64,000 nucleotides of DNA from Thermoleophilia bacterium SCSIO 60948 (lineage in GTDB: Bacteria; Actinomycetota; Thermoleophilia; Solirubrobacterales; 70-9). Where the stretch lies: positions 372,001-436,000 of the forward strand of contig CP053031.1 of assembly GCA_021496505.1 (NCBI GenBank). The letters are read 5' to 3'. Shown piece by piece: positions 1 to 64,000 of this stretch (position 1 is its first letter; each line of letters starts with the position of its first letter). The notes beneath the pieces were generated by a model. That model did not search any database, had not been told where the DNA came from, and saw only the letters and a program-made list of their open reading frames with translations. A program made the position numbers and the translations under genes.

Positions 1-102
1 CCGCTACTCCGAACGCCCATCGGTGTTTGGGGGGTCGTTAGTCGGGGGCAACTTCGGGCGCGTCACACGCTCTTGTGCCTCCTGTCACCGGGAGACATTG
101 TT

Positions 103-849
103 TTGAGGAAGTCATCGGCGGCCGCCGCTGCCACCGCGCTCTGTGCGCTCGCGATCGCGGTTCCCGCAGGCGCGGTCGTCACGCCGATCCCGCCCGGCGG
201 TGACTACTACGAGGAGGCGTGTCCGAAGCCGATCAACGGCGTGGCACTCCAGTCAGACTCCGCTCCGGACAGGGTCATCGGCACTCCGAAGCGAGACCTG
301 CTCAAAGGCGGAGGTGGCAACGACATCGTCTCCGGCCTGGGCGGAATCGATTGTCTCTACGGAGGCCCGGGGTCCGATCTCGTCGACGGCGGCCCGGCTC
401 CCGACCTCGGTCTGCTCGAAGGGGGCGACGACGAGTTTCGGGGCGAGGGTGGCTCGGATGCTTCACGCGGTGGCGGCGGCGATGATTTGATGATCGGCGC
501 CGGCGGCCGCGACACGCTGATCGGCTCGCCTGGTGACGACCAGATCAACGGCGGCTCGGGTTCCGACGGTCTCGCGGGCGAGGCCGGCGCGGACAGCCTC
601 GTCGGAGGGCCAGGAGACGAGGTGATCATCGCCGGATTCGGCAAGGACGCAGTCCGCGCCGGTGGAGGCAATGACCGTGCCTACACCGAGGACGGTCAGC
701 GCGATCAGGTCAACTGCGGCGGGGGTCGCGACAAGGCGTTCGTCGACCGCCGCGACCGCGTCTCGCGCAACTGCGAGCGGGTTTCCGTCGGCGCCGGGAA
801 GGGCAAGGCAAGCGCACCCGCGCTGAGGCTTACGTTGATCTCGCCTTAA
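103..849 (+). CDS. Secreted RTX-like (hemolysin-type Ca-binding repeat) protein
   Basis: A signal peptide (Arg-Lys followed by an Ala-rich hydrophobic stretch) precedes about eight glycine/aspartate nonapeptide-like repeats of the GGxGxD type, such as GGGGNDIVSG and GGPGSDLVDGG. These are the Ca-binding beta-roll motifs of RTX proteins. The C-terminus carries a DRVSRNCERV-like tail. The TTG start at 103 has a GGAG Shine-Dalgarno 8 nt upstream; a longer frame opens at 73 but lacks this. No enzymatic domain is visible, so only an extracellular Ca-binding structural role can be inferred. Bases 1-102 hold no recognisable gene. Confidence 0.75.
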   Translation: MRKSSAAAAATALCALAIAVPAGAVVTPIPPGGDYYEEACPKPINGVALQSDSAPDRVIGTPKRDLLKGGGGNDIVSGLGGIDCLYGGPGSDLVDGGPAPDLGLLEGGDDEFRGEGGSDASRGGGGDDLMIGAGGRDTLIGSPGDDQINGGSGSDGLAGEAGADSLVGGPGDEVIIAGFGKDAVRAGGGNDRAYTEDGQRDQVNCGGGRDKAFVDRRDRVSRNCERVSVGAGKGKASAPALRLTLISP

Positions 850-991
850 GACGCTCGACAGTCGGCGATCAATCGGCGTGGAGGCAGCGTTCGGGATTTA
901 TGTTTGCTGAACGTATGTCACCAAGTCGGCCCATGGATGGAGTCTGGTGAGGCGACGACACCCCCCAACCCGTACACGGAACGGAGAACCG

Positions 992-1384
992 ATGAAGAGA
1001 CTTGCGATTCTGGGGCTGGCCATTCTGGTCTGCTTCGGAGCGGTGAACATCGCCACCGCGAAGCCGGGCAAGAAGTTCGAGACTCGGGTGAGCATTGGGA
1101 CCGAGCGCGAGAACGGAAACGTCATCGCCTTCAAGGGCAACGTCCGCTCGAGCAAGGAGCGCTGCGAGATCGGCCGGGTTGTCCGGATCATCAAGCGCGG
1201 CGACGGTGAGATCGGTCGTGCTCGCAGCGATCAGCGTGGCCGCTACCGGGTTGCCTTCGGCGGCGAGGACGAGTACGCCGAAAACGGCCGCTACTTCGCC
1301 AAGGCCTCGCCGAAGTTCCTGAACAAGAGCGGTAACACCCGTCTCTGCAAGGTCGGCAAGTCGCGGACGATCACCGTCGGCTAA
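992..1384 (+). CDS. Small secreted protein, unknown function
   Basis: The product is 130 aa, with a clear signal peptide (MKRLAILGLAILVCFGAV, then ATAKPG) followed by a Lys/Arg/Gly-rich domain with two Cys. The mature part has the alternating pattern of a small beta-sandwich, comparable to carboxypeptidase-regulatory-like modules, but no family is certain. The start at 992 is chosen because GGAG lies 6-9 nt upstream and the signal peptide begins there; the frame is open further upstream. A hairpin follows the gene. Confidence 0.65.
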   Translation: MKRLAILGLAILVCFGAVNIATAKPGKKFETRVSIGTERENGNVIAFKGNVRSSKERCEIGRVVRIIKRGDGEIGRARSDQRGRYRVAFGGEDEYAENGRYFAKASPKFLNKSGNTRLCKVGKSRTITVG

Positions 1385-1422
1385 CGACCGCCGCCCGCGG
1401 GCGGCACAAGCATCTGCTCGAG

Positions 1423-1456
1423 ACGGGCGTCGGTCACCAGGCTGGCGCCCGTTTTC
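1423..1456 (+). terminator. Hairpin terminator after the small secreted gene
   Basis: ACGGGCG (1423-1429) pairs with CGCCCGT (1446-1452) and is followed by TTTCGTT. It separates the secreted gene from the rpmG-secE-nusG unit. A second GC-rich dyad lies at 1391-1404. The 1385-1629 gap otherwise holds no tRNA or small gene that I can see. Confidence 0.5.
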
Positions 1457-1512
1457 GTTCCGGCTCCCGATCACGGCCACGAATCGCCTGCCGCGCCTCG
1501 CCTCGGGCTCGC

Positions 1513-1518
1513 TATCCT
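1513..1518 (+). promoter_or_regulatory. Candidate -10 (TATCCT) for rpmG-secE-nusG
   Basis: TATCCT sits about 110 nt before rpmG in the only AT-containing patch of the gap. GCTCGCTAT immediately before and into it recurs at the rpsL -10 (GCTCGCTATATT, 59010-59021). No convincing -35 is visible. Confidence 0.35.
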
Positions 1519-1629
1519 GAGCCGCAGCCTCACGTTCGATGTCACGATGGACATCGGCCGCGGAGGTCTTTTTTCTGTCAGGACCGTCGCGACGCCAAGC
1601 GACGGCAATGACCCGAAGAGGAGCAGCCC

Positions 1630-1794
1630 GTGGCTCGCGGAGACGTTCGAATCGCCGTCACACTCGCCTGCGAGGAGTGCAAGCGGCGCAATTACCAGAC
1701 CAACAAGTCGCGCCGCAACACGCCCGACCGCGTCGGCCTGCGCAAGTACTGCCGCTGGTGCGGCCACCACACGGCGCACCGCGAGACCCGCTAG
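1630..1794 (+). CDS. rpmG: 50S ribosomal protein L33
   Basis: A 54-aa basic protein with two CxxC pairs (CEEC near residue 14 and CRWC near residue 41), the zinc-ribbon form of L33. The frame reads R-R-N-Y-Q-T-N-K then [10 protein letters not shown], typical of the family. The GTG start has GAGGAG about 7 nt upstream. It precedes secE by 21 nt, the usual actinobacterial order rpmG-secE-nusG. Confidence 0.93.
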
Positions 1795-1815
1795 GCGCCG
1801 GAGCCTCCGACCCGG

Positions 1816-2388
1816 ATGGCGAAGTCCCGCGCACAGCGAAAGGCCGAGCAGCGTAAGCGCGCTGCGGCCGAGGCCCGCCGCAAGGAGGGCCAGGCACAGC
1901 ACGACACGGAGGTCGGTCGCTCGGCCGACGTCGACGAGGCCGAGCTCGCCGAGCGCGGCGTCGACCTCGATCAGCTGAGGGGAAAGCCCGGCGAGCAGCC
2001 CGAGCCGGCGGCACCCGCGCCCTCGCGCGCCGATGTCGGCCGCCCGTCCGACGCCGACTCGGGCGACGGCGTCGGCAGCGAGTCGGTCGGCGGGATGAGC
2101 CGCCGAGAGCAGAAGCGAGCCGAGCGCGCCGAGAAGCGCGAGCGCGAGGAGCGCGCCAAGGCCTCGGCCGAGCGCCGCCAGGCAAAACCGGTCGCCCAGC
2201 CCAAGCAGCGCGGCCGGATTCTCACCTTCTTCGCATCCTGCTGGGCTGAGCTCAAGAAGGTCCAGTGGCCGGATCGTCCTACGCTGATCCAGGCAACGAC
2301 GATCACGATCGTGTTCATCGTCATCGTCTCGGCCTACCTCGGGGCGCTCGACGCGATCTTCTCGCAGCTCGTCGAGCTGATCCTCTGA
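1816..2388 (+). CDS. secE: Preprotein translocase subunit SecE with long charged N-terminus
   Basis: The C-terminal ~60 residues are a standard SecE: an amphipathic segment with AELKKVQWPDR, then one transmembrane helix (TITIVFIVIVSAYLGAL). This anchors SecE in the SecYEG channel. The first ~125 residues are a low-complexity, highly charged extension rich in Ala, Arg and Glu. That makes the protein 190 aa, against 60-130 aa in most bacteria. It lies between rpmG and nusG. The ATG at 1816 fits the context; a shorter start at Met94 (GGMSRREQ) cannot be excluded. Confidence 0.93.
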   Translation: MAKSRAQRKAEQRKRAAAEARRKEGQAQHDTEVGRSADVDEAELAERGVDLDQLRGKPGEQPEPAAPAPSRADVGRPSDADSGDGVGSESVGGMSRREQKRAERAEKREREERAKASAERRQAKPVAQPKQRGRILTFFASCWAELKKVQWPDRPTLIQATTITIVFIVIVSAYLGALDAIFSQLVELIL

Positions 2389-2435
2389 CGTCCCCGAACC
2401 ACCACCTCAGGAAGTCCAAGAGCTAAGAAGAACCC

Positions 2436-2957
2436 ATGTTTCGCTGGTACGTGATCAACACCTACTCGGGGCACGAGAACAAGGTCAAGAACAACCTCGA
2501 GCACCGCGTCGACACGATGTCGCAGCGCTCCGCCGTGCGCCAGGTCGTTGTCCCCACCGAGCAGGTTCAGGAGCTCAAGGACGGCCAGCGCGTCTCCGTC
2601 GAGAAGCGCACGATGCCCGGCTACGTGCTGGTCAACATGGAGATGACCGACGGCGCCTGGGGTCTCGTCAAGAACACCCCCGGAGTTACCGGCTTCGTCG
2701 GCTCGCGCAACAAGCCGATCGCGCTCTCGCAGCCCGAGGTCGACCGCCTGCTCCACCGCGAGTCCGCCGAGCGCCCGCGCGCCAAGGCGCAGTTCACGAT
2801 GGGCGAGTCGGTCAAAGTCGTCTCCGGCCCGCTGTCTGACTTCACCGGGGAGATCGCCGAGATCAACGAGGACGCGGCGAAGCTCAAGGTGCTCGTCTCG
2901 ATCTTCGGCCGCGAGACCCCGGTCGAGGTCGGCTACGACCAGGTGAAGAAGGTCTAG
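2436..2957 (+). CDS. nusG: Transcription termination/antitermination factor NusG
   Basis: 173 aa with the NGN domain at the N-terminus (WYVINTYSGHENKVK, then MPGYVLVNMEM) and a C-terminal KOW domain (G-P-L-S-D-F-T-G-E-I, ending VEVGYDQVKKV). NusG binds the RNAP clamp and links to Rho or to ribosomal protein S10. This is the compact form without the long acidic N-terminal extension found in Streptomyces-type NusG. It is downstream of secE. The usual next gene, rplK, is 10.3 kb away. The 2958-3079 gap has only a weak CGGGA/TCCCG hairpin and the AAAGTCCTCGGT motif at 3022-3033. Confidence 0.96.
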   Translation: MFRWYVINTYSGHENKVKNNLEHRVDTMSQRSAVRQVVVPTEQVQELKDGQRVSVEKRTMPGYVLVNMEMTDGAWGLVKNTPGVTGFVGSRNKPIALSQPEVDRLLHRESAERPRAKAQFTMGESVKVVSGPLSDFTGEIAEINEDAAKLKVLVSIFGRETPVEVGYDQVKKV

Positions 2958-3079
2958 AGCCGCTTCGCCTGGGTCGGGACCGTTCCCGGCCGCGTCCCAA
3001 AACGCCTCGGTAGGCCGCGCAAAAGTCCTCGGTCGGAAGCCCCGCTTTTCGGGTAGCTGAGCCGGTTTCCGCCTGTACC

Positions 3080-5884
3080 GTGCGGCGGGTGAGTCACGGT
3101 GGACTTCTGAGGGGGAGCGCCCATCTCCGTGCTGCGATCGCCGCGGCTTTGCTCACGGGACTCGCCCTTCTGCTCGCACCGCTCGCCGCCGAGCTGCCGC
3201 GCGCAGACTCGCCGACGGCTTCGCCCGCGTCCGCCTACGGCGAACTCCCGCTCGGGTTCTCGCCGAATACCGGGTCGCAGTCGTCCGCGGTCGAGTTCTC
3301 GACCAGCACCGCCGCCGGCTCGGTGGCGCTGACCCGCGACGGCGCCGTGATCACGCCGAACGCGCCCGGGGCCGACCCGGTGCGGATGACGCTCGCGGGC
3401 GCCGCCCTCTCGAAACCCGCCGGCACCGAGCGGTTGCCCGGCGTCGTCAACGACTTCCGCGGCAACGACCCGAGCCAGTGGCAGACGAACCTCCCGACCT
3501 TCGCAAAGGTCACCTATCCGAGCGTCTATCCCGGCATCGACGTCGACTACTACGGGCGCGACGGCACGCTCGAGTACGACTTCCGCGTTGCCGCGGGAGC
3601 CGACCCGTCGCGGATCGGCGTCGACTTCGGCGGGGAGCCGGTCCGGGTCGCGCCGAGCGGCGCACTCGTGGTTGGTCGCGGCGAGGCGGTGATCCGCCAG
3701 GCGGCACCGGTCGCCTACCAGTCCGGTCCCGACGGTCGTGAGCCGGTCGCCTCCCGCTTCGAGATCGACCGCGGGGTCGTCGGCTTCGAGCTCGGCGGCT
3801 ACGACACCTCGCGTCCGCTCGTGATCGACCCGCTGGTCCTCGCCTACTCGACGTATCTCGGCGGCGCGGACGCCGACTACATCAACGACATCGCGCTCGA
3901 CGGGTCGAACAACGCCTATCTCGTCGGCGACACGATCTCCAACGACTTCCCGACCCAGGGTGCCTACCAGGGCACCAAGGGCGGTCCGACCTCAGGCGAC
4001 TACGACCGCGCCGACGCGTTCGTGACGAAGCTCAACCCCTCGGGCTCCGCGCTCATCTACTCGACCTACCTCGGCGGCGAGCGCAACGACCTAGCCCGCG
4101 GGGTCGCGGTCGATGCCAGCGGCAATGCGTATCTCGCCGGCGAGACCCGGTCCGACAACTTCCCGGTCACGCAGGGCGCGTACCAGACGACGCCCGGCCG
4201 GACCGGCGGTTACGCCGACGCCTTCATCGCGAAGCTCAACCCCTCGGGCAGCGCGCTTTCGTATTCCACCCGCCTCGGCGGTACGAGCGACGACGAGGCG
4301 AACGCGATCGCGATCGACAGCTCAGGCAACGCCTACGTCACCGGGATCACGAACTCGCGCAGCGATGCCACGGCCGATCCGCCCCAATCCCGCTTCCCGA
4401 TCGCGGGAATCTTCCCCGGCGGGGGCGAGTCGGGCAACGGCTACAGCGACGACGCCTTCGTGACGAAGCTGAACGCGAACGGGACCAATATCGTCTACTC
4501 GGACTACATCGCCTCAACCGGGCTAAACGACTCGAGCCAGGGTCAAGGCATCGCCGTGGACTCGAGCGGGCGCGCCTACGTCACCGGCAACATCAGCGGG
4601 CCGAACATGCCGACAACCGCGTCGAAGTACGAGGGGGCGACGCCGGGGCCCGGCGGGGGCAATAGCAGCGACGGATTCCTCTTGAGGATTTCCGCGACCG
4701 GCGCCGCCCTCGACTACTCGACCTACTTCGGCGGCACCAGCGACGACTATCCGAACGACGTCGCGATCGACTCGAGCGGCCGCGCGTTCGTCGCCGGTTC
4801 GACTCAGAGCGGCGACGGGTTCGACTTCAAGAACGAGTTTCAGCGCCATCAGGGTCTCGTCTATCCAGACGCCTTCCTGACGGTTCTCGACCCCTCGCAG
4901 TCGGGCTCGAACTCGCTCGCCTACTCGACTCTGCTCGACGGGACCCAGGCCGCATCGGCGGCCGCCGTCGAGGTCGACTCCGCCGGCCACGCTTATGTGG
5001 GCGGCTACACCAGCGGGCCGTCGAGCTTCCCGGCCAAGGACCCGATCTCGAACAGCAGCCAGGGGTCGGCGTTCCTGACCAAGTTCGACGTCTCGCAATC
5101 CGGCGCGAACTCGGTCATCTACTCGACGACGCTTCCGCAGGGCGGGTTCCTCGGCGCTGGGGTCAGCGGCCTCGCCCTGTCGGGGACCGACGCCTACATC
5201 GCCGGCACGACCCAGAACACCACCTACCCGAGCACGCCCGGGGCCTTCCAGCAGCAGTCGGACTCCACGGCCGGCTACTACACGCCGGACGGGTTCGTCT
5301 CGAAGATCACGGAGACCGACGGGTCCGATACGACCCCGCCGGAGACGACGATCACCGGCGGGCCGACGAACGGCAGCACGACCTCGGACTCGACGCCGAC
5401 GTTCAACTTCGAGTCCTCGGAGACCGGGTCGTCGTTCGGGTGCAGCGTGAACGGTTCGGCTCCGAGCCCGTGCAGCGCGCCCTTCACCACGTCGCAGCTG
5501 AGCGAGGGCACGAACACCTTCTCCGTGGTTGCGACGGACGCCGCCGGCAACACCGACCAGAGCCCTGCCAGCGTCACCTTCACGGTCGACACGGGCCCGC
5601 CGCCCGATACGACGCCGCCCGAGACGACGACCAAGGGCGCCGACGCGCGCACGATTCGCTCGCGGAAGTTGCCGGTCAGCGTGAAGTTCGAGTTCTCGAG
5701 CTCGGAGCCAGGATCGAGCTTCCGCTGCAAGCTCGACTCCGGTGCCTACAAGCCCTGCACCTCGCCGAAGCGCTTCACGATCGGTCGCGGCGTGCACCGT
5801 GTCTACGTCAAGGCGACCGACGCGGCCGGCAACGAGGACGCGACGGCGGCCGTGGTCCGGGTCACGGTCAAGAAGAAGCGCTAG
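3080..5884 (+). CDS. Large secreted SBBP beta-propeller protein with C-terminal Ig-like repeats
   Basis: The 934-aa product has a hydrophobic signal region at residues ~18-40, then an N-terminal beta domain (~50-260). About eight SBBP-type repeats follow (residues ~260-730), each containing Y-S-T-Y-L-G-G, then A-x-D-x-S-G-N-A-Y-x-x-G. Two Ig-like repeats end the protein, with paired Cys in F-x-C-x-x-(N/D)-G...CSAPF / CKLDSGAYKPCTSP and DAAGN. The same Cys-containing repeat ends the subtilisin at 44402-46327. It is probably an extracellular or surface structural protein. The start is uncertain: GTG 3080 has no good ribosome site and later starts are possible. Secretion as a polymer-binding or adhesive protein is inference. 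Confidence 0.85.
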   Translation: MRRVSHGGLLRGSAHLRAAIAAALLTGLALLLAPLAAELPRADSPTASPASAYGELPLGFSPNTGSQSSAVEFSTSTAAGSVALTRDGAVITPNAPGADPVRMTLAGAALSKPAGTERLPGVVNDFRGNDPSQWQTNLPTFAKVTYPSVYPGIDVDYYGRDGTLEYDFRVAAGADPSRIGVDFGGEPVRVAPSGALVVGRGEAVIRQAAPVAYQSGPDGREPVASRFEIDRGVVGFELGGYDTSRPLVIDPLVLAYSTYLGGADADYINDIALDGSNNAYLVGDTISNDFPTQGAYQGTKGGPTSGDYDRADAFVTKLNPSGSALIYSTYLGGERNDLARGVAVDASGNAYLAGETRSDNFPVTQGAYQTTPGRTGGYADAFIAKLNPSGSALSYSTRLGGTSDDEANAIAIDSSGNAYVTGITNSRSDATADPPQSRFPIAGIFPGGGESGNGYSDDAFVTKLNANGTNIVYSDYIASTGLNDSSQGQGIAVDSSGRAYVTGNISGPNMPTTASKYEGATPGPGGGNSSDGFLLRISATGAALDYSTYFGGTSDDYPNDVAIDSSGRAFVAGSTQSGDGFDFKNEFQRHQGLVYPDAFLTVLDPSQSGSNSLAYSTLLDGTQAASAAAVEVDSAGHAYVGGYTSGPSSFPAKDPISNSSQGSAFLTKFDVSQSGANSVIYSTTLPQGGFLGAGVSGLALSGTDAYIAGTTQNTTYPSTPGAFQQQSDSTAGYYTPDGFVSKITETDGSDTTPPETTITGGPTNGSTTSDSTPTFNFESSETGSSFGCSVNGSAPSPCSAPFTTSQLSEGTNTFSVVATDAAGNTDQSPASVTFTVDTGPPPDTTPPETTTKGADARTIRSRKLPVSVKFEFSSSEPGSSFRCKLDSGAYKPCTSPKRFTIGRGVHRVYVKATDAAGNEDATAAVVRVTVKKKR

Positions 5885-5949
5885 CGCCGGGACGGAGAGG
5901 CCGTTTCGGGCGCCCTTTCGCTTCGGGCCGCCCGTCCTAGGATTGGGGT

Positions 5950-6468
5950 ATGGCTGAGAAGACTGAGAAGGCGATCCTTGCCGGCGGCTGCTTCTGGGGC
6001 ATGGAGGACCTGATCCGCAAGCGCCCCGGCGTCGTCTCGACACGGGTCGGCTACACCGGTGGAGCGGTCGAGAACGCGACCTACCGAAATCACGAGGGCC
6101 ACGCCGAGGCGATTGAGATCGTCTTCGATCCCGAGGCGACGAGCTACCGCGACATCCTCGAGTTCTTCTTCCAGATCCACGACCCGACGACGCTCAACCG
6201 TCAGGGCAACGACGTCGGCTCGAGCTACCGCTCAGCGATCTTCCCGGTCGACGACGAGCAGCGCCGCGTCGCCGAGCAGACGATCGCCGACGTCAATGCC
6301 TCAGGTCGCTGGCCGGGCGAAGTCGTCACGACGATCGAGGACCTCGGCCCGTTCTGGGAGGCCGAGCCCGAGCACCAGGACTACCTGCTGCGGAACCCGT
6401 ACGGCTACACGTGCCACGTCATCCGCCCGCAGTGGACGCTCGAGGGCGCAGGCAGCGCCGCGGGCTGA
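5950..6468 (+). CDS. msrA: Peptide-methionine (S)-S-oxide reductase MsrA
   Basis: 172 aa with the catalytic GGCFWG motif (Cys14), the conserved GYTGG, and the segment FFQIHDPTT...[10 protein letters not shown]. MsrA reduces methionine-S-sulfoxide in oxidised proteins, using thioredoxin. A second Cys near residue 155 (YTCHV) may serve as recycling cysteine. TAGGAT at 5938-5943 lies 6 nt before the ATG with no Shine-Dalgarno, so the transcript is probably leaderless. It is a single gene, not fused to MsrB. Confidence 0.95.
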
Positions 6469-6536
6469 ACTCGCACAACGACGGCTGAGTGAGAGGCCCG
6501 GCGCGATCGCCGGACGAACGATCGCGCCGGTCGGCG

Positions 6537-6659
6537 CTAGGCGCCGGTCTGCTGGCCTACTACCGCGGCGGCGTCCTCGGTGCTCGCCACGGTGTCGGTC
6601 TGCTCTGGGTCGGCGTCGAGCTGCTCGAGCAGCATCAGGCGCGCGTCGCGATCGGTCAT
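6537..6659 (-). CDS. Small acidic protein, 40 aa, unknown
   Basis: A 40-codon frame on the minus strand starts at ATG 6659 with a good AAGGA ribosome site 8 nt upstream. It reads M-T-D-R-D-A-R-L-M-L-L-E-Q-L-D-A-D, then a Thr/Ala/Val-rich tail ending Q-Q-T-G-A. Third positions are strongly GC-rich, as in real genes here. It fills an otherwise empty 305-bp gap between msrA and the next plus-strand gene. No family is recognised; an overlapping plus-strand frame (6489-6746) is less convincing. Confidence 0.45.
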   Translation of the reverse strand: MTDRDARLMLLEQLDADPEQTDTVASTEDAAAVVGQQTGA

Positions 6660-6774
6660 AAGAGAATCCTTAACAGGCCGGGCGGTCCGTCGGTCGCACC
6701 AACCGGTGGCGTCGTTCGTCCCGAGGGCCTATTTTCCCTGATCTGATTCAGCGCTCGACTGGGCCGGGGGGCCG

Positions 6775-8043
6775 ATGACTTTTCGACTCATGCGACGGGC
6801 GCTGGCGAGCGCCGCTCTGTTGGGAATCGCGATTCCGGCCACCGCGGGGGCCGACTGGACGGCACCCAAGGACCTGCCCTCGACCCGCGTCGAGCAGGTC
6901 GAGGCGACGATGAGCCCGCAGGGGAACGCCACCGTCGTGGCGGTGGGGATCGCGGGGCCGGCCGACGTCTACACCCGGGCGCCCGCCCGGGGCTCCGGCT
7001 TCGTCCAGGTCCTTTCAGCGGGCCCGTGCGTCGACGTGGCGGAGTGCCGGGTGTCGCTCGACGCGGGCGCGAAGAAGGGCTGGGTCATGGGCTACGAGGG
7101 TAAGTACGACGAGAACCCAGGCGTCTCCTCGACGCTGACCGCGTTCGCCGCCAAGGCGACCGGCGCGCTCGGCGTGACGGACCTCGCCGGCCCCTACGGC
7201 GGTGTCCAGCGCTTTGCCGTTCAGGTTGCCGCGAACGGGACGAATCGCGCCGTCGCCGCCTGGGGAGACGGCTCGAGCCTCATCGCGGCGACGAAGAGCG
7301 GCACGAGCAACCAGTTTGGAGAGTCGCGGAACCTCGTCGAGGCCAACGCGGGTCCGCCGGACGTGGCGATCGGCAAGGACGGGACGGCGGTCATCTCGGC
7401 CCGCTTCGGGTCGGACAACCTCCTCGGCCTGCGTCGTGCGCCCGGAGAGGACTGGGTCCGCACGGCGCCGGAGATTCCGGGGGTCGATCAGATCTCCTCC
7501 GCAGTCAACTCGAAGGGCAAGACCTGGACCCTCTTCACCGCCGAGGGCGCGACCTGGTTCAGGGTCTGGCGCCCCGCCGAAGCGGACTACGTCAACAAGG
7601 AGGTCCTGTGCTTCGGGGGTGAGGCGACGAGTCCGCCGAGCGTCGAGATCGGACCCGACGACCAGCCGCGGGTCGCGTTCACGAACGAGCTCGGCGAGTT
7701 GCGGGTCTCCTCGCTCGAGGGCACCTGCCGCGTGCGTCCGTACGTCATCGGGGGCGAGCCCGTCCTCGACTACTCCTACGACGTGCGCGGGAAGCGCGCA
7801 GTGCTCGCCTGGGTGCAGGAGCTGCCGACCTCGACGCCCGAGGACCCGCGCTATGTGCTGCGCGCCAAGACCGGCCCGGTCGACGGTCTGAAGCGGGCGA
7901 AGACGGTGCGCGTCACCGGCAACCCCGACCAGGTCTCGGCGAGCGTCGACGCGAAGGGCAACGCGATCGTCGCCTACCGCCGGAACACTGAGGAGCGCGA
8001 GCTCGGCGCCGAGGTCCTCAGCTACCGCGCGCCGGGCCTTTGA
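6775..8043 (+). CDS. Secreted beta-propeller-like protein, unknown
   Basis: 422 aa with an N-terminal signal peptide (MRRALASAALLGIAIPATAGA after a short MTFRL). The rest alternates short beta segments with motifs such as A-V-A-A-W-G-D-G, K-D-G-T-A-V-I and A-K-G-N-A-I-V-A-Y-R. This is typical of degenerate propeller blades of actinobacterial secreted proteins. A G-rich ribosome site (GGGGGG) precedes the ATG. The stop overlaps the TTG start of the next gene by 4 nt, so the two are probably co-translated. No catalytic motif is visible. Confidence 0.75.
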   Translation: MTFRLMRRALASAALLGIAIPATAGADWTAPKDLPSTRVEQVEATMSPQGNATVVAVGIAGPADVYTRAPARGSGFVQVLSAGPCVDVAECRVSLDAGAKKGWVMGYEGKYDENPGVSSTLTAFAAKATGALGVTDLAGPYGGVQRFAVQVAANGTNRAVAAWGDGSSLIAATKSGTSNQFGESRNLVEANAGPPDVAIGKDGTAVISARFGSDNLLGLRRAPGEDWVRTAPEIPGVDQISSAVNSKGKTWTLFTAEGATWFRVWRPAEADYVNKEVLCFGGEATSPPSVEIGPDDQPRVAFTNELGELRVSSLEGTCRVRPYVIGGEPVLDYSYDVRGKRAVLAWVQELPTSTPEDPRYVLRAKTGPVDGLKRAKTVRVTGNPDQVSASVDAKGNAIVAYRRNTEERELGAEVLSYRAPGL

Positions 8044-8852
8044 CGCTGCGCCTGCATCACCTCGACGCGGGTCGGATGAACCCGCCGGGAATCAGCCTCG
8101 GCAACGACTCGGGGACGATCGCCAACCACGTCGTCGCGATCGAGCTCCCCTCGGGCGACCTGGCGCTGATCGACACCGGCATCGGGTCGCAGGCGCGCCG
8201 GGATCCGGTCCGCTACCTCGGGCCGGTGCCCGGAAGGGCTTTCCGCCCGGACCGCGACCCGAAGCGATCGGCGCTCGCCCAGCTCGAGGCGATGGGCCGG
8301 TCCTCGGCTGAGGTCCGGCACGTCCTCATCACCCACCTCGACGGCGATCACGCGTCTGGCCTCGTCGATTTCCCCGATGCGACGGTGCACGTCCACCGAG
8401 TCGAGCGTGAGACCGTGGAGAACCCCCCGCTGCGCGAGCGCGGGCGTTTCGTCGCAGCCGACTGGGCCCACGGACCGAAGTGGTCTGAGCTCGAAACCTC
8501 GGGCGGCGGTGACTTCGAGGGGATTCCCTCGCGTGAGATCGAGGGGCTGGAGGTCGAGGTCCTGGCGCTCGAGCTGCCGGGACACACGCGGGGCCACACG
8601 GGCTACGCGGTGCGAATCGGCGACGGGTGGTTCGTCCACGCCGGCGACGCGTTCTACCACTCCGGGTTGCTCGAACCCGGCGGTCGTCAGAGCCGCTTCT
8701 TCACACTGTTCGAGCGCCTGGTCGCAAGCCAGCCGCAGCACCTGGCGCCGAACCACGAGCGCCTGCGCGCGCTCGCGTCACGCGCCGACGTCGAGGTCGT
8801 CTGCACGCACAGTCCCGAGCTGCTCCAGCGCTCGCGCGCGCGGACGACCTGA
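8040..8852 (+). CDS. MBL-fold metallo-hydrolase (lactonase-like)
   Basis: 270 aa of the metallo-beta-lactamase fold. It has L-I-D-T-G near residue 40, the metal-binding THLDGDHASG motif near residue 100, ELPGHTRGHTGY near 180, VHAGDAFYH near 200, and a late histidine (LAPNHERL). The layout resembles AHL-lactonase/glyoxalase-II relatives. The first motif is HLDGDH, whose leading H-x-D-x-D-H order matches H-x-x-x-D-H rather than the canonical HxHxDH, so the metal site may be altered. The substrate is unknown. It starts at TTG, overlapping the preceding gene by 4 nt. Confidence 0.85.
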   Translation: MTLRLHHLDAGRMNPPGISLGNDSGTIANHVVAIELPSGDLALIDTGIGSQARRDPVRYLGPVPGRAFRPDRDPKRSALAQLEAMGRSSAEVRHVLITHLDGDHASGLVDFPDATVHVHRVERETVENPPLRERGRFVAADWAHGPKWSELETSGGGDFEGIPSREIEGLEVEVLALELPGHTRGHTGYAVRIGDGWFVHAGDAFYHSGLLEPGGRQSRFFTLFERLVASQPQHLAPNHERLRALASRADVEVVCTHSPELLQRSRARTT

Positions 8853-8979
8853 GGGCCCGGACCGCGCGAGCTCGAGCCGCGCGGCGGCGGTTCCCGTCCC
8901 CGATCGATTCCCATGCCCCCGGTCGATCGGGCGAAAGTCCTCGGTTGACTCGCGCGGACCGACGGGCGAGTGTCAGCGG

Positions 8980-10014
8980 ATGTCTCACCTTCACCCGCAT
9001 CGCGCTTCCGGATCGATTCACCTCGTCGGCCTCACGGCGCTGTGCGTTCTCCTCTCGCTCCTGTGGACCGCAACGGCTACGGCCGGCGGCGGAGGTGGCG
9101 GCGCGAAGGTCGGCGCCGACGACCTCGCGCCGATCAAGACCGTCGAGCGGATCTTCGAGGATGTGGAGGCGCCGGACGATGCGGGTGGCTACACCGCGGC
9201 GTGCCCCGGCGACGGCAGGGCGATGGGAGGCGGGGTCTACTTCGCGTCGAGCACGGGCCCGGTGACGACCGATGCCGTCTATGTCAGCGGCTCGTCGATC
9301 ACCGCCGGCAACGACGGTTGGTACGGCGCGGGCAGCAACGCCGACGCACCGACGCGGGACCTCATCGTCTCCACTCGCTGTCTGCCGGTGACGAAGCGGC
9401 GGGGTGGCAGGGTCGGGGCCGACGATCTCGCCCCGTTCCGCACCGTCGAGCGCGTCATCGAGGACGTGCAGCCGGGGCAGAGGGCCGGCGGCTATACGGA
9501 ACCGTGCCCGAACGGTGGCAGAGCGATCACCGGTGGGGCCTACTTCGCCGTGCCCGGCTTCGGCCCGGAACCCACGGACTCGGCCGCCCTCAGCGGCTCG
9601 TCGATCACGGCGGCCAACGACGGCTGGTACGGCGCCGGCCTCCACTACGCGGGCGCGCCCAGGGATCTCGTGATCACCGCCAGGTGTCTGCCGGTGACGA
9701 AGCGCCGGGGTGGCAAGGTCGGCGCCGACGACCTCGCCAGGTTCAAGCCCGTCGAGCAGGTCTTCGGGCCGCTGTCGAACGGCTCGCGCATCGGCGGCTA
9801 CACGGAGCCGTGTCCGGCGCGGAGTCGCGCGATCACCGGCGGGTCGTACTGGGGCGCACCCGGGGTCGGCCCGCAGCCCGGGGACAATGCCTATCTCAGC
9901 GGCTCGTCGATCACCGCCGCCGATGACGGCTGGTACGGCTCCGGTTGGCAGGTCACAGGCCAGCCTCGGAGCCTCGTCGTCACCGCGAGGTGCCTGCCGC
10001 GGACGCCGCGCTAG
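8980..10014 (+). CDS. Secreted protein made of three ~100-aa tandem repeats
   Basis: The true start is ATG 8980, which opens a signal peptide (H-L-V-G-L-T-A-L-C-V-L-L-S-L-L-W). The frame is open far upstream, but that stretch is antisense-like overlap with the MBL gene. The mature protein is three near-identical repeats. Each begins K-V-G-A-D-D-L-A, continues G-G-Y-T-x-x-C-P, A-I-T-G-G, S-G-S-S-I-T-A-x-x-D-G-W-Y-G, and ends T-A-R-C-L-P, with two Cys per repeat. This implies internal tandem duplication and disulfide-stabilised modules outside the cell. The family is not recognised. AAAGTCCTCGGT at 8934-8945 is shared with the region before 3080. Confidence 0.8.
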   Translation: MSHLHPHRASGSIHLVGLTALCVLLSLLWTATATAGGGGGGAKVGADDLAPIKTVERIFEDVEAPDDAGGYTAACPGDGRAMGGGVYFASSTGPVTTDAVYVSGSSITAGNDGWYGAGSNADAPTRDLIVSTRCLPVTKRRGGRVGADDLAPFRTVERVIEDVQPGQRAGGYTEPCPNGGRAITGGAYFAVPGFGPEPTDSAALSGSSITAANDGWYGAGLHYAGAPRDLVITARCLPVTKRRGGKVGADDLARFKPVEQVFGPLSNGSRIGGYTEPCPARSRAITGGSYWGAPGVGPQPGDNAYLSGSSITAADDGWYGSGWQVTGQPRSLVVTARCLPRTPR

Positions 10015-10071
10015 CGGCTCTCGGGGCTCGCCGCCCGAAACTCACTCCGGCGCCGCGTAGTCTCCGCCGCA

Positions 10072-10866
10072 GTGAGCGCCCCGACGGTCATCGCGCAGAT
10101 CTCCGATCCGCACATCCGGATCGGGCGTGGTGACAAGCAGGCCGCCGCCGCGCTCGCGGCGGCGGTCCGGAAGATCGTTGAGCTGGGGACGCCGCCCGAC
10201 GCGGTGCTCGTCTCCGGCGACCTCAGCGAGGACGGCTCGCCGCGGACCTACGAGCGCGTCCGCGAGTTGCTGGGCCCGCTTGAGCACCCTGTCTTCGTCA
10301 TGGCCGGCAACCACGACGACCGCGAGGCGCTACGCGAGTACTTCATGCTTCCCGGCGGCTCGACGGGAGGGGTAGGGGAGCCGTTTCGCTACACCGCCCA
10401 GATCGGCGGCCTGCGGCTCGTCGCCTGCGACTCGACGATCCCCGGCCGCGGCGAGGGCAGCCTGTCGGGCGAGCACCGCGCCTGGATCGACTTCCAGCTC
10501 GCCGCCGACCCGGTGACGCCGGTGCTCCTCGCGATGCACCATCCGCCGTTCGACGTCGGGATCCGCCGCCTCGACGTCGACTACGGGATGCCCGCGACCG
10601 ATCGCGCCGCGCTCGCCGACCTGCTGGCCCGCAACCCGCAGGTCCTGCGAGTGACGAGCGGGCACGTCCACCGGGTCTGCGCCGGGACGCTCGGCGGTTG
10701 CACCGCGGTCACCGCGGCGTCGACCGACCGGCAGATGCCGCTCGCGTTCGGCGACTTCCCGTTGATCGGGGTCGACGAGCCGCCGTCGCTCCTGCTCCAC
10801 GCCCTGCTCGAGCCGAACGGCGAGCCGGCGCCGCCGGCGATGGTCACCCAGTCGGTCGGGATCTAG
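10072..10866 (+). CDS. Calcineurin-like metallophosphoesterase (CpdA/GpdQ-type)
   Basis: 264 aa with all five metallophosphoesterase motifs in order: SDPHI, SGDLSEDG, AGNHDD, MHHPPF and SGHVHR. This arrangement belongs to class III cyclic-nucleotide or glycerophosphodiester phosphodiesterases that use a dinuclear metal centre. The exact substrate cannot be read from sequence. The start is GTG 10072. TAGTCT at 10058-10063 lies 8 nt before it with no ribosome site, suggesting a leaderless transcript. Confidence 0.9.
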   Translation: MSAPTVIAQISDPHIRIGRGDKQAAAALAAAVRKIVELGTPPDAVLVSGDLSEDGSPRTYERVRELLGPLEHPVFVMAGNHDDREALREYFMLPGGSTGGVGEPFRYTAQIGGLRLVACDSTIPGRGEGSLSGEHRAWIDFQLAADPVTPVLLAMHHPPFDVGIRRLDVDYGMPATDRAALADLLARNPQVLRVTSGHVHRVCAGTLGGCTAVTAASTDRQMPLAFGDFPLIGVDEPPSLLLHALLEPNGEPAPPAMVTQSVGI

Positions 10867-10892
10867 TTCGCCGGCCCGGGTAGGGGCCGACC

Positions 10893-11885
10893 ATGAAGAC
10901 ACGCAGACTCGGCGACTCCGGCATCGAGGTCTCGGAGATCGCCCTCGGCTCCTGGCTCACCTACTCCGGTGGGGTCGAGCGCGATCAGACCGAGGCCTGC
11001 ACCCGCCAGGCCTTCGACGTCGGAATCACGTTCTTCGACACGGCGAACGCCTACGGCGACGGCGCGGCGGAGGAGGCGTGGGGCGAGATCCTCTCGGACT
11101 ATCCGCGCGACTCATACGTCCTCGCGACGAAGCTGTTCTTCCCCGGCTCGCACGGCGGCGGGTTGTCGGCCGAGCAGATCCACAAGCAGATCGACCTCTC
11201 GCTCGAGCGCCTGCAGACCGACTACGTCGACCTCTACCAGTGCCATCGCTACGACGTCGACGTCGCGACCGAGGAGACGATGGCGGCGCTGACCGAGGTC
11301 GTCGACTCGGGCAAGGCGCGGGCGATCGGGTTCTCCGAGTGGACGCCCGAGCAGATCGAGGCCGGGCTCGGCGTCGAGGGGGCGACGAAGTTCGTCTCCT
11401 CCCAGCCGCAGTACTCGATGCTCTGGCGCGCGCCAGAGGCCGAGGTGTTCCCGCTGTGCGAGCGAAACGGGATCTCGCAGATCGTCTGGTCGCCGTTGGC
11501 GGAGGGCCTGCTGACCGGCAAGTACAAGCCGGGAGAGGAGATCCCGTCCGACTCACGCGCCGCCTCGGAGGACATGAACTCGTTCATCAAGCAGCGCATG
11601 GACGACGGTGCGCTCGAGGCGATCCAGAGGCTCGTCCCGATCGCCGACGAGGCGGGACTGACGATGGTCGAGATGGCACTCGCCTGGACGCTTCGCCGTC
11701 CCGAGGTCGCCTCCGCGATCGTCGGTGCGTCACGGCCCGAGCAGGTCGAGGCCAACGCGAAGGCGTCGGGCGTCGAGCTCTCGGCCGAGACGCTCGCGGC
11801 GATCGACGACGCCCTGCTCGACGTCGCCGTCACGGATCCGACGCCGGCGCCGGGCGCGACGGCCGGGCTCGGGGAGACCGGCTGA
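10893..11885 (+). CDS. Aldo/keto reductase, Kv-beta/YghZ-like
   Basis: 330 aa TIM-barrel oxidoreductase. Catalytic tetrad elements are visible: FFDTANAYGDG (Asp and Tyr), ATK (Lys) and YQCHRYD (His). The NADPH-binding C-terminal part contains I-V-G-A-S-R-P-E-Q-V. The R-R-L-G-D-S-G-I-E-V-S opening is typical of the voltage-gated K-channel beta-subunit/YghZ group, which reduces aldehydes such as methylglyoxal. The ATG has TAGGGG 6 nt upstream. The gene stands alone, ending 18 nt from a convergent ATPase gene. Confidence 0.92.
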   Translation: MKTRRLGDSGIEVSEIALGSWLTYSGGVERDQTEACTRQAFDVGITFFDTANAYGDGAAEEAWGEILSDYPRDSYVLATKLFFPGSHGGGLSAEQIHKQIDLSLERLQTDYVDLYQCHRYDVDVATEETMAALTEVVDSGKARAIGFSEWTPEQIEAGLGVEGATKFVSSQPQYSMLWRAPEAEVFPLCERNGISQIVWSPLAEGLLTGKYKPGEEIPSDSRAASEDMNSFIKQRMDDGALEAIQRLVPIADEAGLTMVEMALAWTLRRPEVASAIVGASRPEQVEANAKASGVELSAETLAAIDDALLDVAVTDPTPAPGATAGLGETG

Positions 11886-11903
11886 CCGGAGCGCCGCACG
11901 GCC

Positions 11904-13097
11904 CTACGCGGTCGCGCGTAACGCGGCGGCGTATGAGGGGTGAGTTCGGCTCCAGCCGTCGAGGCGCAACAGCCACTCGGCGAGGAACGGCTCCGCGATC
12001 GCGGCGGCGCCGCGCTCGTAGGTGATGACCTCGTCGCGCAGCAGGCTCGAGATCGCGCGCTGAACGCTGCTCGCGGGGCCGAGCCCGTGGCGGCGCCGGT
12101 ATTCCTCAGTCAGCGGCCGCCCCGCCTCCCGGGCCAGCGCGAGGGCGAGGACGCGCTGCGCCCGGCTGAGGCGATCGAACAGCAGCGAGAAGTGCGCCTC
12201 TTCGGAGGCGAGCAGCCGGCCCAGCGCCGCCTCGAGCTCCTCATTACCCGCGGTGGTTCCCGGCCCTGTCTGCTCCCAGAGGAAGTAGCAGAGCTCCTGC
12301 GTGGCGTAGGGGTGGCCACCGGTCGTCGCCAGCACCCGCTCGAGAACGTCAGTCTCGATCGCACGGTCGGTCGCGGCGAACTTCGCGGCGATGAACCGGT
12401 TGAAGTCGGCCGCCGCGATCGGACCCAGCGCGAGGCGCTTCGCGCTGCGCCAGAACGGTTCGTTCTCGTCGTTGAAGATCTGCTCGATCAGGTGCCGGCT
12501 CGATCCGAGATAGACGTGGGAGACCTCGGGCTGGGTCTGGAAGACGGCCCGCATCAGCCGCGGCAGTCCGGGGTCGATCGCCGTGACCTCCTGGAACTCG
12601 TCGAGCACGAGGACCACCTGGATCCCGCGCTCGGCGCCGATCTGGGCTGGGAGCTCGAGCAGCCGCTCGATCGTGGCGTCGACGTCGGCCGGCGAGCGCC
12701 CGACGTCGAACGAGAACCCGACCCCGCCCGTGTTCGGGTCGAACGTGATCGCCGGCGAGACGCGGAGGTCCGAGAACAGGCTCCCGATCGCCTCGCGGGC
12801 GCGGGCCGCGGGATCGGCGAGCTCGTCGTGGATCGCCTTCGCGAGCTTGGCGGCGAAGCGCTCGCGGGTCGGCGTCGTCATCAGGTCGACGTAGGCGACG
12901 GCGGCGCCGCGCCCGACGAGCTCCTGGCTCAACCGCCAGATCAGCGACGACTTGCCGAACCGGCGCGGGGCCGAGATGACCACGTCCTGCCCGCTCATCG
13001 TGTCCGAGGTCAGCTCGGCGAGCTCGAGGTCGCGATCCGTGAAGTCCTCGTCGAGCGCGAGGGCTCCGAAGCGGAAGGGATTCGGAGTCAGGGCCAT
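11904..13097 (-). CDS. AAA-type (archaeal-ATPase-like) ATP-binding protein
   Basis: 397 aa. Walker A is [11 protein letters not shown] near residue 45, Walker B is [11 protein letters not shown] near 170, and a sensor-1-like V-Y-L-G-S-S-R follows near 200. The C-terminal ~100 residues look like a winged helix. It belongs to the STAND/archaeal ATPase group, whose members are often signalling or defence-related, but the function is not established. It is a single minus-strand gene with no effector domain. A strong dyad and TATAAA (13102-13107) sit directly before the start. Confidence 0.8.
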
Positions 13098-13112
13098 GGT
13101 GTTTATACGCTA

Positions 13113-13125
13113 CTGCATTATGCAG
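13113..13125. promoter_or_regulatory. Perfect dyad CTGCATTATGCAG before the ATPase gene
   Basis: A 13-bp perfect inverted repeat centred on 13119 lies 16 nt upstream of the minus-strand ATPase start. It adjoins a TATAAA hexamer (13102-13107) in a local AT-rich patch. Its position would let a bound protein block or control that promoter. It is also 93 nt upstream of rplK. TATCCT at 13200-13205 is the likely rplK -10. Confidence 0.45.
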
Positions 13126-13217
13126 GTACGCGTAAAGTAGCGTCCGAGCCCGGTTTCGGGCGCTCGGCGCACAATCCCGGGAAACCCGCGCCCGCGCTGT
13201 ATCCTCGCCCGTCGCTC

Positions 13218-13643
13218 ATGGCGAAGAAGGTCCTCACACTCATCAAGCTTCAGATCCCGGCCGGCGCCGCGAACCCGGCGCCTCCGGTGGGTCCCGCGCT
13301 CGGTCAGCACGGGGTCAACATCATGGAGTTCTGCAAGGCGTTCAACGCCCAGACCCAGCAGGACTCCGGGACGATCATCCCAGTCGAGATCACGGTCTTC
13401 GAGGACCGCTCGTTCACCTTCATCACGAAGACCCCGCCCGCCGCGGTCCTGATCCGCGAGGCGCTCGGTCTCGACAAGGGTTCGCCCGAGCCGCACGTCG
13501 ACAAGGTCGGCAAGCTCACGCAGGACCAGCTGCGCTCGATCGCCGAGAAGAAGATGCCCGACCTGAACGCCAACGACATCGACGCCGCGTCGCGGATCAT
13601 CGCCGGCACGGCCCGCTCGATGGGCGTCGAGGTGGAGGCCTAG
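13218..13643 (+). CDS. rplK: 50S ribosomal protein L11
   Basis: 141 aa, the standard length. It has the N-terminal [20 protein letters not shown] segment, in which the prolines recognised by thiostrepton are present, and a C-terminal rRNA-binding domain. L11 forms the GTPase-associated centre with 23S rRNA. The ATG at 13218 is chosen by homology; the frame is open far upstream only because it runs antisense to the ATPase. rplA starts on the next base after the stop. A TATCCT -10 candidate lies 12 nt before the ATG. Confidence 0.97.
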
Positions 13644-14408
13644 ATGTCGAAGAAGGGCAAGCGCTTCCGCGAGGCGATGGGCGCGATCGACCGCGAGCGG
13701 CGCTATCCGCCGGCGCAGGCGATCGAGCTCGTCAAGCAGACGGCGTCGACGAAGTTCGACGAGACGATCGAGGTCCACATGCGCCTCGGGGTCAACGTCC
13801 GCCACGCCGAGGAGCAGCTGCGCGGCACGCTCGCGCTGCCGAACGGTCTCGGCAAGGAGGTCACGGTCGCGGTGTTCGCCGAGGGTGACGCCGCCCGCGC
13901 CGCCGAGGCCGCCGGCGCCGACCACGTCGGTGCGCAGGACCTCGCCGAGCGCGTCGAGGAGGGCTTCACCGACTTCGACGTCGCGATCGCCCAGCCCGCA
14001 CTGATGGGCCCCGTCGTCTCGCGGCTCGGCCGCGTGCTCGGACCGCAGGGCCTGATGCCGAACCCGAAGGTCGGCACCGTCACCAACGACGTCGCCAAGG
14101 CGGTCGAGGAGGCCAAGGCGGGCAAGGTCGAGTACCGCACCGACCGCCAGGGCAACATCCACCTCGCGATCGGCAAGGCGAGCTTCGACGACGAGGCGCT
14201 GCTGCAGAACTACGCGGCGATCGTCGAGGAGATCGTCCGCGCCAAGCCTTCGGCCGCCAAGGGCCGCTACCTGATCTCGATCACCCTGGCCTCGACGATG
14301 GGGCCCGGCGTCCCGGTCGACACGACCCGGGTCCGCCAGCGTGAGATCTTCGACCGTGGCGCCGAGGCGATCACGGCCGAAGAGGCCGCCGAAGCCGTCC
14401 CCGCCTAG
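13644..14408 (+). CDS. rplA: 50S ribosomal protein L1
   Basis: 254 aa (family usually 225-240). It begins S-K-K-G-K-R-F-R-E and carries the signature G-P-V-V-S-R-L-G-R-V-L-G-P-Q-G-L-M-P-N-P-K with K-V-G-T-V-T. L1 forms the mobile L1 stalk and can repress its own operon by binding the mRNA. It directly abuts rplK with no gap. The C-terminus has an acidic/Ala tail beyond the usual end. The stop overlaps a convergent small gene by 4 nt. Confidence 0.97.
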   Translation: MSKKGKRFREAMGAIDRERRYPPAQAIELVKQTASTKFDETIEVHMRLGVNVRHAEEQLRGTLALPNGLGKEVTVAVFAEGDAARAAEAAGADHVGAQDLAERVEEGFTDFDVAIAQPALMGPVVSRLGRVLGPQGLMPNPKVGTVTNDVAKAVEEAKAGKVEYRTDRQGNIHLAIGKASFDDEALLQNYAAIVEEIVRAKPSAAKGRYLISITLASTMGPGVPVDTTRVRQREIFDRGAEAITAEEAAEAVPA

Positions 14409-14656
14409 GCGTCGCGTCCGACTTCGTCGCGCGGCCCGCCGACCGCGCCGAGAACCCAGCCGCCCGGCTTGCCCGAGCGCGCGCGCTCGGCACGGATCAC
14501 GTCCGTCTCGACCGCTGAGAGCGCCTCGGCCTTGCCCTCGGCGTAGGCCATCTCGACCTCGTCCTCGGCCGAGTCGCGCTCGTCGTAGGCGCGCTCGATC
14601 CGATGCGAGACGGACCTGCGAAGTGCGCCGAGGGTGTCGCTGATCGTGGCGAGCAT
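14405..14656 (-). CDS. Hypothetical 83-aa charged protein
   Basis: The frame begins M-L-A-T-I-S-D-T-L-G-A-L-R-R-S-V-S and continues with an alternating Glu/Arg/Ala helix that may form a coiled coil. It ends in a Gly-rich tail (G-K-P-G-G-W-V-L-G-A-V-G-G). GC-rich third positions support coding. It converges on rplA, overlapping its last 4 nt. The ribosome site is weak. No family is recognised. Confidence 0.5.
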   Translation of the reverse strand: MLATISDTLGALRRSVSHRIERAYDERDSAEDEVEMAYAEGKAEALSAVETDVIRAERARSGKPGGWVLGAVGGPRDEVGRDA

Positions 14657-14771
14657 CGCCGGTGAGATCCCCGGTCGGGGCTCCGCGCGAAACCAGCCTG
14701 GACGTTTGGTCGATTCGGCCGAGCTCGCCCGGGCCGGATCGTGCGCCGCGCGGATCGCTCGTCCGACCGGC

Positions 14772-15530
14772 TCACGGTAGGGTCGCCCGGACGATCGCCG
14801 ACCAGGCGGCGCGGTGGACCTGGTGGGTCCGTTCGATCTCGATCCCGGAGAAGCCGCCGGCTTCGAGCGCGGCGCGAAACTCGGCCTCCGTCAGCGCACC
14901 GGCGATGCAGCCCGTCCACTCCCGCATGTCCTTGCGCGTCGCCGGATCCATTCCCTCGTCGGCGATCACGTCGCTCACCGCGAAGCGGCCGCCGGCCCGC
15001 AGCACCCGCGCGGCTTCGCGGAGGACGCGCGGCTTGTCGGCGGAGAGATTGATCACGCAGTTCGAGATCACCACGTCGATGGTGTCGTCCCCGAGCGGCA
15101 GATCCTCGATCGACCCCTTGAGGAACTCGACGTTCTCGATCTTCGCCTCGCGTTGGTTGCGCCGAGCGAGGTCGAGCATCTCATCGGTCATGTCGACCCC
15201 GTACGCCTTGCCCGTCGGGCCGACTCGGCGCGCGGAGAGCAGCACGTCGATACCGCCTCCCGAGCCGAGGTCGAGAACCGTCTCGCCCTCGTGGAGCGCC
15301 GCGACCGCGGTCGGGTTGCCGCAGCCGAGCGACGCGAGGGCCGCTGCCTCGGGCAGTTCCTCGCGCTCGGGAGACGAGTAGAGACCGGAGCCGAAGTCCT
15401 CGCCGCGGATCTCGTCGAGCGTCTCGCTCGCGCAACAGGACCCAGTCGAGGCGGCGCCTCTCGCGGCGGCGGCGTAGCGGTCGCGTACAGCCGCCTGGAT
15501 GTCGCCGTCGGGCGAGGTGCTCACAGCCAT
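14772..15530 (-). CDS. arsM: Arsenite S-adenosylmethionine methyltransferase ArsM
   Basis: 252 aa class I methyltransferase with the SAM site V-L-D-L-G-S-G-G-G-I-D. Cysteines lie where ArsM enzymes bind As(III): a CC pair near residue 32, S-L-G-C-G-N-P near 69, S-N-C-V-I-N-L-S near 150 and W-T-G-C-I-A-G near 200. It methylates arsenite to mono-, di- and trimethyl species. It follows arsR in the same minus-strand transcript with a 10-nt overlap, so it is probably derepressed by arsenite. Confidence 0.93.
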   Translation of the reverse strand: MAVSTSPDGDIQAAVRDRYAAAARGAASTGSCCASETLDEIRGEDFGSGLYSSPEREELPEAAALASLGCGNPTAVAALHEGETVLDLGSGGGIDVLLSARRVGPTGKAYGVDMTDEMLDLARRNQREAKIENVEFLKGSIEDLPLGDDTIDVVISNCVINLSADKPRVLREAARVLRAGGRFAVSDVIADEGMDPATRKDMREWTGCIAGALTEAEFRAALEAGGFSGIEIERTHQVHRAAWSAIVRATLP

Positions 15531-15883
15531 GCGGATAGCTCCTCGAGTGAGTCGGGGATGACGTAGTAGTAGGCCCAGAGCCCCTGGCGCTCGGAGCCGA
15601 CGATGCCGGCTTCGCGCAGGACCTTCAGGTGATGCGAGACGGTCGGCTGCGAGAGGTCGAACAGCGGCACCAGCTCGCAGACGCAGACCTTGCCGGCGTG
15701 CTTTCGCAGGACGTCGACCAACTGCATGCGGATCGGATCGCCGAGGGCCTTCGTGATCCGGGCGAGCGACTCGGCCTTGTCGCGAGCGATGTCCGGATAG
15801 ACGACCGGCTCGCAGCAGACCTCGCCCTTCGCGCGCTTCTGCTTCGGAGCCAGGTCGAGCGTCGTCGTCATCAGGTTGGTCAT
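15521..15883 (-). CDS. arsR: ArsR-family metalloid-responsive repressor
   Basis: 120 aa winged helix with the recognition segment L-S-Q-P-T-V-S-H-H-L-K-V-L-R-E-A-G-I. Candidate As(III) ligands are C-V-C-E-L, at the start of the DNA-binding region as in classical ArsR, and an additional N-terminal C-C-E-P. The ATG at 15883 has GGGGGAG 7 nt upstream. It is transcribed divergently from acr3 across an AT-rich operator region and should control both directions. Confidence 0.93.
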   Translation of the reverse strand: MTNLMTTTLDLAPKQKRAKGEVCCEPVVYPDIARDKAESLARITKALGDPIRMQLVDVLRKHAGKVCVCELVPLFDLSQPTVSHHLKVLREAGIVGSERQGLWAYYYVIPDSLEELSAWL

Positions 15884-15910
15884 CGCGCTCCCCCGCGGTT
15901 CATCGACGTT

Positions 15911-15960
15911 CTTCTATATACGAATATCTATTGAATAGGCATTTGTCAATGGAGTAGTCT
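15911..15960. promoter_or_regulatory. Divergent arsR/acr3 promoter-operator
   Basis: An AT-rich island in a GC-rich genome. For arsR (minus strand) TTGACA (15944-15949) is followed after 17 nt by TATTCG. For acr3 (plus strand) TTGAAT (15931-15936) is followed after 18 nt by TAGTCT (15955-15960), only 7 nt before the GTG start, so acr3 is probably leaderless. ATTGA (15930-15934) and TCAAT (15946-15950) form an inverted repeat over both -35 elements, the best candidate ArsR operator. Confidence 0.65.
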
Positions 15961-15967
15961 CGCGGCC

Positions 15968-17074
15968 GTGACCAGCCGAACGCCCGCCGTGACCTCGCGG
16001 CTCTCGACGCTCGACCGCTACCTGCCGCTGTGGATCGCGCTCGCGATGGCAGCCGGGCTTGCGCTCGGATCGCTCGTCCCCGGCCTCGACTCGGCGCTCG
16101 ACTCGCTCGCCGTCGGCACGATCTCGCTTCCGATCGCGATCGGGCTGCTGCTGATGATGTATCCGGTCCTCGCGAAGGTCCGCTACGAGCGGCTCGCCGA
16201 GCTCCGCAGCGAGCGCCGCCTGTTCGCCGCCTCGATCTTCCTCAACTGGGTCGTCGGCCCGATGCTGATGTTCGCCCTGGCCTGGATCTTCCTCGCCGAC
16301 GAGCCTGCCTTCCGGACCGGCCTGATCATCGTCGGCCTCGCGCGCTGCATCGCGATGGTCCTGATCTGGAACGGGCTCGCCCGCGGTGACAACGACGCCG
16401 CCGCGGTCCTCGTCGCGATCAACTCGCTGTTCCAGATCGCCGCCTACTCGCTGCTCGGCTACTTCTACCTCTCGGTCCTGCCGGGCTGGCTCGGACTCGA
16501 CACCCAGGGCTTCGAGGTGTCGCTGTGGGAGGTGGCGCGAACGGTCCTGATCTTCCTCGGCATCCCGCTGTTCGCCGGCTGGCTCACGCAGCGGATCGGG
16601 ATCAGGCGCCGCGGTCGCGAGTGGTACGAGGGGACGTTCATCCCGCGGATCTCCCCGCTCGCGCTCTACGGCCTGCTGTTCACGATCGTGCTCCTGTTCG
16701 CGCTGCAGGGCGAGGCGATAACGAGCGAGCCGCTCGATGTCGCGAGGATCGCGATCCCGCTGCTCGTCTACTTCCTCGTCATGTTCTTCGCGAGCTTCGG
16801 GCTCGGCCGCGCGATCGGCCTTGCCTACGAGCGGACCGCGTCGCTCGCCTTCACCGCCGCCTCGAACAACTTCGAGCTCGCGATCGCCGTCGCGGTCGGT
16901 GTCTTCGGGGCTACTTCCGGCGAGGCGCTGGCAGGGGTGGTCGGTCCGCTGATCGAGGTCCCGGTCCTCGTCGCGCTCGTCTACGTCTCGCTGTGGCTCG
17001 GGCGCCGCTGGTACGGGCTCGATGCCGATCGCGGCGAGGAGCGGCGAGCCGTCGCGCCGGAGGCGGCGGGGTGA
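15968..17074 (+). CDS. acr3: Arsenite efflux permease of the ACR3 family
   Basis: 368 aa with about ten hydrophobic segments and the ACR3 hallmark G-L-A-R-C-I-A-M-V-L-I-W-N, containing the conserved membrane Cys. It exports As(OH)3 or Sb(OH)3 using the proton-motive force. GTG start with a leaderless-type -10. arsC begins just after it; an alternative arsC start at 17071 would overlap the acr3 stop. It is one of four genes (arsM, arsR, acr3, arsC) giving reduction, export and methylation of arsenic. Confidence 0.95.
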   Translation: MTSRTPAVTSRLSTLDRYLPLWIALAMAAGLALGSLVPGLDSALDSLAVGTISLPIAIGLLLMMYPVLAKVRYERLAELRSERRLFAASIFLNWVVGPMLMFALAWIFLADEPAFRTGLIIVGLARCIAMVLIWNGLARGDNDAAAVLVAINSLFQIAAYSLLGYFYLSVLPGWLGLDTQGFEVSLWEVARTVLIFLGIPLFAGWLTQRIGIRRRGREWYEGTFIPRISPLALYGLLFTIVLLFALQGEAITSEPLDVARIAIPLLVYFLVMFFASFGLGRAIGLAYERTASLAFTAASNNFELAIAVAVGVFGATSGEALAGVVGPLIEVPVLVALVYVSLWLGRRWYGLDADRGEERRAVAPEAAG

Positions 17075-17127
17075 GGGCGAGAGGGGGGTGCGCCCGGCCC
17101 GCGCCCCGCGAGCGCAGGAGGTGCGTG

Positions 17128-17778
17128 TTGGAGCAGGCTGCCGCAGGCTCGCCGCTCAGCGGCGACGACCTGGAACGCGAGGTGGAGGCGCTCGCCGAGG
17201 AGTTCAGCGGGATCTTCGCGCGTGAGACGATCGAGCGCTACGTCACCGACTCGGCGATTCGCGCCGCGGGTGCCCGCGGCACCGCGCTGATGCCGCTGTT
17301 CGTGCGCCGGATGACACATGACCGTCTCGAGGCGGTCGCACAGAGAGAAGGTCTGATGTCGAAGGAAGTCCCCGAGGTCCTGTTCGTCTGCGTCCACAAC
17401 GCCGGGCGCAGCCAGATGGCCGCCGGGCTGCTCGACCGCAGGGCGGCCGGCGCGGTGAACGTCAGAACCGCAGGCTCCGAGCCGGCCGACCGGGTCAATC
17501 CGGTCGCGGTCGAGGCGATGGCCGAGCTCGGGATCGACCTCTCTAAGGAGTTCCCGAAGCCGCTGACCGGCGAGCTCGTCGAGGCGGCGGACGTCGTGAT
17601 CACGATGGGGTGCGGCGACGCTTGCCCGATCTATCCCGGCAAGCGCTACGAGGACTGGAAGCTCGACGACCCGGCGGGCCAGGGGATCGAGCAGGTCCGC
17701 GCGATCCGAGACGAGATCGCCGACAGGGTCGACGCGCTGGTCGCCTCGCTCGGCGCCGAGCGCGCCGAGTCGAGATAG
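17128..17778 (+). CDS. arsC: Arsenate reductase ArsC (LMW-phosphatase fold) with N-terminal helical domain
   Basis: 216 aa. Residues ~80-216 are a low-molecular-weight-phosphatase-type arsenate reductase. It has the P-loop F-V-C-V-H-N-A-G-R-S with Cys88, and a G-C-G-D-A-C-P pair further on as redox cysteines. Residues ~8-70 form an extra helical domain (L-E-R-E-V-E-A-L-A-E-E-F), an extension found in some actinobacterial ArsC proteins. TTG 17128 (or GTG 17125) is preferred because AGGAGG lies at 17116-17121; a longer start at GTG 17071 would overlap acr3. It reduces arsenate to arsenite for Acr3 and ArsM. Confidence 0.9.
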   Translation: MEQAAAGSPLSGDDLEREVEALAEEFSGIFARETIERYVTDSAIRAAGARGTALMPLFVRRMTHDRLEAVAQREGLMSKEVPEVLFVCVHNAGRSQMAAGLLDRRAAGAVNVRTAGSEPADRVNPVAVEAMAELGIDLSKEFPKPLTGELVEAADVVITMGCGDACPIYPGKRYEDWKLDDPAGQGIEQVRAIRDEIADRVDALVASLGAERAESR

Positions 17779-17945
17779 GACGGCGACGCGCGTCGCCGCC
17801 GCGCCGGCGGCCCGGCGGGCCGGGGTCGCCACGCGTCCGTCCGCCCGCCCGCGAAGCGGCTCGCCCCGACCTCGGCGGCGGAGCTTGCAGAGATCGGTTG
17901 TGCGCCACTAGTCTCATCGGGCCGCCCTCCCGGCGCTCCACTCGC

Positions 17946-19328
17946 ATGCGCTCCGACCTCAAGAAGAACCGTCGCCGGATCATCGACGCGGCGGCCCGGT
18001 TGCTCGCCGAGTCGCCGGACGCGACGCTGACCGAGATCGCCTCCGCCGCCGGAGTCGCGCGTTCGACGCTCCACCGTCACTTCCCGAGCCGTGACGCGCT
18101 CGTCGCCGAGGTGGGCGGGCTCGCGCCCGCCGAGCCGAGCGAGCAACACCGCGACTCCGGCCACAGGCCGCCGATCGATCCGGGTCGCCTCGGTCGCGAC
18201 AGGCCGGTCGCGCTCGACGGAATCGACGTCTTCGACGCCGTCCCGGCCGCCGTCCTGCCCGACCAGCTCGTCGCCGAGGCACAGCGTCTGGCGCAGGTCC
18301 CGCTCGGTCTCTACGTCCTCGACATCGACGGCTCGCACCTGCTGCGCATCTCCGGCCCCAGCCGCCTGCCCGAGCGACTCGAGGCGCCGTACGCGATCGG
18401 CCCCGAGCTCGACGCGGACGGGATCGCGGCGATCCGCGAGGGCCTCGCGGCCGAGCGCGGGATGGAGATCGTGCCGCTGTGGCTGCGCGGTCGTGCCGCC
18501 GGGATCTTCCTCACGCTCGGCAAGCCGCGCGCCTCGCTCGCCGAGATGGCGCGCCAGTCGGCCGCGGCGCTGGCGCTCGCCGATCGCCACACCGACGCGT
18601 TCGCCGCGGCGCAACGCCGCAAGCGGCCGCGCGCGGCCGCCGAGATCCAGCAGAGCCTGCTGCCACCGCGGATCGCCCGCGTGACGGGCGGCGAGGTCGC
18701 CGGCAACGTCCTGCCGAGCTACGAGGTCGCCGGCGACTGGTTCGACGTCGTCGAGAACACCGACGGGGTCTGGATCTCGCTCGCCGACGGCCTCGGGCCG
18801 AGCACGCGCTCGGCCGCGAGCAGCGCGATCGCTCTCGGTGCGCTGCGGGCGGCGCGGCGGTCGGGCGCGACGCCGACCGAGGCGCTGATGCTGATGCACA
18901 GCACGCTCAAGCAGATGCCGGGCTCCGGGCCCGAGATGTCGGCCTACATCGCGCGCTGGGACCCGGCGACGTTCTGGCTCGAGGTCGCCGCCACCGGGCA
19001 CGTGGCGCCGGTCATCCTGCGAGCGAGCGGCCCGGAGAAGGTCGGGGACGGCTCTGGTCACGGCCTCGGCGGACGCACGAGCCCGAAGCCGACGCGCACC
19101 GAGGCCCGGCTCGAGCCGGGCGAGCGACTGGTCTGCTTCTCCGACGGCGTGCAGCGACAGGGCGAGGGCCAGGCCGGCCTCGGAGCCGATGGGATCGTCG
19201 CCGCGGCGCTCAGCTCGACGACCGCCAGCGCCGCCGACACGGTCCGGCGGATCCACGCCGCCGCGATCGCCGCGAGCACCGAAGAGCTGAGCGACGACGC
19301 GACCGTCGTCTGCCTCGCGGTCGGCTGA
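17946..19328 (+). CDS. TetR-type HTH fused to a GAF-like region and PP2C (RsbU/SpoIIE) phosphatase
   Basis: 460 aa. Residues 1-50 are a TetR N-terminal HTH (R-R-I-I-D-A-A-A-R-L-L, then L-T-E-I-A-S-A-A-G-V-A-R-S-T-L-H-R-H-F). Residues ~95-205 resemble a GAF-like sensor. A linker A-E-I-Q-Q-S-L-L-P-P near 231, typical of RsbU-like proteins, leads into a PPM phosphatase domain with V-A-G-D-W-F-D-V, L-A-D-G-L-G-P-S, C-F-S-D-G-V and S-D-D-A-T-V-V-C. The usual D-x-x-G-H-G is altered, but the metal-binding Asp residues remain. A DNA-binding phosphatase could link anti-anti-sigma control to direct promoter binding (inference). The TAGTCT 31 nt upstream is a possible -10. An 18-bp palindrome lies at 17781-17798 in the gap. 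Confidence 0.85.
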   Translation: MRSDLKKNRRRIIDAAARLLAESPDATLTEIASAAGVARSTLHRHFPSRDALVAEVGGLAPAEPSEQHRDSGHRPPIDPGRLGRDRPVALDGIDVFDAVPAAVLPDQLVAEAQRLAQVPLGLYVLDIDGSHLLRISGPSRLPERLEAPYAIGPELDADGIAAIREGLAAERGMEIVPLWLRGRAAGIFLTLGKPRASLAEMARQSAAALALADRHTDAFAAAQRRKRPRAAAEIQQSLLPPRIARVTGGEVAGNVLPSYEVAGDWFDVVENTDGVWISLADGLGPSTRSAASSAIALGALRAARRSGATPTEALMLMHSTLKQMPGSGPEMSAYIARWDPATFWLEVAATGHVAPVILRASGPEKVGDGSGHGLGGRTSPKPTRTEARLEPGERLVCFSDGVQRQGEGQAGLGADGIVAAALSSTTASAADTVRRIHAAAIAASTEELSDDATVVCLAVG

Positions 19329-19493
19329 GAGCCGATCTGAAACGGCGGCGGGCTCGGGGCCGTCGCGTTTTAGCTCGCGCACAATCTATTTCCTGTCGAG
19401 CGGCCCAAGATGCGGCGGCGGCGCGATGTGCCGCGACCAGATCTTCGGCCCGCGCGAGCTTCGCCCGGGTCGTCCCGACAGGAGAACGACACG

Positions 19494-19955
19494 ATGACCG
19501 ACACCGAGAAGGACGGCGCGGGCAAGGGCTCGGCGCTTGCGACGAAGGACGATTCCCCGCTCACGAGCGAGCACGGGCGCACCGAGATCGCCGACGGCGT
19601 CGTCGCCAAGATCGCGGGCCTCGCGTCGCGCGAGGTCGGCGGGGTCCACGACCTCGGCGGGAGCGCCGCTCGCAAGATCGGCTCGGTCACGCAGGCGGTC
19701 GGGATCGGCGACGAGCGGACCCAGGGTGTCGCGGTCGAGGTCGGCGAGAAGCAGGCGGCCGTCGACCTGAAGATCGTCATCGACTACGGCGAGTCGATCC
19801 CGCGCGTCGCCGACTCGGTGCGCGCGAACATCAAGAAGCGGATCGAGGCGATCACCGGCCTCGAGGTCACCGAGGTCAACATCGAGGTCAACGACCTCTA
19901 CTTCCCCGGCGACGACGAGGATCAGGGCGCCTCCGAGCGCACCCGCGTCGAGTAG
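19494..19955 (+). CDS. Asp23/Gls24-family envelope stress protein
   Basis: 153 aa with a charged N-terminus followed by the Asp23 domain: I-A-D-G-V-V-A-K-I-A-G-L-A-S-R-E-V-G-G-V, then V-D-L-K-I-V-I-D-Y-G-E-S-I-P and G-L-E-V-T-E-V-N-I-E-V-N-D-L. Asp23 proteins form a cytoplasmic layer tethered to the membrane by AmaP. AGGAG lies 9 nt before the ATG. It is the first gene of a five-gene operon of Asp23 and membrane-anchor proteins. The 165-bp upstream gap holds an AT-rich patch (19383-19396) that is the likely promoter. Confidence 0.9.
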   Translation: MTDTEKDGAGKGSALATKDDSPLTSEHGRTEIADGVVAKIAGLASREVGGVHDLGGSAARKIGSVTQAVGIGDERTQGVAVEVGEKQAAVDLKIVIDYGESIPRVADSVRANIKKRIEAITGLEVTEVNIEVNDLYFPGDDEDQGASERTRVE

Positions 19956-19964
19956 CGCGACCGG

Positions 19965-20345
19965 TTGTCGGACTCGGAGACACAGCAGGCCGAGCTCGGC
20001 GAGCTCATCGAGCTCGGTGGGTCGGACCGCGCCGCCCTCGCGCGCCTCGCACACGAGGCAGCGCTCGCGACGCCCGGCGTCGCGGGGGCTAGTCGCGGGC
20101 CCGGTGCGAGCTACCGGACCCAGACCGGCGGCTACGTCCTCGACGGCGTCTCGGTGATCGTCGCCGCGGACGGCTCCTACCGGGTCGGCCTCTGTCTCGT
20201 GGCGGCGCCGACGCCGCTGCACGACCTCGCGATCGAGATCCGCAGACGGATCGCTCGCGACGTCGCGACGGCCGGGGTCGATGCGCCGGGTGCGGTCGAC
20301 ATCCGCTTCGACGACCTCGCGACCACCTCCGAGAGGGAGCGGTGA
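19965..20345 (+). CDS. Second Asp23/Gls24-like protein
   Basis: 126 aa, shorter and more divergent than its upstream neighbour. It has the pattern A-L-A-T-P-G-V-A-G, Y-V-L-D-G-V-S-V-I-V and L-A-I-E-I-R-R-R-I-A-R-D-V. The TTG start is 9 nt after the preceding stop, and its own stop overlaps the next GTG by 4 nt, indicating translational coupling. It may form heteromers with the first Asp23 protein (inference). Confidence 0.7.
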   Translation: MSDSETQQAELGELIELGGSDRAALARLAHEAALATPGVAGASRGPGASYRTQTGGYVLDGVSVIVAADGSYRVGLCLVAAPTPLHDLAIEIRRRIARDVATAGVDAPGAVDIRFDDLATTSERER

Positions 20346-20956
20346 GCGCGGCGGGCGGCGTCCTCGCGCGCGTCCTCGCGCGGCTGGTCGGCTTCGCGCT
20401 GATGCTCGCGCTCGCGGCCGGCGGACTCGCGCTCGCCGTCTTCTCGATCGAGGGCGGAGACGCGACGCTGAGCCTCGCCGGGCTCGCCGACCGCCTCGGC
20501 CTGCCTGCCGCCCGCGACGAGGTCGCCGCGTTCCTCGCGCGGTTGACCGATGGGGGAGGGGTCGATGTCGGCGCGCTCGTCGCCGGCGTCGCGGCCGTGC
20601 TGTTCGGGCTGCTGATCGCCTTCGGCGCTCTCAGCCGCGCTCGAGAGCGCGAGTTCGGGGTCGAGCTCGAAGGCGGCGGAGACTCGAGCGCTGATGCGAC
20701 CTCGAAAGCGGCGGCCCAGGCCGCGGAGCTGCGCGCCGCGACCACCTCCGGCGTGAGTGCCGTCAAGGCCAAGCCCAGGCTCTCGAAGCGCAGGCGCCGC
20801 CTCGACGTCGCGCTCATTACCACCGCCGATGCCGACGCCGAGACGGTCCGCGAGCGCGCCGAAGTGGAGCTCGAGCCGCTCGGCCGCGAGCTCGGAGCCG
20901 CGATCAGGGTTCGCGCCAAGGCCGGCGACGAGCCGGCGAAGACGAGGGTCCGGTGA
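20342..20956 (+). CDS. AmaP-like membrane anchor protein
   Basis: 204 aa with two transmembrane helices (residues ~12-33 and ~77-97) joined by an extracytoplasmic loop. A basic cytoplasmic tail follows, with a domain (L-D-V-A-L-I-T-T-A-D-A-D-A-E-T-V) like that of alkaline-shock membrane anchors. Its place between Asp23 genes and a DUF2273-like gene supports an anchoring role. GTG start, with 4-nt overlaps at both ends. Confidence 0.7.
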   Translation: MSAAGGVLARVLARLVGFALMLALAAGGLALAVFSIEGGDATLSLAGLADRLGLPAARDEVAAFLARLTDGGGVDVGALVAGVAAVLFGLLIAFGALSRAREREFGVELEGGGDSSADATSKAAAQAAELRAATTSGVSAVKAKPRLSKRRRRLDVALITTADADAETVRERAEVELEPLGRELGAAIRVRAKAGDEPAKTRVR

Positions 20957-21561
20957 GGGCGCGGCGGCGGCTTCGCGCCGAGCGCCCGGCGAGCCTGTGG
21001 CCGAGCCGCCTGCTCGCGCTGCTCGCCGCGGCGGTGCTCGTCTGGTACGGCCTGATGGTCGCGCTGCTCGCTGCCGGGCTCGACCCTGCGCGCGTCGATT
21101 CGCTGAGCGGCCTGCTGACCGGATTCGATCGGCTCTCGAGCCTCACGGCCACCGATGTCGACGGAGCCGCGCGAGCGATCGTCGCGGCGGCGGGCGCGGT
21201 GATGTTCCTGGTCTTCGCGTTCCTCGTCAGGCGCTCGCTCCCGCGCCCCTACGTCGCCCGCCGCTCCATCGATCTGAGCGCCGCGGAGGGCTCGACCCCG
21301 GGCGCGCTCAGCGTCGGCCCGCGGGCGATCGAGCGCGCCGCCGAGCGCGCCGCGCGCCGCGGTGGTGGCGTGAGCGGTGCGGTCGCCCGCTCGGCACCGG
21401 GTCGCGTCGAGCTCGACGTCGAGCTCAGCGAGCCGTCGGATCTCCCGGCACAGCTCCGCGACGTCGAGGAGCGCTACGCGGCCGACCTCGATCGGCTCGG
21501 CCTACCGAAGCTCCCGTTGGACATCACGCTCGTGGCTGTGAAGGGGCGTCACGCGCGTTGA
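20953..21561 (+). CDS. Second AmaP/DUF6286-like membrane protein
   Basis: 202 aa with the same plan as the previous gene: basic N-terminus, a helix at ~18-40, a second at ~75-95, and a cytoplasmic domain containing R-V-E-L-D-V-E-L and a basic end. The two proteins are probably paralogues whose tails have diverged. GTG start overlapping the upstream stop by 4 nt. Confidence 0.65.
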   Translation: MRARRRLRAERPASLWPSRLLALLAAAVLVWYGLMVALLAAGLDPARVDSLSGLLTGFDRLSSLTATDVDGAARAIVAAAGAVMFLVFAFLVRRSLPRPYVARRSIDLSAAEGSTPGALSVGPRAIERAAERAARRGGGVSGAVARSAPGRVELDVELSEPSDLPAQLRDVEERYAADLDRLGLPKLPLDITLVAVKGRHAR

Positions 21562-21602
21562 ACCCGCACCGCCAGACCCAGAACCGAAGGACCGGATAAC
21601 CC

Positions 21603-21794
21603 ATGCTCGACCGAAATCAATTCGCCGCCCTGCTCGGTTTCCTGTTCGCCGCGGTTTGGGCGATCGCCGGACTCGGCGACGCCGTCCTCTGCCTGCTCGG
21701 TGCGGCCGCGTTCACCGCGATCGCCGCCTACATGCGCGGCGAGCTCGACCTCGGTGAGGTGGGCGACCGGCTTCAGGGCTCCCAGCGCCGCTAG
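21603..21794 (+). CDS. Small membrane protein, DUF2273-like
   Basis: 63 aa, mostly two hydrophobic segments (F-A-A-L-L-G-F-L-F-A-A-V-W-A-I and A-V-L-C-L-L-G-A-A-A-F-T-A-I-A-A-Y) and a short polar tail. DUF2273-type proteins of this size commonly accompany Asp23 genes. It is the last gene of the operon and is followed within 12 nt by a convergent transporter gene. Confidence 0.7.
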   Translation: MLDRNQFAALLGFLFAAVWAIAGLGDAVLCLLGAAAFTAIAAYMRGELDLGEVGDRLQGSQRR

Positions 21795-21805
21795 GCGCGG
21801 GCCCG

Positions 21806-22567
21806 TCAACCGTGGCCGTGGTCGTGGCCGCGAACCGTCCGCCACGAGTCCCACGTGATCTTGAGGATCGTCGCGGTGATGAGAATGCCGATCACGGGGT
21901 CGGCCAGCGGGAGGCCGATCGCCACGCCGCCGGCGCTCGCAACGACGGCCAGGCTGACGTAGGCGTCGGCCCGCGCGTGCGCGCCGTCGGCGATCAGCGC
22001 CGGGCTGTCGAGGCGGCGCCCCGCGCGCGTTCGAATCCGAGCCGCCCAGAGGTTGCCGGCGAACCCGAGCGCTCCCGCGGCCGCCAGTGCGCCGAGCATG
22101 TTCGGCGTCTGCGGATCGATCAGGCGGCCGACCGCCTCCCACCCGGCCACGCACGCCGACGCGAAGATCGCCGCGACGACGAACAGGCCGGCGATCCGCT
22201 CGGCGCGTGCCGATCGCAGCAGGAAGGCGATCGCAAGCGGGAAGGCGGTCGCCGCGTCGCCGAAGTTGTGGATCAGGTCGGCGAACAGCGCGACGCTGCC
22301 CGACAGCGCGAAAACCACGGTCTGTGCCGCCGCGGTCACACCCAGGACGGCGAGCGACAGCCCGACGGCGCGCAGCCCGGCGCGCGATCGCTTGATGCTC
22401 TCGTCGACCAGGCCGTGGGAGTGGCCGTGACCGGGCGCGTGGTCGTGGCCCGCCGCCTCGCCGTGGTCATGCGCGTGCGGACCGTCGTGCGGGTGGTCGT
22501 GGACGAGGTCGCCGTGGCGGTGGCGCGTCCCGCCGAGCGGCAGGTAGTCGAGGGTCGCCGCGCTCAT
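21806..22567 (-). CDS. Cation diffusion facilitator with His-rich N-terminus
   Basis: 253 aa. The N-terminal 50 residues are rich in His-Asp and His-Gly pairs (metal-buffering), as is the C-terminal end. Six helices follow. The two metal-site motifs are H-N-F-G-D in helix 2 and H-A-R-A-D in helix 5, which bind Zn(II), Co(II) or similar ions for proton antiport. It lacks the long cytoplasmic C-terminal domain of many CDFs. Its ATG overlaps the stop of the upstream amidohydrolase gene (ATGA). Confidence 0.9.
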   Translation of the reverse strand: MSAATLDYLPLGGTRHRHGDLVHDHPHDGPHAHDHGEAAGHDHAPGHGHSHGLVDESIKRSRAGLRAVGLSLAVLGVTAAAQTVVFALSGSVALFADLIHNFGDAATAFPLAIAFLLRSARAERIAGLFVVAAIFASACVAGWEAVGRLIDPQTPNMLGALAAAGALGFAGNLWAARIRTRAGRRLDSPALIADGAHARADAYVSLAVVASAGGVAIGLPLADPVIGILITATILKITWDSWRTVRGHDHGHG

Positions 22568-23385
22568 GAACGGTCCAGCCCGAATACGCGACGTGCGTTG
22601 CCGTCCAGGTACCGCTCACGCACGTCCTCGTCATCCACTCGCTCGCCGAGTCCGGCGAGCGCGTCGTGGTGGAAGATCATCGGATAGTTCGTTCCGAACA
22701 GCACCTTGCGGCGGCCGCTGCGCGATGCCATGTAGGTGATGAGCTCGTCGGGTAGGCGCTTGGTCGTGTAGGCGGAGGTGTCGATGAAGACGTTCTCGTG
22801 CTTGCGGCAGACGGCGATCATCTCCTCCGTCCACGGATAGCCGATGTGCCCGCCGACGATCGTGAGCTCGGGGAAGTCGAGCGCGACCTGGTCGATGTAG
22901 GGGATCGGCCGCCCGGTCTCGGACGGCCGCAACGGGCCGGTGTGGCCGACCTGCGTGCAGAACGGGACGTCGAGCTCGACGCATTCGGCGTAGAGGGGAT
23001 AGAAGCGCCGGTCGGTCGGCGGCAGCTCCCACAGCCAGGGCAGGACCCGCAGTCCCTTGAACCCGAGCTCGGTCACGCAGCGGCGCAGCTCACGCACCGC
23101 CTCCATCGGGCGTCGCAGGTCGACCGCAGCCACGCCCGCCAGGCGATCGGGGTGGGTCGCGACCCAGCCGGCGACCTCGTCGTTCGAGATCAGCGCCCCC
23201 TCGCGCGGGTCGTGCCACGCGCTTATCAGCCCGAAGCCGACCCCGGCGTGATCCATCGCCCCGATCGTGGCGTCGATCGGGATCTCAGTCTCAGGAACGG
23301 ATTGTCCTGTCCAGCGGCGCAGCGACTCGAACATCTCGTGCGAGAGGAAGCGCAGCGTCGGGTGTTGCATCCAAGCGTCGATCAC
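22564..23385 (-). CDS. Amidohydrolase-2 family protein (ACMSD-like TIM barrel)
   Basis: 273 aa. Motifs include L-I-S-A-W-H-D-P, Q-V-G-H-T-G-P, I-V-G-G-H-I-G-Y-P-W, V-F-I-D-T-S-A-Y and F-G-T-N-Y-P, fitting the PF04909 group of decarboxylating or hydrolytic TIM barrels. The usual N-terminal metal motif D-x-H-x-H is absent: the protein begins I-D-A-W-M-Q-H-P, so only one of the two His is plausible. The substrate is unknown. Starts at GTG and is co-transcribed with the CDF gene. Confidence 0.8.
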   Translation of the reverse strand: MIDAWMQHPTLRFLSHEMFESLRRWTGQSVPETEIPIDATIGAMDHAGVGFGLISAWHDPREGALISNDEVAGWVATHPDRLAGVAAVDLRRPMEAVRELRRCVTELGFKGLRVLPWLWELPPTDRRFYPLYAECVELDVPFCTQVGHTGPLRPSETGRPIPYIDQVALDFPELTIVGGHIGYPWTEEMIAVCRKHENVFIDTSAYTTKRLPDELITYMASRSGRRKVLFGTNYPMIFHHDALAGLGERVDDEDVRERYLDGNARRVFGLDRS

Positions 23386-23491
23386 AACGATCGATTCCCA
23401 TCGTGTCGAATCCCGCCCCCTCTCGTCGGCGACCGGAAGCGAAGGGATTGCGCGCGATTATCTGCATCGATCCCGTCAAGATTCGGCCCGC

Positions 23492-24643
23492 ATGCAGCAA
23501 CGCCCCGACACACCGCTCTCGATCTTCTGGCGCTTCCTGCGCTTCGGCGGCCTCGCGTGGGGCGGGCCGGCGGCTCAGATCGCGATGATCAAGGCCGAGT
23601 GCGTCGACGAGCTCGGCTGGACCGACGAGGAGACCTTCAAGCGCACCCTCGCCGTCTACCAGGTGCTCCCGGGGCCGGAGGCGCACGAGCTCTGCGTCTA
23701 TTTCGGCCGGATCCGAGCCGGCAAGCTCGGCGGGTTCGCGGCAGGGCTCGGGTTCATGCTGCCGGGCCTCGTCCTGATGCTCGGCCTGTCGGCGCTCTAC
23801 GTCGAGGCGAGCCTCGCATCGGAGCTCGATGAGCTCTTCTACGGGCTCAACGCCGCGGTCGGCGCGATCCTCGCGCGGGCGCTGATCCGCCTCAGCTCGA
23901 CCTTCCTCACCAACGCCGTCCTCTGGGTGATCGCCGCGGCCGCCTTCGTGCTCACTCTCGCGACGGGGGCGCTCTTCTGGCTCGTCCTGCTCGGCGGCGG
24001 CGTCGTCTACGAGCTGTGGACCAACGCGTCGAGCTATCGCGGCCGAGCCTCGTCCGTCCTGGCGCTGCCGCTCGCCATCCCCGTCGCGATCGTGGCGGCG
24101 CTGACGCTGCCGCTAGCCGCCGACATCCTCTGGGTCGGGCTCAAGGCGGGGCTCGTGACGTTCGGCGGCGCCTTCACCGTCGTTCCGTTCCTCCAGGAGA
24201 CGGCGGTCGAGGGCCAGGGCTGGCTGACGAGCTCGCAGTTCATCGACGGGCTCGCGATCGGCGGCGTCCTGCCGGCGCCGTTCGTCATCGTCTCGACCTT
24301 CGTCGGCTACCTCGCGGGAGGGCTCGGCGGGGCGCTGCTGATCACGTTCGGCGTCTTCCTGCCGGCGTTCGTCTTCCCGATCTTCGGCCACGGGCTGCTC
24401 GTACGACTCGCCGGCAACGAGCGTGCCCGCGCGTTCCTGCTCGGCGTCGCCGCCGCGGTCGTCGGCCTGATCGCCGCGGTCGCCGTCGGGATCATCCGGA
24501 CGAGCGTCGTCGACGTCGGCTCGGCGCTCCTGCTCGTCGCGTCGTTCGCCGCGCTGATGCGCTGGCATGCGAAGGCGAGCGTCGTCGTGGTCGTCCTCGG
24601 CGCCGGCCTGGTCGGCTGGGCGATCCAGCTCGCGACGGGCTGA
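23492..24643 (+). CDS. chrA: Chromate transporter ChrA, two-domain form
   Basis: 383 aa with two homologous halves. The first has W-R-F-L-R-F-G-G-L-A-W-G-G-P and L-P-G-P-E-A-H-E-L; the second has G-L-V-T-F-G-G-A-F-T-V-V-P-F and I-G-G-V-L-P-A-P-F. These are the paired CHR-domain signatures, with 10-12 helices in total. Long-chain ChrA exports chromate. The start is set at 23492; AAGATT (23478-23483) lies 8 nt upstream, a leaderless-type arrangement. The longer frame upstream has no support. Confidence 0.92.
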   Translation: MQQRPDTPLSIFWRFLRFGGLAWGGPAAQIAMIKAECVDELGWTDEETFKRTLAVYQVLPGPEAHELCVYFGRIRAGKLGGFAAGLGFMLPGLVLMLGLSALYVEASLASELDELFYGLNAAVGAILARALIRLSSTFLTNAVLWVIAAAAFVLTLATGALFWLVLLGGGVVYELWTNASSYRGRASSVLALPLAIPVAIVAALTLPLAADILWVGLKAGLVTFGGAFTVVPFLQETAVEGQGWLTSSQFIDGLAIGGVLPAPFVIVSTFVGYLAGGLGGALLITFGVFLPAFVFPIFGHGLLVRLAGNERARAFLLGVAAAVVGLIAAVAVGIIRTSVVDVGSALLLVASFAALMRWHAKASVVVVVLGAGLVGWAIQLATG

Positions 24644-24663
24644 GCACCCCCGCGACGCGGGAA

Positions 24664-24680
24664 TCACCCGAAGCGGATGA
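24664..24680. promoter_or_regulatory. Dyad 1: TCACCC-GAAGC-GGATGA
   Basis: First (imperfect, one mismatch) copy of the TCACCC-N5-GGGTGA element, centred at 24672. A GATCCT hexamer begins at 24703, exactly 31 nt from the centre, and an ATG follows at 24719. Confidence 0.5.
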
Positions 24681-24718
24681 GGTCAGCGCGACGGGTCGCT
24701 GCGATCCTCGCCTGCGTC

Positions 24719-24868
24719 ATGTTCCGCCCGTTGTCCCAGCACCCGATTCGCCATTCCCGCGACGCCGGCGGCCGGGACCGCCGCTCGGCCGGTCCGATCG
24801 TCAGGCGCACGCCGCTGCTCCGCGCGGTCGCGGTCGCGACGGGCTGCTACGACCCCACGCGACGCTGA
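24719..24868 (+). CDS. Possible 49-aa Arg-rich protein
   Basis: The frame runs from ATG 24719 to TGA 24868 with about 90% G/C at third codon positions, the signature of real genes here. It begins M-F-R-P-L-S-Q-H-P and ends C-Y-D-P-T-R-R. GATCCT lies 10 nt upstream with dyad 1 at the regulon's standard distance. The composition (very Arg-rich, no family) also fits a chance frame. It lies in the 291-bp gap between chrA and gadB. Confidence 0.3.
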   Translation: MFRPLSQHPIRHSRDAGGRDRRSAGPIVRRTPLLRAVAVATGCYDPTRR

Positions 24869-24883
24869 GACGCCTCGCGGGTT

Positions 24884-24900
24884 TCACCCTCTCCGAGTGA
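24884..24900. promoter_or_regulatory. Dyad 2: TCACCC-TCTCC-GAGTGA before gadB
   Basis: Copy of the regulon dyad with one mismatch, centred at 24892, 220 bp from dyad 1. TGTGCT begins at 24923, exactly 31 nt from the centre, and is 6 nt before the gadB ATG, so gadB would be leaderless and controlled from this dyad. Confidence 0.6.
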
Positions 24901-24934
24901 TGGCAGGACGCCGGATCTCGGGTGTGCTCGCGGC

Positions 24935-26308
24935 ATGACCTCGACTGGCAGTAACGGCTTCGCCGCGCAGTTCGGCAATCGCTTCCTGACCGAGTCGCCG
25001 CCGGACGGGGACGTTCCGCAGTCCGGGATGCCGGCGATCGACGCGATGCGCCTGATCGCCGAGGAGGTCGTCCTCGACGGCGTCCCCGAGCGCAACCTGG
25101 CGACGTTCGTCACGACCTGGATGGAGCCCGAGGTCCAGCGCGTGATCGCGACGAACCTGCATCGCAACTTCATCGACCACGCCGAGTATCCGCGCACGGC
25201 CGAGATCGAGCAGCGCTGCATCCGGATGCTCGCCCGGCTCTTCCACGCCCCGGGCGAAACGACCGGCGCCCGCACCCAGGGGTCCTCGGAGGCGATCATG
25301 CTCGGCGCGCTGTCGCTGAAGTGGAAGTGGCGCGAGCGCCGCAAGGCGGCCGGCAAGTCCACAGAGCGCCCGAACCTCGTCTTCGGCGGCGACGTCCACG
25401 TGGTCTGGGAGAAGTTCTGCCGCTACTTCGACGTCGAGCCCCGGATCGCACCGCTGCGGCCGGACCGGTTCACGATCGGGCCCGAGGACGTCGAGCCGCA
25501 CGTCGACGAGAACACGATCGGCGTCGCCGCGGTCCTCGGCACCACCTTCACCGGCCACTCCGACGACATCGAGGGGATCAACTCGCTGCTCCTCAAGCTC
25601 AAGCGCGAGCGCGGGATCGACGTGCCGCTGCACGTCGACGCGGCGAGCGGCGGGTTCGTGTGGCCGTTCCTCTATCCCGACCGAGAGTGGGACTTCAGGC
25701 TCGAGCAGGTGCGCTCGATCAACGTCTCGGGACACAAGTTCGGCCTCGTCTATCCCGGCATCGGGTGGCTGATCTTCCGCGAGGAGGGCGACCTCGCCGA
25801 GGATCTCGTCTTCTACGAGAACTACCTCGGCAAGACCGACGCGACGTTCACGCTCAACTTCTCGACCGGCTCGGCGATGGTCCTCGCCCAGTACTACAAC
25901 CTCGTCCGGTTCGGCCGCGAGGGCTACGCGCACCTGATGGGCGTGATGCACGAGAACGCCGCCCACCTGGCCGACCGCCTCCGCGACCAGGGGCCGTTCC
26001 AGCTCGTCGGTGACGGTGAGGAGCAACTGCCGCTGGTCGCGTTCAGGCTCGTCGAGGGGTGCGGCTACGACGAGTTCGACGTCGCCTGGCAGGTCGCCGC
26101 GGAGCGCAACTGGATGCTGCCCGCCTACACGATGCCGCCGAACGCCGAGCGCGTGAAGATGCTGCGGGCGCTGGTCAAGCTGAACCTCAGCCGGGCGATG
26201 GTCGACACGCTCGCCGACGACATCGCCGCCGCCTGCGAGACGCTCGAGCGCAAGGGCCCGGCGGAGGATCGCGAGCGGCGCCAGGTCAAGACCGCGACCG
26301 GTTACTGA
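24935..26308 (+). CDS. gadB: Glutamate decarboxylase (PLP-dependent)
   Basis: 457 aa, near the usual 460-470. The PLP lysine is Lys268 in S-G-H-K-F-G-L-V-Y-P-G. H-V-D-A-A-S-G-G-F carries the PLP-contacting Asp, and T-Q-G-S-S-E-A-I-M-L the phosphate-contact region. It converts glutamate to GABA, consuming a cytoplasmic proton, the core of the Gad acid-resistance system. No glutamate/GABA antiporter gene is adjacent. It is preceded by dyad 2 and has no Shine-Dalgarno. A hairpin follows the stop. Confidence 0.95.
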   Translation: MTSTGSNGFAAQFGNRFLTESPPDGDVPQSGMPAIDAMRLIAEEVVLDGVPERNLATFVTTWMEPEVQRVIATNLHRNFIDHAEYPRTAEIEQRCIRMLARLFHAPGETTGARTQGSSEAIMLGALSLKWKWRERRKAAGKSTERPNLVFGGDVHVVWEKFCRYFDVEPRIAPLRPDRFTIGPEDVEPHVDENTIGVAAVLGTTFTGHSDDIEGINSLLLKLKRERGIDVPLHVDAASGGFVWPFLYPDREWDFRLEQVRSINVSGHKFGLVYPGIGWLIFREEGDLAEDLVFYENYLGKTDATFTLNFSTGSAMVLAQYYNLVRFGREGYAHLMGVMHENAAHLADRLRDQGPFQLVGDGEEQLPLVAFRLVEGCGYDEFDVAWQVAAERNWMLPAYTMPPNAERVKMLRALVKLNLSRAMVDTLADDIAAACETLERKGPAEDRERRQVKTATGY

Positions 26309-26321
26309 GCCGACCACGAAA

Positions 26322-26351
26322 GAGGGCGGAGGCCAATCGGCCCCCGCCCTC
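26322..26351. terminator. Bidirectional hairpin between gadB and the convergent membrane gene
   Basis: GAGGGCGG-AGGCC, loop, GGCC-CCGCCCTC forms a long stem. It has no T-run on either side, so it may act with Rho or as an mRNA-end stabiliser shared by the convergent genes. Confidence 0.5.
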
Positions 26352-26374
26352 GTCCGCGCGACTCGGTGCGGGTC

Positions 26375-26767
26375 TCAGCGCGACTGCGTGAGGGTCCGCT
26401 CGTCCTCGCTGTATTCGACGATTCCCCAGACGATCCAGACGCAGAGGAAGAACACGGCGAGCGACCACCACGGCATCGAGCCACCGATCGAGAACAGCGC
26501 CCCGACCGCCCCGAGGCTTCCCCCGACGATCCCGATGATCTTGCCGAACGTGCTCCCCGCGAACAGCGAGAAACCGCTGGCGAGCTGGATCACCCCGAGG
26601 ATGATCAGCACCCACCCGAGCGTGTTGAGATCGCTGAGTATGTAGCGCGTGTCGTTGACGAAGATGTTCGCCCCGTCGAGCGCACCGATCCCGTAGATCA
26701 CGTTGATGAACCCCACGATCACCAACATCGTGGCTGCGAATACGACTCGTCCTGCGCCTCTGGCCAT
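26375..26767 (-). CDS. Four-helix membrane protein, DUF7144-like
   Basis: 130 aa with four hydrophobic segments and a conserved-looking loop (Y-I-L-S-D-L-N-T-L-G-W-V-L). The end is acidic (W-G-I-V-E-Y-S-E-D-E). ATG 26767 has AAGGAGA 6 nt upstream, so a longer start at 26866 is rejected. The promoter region contains dyad 3, with TAGCTT (minus strand) 31 nt from its centre. It has the same plan as the protein at 58517-58936. Function unknown. Confidence 0.8.
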   Translation of the reverse strand: MARGAGRVVFAATMLVIVGFINVIYGIGALDGANIFVNDTRYILSDLNTLGWVLIILGVIQLASGFSLFAGSTFGKIIGIVGGSLGAVGALFSIGGSMPWWSLAVFFLCVWIVWGIVEYSEDERTLTQSR

Positions 26768-26862
26768 GACTTCTCCTTCCGTTGCCCGGCCCCCCTTCAC
26801 GGTGCGGGCTGCACCGTCCTCGGCCGGTGATCCCAAGCTATGCGGGGGAGTCCGGATGGCCG

Positions 26863-26879
26863 TCACCCGGACGGGGTGA
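26863..26879. promoter_or_regulatory. Dyad 3: TCACCC-GGACG-GGGTGA upstream of the DUF7144-like gene
   Basis: Perfect-arm copy centred at 26871. Read on the minus strand, TAGCTT begins at 26840, exactly 31 nt downstream of the centre. It is placed to drive the membrane gene starting at 26767, leaving a ~60-nt leader with a good ribosome site. Confidence 0.65.
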
Positions 26880-26886
26880 TTCCGCC

Positions 26887-28095
26887 TCAGGCCGGATTCG
26901 GGTCCGCGGCCGCCGGCGGCTCGGGCGAGGTGGAGCTCTCCGATGCCTCGGGGCTGCCCTTCTTAGCCTGGCGGCTGCGGTCCAGATCAGCCGAGATCCG
27001 CACGGCCGCCGCCGTCAACGGCGCGGCGAGGATCAACCCGACCGCGCCGAACAGCGCGCCGCCGGCGATCGTCGTGATCAGGACCGCGAGAGGGTGGAGG
27101 CCGAGCGCCGCCCCATAGGCGATCGGCTGGACGATCTGCTGCAGCGGGCCGTTCGAGAGGATCTGGATCACGATCATCCCGGTGGCCGCCTCGGGGCTCG
27201 ATCCGCCGAGCGCGATCAGGACCGAGAACGCGCCCGCGCTCCAGGCGCCGAGGTAGGGGATGTAGCCGCCGAGGAACGTCACCACCGCGATCGTGCCCGG
27301 CATCGGAACGCCGAGCAGCAACGCGCCGCCGCCGACGAGCACCGCGTTGAAGACGGCGATGATCGTGACACCGAAGAAGTAGCCGCGAAGCGACTGCAGC
27401 GTGCGGCCGGTGATCGACCGAGCGGCCGCCGGCGGCACGCCCATGTGACGCTCGGCCCAATTACGGATGCTCGGCCCGTCCTTGAGCAGGAAGACCAGGC
27501 TGAGGATCGTCATCGCGAGGAAGAAGACGATCGACGAGAGGGCGCTGATGCTCCGGGCGATCCCCCCGAGCAGGGCGTGGAAGCTGTCGCTGGCGCCCGA
27601 GCTCAGGTCGCTGCCGGCCTGACCGGCCTTGCCGCTGCTGAAGCCGAGCGATTCGAGTCCGCTCTTGATCTCACCGACCGCCGACTCGAGATGCGAGCTG
27701 ATCGTCGACGCCTCGTCGGCGACGCCGTTGAGGATGAGATAGCCCGCGAGCGCCCCCAGGGCGATGATCGCGACGAGGACGAGCAGCGCACCGACTGCCC
27801 TCGGCACACCGTGGCGTGCCATCCAGGTCACGGGCTGACCGGCGACGGCGGCGATCACGCTCGCAAGCAGCACCGGCAGCACGATCACGTGCGTGAGCGA
27901 CATCAGCCAGACGAGGCCGACGATGAGCAGCGTCACCCCGACGAGCATCCAGGACGTGAAGCCCGCGTCGCGCAGCCAGCGCGGCGCCGCGAACACGCCC
28001 GCTAGGCCGTCGGCGTCGATCACGAACTGTTCCTCGGCCTGGCCTTCGCCCTCCGGCCCCGGCCGCTTGCGCCGCCTTCCTCGCAGTGTCGGCAT
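26887..28095 (-). CDS. AI-2E/PerM-family membrane transporter
   Basis: 402 aa with about eight transmembrane helices. The hallmark regions are L-V-F-L-L-K-D-G-P, F-L-G-G-Y-I-P-Y-L-G-A and L-I-L-A-A-P-L-T-A. The family includes quorum-signal and Na/H exporters, and the substrate here cannot be assigned. It has a charged N-terminus and an acidic, Ser/Pro-rich C-terminal tail. It is divergent from the LuxR regulator across a region containing dyad 4. Confidence 0.88.
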   Translation of the reverse strand: MPTLRGRRRKRPGPEGEGQAEEQFVIDADGLAGVFAAPRWLRDAGFTSWMLVGVTLLIVGLVWLMSLTHVIVLPVLLASVIAAVAGQPVTWMARHGVPRAVGALLVLVAIIALGALAGYLILNGVADEASTISSHLESAVGEIKSGLESLGFSSGKAGQAGSDLSSGASDSFHALLGGIARSISALSSIVFFLAMTILSLVFLLKDGPSIRNWAERHMGVPPAAARSITGRTLQSLRGYFFGVTIIAVFNAVLVGGGALLLGVPMPGTIAVVTFLGGYIPYLGAWSAGAFSVLIALGGSSPEAATGMIVIQILSNGPLQQIVQPIAYGAALGLHPLAVLITTIAGGALFGAVGLILAAPLTAAAVRISADLDRSRQAKKGSPEASESSTSPEPPAAADPNPA

Positions 28096-28194
28096 CTCAG
28101 TCCCCGGCTCCCGGGTCGAGCCGTGTCGGCCGAACGACCCCCATGGCGCACTCGCTCATGGCCTCACGAAACCCCAGCCGGACCAGCCCGCGCA

Positions 28195-28211
28195 TCACCC
28201 CGTACGGGTGA
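28195..28211. promoter_or_regulatory. Dyad 4: TCACCC-CGTAC-GGGTGA between AI-2E gene and luxR
   Basis: Perfect-arm copy centred at 28203 in the divergent region. TTGCAT (28237-28242) and TACCTT (28259-28264), spaced by 16 nt, form a likely luxR promoter. That puts this dyad near -68, farther than at the other sites. No good -10 lies at 31 nt on either strand. Confidence 0.55.
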
Positions 28212-28305
28212 GATGTCGGGCGCGACCCTCGTGCGCTTGCATCCGGTGAACCCCGGTGTACCTTGGCGATGCAACTCGGCGCTCCGAGGCGTCGAGCGCC
28301 ATCAG

Positions 28306-30612
28306 GTGCACGAGCTGCCGCTTCGCCCGAAAATCTCCACGAAGGCCGAGGTGTCGGCCGTCCTCCCGCGCCCGGTGTGGGAGCCCGCGCGTGGATTCGT
28401 CGCACGCGAGCGGATCCTCAGACGCCTGACCGACTCACGTCACTGCCCCGTCGTCTTGGCGGTGGCCCCGGCCGGGTTCGGCAAGACGACCGCGCTCGCG
28501 GAGTGGGATGCGGCCGACCCGCGTCCGTTCGCCTGGCTGACGCTGGACTCCCGCGACGACGATCCGGCCCTCCTCACCCGCCGCATCGCCTCGGCGCTCG
28601 ACCTGATCGAACCCGTCGACCCGGGCGTCTTCGACGCGCTGAGCGGCGCCCGTCCGGCCCTCTCGCAATCGGTCCTGCCGCGGCTAGGCGCGAGCGTCGC
28701 GGACCGCCACGTGCCCTTCGCCCTCGTGCTCGACGACCTCCACCTCGTGGGCGACGTGGCTTCACTCGAGGTCGTCGAGCGGCTCATCGACTGCGTGCCC
28801 GACGGCTCCCACATCGCTCTCGGATCGAGGTTCGAGCCCGCGCTGCCGGTCGCGCGCCTGCGCGCGGAGGGACGCCTGAGCGAGCTCGACGCTCGCACGC
28901 TCGCGATGACGCGATCGGAGATCGAGGCCGTGCTGCACCGCTTCGGGCTCGACGCGACCCCCGGCGCGAGCGCCCGCCTGAGCGCGCGCACCGACGGCTG
29001 GCCGGTCGCCGTCTACCTCGCCGTGCGCTCGCTCGAGGAGTCCGAGGACCGTGCGGCCGCACTGGCGAGATTCCGTGGCGACGATCGCTTCATCGCCGAC
29101 TACCTACGCGACGAGATGCTCTCGTCTCTCGACCCCGAGGACGCCGAGCTCCTCCGCGACTGTTCGATCCTCGACCACCTCAACGGCGAGGTCTGCGATG
29201 CCGTCCTGGGTCGCGAGGGCTCGGCGGAGGCCCTGCGGCGACTGTCGCGCTCGAACCTGCTCGTGATCCCGCTCGACCGCGTCGATCGCGAGTACCGCTA
29301 CCACTCGCTGCTCCGCGAGATGCTGCTCGCCGAGCTCGAGCGAGGGGGCGCCTCGCGCGTCGCCGAGCTCCGCCGCCGCGCGAGCCTCTTCCACGCCGGC
29401 GCGGGCGAGATGGACGGAGCGATCGACCAGGCGATCGCGAGCCACGACGTCGAGCTCGCCGGAACGATGCTGGGCGCCTACGCCGCCGATCTCGCGAGCC
29501 ACGGCCGCGTCGCGACGCTCGATCGCCACCTCGAGGCTTTCACCCGGGAGCAGGTCACGGAGACCCCGACCCTCGCGCTCGCCCGGATCACGAGCGCGAT
29601 AGTCAGCGGGGAAGGGTCGGAGATCGATCGGCTGGCCGCCGCGATCGACCGCAACCTCGAACGGATCCCTGCCGAGCACCGAGAAGCGCTTCGCAGCGCA
29701 GCCGACCTCGTCAAGGCCGTCAGCGCGACGAGCGGTGAGCTCAGCCGGATGGCGAGCGCGGCCTCCGCGGCTCGGTCGATGCTCCCCGACGACGACCCGT
29801 GGCAGGCACTGGCCTATTTCGCCGAGGGGACGGCGGCCTTCCTCGACGGCGACAACGACGAGGCACAACGGCTGCTCGAGGAGGGAAGCCGCCACGGCGA
29901 CGTGCGGGCGCCGACGCTTCGGATCCTCTGTCTCGACCAACTCGCCGTCGTCGCGCTCGCCAAGGGCAACGAGACCGAGGCGTGGGGCTACGAAGAGCAC
30001 GCGGCCGCGAGCCTGGAGCGCTTCGGCGCCGGCGAGTATCCGACCCAGGTTCTCGGCCCCGCGGTCTCGGCGCTGATCCGGGCACGCCGCGGGAGGACCG
30101 CCGAGGGCTTCGCCGCCGCACGGCGAGCGACCGCGCTGCTCGCCCGGCTGCCCGGGGTGAGCGCGTGGTACGAAGCGGAGGTGCGGGTCGTGCTCGCGCG
30201 GGCGTTCCTGCAGCTCGACGACCTCGGCTCGGCACGCGCGCAGCTCGACGGGGCCGAGACCTACCTGCGCACGATCCCCGACGGCCCAGTCCTCCACGCG
30301 ATGTTCGCCGAGGCGCGTGACGCGGCGAGCGCGGCCGAGGCCGTGGGCGGGCGCTGGCCGCTGACGCCGGCCGAGTTGCGCCTGCTGCACCTGCTGCCGA
30401 CCCACCTGAGCTTCCGCGAGATCGCCGACCAGCTCTACGTCTCGACCAACACGGTCAAGTCGCAGGCACGGTCGATCTACCGCAAGCTCGGCGCGGCATC
30501 GCGCGCGGAGGCGGTCGCGGTCGCCCGCACGGGCGGGCTCGTCACCGACCACGTGCCCGAGTTGCGCGAGGTCTCGGCTCCGACGCCGTCTCCCCACCGC
30601 ACCGCGCGCTGA
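28306..30612 (+). CDS. MalT-like LuxR-family ATP-dependent transcriptional regulator
   Basis: About 768 aa from GTG 28306. The N-terminus has a STAND NTPase (R-P-K-I-S, then P-loop A-P-A-G-F-G-K-T-T and F-A-L-V-L-D-D-L-H-L-V for Walker B). A helical TPR-like middle follows. The C-terminal LuxR HTH reads L-T-P-A-E-L-R-L-L-H-L-L, F-R-E-I-A-D-Q-L-Y-V-S-T-N-T-V-K-S-Q. Members are large effector-dependent activators. The frame is open back to 28123, but that would span dyad 4 and the promoter. It sits at the centre of the dyad cluster and is the obvious candidate to bind it (inference). Confidence 0.9.
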   Translation: MHELPLRPKISTKAEVSAVLPRPVWEPARGFVARERILRRLTDSRHCPVVLAVAPAGFGKTTALAEWDAADPRPFAWLTLDSRDDDPALLTRRIASALDLIEPVDPGVFDALSGARPALSQSVLPRLGASVADRHVPFALVLDDLHLVGDVASLEVVERLIDCVPDGSHIALGSRFEPALPVARLRAEGRLSELDARTLAMTRSEIEAVLHRFGLDATPGASARLSARTDGWPVAVYLAVRSLEESEDRAAALARFRGDDRFIADYLRDEMLSSLDPEDAELLRDCSILDHLNGEVCDAVLGREGSAEALRRLSRSNLLVIPLDRVDREYRYHSLLREMLLAELERGGASRVAELRRRASLFHAGAGEMDGAIDQAIASHDVELAGTMLGAYAADLASHGRVATLDRHLEAFTREQVTETPTLALARITSAIVSGEGSEIDRLAAAIDRNLERIPAEHREALRSAADLVKAVSATSGELSRMASAASAARSMLPDDDPWQALAYFAEGTAAFLDGDNDEAQRLLEEGSRHGDVRAPTLRILCLDQLAVVALAKGNETEAWGYEEHAAASLERFGAGEYPTQVLGPAVSALIRARRGRTAEGFAAARRATALLARLPGVSAWYEAEVRVVLARAFLQLDDLGSARAQLDGAETYLRTIPDGPVLHAMFAEARDAASAAEAVGGRWPLTPAELRLLHLLPTHLSFREIADQLYVSTNTVKSQARSIYRKLGAASRAEAVAVARTGGLVTDHVPELREVSAPTPSPHRTAR

Positions 30613-30619
30613 GCACGGA

Positions 30620-30636
30620 TCACCCCGTCGGGGTGA
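30620..30636. promoter_or_regulatory. Dyad 5: TCACCC-CGTCG-GGGTGA
   Basis: Perfect-arm copy centred at 30628, 8 nt after the luxR stop. TAGGTT begins at 30659, exactly 31 nt from the centre, and the next gene starts at 30692. Confidence 0.65.
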
Positions 30637-30691
30637 TGGTCGAGCGATCGGGGCGACTTAGGTTGCGAGCGTCGCCCGGGTCGGGTGCGCG

Positions 30692-31045
30692 ATGACAGAG
30701 ACCGACAGAGAGGTGCAGAAGGGGCTCGCCGGGATCGCCGCGGGTCGTCCGGACGCGCTCGAGGGCGCCGGGCTCGGCGGCGCGGGCCCGGAGCGCCCCG
30801 GACTCGACCGGCGTAGCCTCGCGCTCGCGCGCCTGGCGGCATCGATCGCCCTCGACGCACCGCCGGCGACCTACGCCCGACAGGTCGGCGAGGCGCTCGA
30901 CGTGGGTGTCGAGCCGGCGGAGATGCTCGCCCTGCTGCGCGCCATCTCGCCCCAGATCGGCGCCGCGAAGGCGATCGCGGCGGCGCCCGAGATCATGCTC
31001 GCGCTCGGGCTGACGCTCCCCGACGCGGAGTCCGAGCGCTGGTGA
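30692..31045 (+). CDS. Carboxymuconolactone-decarboxylase/AhpD-like protein lacking cysteines
   Basis: 117 aa. Residues ~40-110 (L-A-L-A-R-L-A-A-S-I-A-L-D-A-P, Y-A-R-Q-V-G-E-A-L-D-V-G-V, A-E-M-L-A-L-L-R-A-I-S-P-Q-I-G) match the helical CMD fold. AhpD peroxidase activity needs a C-x-x-C pair, which is absent here, so a redox role is unlikely. The promoter carries dyad 5. Function unknown. Confidence 0.65.
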   Translation: MTETDREVQKGLAGIAAGRPDALEGAGLGGAGPERPGLDRRSLALARLAASIALDAPPATYARQVGEALDVGVEPAEMLALLRAISPQIGAAKAIAAAPEIMLALGLTLPDAESERW

Positions 31046-31068
31046 GTGGCGCCGGGCGCGAGGGCGAA

Positions 31069-31085
31069 TCACTCGGTCGGGGTGA
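31069..31085. promoter_or_regulatory. Dyad 6: TCACTC-GGTCG-GGGTGA
   Basis: One-mismatch copy centred at 31077, 24 nt after the preceding stop. GAAGTT (or AAGTTT one base on) begins at 31108, 31 nt from the centre. The next gene starts at 31145 with a GGAGG-type ribosome site. Confidence 0.55.
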
Positions 31086-31144
31086 TGCGGCCTGGCGCTC
31101 AGGCGGCGAAGTTTTCGACGGACCCGAGACCTGGAGGCGCGAGG

Positions 31145-31594
31145 ATGGCTGTGGATGATCTGGACGAGCTCGGACCGGTCGACTACCTACTGCTCGAATG
31201 GCCGGAGGCGCGGCCGGACGGCAGCGTGGCGCCGGCGCTCATCGACCTCGTAGAGCGCGGGCTGGTCCGCATCCTCGACCTCGCGGTCTTCATCAAGCAC
31301 GAGGGCGGCGAGGTCGAACGGGTCGTGCTCGCCGACCTCGACGGGCCGGGGGCCGGGTTGCGCGAGTTCGACGGCGTTGAGACGGGACTGCTGGGCGAGG
31401 AGGACCTGGCCGAGGCCGCCGGAGCGCTCGAGCCGGGCGCCGCGGGTGCCGTGCTCGTCTACGAGAACGTCTGGGCCCAGCCGTTCGCGACCGCGGTCCG
31501 CCGCTCGGGCGGCCAGCTCGTGGCCGGCGGGCGGATCTCCGTCCAAGCGATCCTCGCAGCACTCGACCGGCTCGGCGACGCCGGCCGGGCCTAG
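31145..31594 (+). CDS. DUF6325/DUF1269-like protein
   Basis: 149 aa. It begins with an acidic stretch (D-D-L-D-E-L-G-P-V-D-Y-L-L-L-E-W-P), followed by R-G-L-V-R-I-L-D-L-A-V-F-I-K and A-A-G-A-V-L-V-Y-E-N-V-W-A. This pattern is seen in small actinobacterial proteins encoded with SHOCT proteins. The start is ATG 31145, which follows GGAGGCGAGG. Dyad 6 lies upstream and a SHOCT gene follows 37 nt after. Biochemical role unknown. Confidence 0.75.
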   Translation: MAVDDLDELGPVDYLLLEWPEARPDGSVAPALIDLVERGLVRILDLAVFIKHEGGEVERVVLADLDGPGAGLREFDGVETGLLGEEDLAEAAGALEPGAAGAVLVYENVWAQPFATAVRRSGGQLVAGGRISVQAILAALDRLGDAGRA

Positions 31595-31631
31595 GTACAC
31601 GAGCGCGAGACAACGACGAAGGGAGAGGGAG

Positions 31632-31901
31632 ATGCCAGGTCTACTCAGAGGTGTGGTCCGGACGGCCGCGGTCGCCGGGACCGCCACGGCGGTCCGCAAT
31701 CGGGTGACGTATCGACAGGAGCAGCGCTGGGCGCAGCAGGGCGGCCCAGGGTTCGCGGCGCCGCAGCAGGCGCCGCCGCCGCCGGCCTCCTCGTCGCAAT
31801 CGACGATCGATCAGCTCAAGGAGCTCGGCGAGCTGCACCAGCAGGGAGTCCTCACCGACGAGGAGTTCGCGGCCCAGAAGGCGAGGATCCTCGGCGGCTG
31901 A
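31632..31901 (+). CDS. SHOCT-domain small protein
   Basis: 89 aa. The N-terminus (G-L-L-R-G-V-V-R-T-A-A-V-A-G-T-A-T-A-V-R-N) is short, basic and amphipathic. A Gln/Pro/Ala linker leads to a C-terminal SHOCT motif (L-K-E-L-G-E-L-H-Q-Q-G-V-L-T-D-E-E-F-A-A-Q-K-A-R-I-L). A GGGAGAGGGAG ribosome site precedes the ATG. It is paired with the DUF6325-like gene and probably forms part of the same dyad-controlled transcript. Confidence 0.85.
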   Translation: MPGLLRGVVRTAAVAGTATAVRNRVTYRQEQRWAQQGGPGFAAPQQAPPPPASSSQSTIDQLKELGELHQQGVLTDEEFAAQKARILGG

Positions 31902-31946
31902 GGTCCGCCGGCGCGCCCGGGCGGCGCGCCGTAGGCTCCGGCCGCG

Positions 31947-33026
31947 ATGAGGCTGCTCCACGTCGTCGGGACGCGACCGAACTTCGTCAAGATGGCGCCG
32001 CTCGTCGCCGCGACCGCGGCGCTCGACGGCGCCGAAAACGTGCTCGTCCACACCGGCCAGCACTACGACAAGGCGATGTCGGGCATCTTCTTCTCCGAGC
32101 TCGGCGTGCCCGAGCCCGATCACATGCTCGGCGTGGGCTCCGGCTCGCACGCCGAGATGACCGCGCGAGTCCTGGAGCGCATGGAGCCGGTGATCGAGCA
32201 CGAGCGCCCCGACATGGTCGTTGTCCCGGGCGACGTCAATTCGACGCTCGCCGCCGCGCTCTGCGCGTCGAAGCTCGAGGTCCCGGTCTGCCACCTCGAG
32301 TCCGGCCTGCGGAGCTTCGACCGCACGATGCCCGAGGAGATCAATCGCGTCGTCGTCGACCACATCGCCGACCTGCTGCTCCATCACTCCGACGAGGCGG
32401 TCGAGAACCTCGCCGAGGAGGGGATCACCGGCGAGGGCGTCCGCTTTATCGGCAACACGATGATCGACACGCTCGTCGCGCTCTCCGACCGCTTCCGCGC
32501 TCGGGGGACAGCGCGCTCGCAGGGGCTGGAGCCTGGGACCTACCTGCTCGTCACGCTGCATCGCCCGGCGCTCGTCGACGGCCCGCTGCTCGAGGCCGCG
32601 ATGGAGGCGCTCGAGGAGGTCGGGCGGATGATGCCCGTCGTCTTCCCGGTCCATCCGCGGACCCGCAAGATGCTCGCGCGCGAGAGCTACGAGGGCGTGA
32701 CGCTCGCGGATCCCGTCGGCTATCTCGACTTCCTCTCACTCGAGGCCGACGCGGCCGCGATGCTCACCGACTCCGGCGGGATCCAGGAGGAGACGACCTA
32801 CCTCGGCGTCCCGTGCTTCACGCTGCGCGACAACACCGAGCGGCCGGTGACGATCCGCGCCGGGACGAACACGCTGCTCGGCCTCGACCCGAACCGGATC
32901 GCGACGATCCCGGCGCGGCTCGAGCGCCGCATCGCGACGAACGGCCGCGGCGCGCCACCGCCGCTCTGGGACGGCCACGCCGCCGAGCGCGGGGCCGAGG
33001 CGATCGCGGAGTGGCTCGAGGGCTGA
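31947..33026 (+). CDS. wecB: UDP-N-acetylglucosamine 2-epimerase (non-hydrolysing)
   Basis: 359 aa GT-B-like epimerase with G-T-R-P-N-F-V-K-M-A-P near residue 8, H-T-G-Q-H-Y-D-K, H-L-E-S-G-L-R-S-F-D, L-V-T-L-H-R, and T-D-S-G-G-I-Q-E-E-T near 270. It interconverts UDP-GlcNAc and UDP-ManNAc. TAGGCT at 31932-31937 lies 9 nt before the ATG (leaderless-type). A nucleotide-sugar dehydrogenase is encoded 1.9 kb on, so the pair could make UDP-ManNAc uronic acid for a surface polymer. Confidence 0.95.
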   Translation: MRLLHVVGTRPNFVKMAPLVAATAALDGAENVLVHTGQHYDKAMSGIFFSELGVPEPDHMLGVGSGSHAEMTARVLERMEPVIEHERPDMVVVPGDVNSTLAAALCASKLEVPVCHLESGLRSFDRTMPEEINRVVVDHIADLLLHHSDEAVENLAEEGITGEGVRFIGNTMIDTLVALSDRFRARGTARSQGLEPGTYLLVTLHRPALVDGPLLEAAMEALEEVGRMMPVVFPVHPRTRKMLARESYEGVTLADPVGYLDFLSLEADAAAMLTDSGGIQEETTYLGVPCFTLRDNTERPVTIRAGTNTLLGLDPNRIATIPARLERRIATNGRGAPPPLWDGHAAERGAEAIAEWLEG

Positions 33027-33069
33027 GGCACGGCGCAGCCGTCGCGCCGACGTTCTAGGTTGCGGCGCC

Positions 33070-33939
33070 ATGAAGCTCGCCTCGCTCCTCTGTGCCGCCG
33101 TCCTCGCCGTCCTTCTCGCCACGGGTATCGCGGTCGCCGCGGGGTCGCTGACGAGCAGTTCGAAGAAGGTGAACTTGCCGCCATCCTCGACGCAGCTCGA
33201 AAAGCGGGCGGCCGACGCGCGGTGCGCGAACGGCAGGTTCGCGGTCGCCGGCGGATTCGACACCGACTTCGGGACCGAGGGCTCCGATCCGCGCGCATTC
33301 GTCGAGTCGATGCGGCCGCGTGGCCGGAGCTGGCGCGGGACCGGCTTCAACACCGGCGGGTCCGCGACCGAGCTACGGGTCGAGGCGTACTGCTCGAAGC
33401 GCCGGCCGCAGGTGGTGAAGTTCGGGTCGACCCGGATCGCTCCGCAGGAGAAGGGCGCCGTCCTCGTGCGCTGCCCGGGCGGCACAACCGTCCGCGGGCT
33501 CGGCTATCAGACCGAGGCGAGGCTCGGTGAGGGCTCGAGCCGCGTCTTCCTGGTCGTCACGGAGGCGCGCCGCCGGAACCCGCGAACCGTCCGGGTCGAG
33601 GCGATCAACATCCCGGGCGGCGCACCGAATCCCGAGCGCGGCACGCTCGAGGCGTACGCCGTCTGCGGAAAGGGCCCGCGCCTAGACGCCTTGCGGGGGT
33701 CGAGAACGATCGAGACCGGTGAGACGGCCGCCCTCGCTTCGGTCTGCGACAAGGGAAGGCGGGCCGGGTTCGGCGGCTTCGCGCTGCGCTCCGAGACCAG
33801 CGGCGCCCCGATCCCCGAGCGCCAGTTCCTCGCCACGCGCTTCTCGCGCTCGTCGGAGCGCTCGTGGGTCGTGCGAAGCGTCAACGCCTCGCGGGAGCTG
33901 ACCCTGCGCGCCCGGACCTGGGCGTACTGCACGAGGTAG
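33070..33939 (+). CDS. Secreted protein, unknown (paralogue A)
   Basis: 289 aa. The signal peptide (M-K-L-A-S-L-L-C-A-A-V-L-A-V-L-L) is followed by a domain with R-C-A-N-G-R-F-A-V-A-G-G-F, V-E-A-Y-C-S-K-R, V-R-C-P-G-G-T-T-V-R-G-L-G-Y, Y-A-V-C-G-K-G-P-R and a C-terminal W-A-Y-C-T. Spaced Cys suggest disulfides. The next gene is a clear paralogue with the same order of motifs. TAGGTT at 33056-33061 is 8 nt before the ATG, so it is probably leaderless. Confidence 0.75.
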   Translation: MKLASLLCAAVLAVLLATGIAVAAGSLTSSSKKVNLPPSSTQLEKRAADARCANGRFAVAGGFDTDFGTEGSDPRAFVESMRPRGRSWRGTGFNTGGSATELRVEAYCSKRRPQVVKFGSTRIAPQEKGAVLVRCPGGTTVRGLGYQTEARLGEGSSRVFLVVTEARRRNPRTVRVEAINIPGGAPNPERGTLEAYAVCGKGPRLDALRGSRTIETGETAALASVCDKGRRAGFGGFALRSETSGAPIPERQFLATRFSRSSERSWVVRSVNASRELTLRARTWAYCTR

Positions 33940-33997
33940 GGCACGGCGAAGGTCGGTTGCGCCCGGCCGCCTAGCCCCCAGGTAGGTTGCGTGCCGC

Positions 33998-34879
33998 ATG
34001 AAGCTTCTGAGCTCGCTCGCCGCCGCCCTGCTCTCCATCCTGGCCGTTGCGGGCATCGCCGTCGCCGCCAACCCGCCGACGAAGGTCACCGAAACGGTGA
34101 ACATACCGGCGGGCGATTCGCCCGGCAGCGGCACCAAGGGGTCCGCGGACCCGCGCTGTCGCGGTGGGCGCTTCGCGGTCGCCGGGGGCTTCGAGAGCGG
34201 TGTCGAATCCGGAGATTTCCAGCGCCGCGCGAACGTCTTCACGAGCACGCCGGCCGGTCAGCGCTGGCGCGGTAAGGGCATCGCGAGCGGAAGCCAGGGC
34301 GGCGAGATCGCGGTCACCGCCTACTGCGCGAAGCGCAAGCCCGCCTCGGTTCGCACCCGCACGATCTCGGTCCCCTCCGGCACGGCCCGTGATCTGCGCA
34401 TTCGCTGCCCGCGCGGAAAGCAGGTCGTCGGGATCGGCTACGAGGGCGAGTACATGCTCAAAGGCTTCCGAGGACCCCAGCCGACAGGAAGGGTGACGGT
34501 TGTCTACGGCGCGCGCAGGGCCTCCGCGCGTGAGGCGCTGATCCGCGGCGCGAGTCAGTCGCTCGGGGCACCGGAGGCCGGACGCCTGACGGGTTACGCG
34601 GTCTGCTCGAAGTCGCCCCGGCTCAAGGCCGTCAGCGACTCCGTCGAGGTCGCGCCCGGGACCGACGGCGATGCCGTCGCGAGATGCCCGAGCGGCAGCG
34701 TCGCGATGTTCGGTGGCTTCGAGCAGGTGCTGCCCGGGGGTGACCCGACCAACGTCCAGGGCGGGGTTGTCGACTCGGTGCGCTCCGGCGATCGCGCCTG
34801 GCGCGTCCGCCTCATCAACGAGGGCGGCGGCGGCGCCCCCAGCCTCAAGGTGCGCAGCTACGCGTACTGCGCGCGCTGA
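33998..34879 (+). CDS. Secreted protein, unknown (paralogue B)
   Basis: 293 aa with the same architecture as the preceding gene: signal peptide M-K-L-L-S-S-L-A-A-A-L-L, then R-C-R-G-G-R-F-A-V-A-G-G-F-E, T-A-Y-C-A-K-R-K, I-R-C-P-R-G-K-Q-V-V-G-I-G-Y, Y-A-V-C-S-K-S-P-R and Y-A-Y-C-A-R at the end. The promoter also matches: TAGGTT at 33983-33988, 9 nt before the ATG. It is a tandem duplication in which each copy keeps its own promoter. Confidence 0.75.
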   Translation: MKLLSSLAAALLSILAVAGIAVAANPPTKVTETVNIPAGDSPGSGTKGSADPRCRGGRFAVAGGFESGVESGDFQRRANVFTSTPAGQRWRGKGIASGSQGGEIAVTAYCAKRKPASVRTRTISVPSGTARDLRIRCPRGKQVVGIGYEGEYMLKGFRGPQPTGRVTVVYGARRASAREALIRGASQSLGAPEAGRLTGYAVCSKSPRLKAVSDSVEVAPGTDGDAVARCPSGSVAMFGGFEQVLPGGDPTNVQGGVVDSVRSGDRAWRVRLINEGGGGAPSLKVRSYAYCAR

Positions 34880-34894
34880 GCGGACTCCGCTCGG

Positions 34895-36154
34895 CTAGAA
34901 GCCCTCGCCGAGGCGCCTGACGTTCTCGCTCTCGACATCGCGGGTCACGCCGCGCAGGTCGAGCAGCAGCGGCGCCGCCTCGGCGACCCTCTCCCAGTCG
35001 ATCCCGGGGTGCGCGGTGACGATCACCGCGAGGTCGCAGTCGTCGAGTCCGCCGGTCAGCGAGCGCGAGCTGAGGCTGAAGCGCTCGAGCTCGGAGACGT
35101 GGGGGTCCGAGTAGGAGACCTCGGCGCCGAGCGCTTGGAGCTCCTCGATGATCTTCAGCGCCGGCGACTCGCGCAGGTCGCCGACGCCGCCCTTGTAGGC
35201 GACCCCGATGATCAGCACCTTCGCCCCCCGCACCGCCAGCGAGCGCTCGTTGAGCGCGCGCTCGATCAGGTCGACGCACCAGTGCGGTTGCGTCTGGTTG
35301 AGCTTCCCCGCCAGCTCGACGAACTCCGTGTAGGAGTCGAGCCGGCGCGCGAGGTAGGAGAGGTAGAAGGGGTCGACCGGAAGGCAGTGCCCACCCATCC
35401 CCGGCCCCGGGTCGAAGCGCTGGAAGCCGAACGGTTTCGTCGCCGCGGCCTCGACGACCTCCCAGATCGAGATCCCCATCCGGTCGGTGAGCTGGGCGAG
35501 CTCGTTGACGAGCGCGATGTTGACCGCGCGGTAGATGTTCTCGAGCAGCTTCGTCATCTCGGCGACCTCTGGCGAGGAGACCGAGACGACCTCGTCGCAG
35601 ACGAGCCGGTAGAGCTCGGCCGCGCGCTCGGTGCAGCCGGGCGTCATTCCGCCGACGACCTTCGGGGTCGTGCGAAGCGTGTGGTCTGAGCGGCCCGGGT
35701 CGATCCGCTCGGGCGAGAAGGCGAGGCCGAGCCCGGAGTCGAAGCTGTGGCCCGCTCGCTCGAGGATCGGAGCTAGGCGCTCGCGCGTAGTCCCGGGGTA
35801 GGTCGTCGACTCGAGCACTACGAGCGCTCCGGGGCTGAGGACCTCGGCGAGGCGCTCGGTCGCATCGGTGACGTAGGAGAGGTCGGGTTCGCGGCCGAGG
35901 GTGAGCGGCGTCGGGACGCAGATCAGGACCGCGTCGGCCTCTGAGAGCGCGGCGTAGTCGGTCGAGAAGCGCAGCCGCTCGGCCGACCCGGCCAGTCGCT
36001 CGGAGGGGATGTCCTCGATGTCGGACTCCGAGCGCGTGAGGCGCTCGACCCGCTCGGCCGAGACGTCGACGCCGACGACATCGACGCCCGCCTCCGCGAA
36101 CTCGACGGCGAGCGGCAGGCCGACGTAGCCGAGGCCGATGATCCCTACCCGCAT
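34895..36154 (-). CDS. wecC: UDP-N-acetyl-hexosamine 6-dehydrogenase (WecC/WbpA-like)
   Basis: 419 aa UDP-sugar dehydrogenase. The Rossmann motif is I-I-G-L-G-Y-V-G-L-P-L, followed by C-V-P-T-P-L-T, E-S-T-T-Y-P-G-T-T, and the catalytic Cys in G-P-G-M-G-G-H-C-L-P-V-D-P. A C-terminal UDP-binding domain contains G-V-A-Y-K-G-G-V-G-D-L-R-E-S-P. The G-G-H-C-L-P form fits N-acetyl-hexosamine enzymes more than UDP-glucose ones. With wecB nearby, UDP-ManNAc is the likely substrate. TAGACT (minus strand, 36169-36164) lies 9 nt before the ATG. Confidence 0.88.
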   Translation of the reverse strand: MRVGIIGLGYVGLPLAVEFAEAGVDVVGVDVSAERVERLTRSESDIEDIPSERLAGSAERLRFSTDYAALSEADAVLICVPTPLTLGREPDLSYVTDATERLAEVLSPGALVVLESTTYPGTTRERLAPILERAGHSFDSGLGLAFSPERIDPGRSDHTLRTTPKVVGGMTPGCTERAAELYRLVCDEVVSVSSPEVAEMTKLLENIYRAVNIALVNELAQLTDRMGISIWEVVEAAATKPFGFQRFDPGPGMGGHCLPVDPFYLSYLARRLDSYTEFVELAGKLNQTQPHWCVDLIERALNERSLAVRGAKVLIIGVAYKGGVGDLRESPALKIIEELQALGAEVSYSDPHVSELERFSLSSRSLTGGLDDCDLAVIVTAHPGIDWERVAEAAPLLLDLRGVTRDVESENVRRLGEGF

Positions 36155-36318
36155 AGCGGCGCCAGTCTAGGTTCCGCCCCGGCGCGGTGCCTCGCGCCGC
36201 AGCCCGACTGCGAGCCCGCGTCCGCGACGGTTCCCCCTCGATCGAGGCGATCGCATGTGTTAGAAAGATGCTGATCGCACAAACAGCGCCTGAGCGCAGT
36301 GGAGATGGGAGGGCCACC

Positions 36319-38271
36319 GTGGCCTGCACCGGGGGGACACCGAGAATCCATCCGCTGGTCATCTTCGTCGTGGCGATGCTCTGGTTCACCTTCGCGGGCG
36401 CGAGCAGTGCTGAGGCCGGCTCCATCGGTGGCCGGGTGACCGACGAGGAGAACGGCGCGGGGATCGGTGGAGCCTGCGTCGATGCCTACGAGGTCAGCGG
36501 CCCCCTCGATAACCCGGACGCGTCGGTGACTGCCGATGACCAGGGCTACTACACGCTCAGCGGTCTCGCTGATGCCGAGCACTACGTCATCTTCTCGAGC
36601 TGCGACCCGAGCGGGAAGAGCGACGGCCGCTTCGTCGCCGAGGTCTACGACGACGATCCCGAGGGCGACAACCCGACGCCCGTCGATGCCTCGGCGAACC
36701 CGACGGGTATCGACGCGGCGCTGGCGCGCGCGGGAACGATCTCAGGCACCGTCACGAACACCCGCGGCGGCGAGCTCGAGAACATCTGCGTTACCGCCTA
36801 CGCCGACGACATGTCGAGCCTCGGGGAGGACAGGACGGACGTGAACGGGGACTACACGGTCGGCGGTATGACGACGGGCTCCTATCTGCTCGGCTTCGCC
36901 GACTGTGAGTCGGGGCTCTACGCGACCGAGTACTTCGACGACGCCCGCCGTCCCGGCAACGCCGAACCGGTCGCCGTCACGACCGGGCTGGACACGCAGA
37001 TGGATCCCGTCACGTTGAGCTTCGCGACGACCATCAGTGGCCGCGTGACCGAGACCGAGGGTGAGACCCCGGTCGCCTCCGTGTGCGTCCAGGCCCAGGA
37101 CGCCGACGGTGGCTGGGTGGGGCGCGAAGGACTGACCGATTCAGAGGGCGACTACACGATCACCGATCTCCCGGTCGGCGAGAGCTTCCGTGTGCGCTTC
37201 GACGACTGCGGGACCGGCGCTCTCCTCGGAGAGTTCTACGACGACGCTGCCGAATTCGCGTCCGCGGACCCGGTGCTCGCCGAGCAGGGTGGGACGTCCG
37301 GGATCGATGCGGCCCTGACGCCCGGCGGCGTCCTAAGCGGTCAGCTTCTCGACGAGGACGGGCTGCCGCTGAACACCGCGTGCGTGGTCGTGCAGACGAC
37401 CAGCGGCGACTTCGTGGCCGAACGTTTCGTCGAGCCGGGCGGCGACTGGCGGGTGAACGGCCTCGAGACAGGCAGCTATCTGCTCAGGTTCAGCGCCTGC
37501 GGCACCGGCACCCACGTGACCGAGTACTGGGACGACCAACCGACGCGGGCGGCCGCTGATCCCGTGTCGGTGACCGCGGGCGAGGAGGAGCCCGGCCTCA
37601 ATGCGCGGCTGGCTCGGGCGGGCGTCATCTCGGGAGAGGTGACGACCCCCGGCACCGGTCCGGACGGAACGCCGGTCTGCGTTCGTCTGTTCGAGCCCGG
37701 CGGGGACCTCGTTCAGGAGACCCAGACCGACCCGCTGGGCGGCGAGTACCGATTGGGCGGGCTCGTGCCGGGTGACTACAAGGTCGGCTTCTTCGACTGC
37801 GGGACGGGCCCGATACTGACCGAGTACTTCGATGACGCGCGGACGCTTGGGCAGGCGGATGTGATCACCGTCGGGGCGGGTGAGGAGCAGCGCGCGGATG
37901 CGACGCTCGAGCTCGCGCCCGGGCCGGACAACGCGGTGGTCTCGCCGAGGCTGCTCGCCGAGAGGCGTCAGCGCCAATCCGCCGACCGGATCGTGGTCAA
38001 GGTCAGGGCGGGAGCCGGTGAGCGGGTTCGGTTGACCGGCCGAGGCAAGGTGAAGGTCGGAGCCCGGAGGTACGCGCTCGGACCTGACACCGTGGCCGCT
38101 GCCGCCGGTCGGCTCAAGGCCTTGACTCTGAGCCCCCCGCGACGTTCGGCGCGAGCCATCGCACGCGCCATGAAACGCGGCGCAAGAGCCAGCTCGAGCG
38201 TCAAGGTCCTGTTCGAGGACTCCGCCGGCAACACCGCGACGAAGACGGTCGGGGTCAGGCTCGTTCGCTAG
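36319..38271 (+). CDS. Secreted protein of six carboxypeptidase-regulatory/Cna-B-like repeats
   Basis: About 650 aa from GTG 36319, which has GGGAGGG 5 nt upstream. A hydrophobic signal sequence (V-I-F-V-V-A-M-L-W-F-T-F-A-G-A) precedes about six ~90-aa repeats. Each reads I-S-G-x-V-T, C-V-x-A, T-D-x-x-G-x-Y, G-L-x-x-G-x-Y, then F-x-D-C-G-T-G and E-Y-F-D-D-A. The two Cys per repeat may form a disulfide. A basic C-terminal domain (~540-650) differs. It resembles a surface stalk protein; no sortase motif is visible. TAGAAA at 36261-36266 is a possible -10. Confidence 0.82.
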   Translation: MACTGGTPRIHPLVIFVVAMLWFTFAGASSAEAGSIGGRVTDEENGAGIGGACVDAYEVSGPLDNPDASVTADDQGYYTLSGLADAEHYVIFSSCDPSGKSDGRFVAEVYDDDPEGDNPTPVDASANPTGIDAALARAGTISGTVTNTRGGELENICVTAYADDMSSLGEDRTDVNGDYTVGGMTTGSYLLGFADCESGLYATEYFDDARRPGNAEPVAVTTGLDTQMDPVTLSFATTISGRVTETEGETPVASVCVQAQDADGGWVGREGLTDSEGDYTITDLPVGESFRVRFDDCGTGALLGEFYDDAAEFASADPVLAEQGGTSGIDAALTPGGVLSGQLLDEDGLPLNTACVVVQTTSGDFVAERFVEPGGDWRVNGLETGSYLLRFSACGTGTHVTEYWDDQPTRAAADPVSVTAGEEEPGLNARLARAGVISGEVTTPGTGPDGTPVCVRLFEPGGDLVQETQTDPLGGEYRLGGLVPGDYKVGFFDCGTGPILTEYFDDARTLGQADVITVGAGEEQRADATLELAPGPDNAVVSPRLLAERRQRQSADRIVVKVRAGAGERVRLTGRGKVKVGARRYALGPDTVAAAAGRLKALTLSPPRRSARAIARAMKRGARASSSVKVLFEDSAGNTATKTVGVRLVR

Positions 38272-38335
38272 ACCGCGGGGCCCGTCACCTCGGATGGCGG
38301 CGCCCGCGATCGCACGCGGCTGGTAGAAGCCCTGC

Positions 38336-38785
38336 ATGGGAAAGCTGGGAGGAGAGGCGTCGACGGAGATCGCGGCGCCGATCGATGAGGTGTGGGCGGC
38401 GATCGAGGACGTGACCGAGGCGCCGGATTGGCAGGAGGGCCTGAAGCGGATCGAGGTGATCGACCGCGACTCCGAGGGCCGCGTCGAGCGCGCGAATTCC
38501 GTCTCCGACGCGAAGGTCAAGGACGTCTCCTCGCGCGTGCGCTTCTCCTACGAGGCGCCGACCTACATGCGCTGGGAGCAGGAGAAGGGCGACCTGAAGT
38601 CGGTCGTCGGCGAGTGGATCCTCGAGGACCTCGGCGGCGGGCGCACGAAGGCGACCTACAAGCTCGAGGGCGACCCCGGCCGGGTCCTCGGGATGATGAT
38701 CCGAGGCCCGGTCGAGGGCAAGATCCGCGAGATCTTGGTCGAGAGCCGGCCGGGCGAGCTCAAGGCGCGGGTCGAGGGCGCCTAG
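38336..38785 (+). CDS. SRPBCC/polyketide-cyclase-like protein
   Basis: 149 aa in the START/Bet v1 fold: [18 protein letters not shown] near the start, then [15 protein letters not shown] and a C-terminal amphipathic helix. Such proteins bind hydrophobic ligands; no ligand can be named. TAGAAG lies 6 nt before the ATG, a leaderless-type arrangement. It converges on clpP with a 4-nt overlap. Confidence 0.85.
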
Positions 38786-39456
38786 CTCCCGTCCCCGTTC
38801 GTGAACCCTGTCCGCCTGCGCTGCAGGTCGCGGCTCTCGACGATCCGGTCGATCAACCCGTACTCCGCGGCCTCACCGGGCGTGAAGTAGCGGTCGCGCT
38901 CGAGGTCGGCCGAGATCCGCTCCCGGTCCTGGCCCGTGTGCTTGGCGTAGATCTCCTCGAGCCGGCGGCGCTGCGCGACGATCTCCTCGGCGTGGATCGC
39001 GATGTCGGTCTGCTGGCCCTGGAAGCCGCCCGAGGGCTGGTGGATGAGGATCGAGGAGTGGGGGAGCGCGGTGCGCTTGCCCGCCGTGCCGCCGGCGAGG
39101 ATGAGCGAGCCGGCCGACATCGCGATCCCGAAGCACGTCGTCGCGACGTCCGGCGCGACGAACTGCATCGCGTCGTAGATCGCGAGCGCCGAGGTCACCG
39201 AGCCGCCGGGTGAGTTGATGTAGATCGAGATGTCCTTGTCGGGGTCGTCTGACTCGAGGTGCATGAGCTGCGCGACGACCGAGTTGGCCATCTCGTCGTG
39301 GAACTGCTCGCCGATGAAGATGATCCGCTCGCCGAGCAGCCGTGAGTAGATGTCGAACGACCGCTCGCCGACCGGCGTCTGCTGGATCACCATCGGCACG
39401 AGCGACACCCTCGGCTCGATCCGACCGACCGTCCATCCCGATTCCCGTGTCCGCAT
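38782..39456 (-). CDS. clpP: ATP-dependent Clp protease proteolytic subunit
   Basis: 224 aa from ATG 39456, which has GGAG just upstream. Catalytic Ser is in G-I-A-M-S-A-G-S-L, His in [11 protein letters not shown], and Asp in the E-R-D-R-Y-F-T-P region. Oxyanion-loop residues (S-P-G-G-S-V-T) are present. It assembles as a tetradecamer with ClpX/ClpC. The N-terminus is about 20 residues longer than usual and may be processed. It stands alone, without tig, clpX or a second clpP. Two similar dyads lie directly upstream. Confidence 0.95.
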
Positions 39457-39469
39457 CTCCGCTCCTCTC

Positions 39470-39519
39470 GCAACTGAACAATTGCAGGTATCGGACGAGA
39501 GTAGCAACTCAACGGTTGC
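39470..39519. promoter_or_regulatory. Paired dyads GCAACTnAACnnTTGC before clpP
   Basis: GCAACTGAACAATTGC (39470-39485) and GCAACTCAACGGTTGC (39504-39519) match at 13 of 16 positions and are 34 bp apart. TACTCT on the minus strand (39503-39498) lies between them as a candidate -10 for clpP. One site therefore sits over the core promoter and the other just downstream of the start point, as expected of a repressor pair. Confidence 0.55.
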
Positions 39520-39528
39520 GGGACGCGA

Positions 39529-39576
39529 ACGAGGTGCAGGTTTCCGATGCATTACGGATCGGAAACTGCACCTCGT
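39529..39576. repeat. Long near-perfect inverted repeat between clpP and the ABC operon
   Basis: ACGAGGTGCAG + TTTCCGAT (39529-39548, one bulged G at 39540) pairs with ATCGGAAA + CTGCACCTCGT (39558-39576). That is 19 bp of stem around a 9-nt loop. It lies 53 nt after the ABC permease stop on the minus strand. No T-run follows, so it is either a Rho-independent-like end without a tail or a structured/mobile palindrome. Confidence 0.6.
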
Positions 39577-39630
39577 CCTGAGCAGCGCGCCCGGGGCGCT
39601 CGGCGTGGCCCGGGTGGACCTCTCCCGCCG

Positions 39631-40407
39631 CTACTTGATCTCGGTCCGCCGCAGGCGAACCAGCCCCGCGACCAGCGGCAGGCCGATCATCACCGCCGCC
39701 GCGACCGCGACCTGCGCCAGGTCCTCGCCGCCGGCCGGCGGCTCGGTGAGTACGAGCCAGGCCGAGTTCGGATCCACCCACTGCAGCGGCTCGCGCAGCC
39801 AGTCGATCAGTCCGCCCAGCGCGCTCAGGATCGAGGGCAACAGGAAGAACAGGACGATCGCGACCGGCGAGGACATGAAGGCGAGACCGAACGCGGCACC
39901 CATGGTCACGAACAGGACCTGGAAGACGATCCCGTAGCCGATCGCCTCGAGCGCCGAGACCGAGCCCTCGCCGCCTGAGATCGCGGCCCCGACCGCACAG
40001 GCGACGACCGCCAGCGCGACCACCGCGAGCGCGAGCGTCGTCGTAGCGATCAGCTTCGCGGCGATCACTCTGCCGCGGCGCGGCACGAGCGCGAACGTCG
40101 TCAGCCCGCTGCGCTGTGACCACTCGCTGGTGATCGCGAGGATCGCGAGGATCGGCGGCAGGAACGAGACCGGCATCATCGACAGGGCGATCAGCTCGCC
40201 GAAACCGCGCTCGGATGCGTCGCCGGTCAGCAGGACGATCAGCACGAAGCCGACCGTCAGCAGGGCGGTCAATCCGAGCAGCCACTTGCCCGCCCGGGTG
40301 TCGCGGATCTTTCGCAGCTCGATCGCCGCGAGCTTGCCGACTCCCGGGCTCTCCTCGTTTCGGATCCGGTCCGCCGGTCGATCGATCGTCGCTGTCGCGC
40401 CGGTCAT
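39631..40407 (-). CDS. ABC-2-type transporter permease
   Basis: 258 aa with six predicted helices after a charged N-terminus. The motif T-S-E-W-S-Q-R-S-G-L-T-T-F-A-L-V-P-R-R is typical of ABC-2 permeases of antibiotic/natural-product exporters. Its start overlaps the stop of the ATPase gene (ATGA), so the two form one exporter. Substrate unknown. Confidence 0.88.
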   Translation of the reverse strand: MTGATATIDRPADRIRNEESPGVGKLAAIELRKIRDTRAGKWLLGLTALLTVGFVLIVLLTGDASERGFGELIALSMMPVSFLPPILAILAITSEWSQRSGLTTFALVPRRGRVIAAKLIATTTLALAVVALAVVACAVGAAISGGEGSVSALEAIGYGIVFQVLFVTMGAAFGLAFMSSPVAIVLFFLLPSILSALGGLIDWLREPLQWVDPNSAWLVLTEPPAGGEDLAQVAVAAAVMIGLPLVAGLVRLRRTEIK

Positions 40408-41309
40408 CGTTGCTCCTCTCCGGCGCGGTCGCCCGCGCCGCTCTCGGTCAGTGACATGAACAGTCCTTCGAGTCCACCGCCGTCGGCGCCGCGGAGCTCG
40501 CTGAGCGCGATCCCGCCGGCGTTGGCCACCTCGCCGACGAGCGCCGCCTCGGCATCCGCGACGAGGTGACCGTCGATCCGCTCGACGCCGATCTCGGCCT
40601 TACCGAGCACGCGCTCGAGGCCGGCCAGATCGTTGGCGCGGACGACGGTGCCGCTCGCCGCGAGCAGCTCGGCCTTCGAGCCCTGGGCGACGACCCGCCC
40701 GTGGTTGATCAGCACGAGCTGATCGGCGACCGCCTCGACCTCGTGCAGCAGATGCGAGCTCAGCAGGACGGTGCCGCCGCGGTCGGCGAAGTCGCGCAAC
40801 AGGCCACGCATCCACACGATGCCCGCCGGGTCGAGGCCGTTGGCAGGCTCATCGAGGATGAGCACGCTCGGCGAACCGACCAGAGCGCCGGCGATTCCGA
40901 GCCGCTGGCGCATCCCGAGCGAGTAGTCGCCGACGCGCCGCGACGCCGCCTTGGCGTCGAGTCCGACGCGTTCGAGCATCGCCGCCGACCCCGCACGGGG
41001 CACGCCGATCGTCAGCGCGATCAGCTCGAGCGTCTCGCGCCCGCTGCGGCCCTGGTGCTGGGCCGAGGCGTCGAGCATCACGCCGACGTGGCGTCCCGGG
41101 TTCGGTATCTCGACGTACGGCGTGTCGAGTACCCGCGAGGTTCCGCCGTCCGGTCGCGTCAGGCCGCAGAGCATCCGCAGCGTGGTCGACTTCCCCGCCC
41201 CGTTTGGGCCGAGGAAGCCGGTCACGGTGCCCGGCTCGCAGCTGAAGCTCACGTCCGAGGCGGCGGCCTCGCGGCCGTATCGCTTCGTGAGTCCTTCGAT
41301 TTCGATCAT
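40404..41309 (-). CDS. ABC transporter ATP-binding protein
   Basis: 301 aa. Walker A G-P-N-G-A-G-K-S-T, signature Y-S-L-G-M-R-Q-R-L-G, Walker B L-I-L-D-E-P-A-N-G-L-D-P and H-loop S-S-H-L-L-H-E-V are all intact. The CcmA/DrrA-like subfamily pairs with ABC-2 permeases. It is first in a two-gene minus-strand operon, divergent from a sensor kinase gene 154 bp away, which may control it. Confidence 0.95.
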   Translation of the reverse strand: MIEIEGLTKRYGREAAASDVSFSCEPGTVTGFLGPNGAGKSTTLRMLCGLTRPDGGTSRVLDTPYVEIPNPGRHVGVMLDASAQHQGRSGRETLELIALTIGVPRAGSAAMLERVGLDAKAASRRVGDYSLGMRQRLGIAGALVGSPSVLILDEPANGLDPAGIVWMRGLLRDFADRGGTVLLSSHLLHEVEAVADQLVLINHGRVVAQGSKAELLAASGTVVRANDLAGLERVLGKAEIGVERIDGHLVADAEAALVGEVANAGGIALSELRGADGGGLEGLFMSLTESGAGDRAGEEQR

Positions 41310-41463
41310 GCGCCCAGCCTGTGCGAGCGCAGGCCGGCTCGGGACCCGTCGAGCGGCGGTTTCTCGCCCCGCCGAGCGTCGGCTCGACCCCCTACCTAAG
41401 TCGATGCCGGGCCGACCTCCGGCGGTGGCGGCGCCGCGGGGTGCGCCGTAGCCTCAAGCGGCG

Positions 41464-42732
41464 ATGACGGGAGCCGAACGGAGCGCGCTCAGCGAGCGCC
41501 GGTGGGTCTGGGACCTCGGCGCCGTCGCGCTCGCGATCGGCGTCGGGGTGCTCGTCTTCGTCGACTCGACGTCGACGGGGCGGCTCGAGGACGGGCCGCT
41601 CCTCTGGGTCGACGTCGCCATCGGGCTCCTCGGCGCCTGCCTGATACCCCTGCGCCACCGGTATCCCGCACAGCTCGCCTTCGCCTTCGCCGTGCTCGGC
41701 TTCGTCGGGTCGACCTCGGCGGGTGCGGGACTGGTCTTCCTCTACACCGCCGTGAAGCGCTGCCCGACGATCGTGTCGATCCCGCTCTCGGCCCTGAGCT
41801 GCGTGACGGTGCCCGTCTACGCGTCGCTCTTCCCGGACCCGAACGCGACCTTCTGGACCGCGGTCAGCGTCGGGGTGGCGACGACGCTCGCGGTGGTCGC
41901 GTGGGGCTTCTACTCGCGCACCCGCGAGCAGCTGCTCGCGTCGCTCACCGAGCGTGCCGAGCGCGCCGAATCGGAGCAGCGCCTGCGGGTCGAGCAGGCG
42001 CAGGTCGCCGAGCGCGGCCGGATCGCGCGCGAGATGCACGATGTCCTCGCCCACCGCCTGTCACTGCTCAGCCTGCACGCGAGCGCGCTCGAGGTCGGCG
42101 CCAAGGGCGGCGGGGAGGGCGAGGGACTCGATCGCGAGCGACTCGCCGAGGCGGCCCGCGTCATCCGCGGCTCCGCCCACGACGCGCTCGAGGAGCTCCG
42201 CGGCGCGATCGGCGTGCTCCGCGATGACTCGCTCGCCGACGGCGCGGTGCCCGAGCGCCCGCAGCCGAGCCTCGCCGAGCTCGACGAGTTGATCGCCGAA
42301 TCGCGGCAGGCCGGGATGGCGCTCGAGGTCGACCGCGACCCCGAGACCCTCGGCGCGGTGCCGCCCGCGATCGGTCGTCATGCCTACCGCGTCGCGCAGG
42401 AGGGGCTCACGAACGCGCGCAAGCATGCCCCGGGCTGCGCGGTCGAGATGCGGGTCGCCGGGCGGCCCGGCGACGGGCTCGAGGTCGAGGTCCGAAACCG
42501 GATGCCGCTCGGCCCGCCCTCGCGTGCCGAGCGGTTGCCGGGTTCGGAGACGGGTCTGGTCGGTCTGGCCGAGCGTGCCGCCCTGGCCGGCGGCCGGCTC
42601 GAGCACGGTCCGACGCCGGACGGCGACTTTCGCCTCAGCGCGTGGTTTCCGTGGTCGCGCGACCCAGGCGTCGAGGCCGCGCCGGGAGCCGAGGCAATCG
42701 CCGCCGAGTCCACCGCCGTCGAGCAGCGCTGA
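41464..42732 (+). CDS. NarL-type sensor histidine kinase
   Basis: 422 aa. Five or so N-terminal transmembrane helices (residues 15-150) precede the HisKA_3 dimerisation domain with phospho-acceptor His in R-I-A-R-E-M-H-D-V-L-A-H. The HATPase domain has V-A-Q-E-G-L-T-N-A-R-K-H-A and T-G-L-V-G-L-A-E-R-A. No extracytoplasmic sensor domain is present, so it probably senses membrane state. TAGCCT is 9 nt before the ATG. The response regulator follows 6 nt later. Confidence 0.95.
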   Translation: MTGAERSALSERRWVWDLGAVALAIGVGVLVFVDSTSTGRLEDGPLLWVDVAIGLLGACLIPLRHRYPAQLAFAFAVLGFVGSTSAGAGLVFLYTAVKRCPTIVSIPLSALSCVTVPVYASLFPDPNATFWTAVSVGVATTLAVVAWGFYSRTREQLLASLTERAERAESEQRLRVEQAQVAERGRIAREMHDVLAHRLSLLSLHASALEVGAKGGGEGEGLDRERLAEAARVIRGSAHDALEELRGAIGVLRDDSLADGAVPERPQPSLAELDELIAESRQAGMALEVDRDPETLGAVPPAIGRHAYRVAQEGLTNARKHAPGCAVEMRVAGRPGDGLEVEVRNRMPLGPPSRAERLPGSETGLVGLAERAALAGGRLEHGPTPDGDFRLSAWFPWSRDPGVEAAPGAEAIAAESTAVEQR

Positions 42733-42738
42733 TCCGTT

Positions 42739-43395
42739 GTGCCCGTTCGCGTCCTGATCGTCGACGACGACGCCCTCGTGCGCTCGGGGCTCTCGATGCT
42801 GTTCGCCGGCACCGACGACATCCGCGTCGCCGGTGAGGCCGAGGACGGCGGCGCCGCGCTCGCCGCGGTCGACTCGTTTCGTCCCGACGTGGTACTGATG
42901 GACATCCGGATGCCGCGGATGGACGGGCTCGAGGCGACGGAGCGGCTGCGATCGCGCGCCGACCCGCCCGAGGTCATCGTGCTGACGACCTTCGACGCCG
43001 ACGGCCACGTCCTGCGCGCGCTCCGGGCCGGCGCGAGCGGCTTCCTGCTCAAGGACTCGGGTCCCGACCGGATCCTCGATGCGATTCGCTCGGTCGCGGC
43101 CGGCGAGGTCATGCTCTCGCCCGGCGTGACACGCCGGCTCGTCGACCACGTCGCCGAGACCGGCGCTTCGGCGCGCGGGGAGGAGGCCCGGCGGCGCCTC
43201 GCCTGCCTGACCGATCGCGAGCGCGAGGTCGCCGAAGCCGTCGGGCGCGGATCCTCCAACGCCGAGATCGCGGCCGAGATCCTGATGAGCGTCGCGACCG
43301 TGAAGGCGCACGTCTCCTCGCTGCTCGCGAAGCTCGAGCTCAACAACCGCGTCCAGATTGCGCTGCTCGTCCACGACGCCGAGCTTCAGGGCTAG
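42739..43395 (+). CDS. NarL/FixJ response regulator
   Basis: 218 aa. Receiver: acidic pocket V-D-D-D near residue 8, phospho-Asp in V-V-L-M-D-I-R-M-P-R-M-D-G near 54, and K in F-L-L-K-D-S. LuxR HTH: L-T-D-R-E-R-E-V-A-E-A-V, N-A-E-I-A-A-E-I-L-M-S-V-A-T-V-K-A-H-V. It starts at GTG just after the kinase gene and forms a two-component system with it. The neighbouring ABC exporter is a likely target. Confidence 0.95.
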   Translation: MPVRVLIVDDDALVRSGLSMLFAGTDDIRVAGEAEDGGAALAAVDSFRPDVVLMDIRMPRMDGLEATERLRSRADPPEVIVLTTFDADGHVLRALRAGASGFLLKDSGPDRILDAIRSVAAGEVMLSPGVTRRLVDHVAETGASARGEEARRRLACLTDREREVAEAVGRGSSNAEIAAEILMSVATVKAHVSSLLAKLELNNRVQIALLVHDAELQG

Positions 43396-43472
43396 GCCGG
43401 CGGGCGCGGGCACGGCGTCACCGACGAGGTGCACCCATCCCCCATAGCGGGGGATCGCTGCAGGTCGTTTGC

Positions 43473-43501
43473 GTTGCGCAACCACGCGATTGCGCTAGGC
43501 T
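43473..43501 (+). promoter_or_regulatory. Promoter with overlapping palindromes for the SRPBCC/ArsR pair
   Basis: TTGCGC (43474-43479), a 16-nt spacer and TAGGCT (43496-43501) lie 6 nt before the ATG at 43508. The perfect palindrome GTTGCGCAAC (43473-43482) covers the -35. GCGCAA...TTGCGC (43476-43495) fills the spacer, and its core GCAACCACGCGATTGC has the GCAAC-N7-TTGC layout of the clpP dyads. The likely binder is the ArsR-type protein encoded second in the operon. Confidence 0.55.
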
Positions 43502-43507
43502 CGCGCC

Positions 43508-43924
43508 ATGGAAGCCGACGAGCTTGAGCTGATCGAGGGTGTGGAGCGCGAGTCGGTGCTCGACGCCGAACCCGAGGACGTCTGGCGTGCGCTGACCGAG
43601 CCCGGCGAGCTCGGCTGGCTCGGCGAGGTCGAGACGCTCGAGCTCGAGCCCGGCGGCGATCTCGAGATCGAGGTCGACGGCGAGCGCCGCGAGGGCTGGG
43701 TCGAGGAGGCCGAGCCCGAGCGCCGGCTTGCGATCTGGTGGGCGGCGCCGGGTGAGGAGTCGAGCCGGGTCGAGTTCGAGCTCGAGCCCGCCGAGGGCGG
43801 TACGCGGCTGCGCGTCGTCGAGTCGCGTCCGCTCGTCGCGATCGACCTCGTCGGCGGACCCTTCGCCGGCGGCGAGCAGGCCGGCGGCGCGGCGCCCCAG
43901 GCGCTGGCCGCGCTTGCGGCCTAG
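43508..43924 (+). CDS. SRPBCC (AHSA1-like) protein
   Basis: 138 aa, strongly acidic. The START-fold pattern is V-L-D-A-E-P-E-D-V-W-R-A-L-T-E-P-G-E-L followed by beta strands (L-E-I-E-V-D-G-E-R-R-E-G-W-V) and a Gly/Ala-rich tail. AHSA1-type SRPBCC proteins are often encoded with an ArsR regulator, as here. The natural ligand is unknown. Confidence 0.85.
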   Translation: MEADELELIEGVERESVLDAEPEDVWRALTEPGELGWLGEVETLELEPGGDLEIEVDGERREGWVEEAEPERRLAIWWAAPGEESSRVEFELEPAEGGTRLRVVESRPLVAIDLVGGPFAGGEQAGGAAPQALAALAA

Positions 43925-43926
43925 GG

Positions 43927-44265
43927 GTGGACGGTCGCGTGGCGGTCGCCGGGGGAGAGGTCGCGGGGCGCGTCTTCGACGCCCTGTCGGACCCGACCCG
44001 CCGCACGATCTTCGAGCTGATCTCCGAGCGCGGAGAGGCCAGCGCGAGCGCCCTCGCCCGCGAGTTGCCGGTCAGCCGCCAGGCGGTCGCCAAACACCTC
44101 GAGCTGCTCGCCGAAGCCGGCCTCGTCAGCTCGGCGCGCAGTGGGCGTGAGCTTCTCTTTCGCCCTACGCCCGAGCCGATGTCCGAGGCGATGCGCTGGA
44201 TGAGCGCGGTCGGCTCGCGCTGGGACGCGCGCCTCGAGCGGCTCGGACGCCAGCTCGCGCGCTGA
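43927..44265 (+). CDS. ArsR-type winged-helix regulator, no metal cysteines
   Basis: 112 aa (or 108 from GTG 43939). The sequence A-L-S-D-P-T-R-R-T-I-F-E-L-I, then L-P-V-S-R-Q-A-V-A-K-H-L-E-L-L-A-E-A-G-L-V, is a classical ArsR/SmtB winged helix. It has no Cys, so it is not a metal sensor of the classical type. It begins 2 nt after the SRPBCC stop and probably represses this operon through the palindromes upstream. The start choice is uncertain. Confidence 0.88.
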   Translation: MDGRVAVAGGEVAGRVFDALSDPTRRTIFELISERGEASASALARELPVSRQAVAKHLELLAEAGLVSSARSGRELLFRPTPEPMSEAMRWMSAVGSRWDARLERLGRQLAR

Positions 44266-44401
44266 GCTCAACGGCTCCGACCGCTCCGCTCGGGAATTTG
44301 AGTGCAGTCTGCGGTTCTCCCCTGATGACGAGGACCGCGACGCTCGTCAAGCTGCTTCTCGCCGTTCTCCGCTCGACGCAGATGGCCGCCACTCGCAGAC
44401 G

Positions 44402-46327
44402 ATGACCCCCCGCAGCGCCCTCACCGCTCTCGCCTCGTGCGCCGCCGCGTTCGTCCTGCCGCTCGCCGGGGCCACAGCCGCGAGCGCAGGGGCGACCGAC
44501 GCCGAGTCGGCGACCGGCGACGGGAACCGCGTGCCCGGCCAGGTCGTCGTGAAGTTCGAGCGTGACGCGAGCGTCGCCGCGCGCTCCGCGGCGAGGGCGG
44601 ACGCGGGCACGGTGGTGATCGAGCGTTCCGCGATGGTCGACGGGCTGCAGCTCCTGGAAGTCGAGCCGGGCGAAGCGGTCAGCGACGCGGTCGAGCGGCT
44701 CGAGGCCGACCGGGGCGTCGTGCACGCCGAACCGAACTTCACCTTCGAGCCCGATGCGGCTCCGAACGATCCGTTCTACCAGCCCTTCCTCTGGGGGATG
44801 CACAACGTCGGTCAGGTGGTGTCCGGCTCGGCAGGGGTCGCGGACGCCGACATCGACGCGCCCGAGGCCTGGAACAGAGAGACGGGGTCTGCACAGACGG
44901 TCGTCGCCGTCGTCGATACCGGCGTGGACATGACCCACCCGGACCTCGCGGACAACATCTGGACGAACCCCGGCGAAACCGGGTCCGGCCGCGAGACCAA
45001 CGGAGTCGACGACGACGCGAACGGTTTCGTCGACGACTGGCGAGGCTGGGACTTCGGCAACGCCGACAACGACCCGAGTGACGAACAATGGATGGTGGAC
45101 GGCGCAGACAAGGGCGGCCACGGAACGCACGTCGCCGGCACGATCGGAGCCGAGGGCGACAACTCGCTCGGCGTGGTCGGCGTGAACTGGGACGTCCAGC
45201 TGATGTCGGTGAAGACGTTCCCGGCCGCGACCTCCTACACCGTTGCCGACAGCCTGTATTACGCCGGCAACAGTGGCGCCGACGTCGTGAACGCGAGCTT
45301 CAGCGGTTCAGGCTTCAGCGAACTCGTCCACTGGGCGATCTCGCAACACCCGGGCACCCTCTTCGTCACCGGAGCGGGCAACGATGGTCTCGACGGCGAC
45401 GCTTCCAAGCGCTACCCCTGCGCGTACAACCTGCCGAACGTGATCTGCGTCGCCGCGACCGGGCACCGCGATCAACTCGCCGACTTCTCGAACTACGGCG
45501 ACGAGACGGTGGACCTCGGAGCTCCCGGCGTGAACATCGGCAGCACGGCCGCCACCTACCGCCGGCCCGACGATCCGTACATGGTGATGAGCGGCACCTC
45601 GATGGCCACGCCGATGGTCGCCGGCGCCGCGGGGATCCTCGTGTCGCGCTGGCCAGAGGCGAGCGCGGGTCAGCTCCGTGACGCGCTGCTAGGTGGTGTC
45701 GATCCGGTGACGGCGCTGAACGGCAAGACGGTTACCGGCGGGCGCCTGAATCTCGACCACGCGCTCGATCGGCTCGATCTCGTCACGCCCCCCGATACGA
45801 AGATCACCTCAGGGCCCACCGGCACGGTACGGGCGGACTCGGCGAGCTTCGAGTTCACCGGGACCCTCGGGCCCACCGGGTTCGAGTGCCGGCTGGACGC
45901 CGGCCCCTGGGGCGCATGCAGCTCCCCGCACCAGCTCGCCGGGCTCTCGCAGGGCGAGCACACCTTCGAGGTCCGCGCGCTCAAGGCGGTCGGGGCCGAC
46001 GCGACGCCGGCCTCGCGCACGTGGACCTTCGATCCCACGGCACCGGTCGAGCCCGCGGAGACGACGATCACCTCGGGCCCGCGCCGGGTGACGACCCAGC
46101 GCCCGCGGGCCCGCGCAGCGTTCGGGTTCACCGGCCAGAACGTGAGCTCGTTCGAATGCCGTCTCGACCGCGGCGAATGGGGTGCGTGCACCTCTCCCCG
46201 CAGGCTCTCGGTCGCTGCGAAGCCGAAGCGGACCTCGCATACCTTCGCCGTCCGCGCGTTGAACTCCGTCGGCGAGCCCGACGCGACCCCCGCGACTCGC
46301 TCGTTCACGGTCAAGCGCCTGCGCTGA
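44402..46327 (+). CDS. Secreted subtilisin-family (S8) serine protease with two Ig-like C-terminal repeats
   Basis: 641 aa. Signal peptide, then an inhibitor-I9-like propeptide (residues ~45-115, V-P-G-Q-V-V-V-K-F). The catalytic triad is Asp in V-V-D-T-G-V-D-M-T-H-P, His in G-H-G-T-H-V-A-G-T and Ser in S-G-T-S-M-A-T-P-M-V-A-G; oxyanion Asn in T-G-A-G-N-D-G. Two Cys-containing Ig-like repeats follow (F-E-C-R-L-D-A-G-P-W-G-A-C, then F-E-C-R-L-D-R-G-E-W-G-A-C), as in the 3080-5884 protein. A 26-codon frame at 44325-44405 overlaps its start (ATGA). Confidence 0.93.
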   Translation: MTPRSALTALASCAAAFVLPLAGATAASAGATDAESATGDGNRVPGQVVVKFERDASVAARSAARADAGTVVIERSAMVDGLQLLEVEPGEAVSDAVERLEADRGVVHAEPNFTFEPDAAPNDPFYQPFLWGMHNVGQVVSGSAGVADADIDAPEAWNRETGSAQTVVAVVDTGVDMTHPDLADNIWTNPGETGSGRETNGVDDDANGFVDDWRGWDFGNADNDPSDEQWMVDGADKGGHGTHVAGTIGAEGDNSLGVVGVNWDVQLMSVKTFPAATSYTVADSLYYAGNSGADVVNASFSGSGFSELVHWAISQHPGTLFVTGAGNDGLDGDASKRYPCAYNLPNVICVAATGHRDQLADFSNYGDETVDLGAPGVNIGSTAATYRRPDDPYMVMSGTSMATPMVAGAAGILVSRWPEASAGQLRDALLGGVDPVTALNGKTVTGGRLNLDHALDRLDLVTPPDTKITSGPTGTVRADSASFEFTGTLGPTGFECRLDAGPWGACSSPHQLAGLSQGEHTFEVRALKAVGADATPASRTWTFDPTAPVEPAETTITSGPRRVTTQRPRARAAFGFTGQNVSSFECRLDRGEWGACTSPRRLSVAAKPKRTSHTFAVRALNSVGEPDATPATRSFTVKRLR

Positions 46328-46351
46328 CCCGGCGCGCCGCCGCGACGTCGC

Positions 46352-46544
46352 TAACGTTCCGCGCTCCAAGACTCTCCGAAGACCGTCGGCGTGCCACCGA
46401 GGTGGCGGGAAGACCGGCGCAGGTGAGGCCACGAGCGAAGCGCCGCGACTCGAGCGAGCGCATCCACCGAGGCCCGCCTGCGCAGCGGGCCTTTTCTTTG
46501 CCGGTCGGTCCGAGCCATCGCAACCCGAGAGGCCCGAACCCGAC
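46352..46544 (+). ncRNA. L10 leader / rplJ 5' regulatory region
   Basis: TAACGT (46352-46357) is a candidate -10, giving a ~180-nt leader before rplJ. The leader contains A-A-G-A-C-C-G-T-C-G-G-C-G and G-C-G-C-A-G-G-T-G-A segments resembling the actinobacterial L10-binding kink-turn, then GGCCCGC (46471-46477) pairing with GCGGGCC (46485-46491) followed by TTTTCTTT. L10(L12)4 binding to such leaders represses rplJ-rplL. The match is by eye. Confidence 0.65.
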
Positions 46545-47078
46545 ATGAACAAGGAACAGAAGGCAGCCCAGGTCGCCGAGCTCGTCGAGCGCTTCGGCGA
46601 GACCCAGACGATCTTCGCCGTCGACTACAAGGGCATCAGCGTGCCGCAGGCCGGTGAGCTTCGCGTTCGCCTCGCCGAGTCGGACTCGACCTTCAAGGTG
46701 GTCAAGAACCGGCTCGCCAAGCGCGCCGCCGAGGAGTCCGGCACGAAGGGCCTCGACGACCTGCTCGTCGGCCCCGTCGCGCTGACCCTCGTCAAGGGCG
46801 ACCCCGTCGGCGCGGCCAAGGCGATCCGCACCTTCGCCCGCGAGAACGACGACGTGCTCGAGTTCAAGGGCGGGATCATGGACGGCGAGGAGCTCGACGC
46901 CGACGGGTTCAACTCGCTCGCCAGCATGCCGCCCGTCGAGGTCATGCGCGGCCAGCTCGTCGGCCTCACCGCGAGCCCGCTGAACGGGCTCGTCCGCGGG
47001 CTCGGCGGCATGGTGTCCGGCCTCGCGATCGCGCTCGGTCAGGTGGCCGAGCAGAAGCAGGCCGCCGAGGCTGCCTAG
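46545..47078 (+). CDS. rplJ: 50S ribosomal protein L10
   Basis: 177 aa. It begins [15 protein letters not shown] and contains [11 protein letters not shown] and [13 protein letters not shown], conserved in L10. Its C-terminal helix holds L7/L12 dimers ([10 protein letters not shown]). It is preceded by the structured leader and followed by rplL after 56 nt. It is 32 kb away from rplA, unlike the usual adjacent arrangement. Confidence 0.97.
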
Positions 47079-47134
47079 CCGCCGGCGACACACACGACTT
47101 ACGTAGAAGACCTAGAGCAAGAAGGAGACAGGAA

Positions 47135-47521
47135 ATGGCGACCAGCACCGAGGAATGGATCGAGGAACTCAAGGGCATCTCCGTGCTCGAGCTCTCCGAG
47201 CGCATCAAGGCGCTCGAGGAGGAGTTCGGCGTGTCGGCGACGGCGGTCGCGGCTGCGGCCCCGGCGGCCGGCGGCGGCGGCGCTGACGGCGGCGCGGCCG
47301 AGGAGGAGTCGAGCACCGTCGACGTCATCCTCACCGCGGCGGGCGACAAGAAGATCCAGGTCATCAAGGCCGTCCGCGCGGCGACCGGCCTCGGCCTCAA
47401 GGAGGCCAAGGCGCTCGTCGACGAGGCGCCGAAGCCCGTCAAGGAGGGCATCGAGCGCGAGGAGGCCGACAAGCTGAAGGCCGACATCGAGGAGGCCGGC
47501 GGCTCGGTCGAGGTCAAGTAG
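47135..47521 (+). CDS. rplL: 50S ribosomal protein L7/L12
   Basis: 128 aa. N-terminal dimerisation helix, an Ala/Gly-rich hinge near residues 40-60, and a C-terminal domain with [23 protein letters not shown], which recruits translation GTPases. A strong ribosome site (AAGGAGA) precedes the ATG, consistent with the higher copy number of L12 than L10. A strong terminator follows. Confidence 0.98.
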
Positions 47522-47572
47522 CGACCTCGCACCCGCCCGCGTCGGCTGCGGCCGACGCGACCCAGCACGAGT

Positions 47573-48592
47573 TCACGAAGCGCCCGCCACACGGCGGGCG
47601 CTTCGTCGTTCGGGGTCAGGCCGAGCGCGAGCCGGTCCCGGCGATGTGTTCGCCCGGTCCGCGACAGCGAGTGCGGCGGCGACGGCGGCCATGATCCGGT
47701 CGGGCTCGCTGCGAAGGCGCGAGCCGGTCACGTGAATCGGCGCCGCCCAGCCGGCCTCGACGAGGACGAGGGCCTTGTGGTCGTCGCGTTGCCGGGTCTT
47801 CGATCGCCTGTGCGCTGACCCGTCGAGCTCGAGAACCACGCGCTCGCGAGGCCAGACGAAGTCGAACTCGCAGCCTCGGATCCGGTACTGCGTCGCCGGA
47901 CGTGGCAGGCCCGCCGCATCGATCGCGGCGAGCAGGACCGACTCGCCCTCCGAGCGAGTCATCCGCGCGCCGCCCGGGTCGTCGAGGAGCGCGCGCAACT
48001 TGCCGACTCCGGGGAACGACGACGCGTGTACCTGTCGCGCGAACTCGTCCTCTTCGAACAGCTCCAGGCAGAGGGCCTCGGCGACCATTCGCTCGAGGCG
48101 GCGCCGGGTCGCCTCGGGGGCGAGGTCGCGGATCGTCCGCGCCGCGCCCGTCACCCGGAGCCCCTCCACCTCGGCGACGTCGCTCTTCTTCAGCGTCGCC
48201 GTGTGGTGGATCGAGATGCCGGCGCGACGTCCGCGACGCGGCCCGGCGATCACGACCTCGATGGGCGCCCCGGTCTCGCGCCGGGCTGGGTCACCGAGGG
48301 GGAGTCCGTGAAGCCGGGCGGCGTCCCAGAACCCGATCGCGCTTCGCGGGCCGCATGACAGGAGCGCCGCTGAGTGGCGGGCGAGCGGCGGCTCGACCGG
48401 TGACGCGACGAGGTAGACGCCCCGGTGGACCAACACCAGGCGTCCGTCGCGAAGCCAGCCATCGACCCGGGCTCGGCCGATCTCCTCCTCGAAGAGCTGC
48501 TCGCGGCCGACCGCGTGGTGCTGGCCTCGGGCGAGCTCCCAGGCCTTCGCCCATTGGCCACCACCGGCTCGTCGTCGCGGTTCGCCGCCCAT
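47573..48592 (-). CDS. AbiEi-like domain fused to DUF559 endonuclease-like domain
   Basis: About 339 aa from ATG 48592. The N-terminal third (W-E-L-A-R-G-Q-H-H-A-V, R-G-V-Y-L-V) resembles AbiEi-type wHTH antitoxin domains. The C-terminal third has the DUF559 (Vsr/PD-DExK-like) pattern F-D-F-V-W-P-R-E-R-V-V-L-E-L-D-G-S-A-H. Such fusions are common single genes in actinobacteria, with no proven role. The 3' end reads into the rplL terminator stem. It is an insertion between rplL and rpoB. Confidence 0.75.
   Translation of the reverse strand: MGGEPRRRAGGGQWAKAWELARGQHHAVGREQLFEEEIGRARVDGWLRDGRLVLVHRGVYLVASPVEPPLARHSAALLSCGPRSAIGFWDAARLHGLPLGDPARRETGAPIEVVIAGPRRGRRAGISIHHTATLKKSDVAEVEGLRVTGAARTIRDLAPEATRRRLERMVAEALCLELFEEDEFARQVHASSFPGVGKLRALLDDPGGARMTRSEGESVLLAAIDAAGLPRPATQYRIRGCEFDFVWPRERVVLELDGSAHRRSKTRQRDDHKALVLVEAGWAAPIHVTGSRLRSEPDRIMAAVAAALAVADRANTSPGPARARPDPERRSARRVAGAS
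47576..47605. terminator. Strong terminator after rplL
   Basis: CGAAGCGCCCGCC, loop ACAC, GGCGGGCGCTTCG: a perfect 13-bp stem followed by TCGTTC. It ends rplJ-rplL transcription and separates it from rpoB, which has its own promoter. A smaller hairpin (GCGTCGG/CCGACGC) lies at 47540-47558. Confidence 0.75.
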
Positions 48593-48596
48593 GCGT

Positions 48597-48671
48597 CTGC
48601 AAACCCCGACAGCGGCCGTCGCGCTCCCCGCGGCCGTCGGGGTTTGCAGGCACTGCGACGGCAAACCCCGA
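48597..48671. repeat. Inverted repeat CTGCAAACCCCGAC with an extra half copy
   Basis: CTGCAAACCCCGAC (48597-48610) is the exact complement of GTCGGGGTTTGCAG (48636-48649). The stem continues as GGCCG/CGGCC after a 3-nt bulge. A third copy, GCAAACCCCGA, lies at 48661-48671. The unit sits between the AbiEi-DUF559 start and rpoB and looks like a dispersed palindromic repeat. A role as a bidirectional transcription end or binding site is possible. Confidence 0.65.
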
Positions 48672-48793
48672 TATCGACCGACCCGAAGCGCCAGCGGTCT
48701 CGAGCCAAGGGCCCGTCCGAACGGCCCGACACCGCCCGCTACCCTCTCCGTACCGAGGAAACGCCCCCTTTAGCACGTGGCGCGGCATTTTCC

Positions 48794-48822
48794 TTGCGAA
48801 GTTGGTGCGCTTGCGATATATT
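48794..48822 (+). promoter_or_regulatory. rpoB-rpoC promoter
   Basis: TTGCGA (48794-48799), 17-nt spacer, TATATT (48817-48822): the best housekeeping promoter in the window. It predicts a start near 48829 and an ~80-nt leader, and makes rpoBC independent of rplJL. Confidence 0.75.
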
Positions 48823-48845
48823 CGCATGTCGCGCCTTGAATCAGT

Positions 48846-48884
48846 GGTTCGGAGGGAAAAGCCCGCCTCCGGACCGCTCCTTTT
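48846..48884 (+). promoter_or_regulatory. Hairpin in the rpoB leader (possible attenuator)
   Basis: GGTTCGGAGG (48846-48855) pairs with CCTCCGGACC (48866-48875) over ten pairs, one T-G, and is followed after 5 nt by TTTT. It lies between the promoter and the ribosome site GAGGAG (48898-48903). Premature termination here would set the basal ratio of RNAP to ribosomal operons. Confidence 0.45.
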
Positions 48885-48911
48885 CCACGTCCAACCTGAG
48901 GAGTCGCCCAG

Positions 48912-52511
<3,600 letters not shown>

Positions 52512-52524
52512 CGAGCGGAGGGCC

Positions 52525-52553
52525 GTGACCGCCGGATGCGCCCCGGCGGTCAC
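52525..52553 (+). repeat. rpoB-rpoC intergenic hairpin
   Basis: GTGACCGCCGG, 7-nt loop, CCGGCGGTCAC: a perfect 11-bp stem extended by GGCC on each side. It has no T-run, so full termination is unlikely. A processing or partial termination site that adjusts the beta to beta-prime ratio is plausible. Confidence 0.6.
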
Positions 52554-52620
52554 CAGGCCCGGCTCGCGAGTCGCACAGAGGGCGCCCAGGCAAGCATCCA
52601 CGCGGGAGCACTAGGCACAC

Positions 52621-56670
<4,050 letters not shown>

Positions 56671-56695
56671 CGCTCTCAGCGCAACGCATTTCGGC

Positions 56696-56727
56696 GAGGG
56701 CCGGGTTCCGCGAGGACCCCGGCCCTC
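56696..56727 (+). terminator. Terminator after rpoC
   Basis: GAGGGCCGGG (56696-56705) pairs with CCCGGCCCTC (56718-56727) around an 11-nt loop. Only CCGTCGTT follows, so the tail is weak. It ends the rpoBC operon. Confidence 0.6.
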
Positions 56728-56827
56728 CGTCGTTCAGGGGCCGCCGTGCCCTGATGGACGTTCGAGCCGGTCAGGGGCGGTCTGAGCGTCCACTGGCCGT
56801 TCGCGGCGCCGCCCCTAACCTCGCCCG

Positions 56828-57574
56828 ATGACTTCGAGCAACGGCAGGCCTGTGGCGCTCGTCACCGGCGCGAGCAGCGGCATCGGCGAGGCGACGGTGA
56901 GGCAGCTCGCCGCGGCCGGCTACGAGACGATCTCAGCCGCGCGCCGGCTCGAGCGCTGCGAGGCGCTCGCCGCCGAGGTCGACGGACGGGCGATGCGCCT
57001 CGACGTGACCGACGCCGAGTCGATCGAGCGCCTGGCCGCCGAGATCGGCCGGGTCGATGTCGTCGTCCACTCGGCCGGTGGCGCGCTCGGGCTCGATCCG
57101 ATCGCCGAGGCCAAGGACTCCGACTGGATCGGGATGTTCGAGTCGAACGTCCTCGGCGTCATGCGCCTGACCCGCGCGCTGTTGCCGAAGCTGGAGGCGG
57201 GTGAGGGCGGGCACATCGTCGTGATCGGATCGATCGCCGGCTTCGAGGTCTATCCGGGCGGCGGCGGCTACACCGCGGCCAAGCACGGCGCCAACGCGAT
57301 CGTCCGCACGCTCCGCCTCGAGCTGCTCGGCAAGCCGATCCGCGTCACGGAGATCCAGCCGGGCGCGGTCGAGACCGAGTTCTCGCTCGTCCGTTTCGAC
57401 GGCGACGAGGAGAAGGCGGCGAACGTCTACCGCGGCCTCGAGCCGCTCGTCGCAGACGACGTCGCCGAGCTGACCGCGTTCGCGATCACGCGGCCGAAGC
57501 ACGTCAATGTCGACACGCTCGTCGTCCGCCCGGTCGCGCAGGCGACCGCGCGCGACTTCCATCGCGAGGAGTAG
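56828..57574 (+). CDS. Short-chain dehydrogenase/reductase
   Basis: 248 aa classical SDR. The cofactor motif is T-G-A-S-S-G-I-G-E-A-T; S-A-G-G-A replaces N-A-G. Catalytic Ser is in I-G-S-I-A-G-F, and Tyr/Lys in Y-T-A-A-K-H-G. The C-terminus is YdfG-like (I-Q-P-G-A-V-E-T-E-F). The Arg after the first strand (S-A-A-R-R-L) favours NADPH. TAACCT 6 nt before the ATG indicates a leaderless transcript. Confidence 0.93.
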   Translation: MTSSNGRPVALVTGASSGIGEATVRQLAAAGYETISAARRLERCEALAAEVDGRAMRLDVTDAESIERLAAEIGRVDVVVHSAGGALGLDPIAEAKDSDWIGMFESNVLGVMRLTRALLPKLEAGEGGHIVVIGSIAGFEVYPGGGGYTAAKHGANAIVRTLRLELLGKPIRVTEIQPGAVETEFSLVRFDGDEEKAANVYRGLEPLVADDVAELTAFAITRPKHVNVDTLVVRPVAQATARDFHREE

Positions 57575-57613
57575 CCCCGGCCGCGCGAGCGCTCCTCGGC
57601 GGGGCCGAGGGTC

Positions 57614-57952
57614 CTAGCGGCGGCGCTCGGGCGCGGCGGTGCCGCGCTGGCGCCCGTGGGCGGCGACGCGGACCGACGCGGGGCGCGGATAGACCCGCAG
57701 GCGTCCGCCGGGCGGGCAGGCCGGGAGCGGCTTCGCGCTCGGGGTGTGCGGGCCGCGGCGCGGATCGCGTGGGCGCTTCGGCTCACGCCGGAAGCGGCGG
57801 AAGCGGCCGTCGTCGTCGGACTCGGGAGCCTCGTCGGGCTGGACCTCGGCGCGGATCGCCCACCAGACGAGATAGATCGCCAGACCGACCGGCACCTTCA
57901 GTACCACGCCGAGAAAGAAGATTGGCCAGAAACCGCTCACTTGAACCCGCAC
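57614..57952 (-). CDS. Small membrane protein with basic tail, unknown
   Basis: 112 aa. One or two N-terminal hydrophobic segments (F-W-P-I-F-F-L-G-V-V-L-K-V-P-V-G-L-A-I-Y-L) are followed by an acidic patch and then a long Arg/Pro-rich tail (R-R-F-R-R-E-P-K-R-P-R-D-P). The GTG start is on the base next to the stop of the HAD gene, so it is co-transcribed. The basic tail could contact nucleic acid or membrane lipid. Family unknown. Confidence 0.6.
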   Translation of the reverse strand: MRVQVSGFWPIFFLGVVLKVPVGLAIYLVWWAIRAEVQPDEAPESDDDGRFRRFRREPKRPRDPRRGPHTPSAKPLPACPPGGRLRVYPRPASVRVAAHGRQRGTAAPERRR

Positions 57953-58474
57953 TCAAGTGTACGGATCGGCCGTGTCCGGCCTGCGGAGCCGATCGGCCCA
58001 GTCCTCGAGCTCCTCGACGTGTTGCTCCTGGATGCCCATGTCGCTCGCCGTCTGGACGAGCAGGGTGGGGGCGCCGCGGCTGCTCGCCCAGTCACGGCAG
58101 CTCCCGTCGAGCGAGTCGTCGATCCAGGCGAGTGGCCGGTTGCCGGCGTACTCGTCGAGCGCCTCGAGCTTCCAGTGGGCGGTCCCAAACCTGGCGCGCC
58201 CGTCGAACGTCAGCGTGTGAAGCGGGCCCGGGAGGCCGAGCAGATCGGGAAGCATGTCGTTGGCGCGGTCCTCCCAGCCGGTCGCCCAGATCAGCTCGTA
58301 GCGCGCGCCGAGCCGGTTGAGCAGCTCACCGGCCGAGTTCGAGATGCAGTGCGCGATCCCGTCGATCAGCCGGAAGCGCCCAGGGACCTGGTCGAGGGGG
58401 CCCTCGAAGCCGAACAGGCTGATGACGCCGTCGACGTCGACGGCGAGGATCGGTCTGTCGCTGGGGGGCGCCAC
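57953..58474 (-). CDS. HAD-like phosphatase domain protein
   Basis: 173 aa. The first HAD motif is V-D-V-D-G-V-I (nucleophile and acid/base Asp). Motif II is in I-W-A-T-G-W, and the acidic pair is in A-W-I-D-D-S-L-D. The layout resembles HAD domains attached to RNA-repair enzymes, though here it stands alone. Substrate unknown. GTG start. Confidence 0.8.
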   Translation of the reverse strand: MAPPSDRPILAVDVDGVISLFGFEGPLDQVPGRFRLIDGIAHCISNSAGELLNRLGARYELIWATGWEDRANDMLPDLLGLPGPLHTLTFDGRARFGTAHWKLEALDEYAGNRPLAWIDDSLDGSCRDWASSRGAPTLLVQTASDMGIQEQHVEELEDWADRLRRPDTADPYT

Positions 58475-58516
58475 CGGCCGCGAATCTAGCGACGGCCGGT
58501 GGCGGGCCCCGCAGCT

Positions 58517-58936
58517 CTAGTCGCGGCGCGCCTCGGAGGCGCGGCTGAAGCCGCTCGACAGGATCAGGAACACGACGAGACTGATCAGCGTCGATACGAG
58601 GATCGAGTAGTGCAGGTTGCTGATCCCCTCGAAGATGATCAGCAGTACGCCGCTCACGAGGTTGATCCCGGCGACCAGCAGGCCGAGGCCGAGGGCGAAT
58701 CGGCTCATCCGAAGCATCCCGCGGCCGACCAGGATGTAGATCAGGCCGAACACGATCGCGGCGACGCCGAACAACGCGATCTCGCCCTCGCTGAGGCTCG
58801 GGAAGTCGCCGTTGATGTCCTCGCGCGTGAACAACAGGATGATTCCGGCGACGACGTTCAGGATCCCGCTGAACATCGTTAGGGCACCGACGACGGATAC
58901 GCCGAATCCGGGACGCGGGTGTGTCGAGCTCGACAT
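58517..58936 (-). CDS. Four-helix membrane protein, DUF7144-like
   Basis: 139 aa from ATG 58936, which has AAGGAGA 4 nt upstream; a longer start at 58987 is rejected. There are four hydrophobic helices with short polar loops ([14 protein letters not shown]). It has the same size and layout as the dyad-controlled protein at 26375-26767 but lacks the dyad. Its promoter (TATAGC, minus strand 59019-59014) overlaps the rpsL -10. Confidence 0.75.
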
Positions 58937-59013
58937 ATGTCTCCTTCCAGGGCCGATCCGCCGCCACCGCGGCGTGACCGAACGCATTTCGACGTTCGGA
59001 TTCGACGCCGCTC

Positions 59014-59021
59014 GCTATATT
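59014..59021. promoter_or_regulatory. Overlapping divergent -10 elements of rpsL and the membrane gene
   Basis: GCTATATT reads TATATT on the plus strand (59016-59021), 8 nt before the rpsL GTG, and TATAGC on the minus strand (59019-59014). The rpsL transcript is probably leaderless, unusual for a ribosomal protein operon. Confidence 0.6.
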
Positions 59022-59029
59022 CCCGCGCC

Positions 59030-59422
59030 GTGCCGAGCACCAATCAGCTGATTCGCAAGGGCCGCAAGCGCCCGACCAAGAAGGTCACGACCCCCGGTCT
59101 CAAGTCCGGGCAGGGTCGCAAGCAGCGCGTCGCCGCTCCGCAGCGCCGAGGCGTATGCACCCGCGTCGCGACCGTCACGCCGAAGAAGCCGAACTCGGCC
59201 CTGCGCAAGATCGCGCGTGTGCGCCTGACCAACCAGATGGAGGTCACCGCCTACATCCCCGGTGAGGGCCACAACCTCCAGGAGCACTCGGTCGTCCTCG
59301 TTCGCGGCGGCCGCGTCAAGGACCTCCCGGGCGTCCGCTACAAGGTCGTGCGCGGCGCGCTCGACGCGGCCGGCGTCTCCGACCGCAAGCAGGGACGCTC
59401 GCTCTACGGGGTCAAGCGCTAG
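59030..59422 (+). CDS. rpsL: 30S ribosomal protein S12
   Basis: 130 aa from GTG 59030 ([12 protein letters not shown]). The streptomycin region [11 protein letters not shown] keeps the wild-type Lys, and P-G-V-R-Y-K-V carries the second one. Read upstream, the frame is open but not homologous. rpsG starts on the next base after the stop. No Shine-Dalgarno precedes the GTG. Confidence 0.98.
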
Positions 59423-59893
59423 ATGGCTCGCAGAGCCCGCGCAGCGATCCGGCCCGTCGAGGCCGACGGAGTCTTCCGCTCGAAGCTGGTCCAGCAGGTC
59501 ATCAACAAGACCATGCTCGACGGCAAGAAGTCGACCGCCGAGCAGCTCGTCTACGACGCGCTCGCGATCGTCGGTGAGCGCTCGAGCCGCCCGCCCGTCG
59601 AGGTGCTCGAGGAGTCGATCAAGGAGCTGACCCCGGTCCTCGAGGTCCGCTCGCGCCGCGTCGGCGGAGCCACCTACCAGGTGCCCGTCGAGGTCCCGCA
59701 GCGCCGCGCCCGCACGCTCGCGGTTCGCTGGCTCGTCAACTACTCGCGCAGCCGTCGCGAGAAGTCGATGGCCCAGCGCCTGGCCAACGAGATCCTCGAT
59801 TCCACCCGCCAGCAGGGCGCCGCGTGGAAGCGCAAGGACGACATCTACCGGATGGCCCAGGCGAACAAGGCGTTTGCGCATTACCGGTGGTAA
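59423..59893 (+). CDS. rpsG: 30S ribosomal protein S7
   Basis: 156 aa, the usual length. It begins M-A-R-R-A-R-A-A-I-R-P and contains the conserved N-K-T-M-L-D-G-K-K-S, V-E-V-R-S-R-R-V-G-G-A-T-Y-Q-V-P and F-A-H-Y-R-W at the end. It nucleates assembly of the 30S head and binds near the decoding site. It is directly joined to rpsL, but fusA lies 2.4 kb further on, interrupted by three minus-strand genes. Confidence 0.98.
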   Translation: MARRARAAIRPVEADGVFRSKLVQQVINKTMLDGKKSTAEQLVYDALAIVGERSSRPPVEVLEESIKELTPVLEVRSRRVGGATYQVPVEVPQRRARTLAVRWLVNYSRSRREKSMAQRLANEILDSTRQQGAAWKRKDDIYRMAQANKAFAHYRW

Positions 59894-59935
59894 TGCGTTC
59901 GGTCTGCCGCTAGGGCGGACCCTGCAAAGCTTCGC

Positions 59936-59996
59936 CTGAGCGGGTCATCGGCTCGTCGTGTGCGGAGCACACGTCCTCGCCTGCTTCCCCGCTCAG
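59936..59996 (+). terminator. Nested hairpin after rpsL-rpsG
   Basis: CTGAGCGGG (59936-59944) pairs with CCCGCTCAG (59988-59996) and encloses GTGTGC-GGA-GCACAC (59958-59972). GCTTTT follows a few bases on (60001-60006). A separate GGTCTGCC/GGGCGGACC hairpin lies at 59911-59931. It probably ends rpsLG transcription; the nested form is unusual. The rest of the 59894-60101 gap holds nothing else. Confidence 0.55.
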
Positions 59997-60101
59997 CCTC
60001 GCTTTTCGGATCCGTTCTGTTGAGCTGGGGGGCGGCTCTTCCTAGCCCGCGCGCGAGTTGACTAGGTCCTGACCGGGCGAACTCGTGCGTGAACCGGCGC
60101 G

Positions 60102-60491
60102 CTACGGATCGACGGGTGGCTTGTCCTGGCCGTCGAGGTAGTCGAGGAGGCTGAGACAACCCTCGACGGGTGGCTTCCGATTTCGGGCGTCGGTCCGCTC
60201 TGCTTGCCAGCAGCCGCGACCGGTCTGCTTGGCGTGCCAGTCGTGGCCGGGGGCACTCCCGTACTCCCAGGTCCGACACTCCCAGCCGTTCTCGACCGGC
60301 TTGCACCTCGCCTGTCCCTGCGTCGCAGCGCCCAGCGAGGCGGCGACCCCTCCGGGCGTGTTGCCGAACGCTCGTCCCGCGAGGCCGACGGCGAGCAGGA
60401 CGAGCACGAAGCACAGTCCGATGCCGGCCAGGACGAGCAGGTTGCGACGGGTGTCCGCGCGGCGCCGGGTCGACGGCGCGACGCGGTCCAT
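60102..60491 (-). CDS. Membrane-anchored small protein, unknown
   Basis: 129 aa. A basic N-terminus (R-R-R-A-D-T-R-R) and one transmembrane helix (L-L-V-L-A-G-I-G-L-C-F-V-L-V-L-L) precede an extracytoplasmic domain with four Cys (A-R-C-K-P, W-E-C-R-T-W-E-Y, R-G-C-W-Q, E-G-C-L-S-L) suggesting disulfides. It is last in a three-gene minus-strand operon. Family not recognised. Confidence 0.7.
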   Translation of the reverse strand: MDRVAPSTRRRADTRRNLLVLAGIGLCFVLVLLAVGLAGRAFGNTPGGVAASLGAATQGQARCKPVENGWECRTWEYGSAPGHDWHAKQTGRGCWQAERTDARNRKPPVEGCLSLLDYLDGQDKPPVDP

Positions 60492-60494
60492 GGC

Positions 60495-61199
60495 TCAGCC
60501 CTGTTCGCCGGTTCGTGGGCGGCGGCGGCGCCGGGTGCGGTCGCGGCGCTCGGAGCGAGCGCGCTCGCGGGCGGCGGCCGGGTCGCCGGCCCCGCTCTCG
60601 CGGTCGGCGTCGAACGGACCCGTCGGGGCCGTCGACTCGCTGCCGGGACGCGGCGAGCGCGGCCCCTCGCGGCCGCCGTCGCGCGGCTGGCGCGAGCCGC
60701 GAAGCCACTTCGGGCCGAGGACCGCGAGCTGGCGCTCGGAGAAGGTCGCGAGCGCGATCCCGGTCGCGGCGAGGCCGAGCGCGCCGATCAGCGCGATCCA
60801 GAAGCCTGCCTGCGGGTCGACGCTGGCCTCGGCGAACGAGCCCTCGATCGGCGAGCAGCCCTCGCCGAGGGTCCCGCTCGCGGTCGCCGCCGGCAGGTCG
60901 ATGGCGAGGAACATGACGAGCGCGACGATTCCGCACGCCGCCACCGCCATCGCCGCGGGCTTCGAGCCCGAGCGCAGCGAGATCACGAGCGCGATGAGAG
61001 CGAACCCCGCGAGAACCGCGAGCGCGTAGAGGTGGCGGTCCGAGGCAGGGATCTCGCAGAGCCCACCGCGCACGGACTCCGAGATCAGGAACGTGTTCAT
61101 GAACTCCGAGGCGAACAGCAGCACCGCCGAGCCCGCGCACGCGAACGGCAGCAGCCGCTCGAGCAGCCGGATCTGGACGGGTGGGGCGGAGAAGCTCAC
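60495..61199 (-). CDS. Multi-pass membrane protein, unknown
   Basis: 234 aa. About four transmembrane helices in the first 170 residues, with an extracytoplasmic loop containing Cys (G-G-L-C-E-I-P, G-E-G-C-S-P-I-E). A ~65-residue Arg/Gly/Ser-rich cytoplasmic tail ends the protein. Its plan repeats that of the upstream neighbour: two helical hairpins with a loop containing E-A-x-V-D-P-Q-A-G-F-W-like residues before the fourth helix. The start overlaps the upstream stop by 4 nt. Confidence 0.7.
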   Translation of the reverse strand: MSFSAPPVQIRLLERLLPFACAGSAVLLFASEFMNTFLISESVRGGLCEIPASDRHLYALAVLAGFALIALVISLRSGSKPAAMAVAACGIVALVMFLAIDLPAATASGTLGEGCSPIEGSFAEASVDPQAGFWIALIGALGLAATGIALATFSERQLAVLGPKWLRGSRQPRDGGREGPRSPRPGSESTAPTGPFDADRESGAGDPAAARERARSERRDRTRRRRRPRTGEQG

Positions 61200-62005
61200 G
61201 AGCCCCCATCGGCATGACGCGGGCGTGAGCCTGAGCGCCGCGCCCGTCGGCCCAGACGAGGCCGTGCGACGCGCGGTGCCTCTCCGGACCTCGCGCGCGC
61301 CGGAGCCTCGCTCCTCGCCGGCTCGGAACGCGGCGCCGCGGACAGCGAGAGCGCCAGCAGGGGACCGGTGAAGAGCAGCGCGAACCCGGCGGCGAGCTGG
61401 GCCCAGAAACCGTCGAGGAGCGCCGCCTCGACCCCCTCGTAGGCGTTCGCCGCCTCGCCGGGGTCGAGACCGGCGGGCCGGTCGATCGCCAGCCCGACGA
61501 CGATCGCGACCACGCCGACGAGCGCGAGGCCCCAGGCCGCGGCGCGCAGACGCGTCACCGCGAGGACGCAGAGCCCGAGCCCGACGGCGGCGAGGATCCA
61601 GATCGCGGGACCGTGGGCGGCGGTGCTCGACTCGCGGACGATCTCCGGCGCCGGTGCGACCGAGTCGACGCCGGCCGTCGCGTAGTCGCCGACGCCGACG
61701 GAGACGCCGCGGAAGTCGACGGTCTGCGTCGCGGCGAGCGCGAGCAGGACGAGGACGTTGACGACGAGCAGCGCCCGCACCGGCGTCACGACCCGAGCGC
61801 CGACCTCGACCGCGACCCCGAGAGCGCGAGCGATCGCGAGCAGCAGCGGCCAGACGACCCGCAACACCGCGAGAACGCCCTGCCCGATCAGCTCACCCAG
61901 CCGCAGCGCCAGGCGGGCGGGGATCGCGACGAGCTCGCGGGCGACCTTCGCGAGGTCGTTCAGGGGGCCCGGCAGCGAGCCGCCCGGGGGTCGCTCAGGC
62001 GCCAT
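61196..62005 (-). CDS. Multi-pass membrane protein, unknown
   Basis: About 269 aa from ATG 62005, which has a TGGAGC ribosome site. A proline-rich N-terminus and amphipathic helices (R-L-A-L-R-L-G-E-L-I-G-Q-G) precede four or five transmembrane helices and a loop with D-G-F-W-A-Q-L-A-A-G-F-A-L-L, similar to F-W-I-A-L-I-G-A-L-G-L-A in the next gene. The two are probably distant paralogues. The tail is Arg-rich. It is transcribed divergently from the fusA leader. Confidence 0.7.
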   Translation of the reverse strand: MAPERPPGGSLPGPLNDLAKVARELVAIPARLALRLGELIGQGVLAVLRVVWPLLLAIARALGVAVEVGARVVTPVRALLVVNVLVLLALAATQTVDFRGVSVGVGDYATAGVDSVAPAPEIVRESSTAAHGPAIWILAAVGLGLCVLAVTRLRAAAWGLALVGVVAIVVGLAIDRPAGLDPGEAANAYEGVEAALLDGFWAQLAAGFALLFTGPLLALSLSAAPRSEPARSEAPARARSGEAPRVARPRLGRRARRSGSRPRHADGGS

Positions 62006-62033
62006 CACGGCCGCTCCAGAGCACCGATCGCGT

Positions 62034-62041
62034 GCTATAGT
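62034..62041. promoter_or_regulatory. Overlapping divergent -10s: fusA leader and membrane operon
   Basis: GCTATAGT gives TATAGT on the plus strand (62036-62041) and TATAGC on the minus strand (62039-62034). The plus promoter would start the fusA leader near 62048; the minus one serves the gene at 62005. Confidence 0.55.
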
Positions 62042-62073
62042 CACGGGTCGCCCGCGCACCGGAGGAGGGGTGC

Positions 62074-62154
62074 GTGAGTCGGACCTTTCGTTCGAGGACT
62101 CCGCTTGACATAGGCGTTTTCGGGTTCCTCCGAGACCACGCGCCAGGCCCCTGA
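62074..62154 (+). CDS. Putative 26-codon leader peptide before fusA
   Basis: GTG 62074 follows GGAGGAGG (62061-62068) by 5 nt. The peptide reads [16 protein letters not shown] and ends with P-G-P. Its TGA (62152-62154) lies in the loop of the 62146-62167 terminator. An alternative GTG at 62070 gives a 12-aa peptide ending at 62108. No homologue can be claimed. Confidence 0.35.
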
Positions 62155-62167
62155 GTGGGCCTTTTTT
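62146..62167 (+). terminator. Terminator/attenuator in the fusA leader
   Basis: GGCCC, loop CTGAGT, GGGCC, then TTTTTT: the cleanest intrinsic terminator in the window, 131 nt before fusA and ~100 nt after the TATAGT promoter. A second hairpin GGCTTTG-GCT-CAAAGCC follows at 62183-62199. It is either an attenuator for fusA or the end of a separate short RNA. Confidence 0.7.
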
Positions 62168-62297
62168 GTGCGCCGGTCGCGGGGCTTTGGCTCAAAGCCG
62201 GTACGTCCCTCCTCAAAGAAAATTCGCTGTACGGCGCTGTCCCGCTGATTCGGGCGCGTCGCCTTGGCTCCCCTACCACCGAGACTTTACGAGACAG

Positions 62298-64000
62298 ATG
62301 GCACGCACATTCCCGCTCTCCAAAACGCGCAATATCGGGATCATGGCGCACATCGACGCCGGTAAGACGACGACGACCGAGCGCATCCTCTACTACACCG
62401 GTCGCACCCACAAGATGGGCGAGGTCCACGAGGGCGCCGCCGTCATGGACTGGATGGCCCAGGAGCAGGAGCGAGGGATCACGATCACCTCGGCCGCTAC
62501 GGCCTGCGAGTGGCGCGATCACCGGATCAACATCATCGATACGCCGGGTCACGTCGACTTCACCGTCGAGGTCGAGCGCTCGCTGCGCGTCCTCGACGGC
62601 GCGATCGCCGTCTTCGATTCGGTCGCCGGCGTCGAGCCGCAGTCCGAGACCGTCTGGCGCCAGGCCGACAAGTACCGCGTTCCGCGGATCGCCTACATCA
62701 ACAAGATGGACCGGATCGGTGCCGACTTCGACACCGGCGTCCAGACGATGATCGATCGCCTCGGGGCCAACCCGCTGCCGATCCAGCTCCCGATCGGCGC
62801 CGAGGATCAGTTCGAGGGCATCATCGACCTCGTCGAGAACAAGGCGATCTTCTACCTCGACGACCTCGGTCGCGAGTACGAGGAGCGCGAGATCCCGGCC
62901 GACTACGCCGACCGCGCCGCCGAGGCCCGCACCCAGCTGATCGAGGCCTGCGCCGACTACGACGACGACATGATGGAGATGTACCTGGAGGATCAGGAGA
63001 TCCCCCACGAGCGGATCATGGCCTCGCTCAAGCAGGCCACGCTCGACACGAAGGTCACTCCCGTCCTCTGCGGTTCGTCGTTCAAGAACAAGGGCGTCCA
63101 GCCGCTGCTCGACGCGATCGTCGAGCTGCTGCCCTCGCCGCTCGAGGTCGAGGCCGTCACCGGCCACGTCGTCTCGGGCAAGGGCGGGGACGAGGAGATG
63201 GGCGAGGAGGTCGAGCGCCCGGCCGACGATTCGGCTCCGTTCTCGGCGCTCGCGTTCAAGGTCATGTCCGACCCCTACGTCGGCAAGCTGACGTACTTCC
63301 GCGTCTATTCCGGCCACCTGTCGGCCGGCGGGCGCGTGCTCAACGCGACGACCGGCCGCACCGAGCGGATCGGCCGCCTGCTGATGATGCACGCGAACTC
63401 CCGCGAGGAGATCGAGGAGTGCTACTCGGGCGACATCTGCGCCGGCGTCGGCCTCAAGCAGACGACGACGGGGGACACGCTCAGCGCTCCGGACTCGCCG
63501 GTCGTGCTCGAGCGGATGGAGTTCCCCGAGACGGTCATCGCCGTCGCGATCGAGCCGAAGACGAAGTCCGACCAGGAGAAGCTCTCGACGGCGCTCGGCC
63601 GCCTCGCCGAGGAGGACCCGACGTTCCGCGTCGAGTCCGACGAGGAGACGGCGCAGACGCTGATCCACGGAATGGGCGAGCTTCACCTCGAGGTCATCGT
63701 CGACCGCCTGATGCGCGAGTTCTCGGTCGACGCGAACGTCGGCAAGCCACAGGTCGCCTATCGCGAGACGATCCGCCAGCGGGTCGAGAAGGTCTCGGGC
63801 AAGTTCGTCCGCCAGACCGGCGGCCGCGGCCAGTACGGCCACGCGGTGATCAACGCCGAGCCCGCACCGGGTGAGGGGTTCGTTTTCGACAACAAGATCA
63901 AGGGCGGCGTGATCCCGACGGAGTACATCCCGTCGGTCGCGGCCGGCATCGAGGAGGCGCTCGGCTCGGGCGTCAAGGCGGGCTACCCGATGGTCGACGT
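62298..64000 (+). CDS. fusA: Elongation factor G (3' part outside the window)
   Basis: 567 codons are visible, out of about 700 expected. It begins [14 protein letters not shown]. The G1 motif is [11 protein letters not shown]2 is R-G-I-T-I-T-S-A, G3 is D-T-P-G-H-V-D-F and G4 is N-K-M-D-R. EF-G moves tRNAs and mRNA after peptide bond formation. The start is ATG 62298. rpsL-rpsG lie upstream as expected, but with three minus-strand genes between. The frame is intact to the window end. Confidence 0.98.

What the first reader, a model, noticed from the sequence alone, without database searches (positions are those of the whole stretch)
17946..19328. TetR DNA-binding domain fused to a GAF-like region and PP2C phosphatase
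A TetR HTH (residues 1-50) is joined through a GAF-like region to an RsbU-like PPM phosphatase. RsbU-type phosphatases normally act on anti-anti-sigma factors and have no HTH. One protein could bind DNA in response to a ligand and also dephosphorylate a regulator. The phosphatase motif around D-G-L-G-P-S is divergent. No anti-sigma genes are adjacent.
Basis: partly seen in the sequence, partly recalled or inferred. Interest (0 to 1): 0.55.

Follow-up and report, generated by a model that had tools for sequence, protein, structure and literature searches.

The report
DNA-binding phosphatase: TetR-GAF-PPM fusion
The gene really encodes one protein that joins a DNA-binding head, a sensor-like middle and a stress-signalling phosphatase, and relatives across one bacterial class share this design, so a single protein may both bind DNA near its own gene and help switch on a stress programme.

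Summary
Window 17946-19328 encodes a 460-aa protein with a TetR-type HTH (PF00440, 8e-12), a GAF-like middle (by fold only) and an RsbU/SpoIIE-type PPM phosphatase (PF07228, 1e-24) that keeps its metal-binding Asp residues. It is a conserved fusion: a 69% paralogue lies elsewhere in the genome, and by my count 50 of 232 genomes of the order carry full-length relatives. A tree puts all HTH-bearing forms in one group (93/88), so the fusion probably arose once. In relatives the genes often have an operator-like palindrome upstream (AActGRGACAnnnTGTCYCagTT and longer variants; held-out support), and often sit beside stress or envelope genes (YihY, DUF2382, DUF3618, DUF4235) and sometimes a SigB/F-type sigma gene. 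Best reading: a general-stress phosphatase that is also its own transcription regulator. The window copy lacks a recognisable operator; its paralogue has one. DNA binding, ligand, substrate and coupling are untested. I call it a new variant of a known kind: the stress PPM phosphatases in the paper I consulted carry sensor domains, not a DNA-binding domain.

The parts
17946..19328 (+). TetR-HTH / GAF-like / PPM phosphatase fusion gene, 460 aa
17967..18116 (+). TetR-type helix-turn-helix (residues 8-57; Pfam match 12-56)
   Evidence: PF00440 8.3e-12; LfrR 2v57 superposes at 0.8 A over 52 columns; conserved over 33 aligned rows
18117..18254 (+). variable linker (residues 58-103), mean 30% identity to relatives (measured on 57-103)
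   Evidence: pLDDT under 50 at 59-103
18255..18584 (+). GAF-like domain (residues 104-213)
   Evidence: Foldseek 2vks/2vjw/3ci6; family profile overlaps a sub-threshold Pfam GAF_3 match in relative L149; no Pfam GAF match in the query itself
18585..18671 (+). helical linker into the phosphatase (residues 214-242, ..AAEIQQSLLPPR), best conserved part
   Evidence: 64% mean identity; model helices 199-224 and 228-237
18672..19322 (+). PPM/SpoIIE-type serine phosphatase domain (residues 243-459)
   Evidence: PF07228 1.4e-24 on 273-458; SpoIIE 3t9q is the best Foldseek match
18735..18737 (+). expected metal-ligand Asp D264 (GDWFD)
   Evidence: invariant in 33 of 33 rows; aligned to Rv1364c
18786..18788 (+). 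expected metal-ligand Asp D281 (ADGLG)
   Evidence: invariant in 33 of 33 rows; aligned to Rv1364c
19143..19145 (+). expected metal-ligand Asp D400 (SDG)
   Evidence: at least 90% conserved; aligned to Rv1364c
19296..19298 (+). expected metal-ligand Asp D451 (DDAT)
   Evidence: invariant in 33 of 33 rows
17779..17945 (.). 167-bp upstream gap after the arsenate-reductase-like gene; no convincing family operator
   Evidence: best two-half-site match scores 4.9, reached by 117 of 308 control upstreams
19494..19955 (+). Asp23-family (alkaline shock / cell envelope) gene downstream
   Evidence: PF03780 1.8e-28; genes related to the window ORFs 20342-20956 and 20953-21561 also lie near the fusion gene in relative L185

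Best explanation
The gene encodes a single-chain regulator: a PPM phosphatase of the RsbU/SpoIIE kind whose GAF-like sensor carries a TetR-type DNA-binding head. Shown: the domain make-up, kept catalytic Asp residues, conservation of the fusion, one HTH-bearing group in the tree, a recurrent palindromic operator candidate upstream of relatives, and stress/envelope/SigB-type neighbours in relatives. Inferred: the protein sits as a dimer on the operator and represses (or tunes) its own gene and the divergent stress operon. A ligand or stress sensed by the GAF-like domain changes the helix that enters the phosphatase, releases DNA and switches on dephosphorylation of an anti-anti-sigma (STAS) protein, which frees a SigB/F-type sigma factor. 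The window copy is a faster-evolving duplicate that has kept the HTH but seems to have lost the local operator; it may act at its paralogue's promoter or elsewhere.
For: Domains. Asp residues. Paralogue 69%. Distribution: 50 of 232 order genomes by my count of the rows; two genomes (G330, G357) outside the order have full-length matches among 399 class genomes. Tree: a 49-row group holding all 44 type A and 4 type B (plus one frame-broken B) at 93/88. Half-site G[AG]GACA in 27 of 45 family upstreams against 27 of 308 controls, Fisher 3.5e-14. The dyad G[AG]GAC-N5-GTC[CT]C occurs 6 times in the 45 family upstreams and 0 times in the 308 controls. Held-out halves: 69 of 180 test upstreams above the control 1% level, about 2 expected. 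A second, two-half-site model from 7 relatives picks 22 of 33 others above the control 1% level, and L159, also not used to build it. Ten HTH-less relatives: none above the control maximum; HTH-bearing type B: 2 of 4. G073, not used for training, has two exact palindromes within 110 bp upstream of its gene. YihY cluster in 13 of 40 neighbourhoods, about 0.5 expected from 91 matches in 18 genomes of about 88 Mb. SigB/F/G-type sigma in 7 of 40, three of them directly or one gene downstream. STAS and HATPase_c_2 genes in the same genome. The recognition helix is the same in window copy and paralogue, RSTLHRHF.
Against: The window promoter lacks the operator, and the 3-mismatch search of the genome finds no excess (63 against 73 for the reversed pattern). 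Palindromic EM finds GC-rich motifs in control sets with higher likelihood than the family motif; one of eight half-splits failed (0 of 22) and two others converged on different words. No STAS or anti-sigma gene is adjacent in the window; 33 of 40 neighbourhoods have no SigB-type gene. Evidence for SigB-type -10 boxes is weak (10 of 45 against 32 of 308, p 0.026). The structure model is of low confidence (mean pLDDT 61). Nothing here tests DNA binding, phosphatase activity or coupling.
Confidence: 0.5

Rival explanations
1. The HTH is a DNA tether or autoregulator only, and the phosphatase works independently on another substrate (for example of a Hanks-type kinase) rather than on a STAS protein.
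For: No STAS/anti-sigma gene adjacent in the window; SigB-type genes in only 7 of 40 neighbourhoods.
Against: SpoIIE/RsbU-type domain (Foldseek ranks SpoIIE first); SigB/F/G-type sigma directly or one gene downstream in three relatives; partner-switching genes in the genome.
Confidence: 0.2
2. The HTH no longer binds DNA; it serves as a dimerisation or docking module, and the upstream palindrome is bound by another regulator or a sigma factor.
For: The window copy has no local operator; that the fused HTH binds the palindrome is not tested.
Against: HTH as conserved as the catalytic domain, with R39, R44 and F46 invariant in 33 of 33 rows; palindrome present in many HTH-bearing members with unlike neighbours and in none of ten HTH-less ones.
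Confidence: 0.2
3. The N-terminal HTH is not translated: the real start lies downstream, giving a plain GAF-PPM phosphatase.
For: No obvious ribosome-binding site before ATG 17946 (read by eye); one relative lacks a common start codon before its HTH.
Against: HTH conserved at protein level over 33 aligned rows; dN/dS in the HTH below 0.5 against three relatives, 0.63 against a fourth; a second architecture, TetR-PAS-GAF-PPM, keeps it as well.
Confidence: 0.03

Closest known systems
RsbU / RsbP / RsbZ general-stress PPM phosphatases (Bacillus, Clostridioides)
   Same: SpoIIE-type PPM domain joined by a helical linker to an N-terminal sensor; GAF is a known sensor in RsbZ (PMC12143880, passages)
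   Different: The passages read list PAS, response-receiver, GAF and HAMP sensor domains, no HTH; 'helix-turn-helix' has 0 occurrences in that paper
Rv1364c (M. tuberculosis), PDB 3ke6
   Same: Best solved-structure relative of the phosphatase domain (4.2e-17 with the family profile)
   Different: Rv1364c has PAS, anti-sigma and anti-anti-sigma domains in one chain (PMC12143880 passage); ours has an HTH instead
TetR-family repressors such as LfrR (2v57)
   Same: HTH 48% identical, 0.8 A over 52 columns; upstream palindromes are typical of TetR operators (general knowledge)
   Different: The all-helical TetR ligand domain is absent; a GAF-like domain and a phosphatase follow
IclR-family regulators (2g7u, 7dqb)
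   Same: HTH followed by a GAF-like effector domain (general knowledge); they appear among the Foldseek matches
   Different: Winged HTH, not TetR; no phosphatase

Membership tests
RsbU/SpoIIE-type PPM phosphatase | PF07228 domain above curated cut-off | tested here: met
   87.6 bits against 25
RsbU/SpoIIE-type PPM phosphatase | metal-binding Asp residues of the PPM site | tested here: met
   D264, D281, D400, D451 kept; their role as ligands is recalled
RsbU/SpoIIE-type PPM phosphatase | dephosphorylates a STAS anti-anti-sigma protein | not testable with these tools
   STAS and HATPase_c_2 genes exist in the genome but not next to the gene
RsbU/SpoIIE-type PPM phosphatase | genetic link to an alternative sigma factor | tested here: inconclusive
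   SigB/F/G-type gene in 7 of 40 neighbourhoods of the family, three directly or one gene downstream; none beside the window copy
TetR family regulator | TetR_N HTH | tested here: met
   PF00440 45.1 bits against 24
TetR family regulator | C-terminal all-helical TetR ligand/dimerisation domain | tested here: not met
   no such match; GAF-like fold instead; hence not filed as a TetR-family member, only as carrying its HTH
TetR family regulator | palindromic operator at its own promoter | tested here: inconclusive
   present in many relatives and in the paralogue, absent at the window gene
GAF domain proteins | match to a GAF model or fold | tested here: inconclusive
   no Pfam GAF match in the query; fold match 2vks E 2.3e-3 on a low-confidence model

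The most novel reading that the evidence does not exclude
A class of one-protein stress switches in Thermoleophilia: a ligand-gated phosphatase that itself sits on DNA as the repressor of its own gene and of a divergent envelope-stress operon, so that one signal both derepresses the operon and frees a SigB/F-type sigma factor by partner switching.
Probability: 0.35. Interest if true: 0.78.

Novelty: new variant of a known kind. Interest (0 to 1): 0.6.

Why it matters
Known PPM stress phosphatases act on protein partners and leave promoter recognition to the sigma factor. A family that fuses such a phosphatase to a DNA-binding head, with a recurrent candidate operator upstream of its own genes, would join repressor-type and partner-switching control in one molecule and make their coupling directly testable. 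It also gives an entry point to stress regulation in Thermoleophilia.

Tried and rejected
Unsupervised palindromic motif likelihood: rejected as evidence because control sets gave higher values from GC-rich motifs (118 to 142 against 101 at width 19); only held-out tests are relied on. SigB-type -10 boxes (GGGTA[CT]): weak, p 0.026, not relied on. A regulon in the window's own genome: 63 matches at up to 3 mismatches against 73 for the reversed pattern, and none at 0 mismatches, so none is claimed. Exact palindromes over the order: 49 sites in 42 of 232 genomes against 21 for the reversed pattern, by my count; 4 of the 49 (two in G073, one each in G181 and G222) lie just upstream of a family gene, so most lie elsewhere and may be chance. 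Structure: two AlphaFold jobs with only 4 sequences gave mean pLDDT 61 and 59; the GAF call rests on weak fold matches. Rows dropped: 36 full-length ORFs reduced to 32 distinct; 49 upstreams to 45 distinct; 4 of 40 neighbourhoods (L160, L162, L179, L193) lost the family gene in my simple gene caller, so 36 appear in the gene-order table; tree rows not reaching profile position 440, starting after 215, shorter than 240 aa or duplicated were left out, 78 kept. Some of the 18 genomes used for the YihY density had been seen to carry YihY nearby. Outside the class, none of the matches listed from a 396-genome phylum sample begins before profile position 74, but the list was cut and only up to 4 candidates per genome were scored.

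Full report
What is there. The ORF at 17946-19328 (+) encodes 460 residues. Pfam finds TetR_N on residues 12-56 (8.3e-12) and SpoIIE on 273-458 (1.4e-24), both well over their cut-offs, and no GAF family. Solved-structure searches give TetR repressors for the head and the Rv1364c phosphatase for the tail. A model from four sequences is of low confidence (mean pLDDT 61; HTH blocks 72-87), yet Foldseek returns SpoIIE first, GAF domains of DevS at E 2.3e-3, and LfrR's HTH at 0.8 A over 52 columns. Four Asp residues expected to bind the metals are present: D264, D281 and D451 are invariant in 33 of 33 aligned rows, D400 in at least 90%. Their role as metal ligands is general knowledge of PPM phosphatases.

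Is the fusion real? Yes. The same genome has a second full-length copy, 69% identical. In 232 genomes of the order, 66 have a match at 1e-30 or better; by my count of the listed rows 50 have at least one copy spanning residue 1 or 2 to 437 or beyond. Two class genomes outside the order, G330 and G357, also have full-length copies among 399 searched. In a 396-genome phylum sample no listed match outside the class reaches the HTH, with the limits of that list. Against 32 distinct relatives the HTH averages 52% identity, the GAF-like part 53%, the phosphatase 46%, the linker 30%.

Architectures and origin. Besides the query type there are longer forms TetR-(about 120 aa)-PAS-GAF-PPM in four fetched loci (L067-L070; Pfam reports TetR_N and SpoIIE over cut-off in all four, PAS_4 over cut-off in three, and only a sub-threshold PAS_7 match in L068), a frame-broken one in G032, HTH-less GAF-PPM forms, and one REC-GGDEF-GAF-PPM frame (L078). 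A tree of 78 GAF-PPM cores places all 44 query-type and 4 long-type rows, with the broken G032 row, in one group (93/88); the other HTH-less forms branch outside it. This favours one fusion event. The window copy and its genome paralogue are sisters (100/95), the window branch being longer (0.29 against 0.15).

Neighbourhoods. In 40 neighbourhoods (39 fetched plus the window), a YihY/BrkB gene is found in 13, DUF3618 in 13, a mixed DUF2382/PRC and holin cluster in 17, DUF4235 in 6, mostly divergent from the fusion gene. YihY matches number 91 in 18 such genomes of about 88 Mb, so about 0.5 of 40 would be expected. A SigB/SigF/SigG-type sigma gene (TIGR02980 over cut-off for the G198 copy) occurs in 7 of 40: directly downstream in G193 and G194, and after one DUF2382 gene in G198. 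In the window the neighbours are arsenic-related ORFs upstream (read by eye) and an Asp23/AmaP-like envelope group downstream; relatives of two window genes of that group lie near the fusion gene in L185. The genome has two STAS matches and several HATPase_c_2 matches elsewhere; one STAS and one HATPase_c_2 gene are adjacent at about 1582 kb, the STAS part reading ..FVDSS.., whose phosphoserine role I recall and did not test.

Operator. G[AG]GACA is found in 27 of 45 family upstream regions against 27 of 308 upstreams of other genes in the same loci (Fisher 3.5e-14). Motif search gives AactGggACAnnnTGTccCagtT. In sample, 23 of 45 upstreams beat all 308 controls. In held-out halves 69 of 180 exceed the control 1% level, with one failed split (0 of 22) and two splits that found other words; control-trained motifs gave 1 of 69. 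A two-half-site model from seven relatives, whose sites I chose by eye, finds L159 and 22 of 33 other members above the control 1% level. Ten HTH-less relatives have no site above the control maximum; two of four long forms do. G073, not used in training, carries two exact palindromes within 110 bp of its gene. The window gene has none (4.9, reached by 117 of 308 controls), nor do the related copies L158, L160 and L047 stand out (54, 91 and 63 of 308 controls as good), while the paralogue has one (19.8, 1 of 308). The recognition helix RSTLHRHF is the same in window copy and paralogue.

How it most likely works. The GAF-like domain and the conserved AAEIQQSLLPPR helix resemble the sensor and linker through which RsbU-like phosphatases are switched (mechanism from PMC12143880, passages). 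I infer that a dimer binds the upstream palindrome through the HTH, that a signal in the GAF-like domain alters both DNA binding and phosphatase state, and that the substrate is a STAS anti-anti-sigma protein. Only anatomy, conservation, operator candidates and gene context are shown.

What is known. The passages read of a 2025 study of general-stress phosphatases list PAS, receiver, GAF and HAMP sensors (PMC12143880). Searches combining TetR with SpoIIE, PP2C, RsbU, one-component, GAF domain, fusion or Solirubrobacter returned no paper that, from its listing, describes such a fusion; the library holds only open-licence papers, and the listed papers were not read. I file it as a new variant of the RsbU/SpoIIE-type phosphatase, and not as a TetR-family member, because the TetR ligand domain is missing.

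Noticed in passing
L067-L070 (G223, G214, G215, G211): Longer relatives with TetR HTH, a helical stretch, PAS, GAF-like and PPM domains in one chain of about 700 residues.
   Followed up: partly
L078:2275-4827: A frame with receiver, GGDEF, GAF-like and PPM domains: a possible diguanylate cyclase-phosphatase fusion.
   Followed up: partly
L011 (G032:C5): The TetR-PAS-GAF-PPM gene appears broken by a frame change between the PAS and GAF-like parts; a near relative (L070) is intact.
   Followed up: no
window 14772-17778: Arsenic-related ORFs beside the gene: methyltransferase-like, ArsR-like, ACR3-like and arsenate-reductase-like; the last has an N-terminal extension before the reductase part (read by eye).
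   Followed up: no
window 19494-21561: Asp23-family gene followed by small membrane-protein ORFs, one weakly AmaP-like; Asp23 is a known stress/envelope family.
   Followed up: partly
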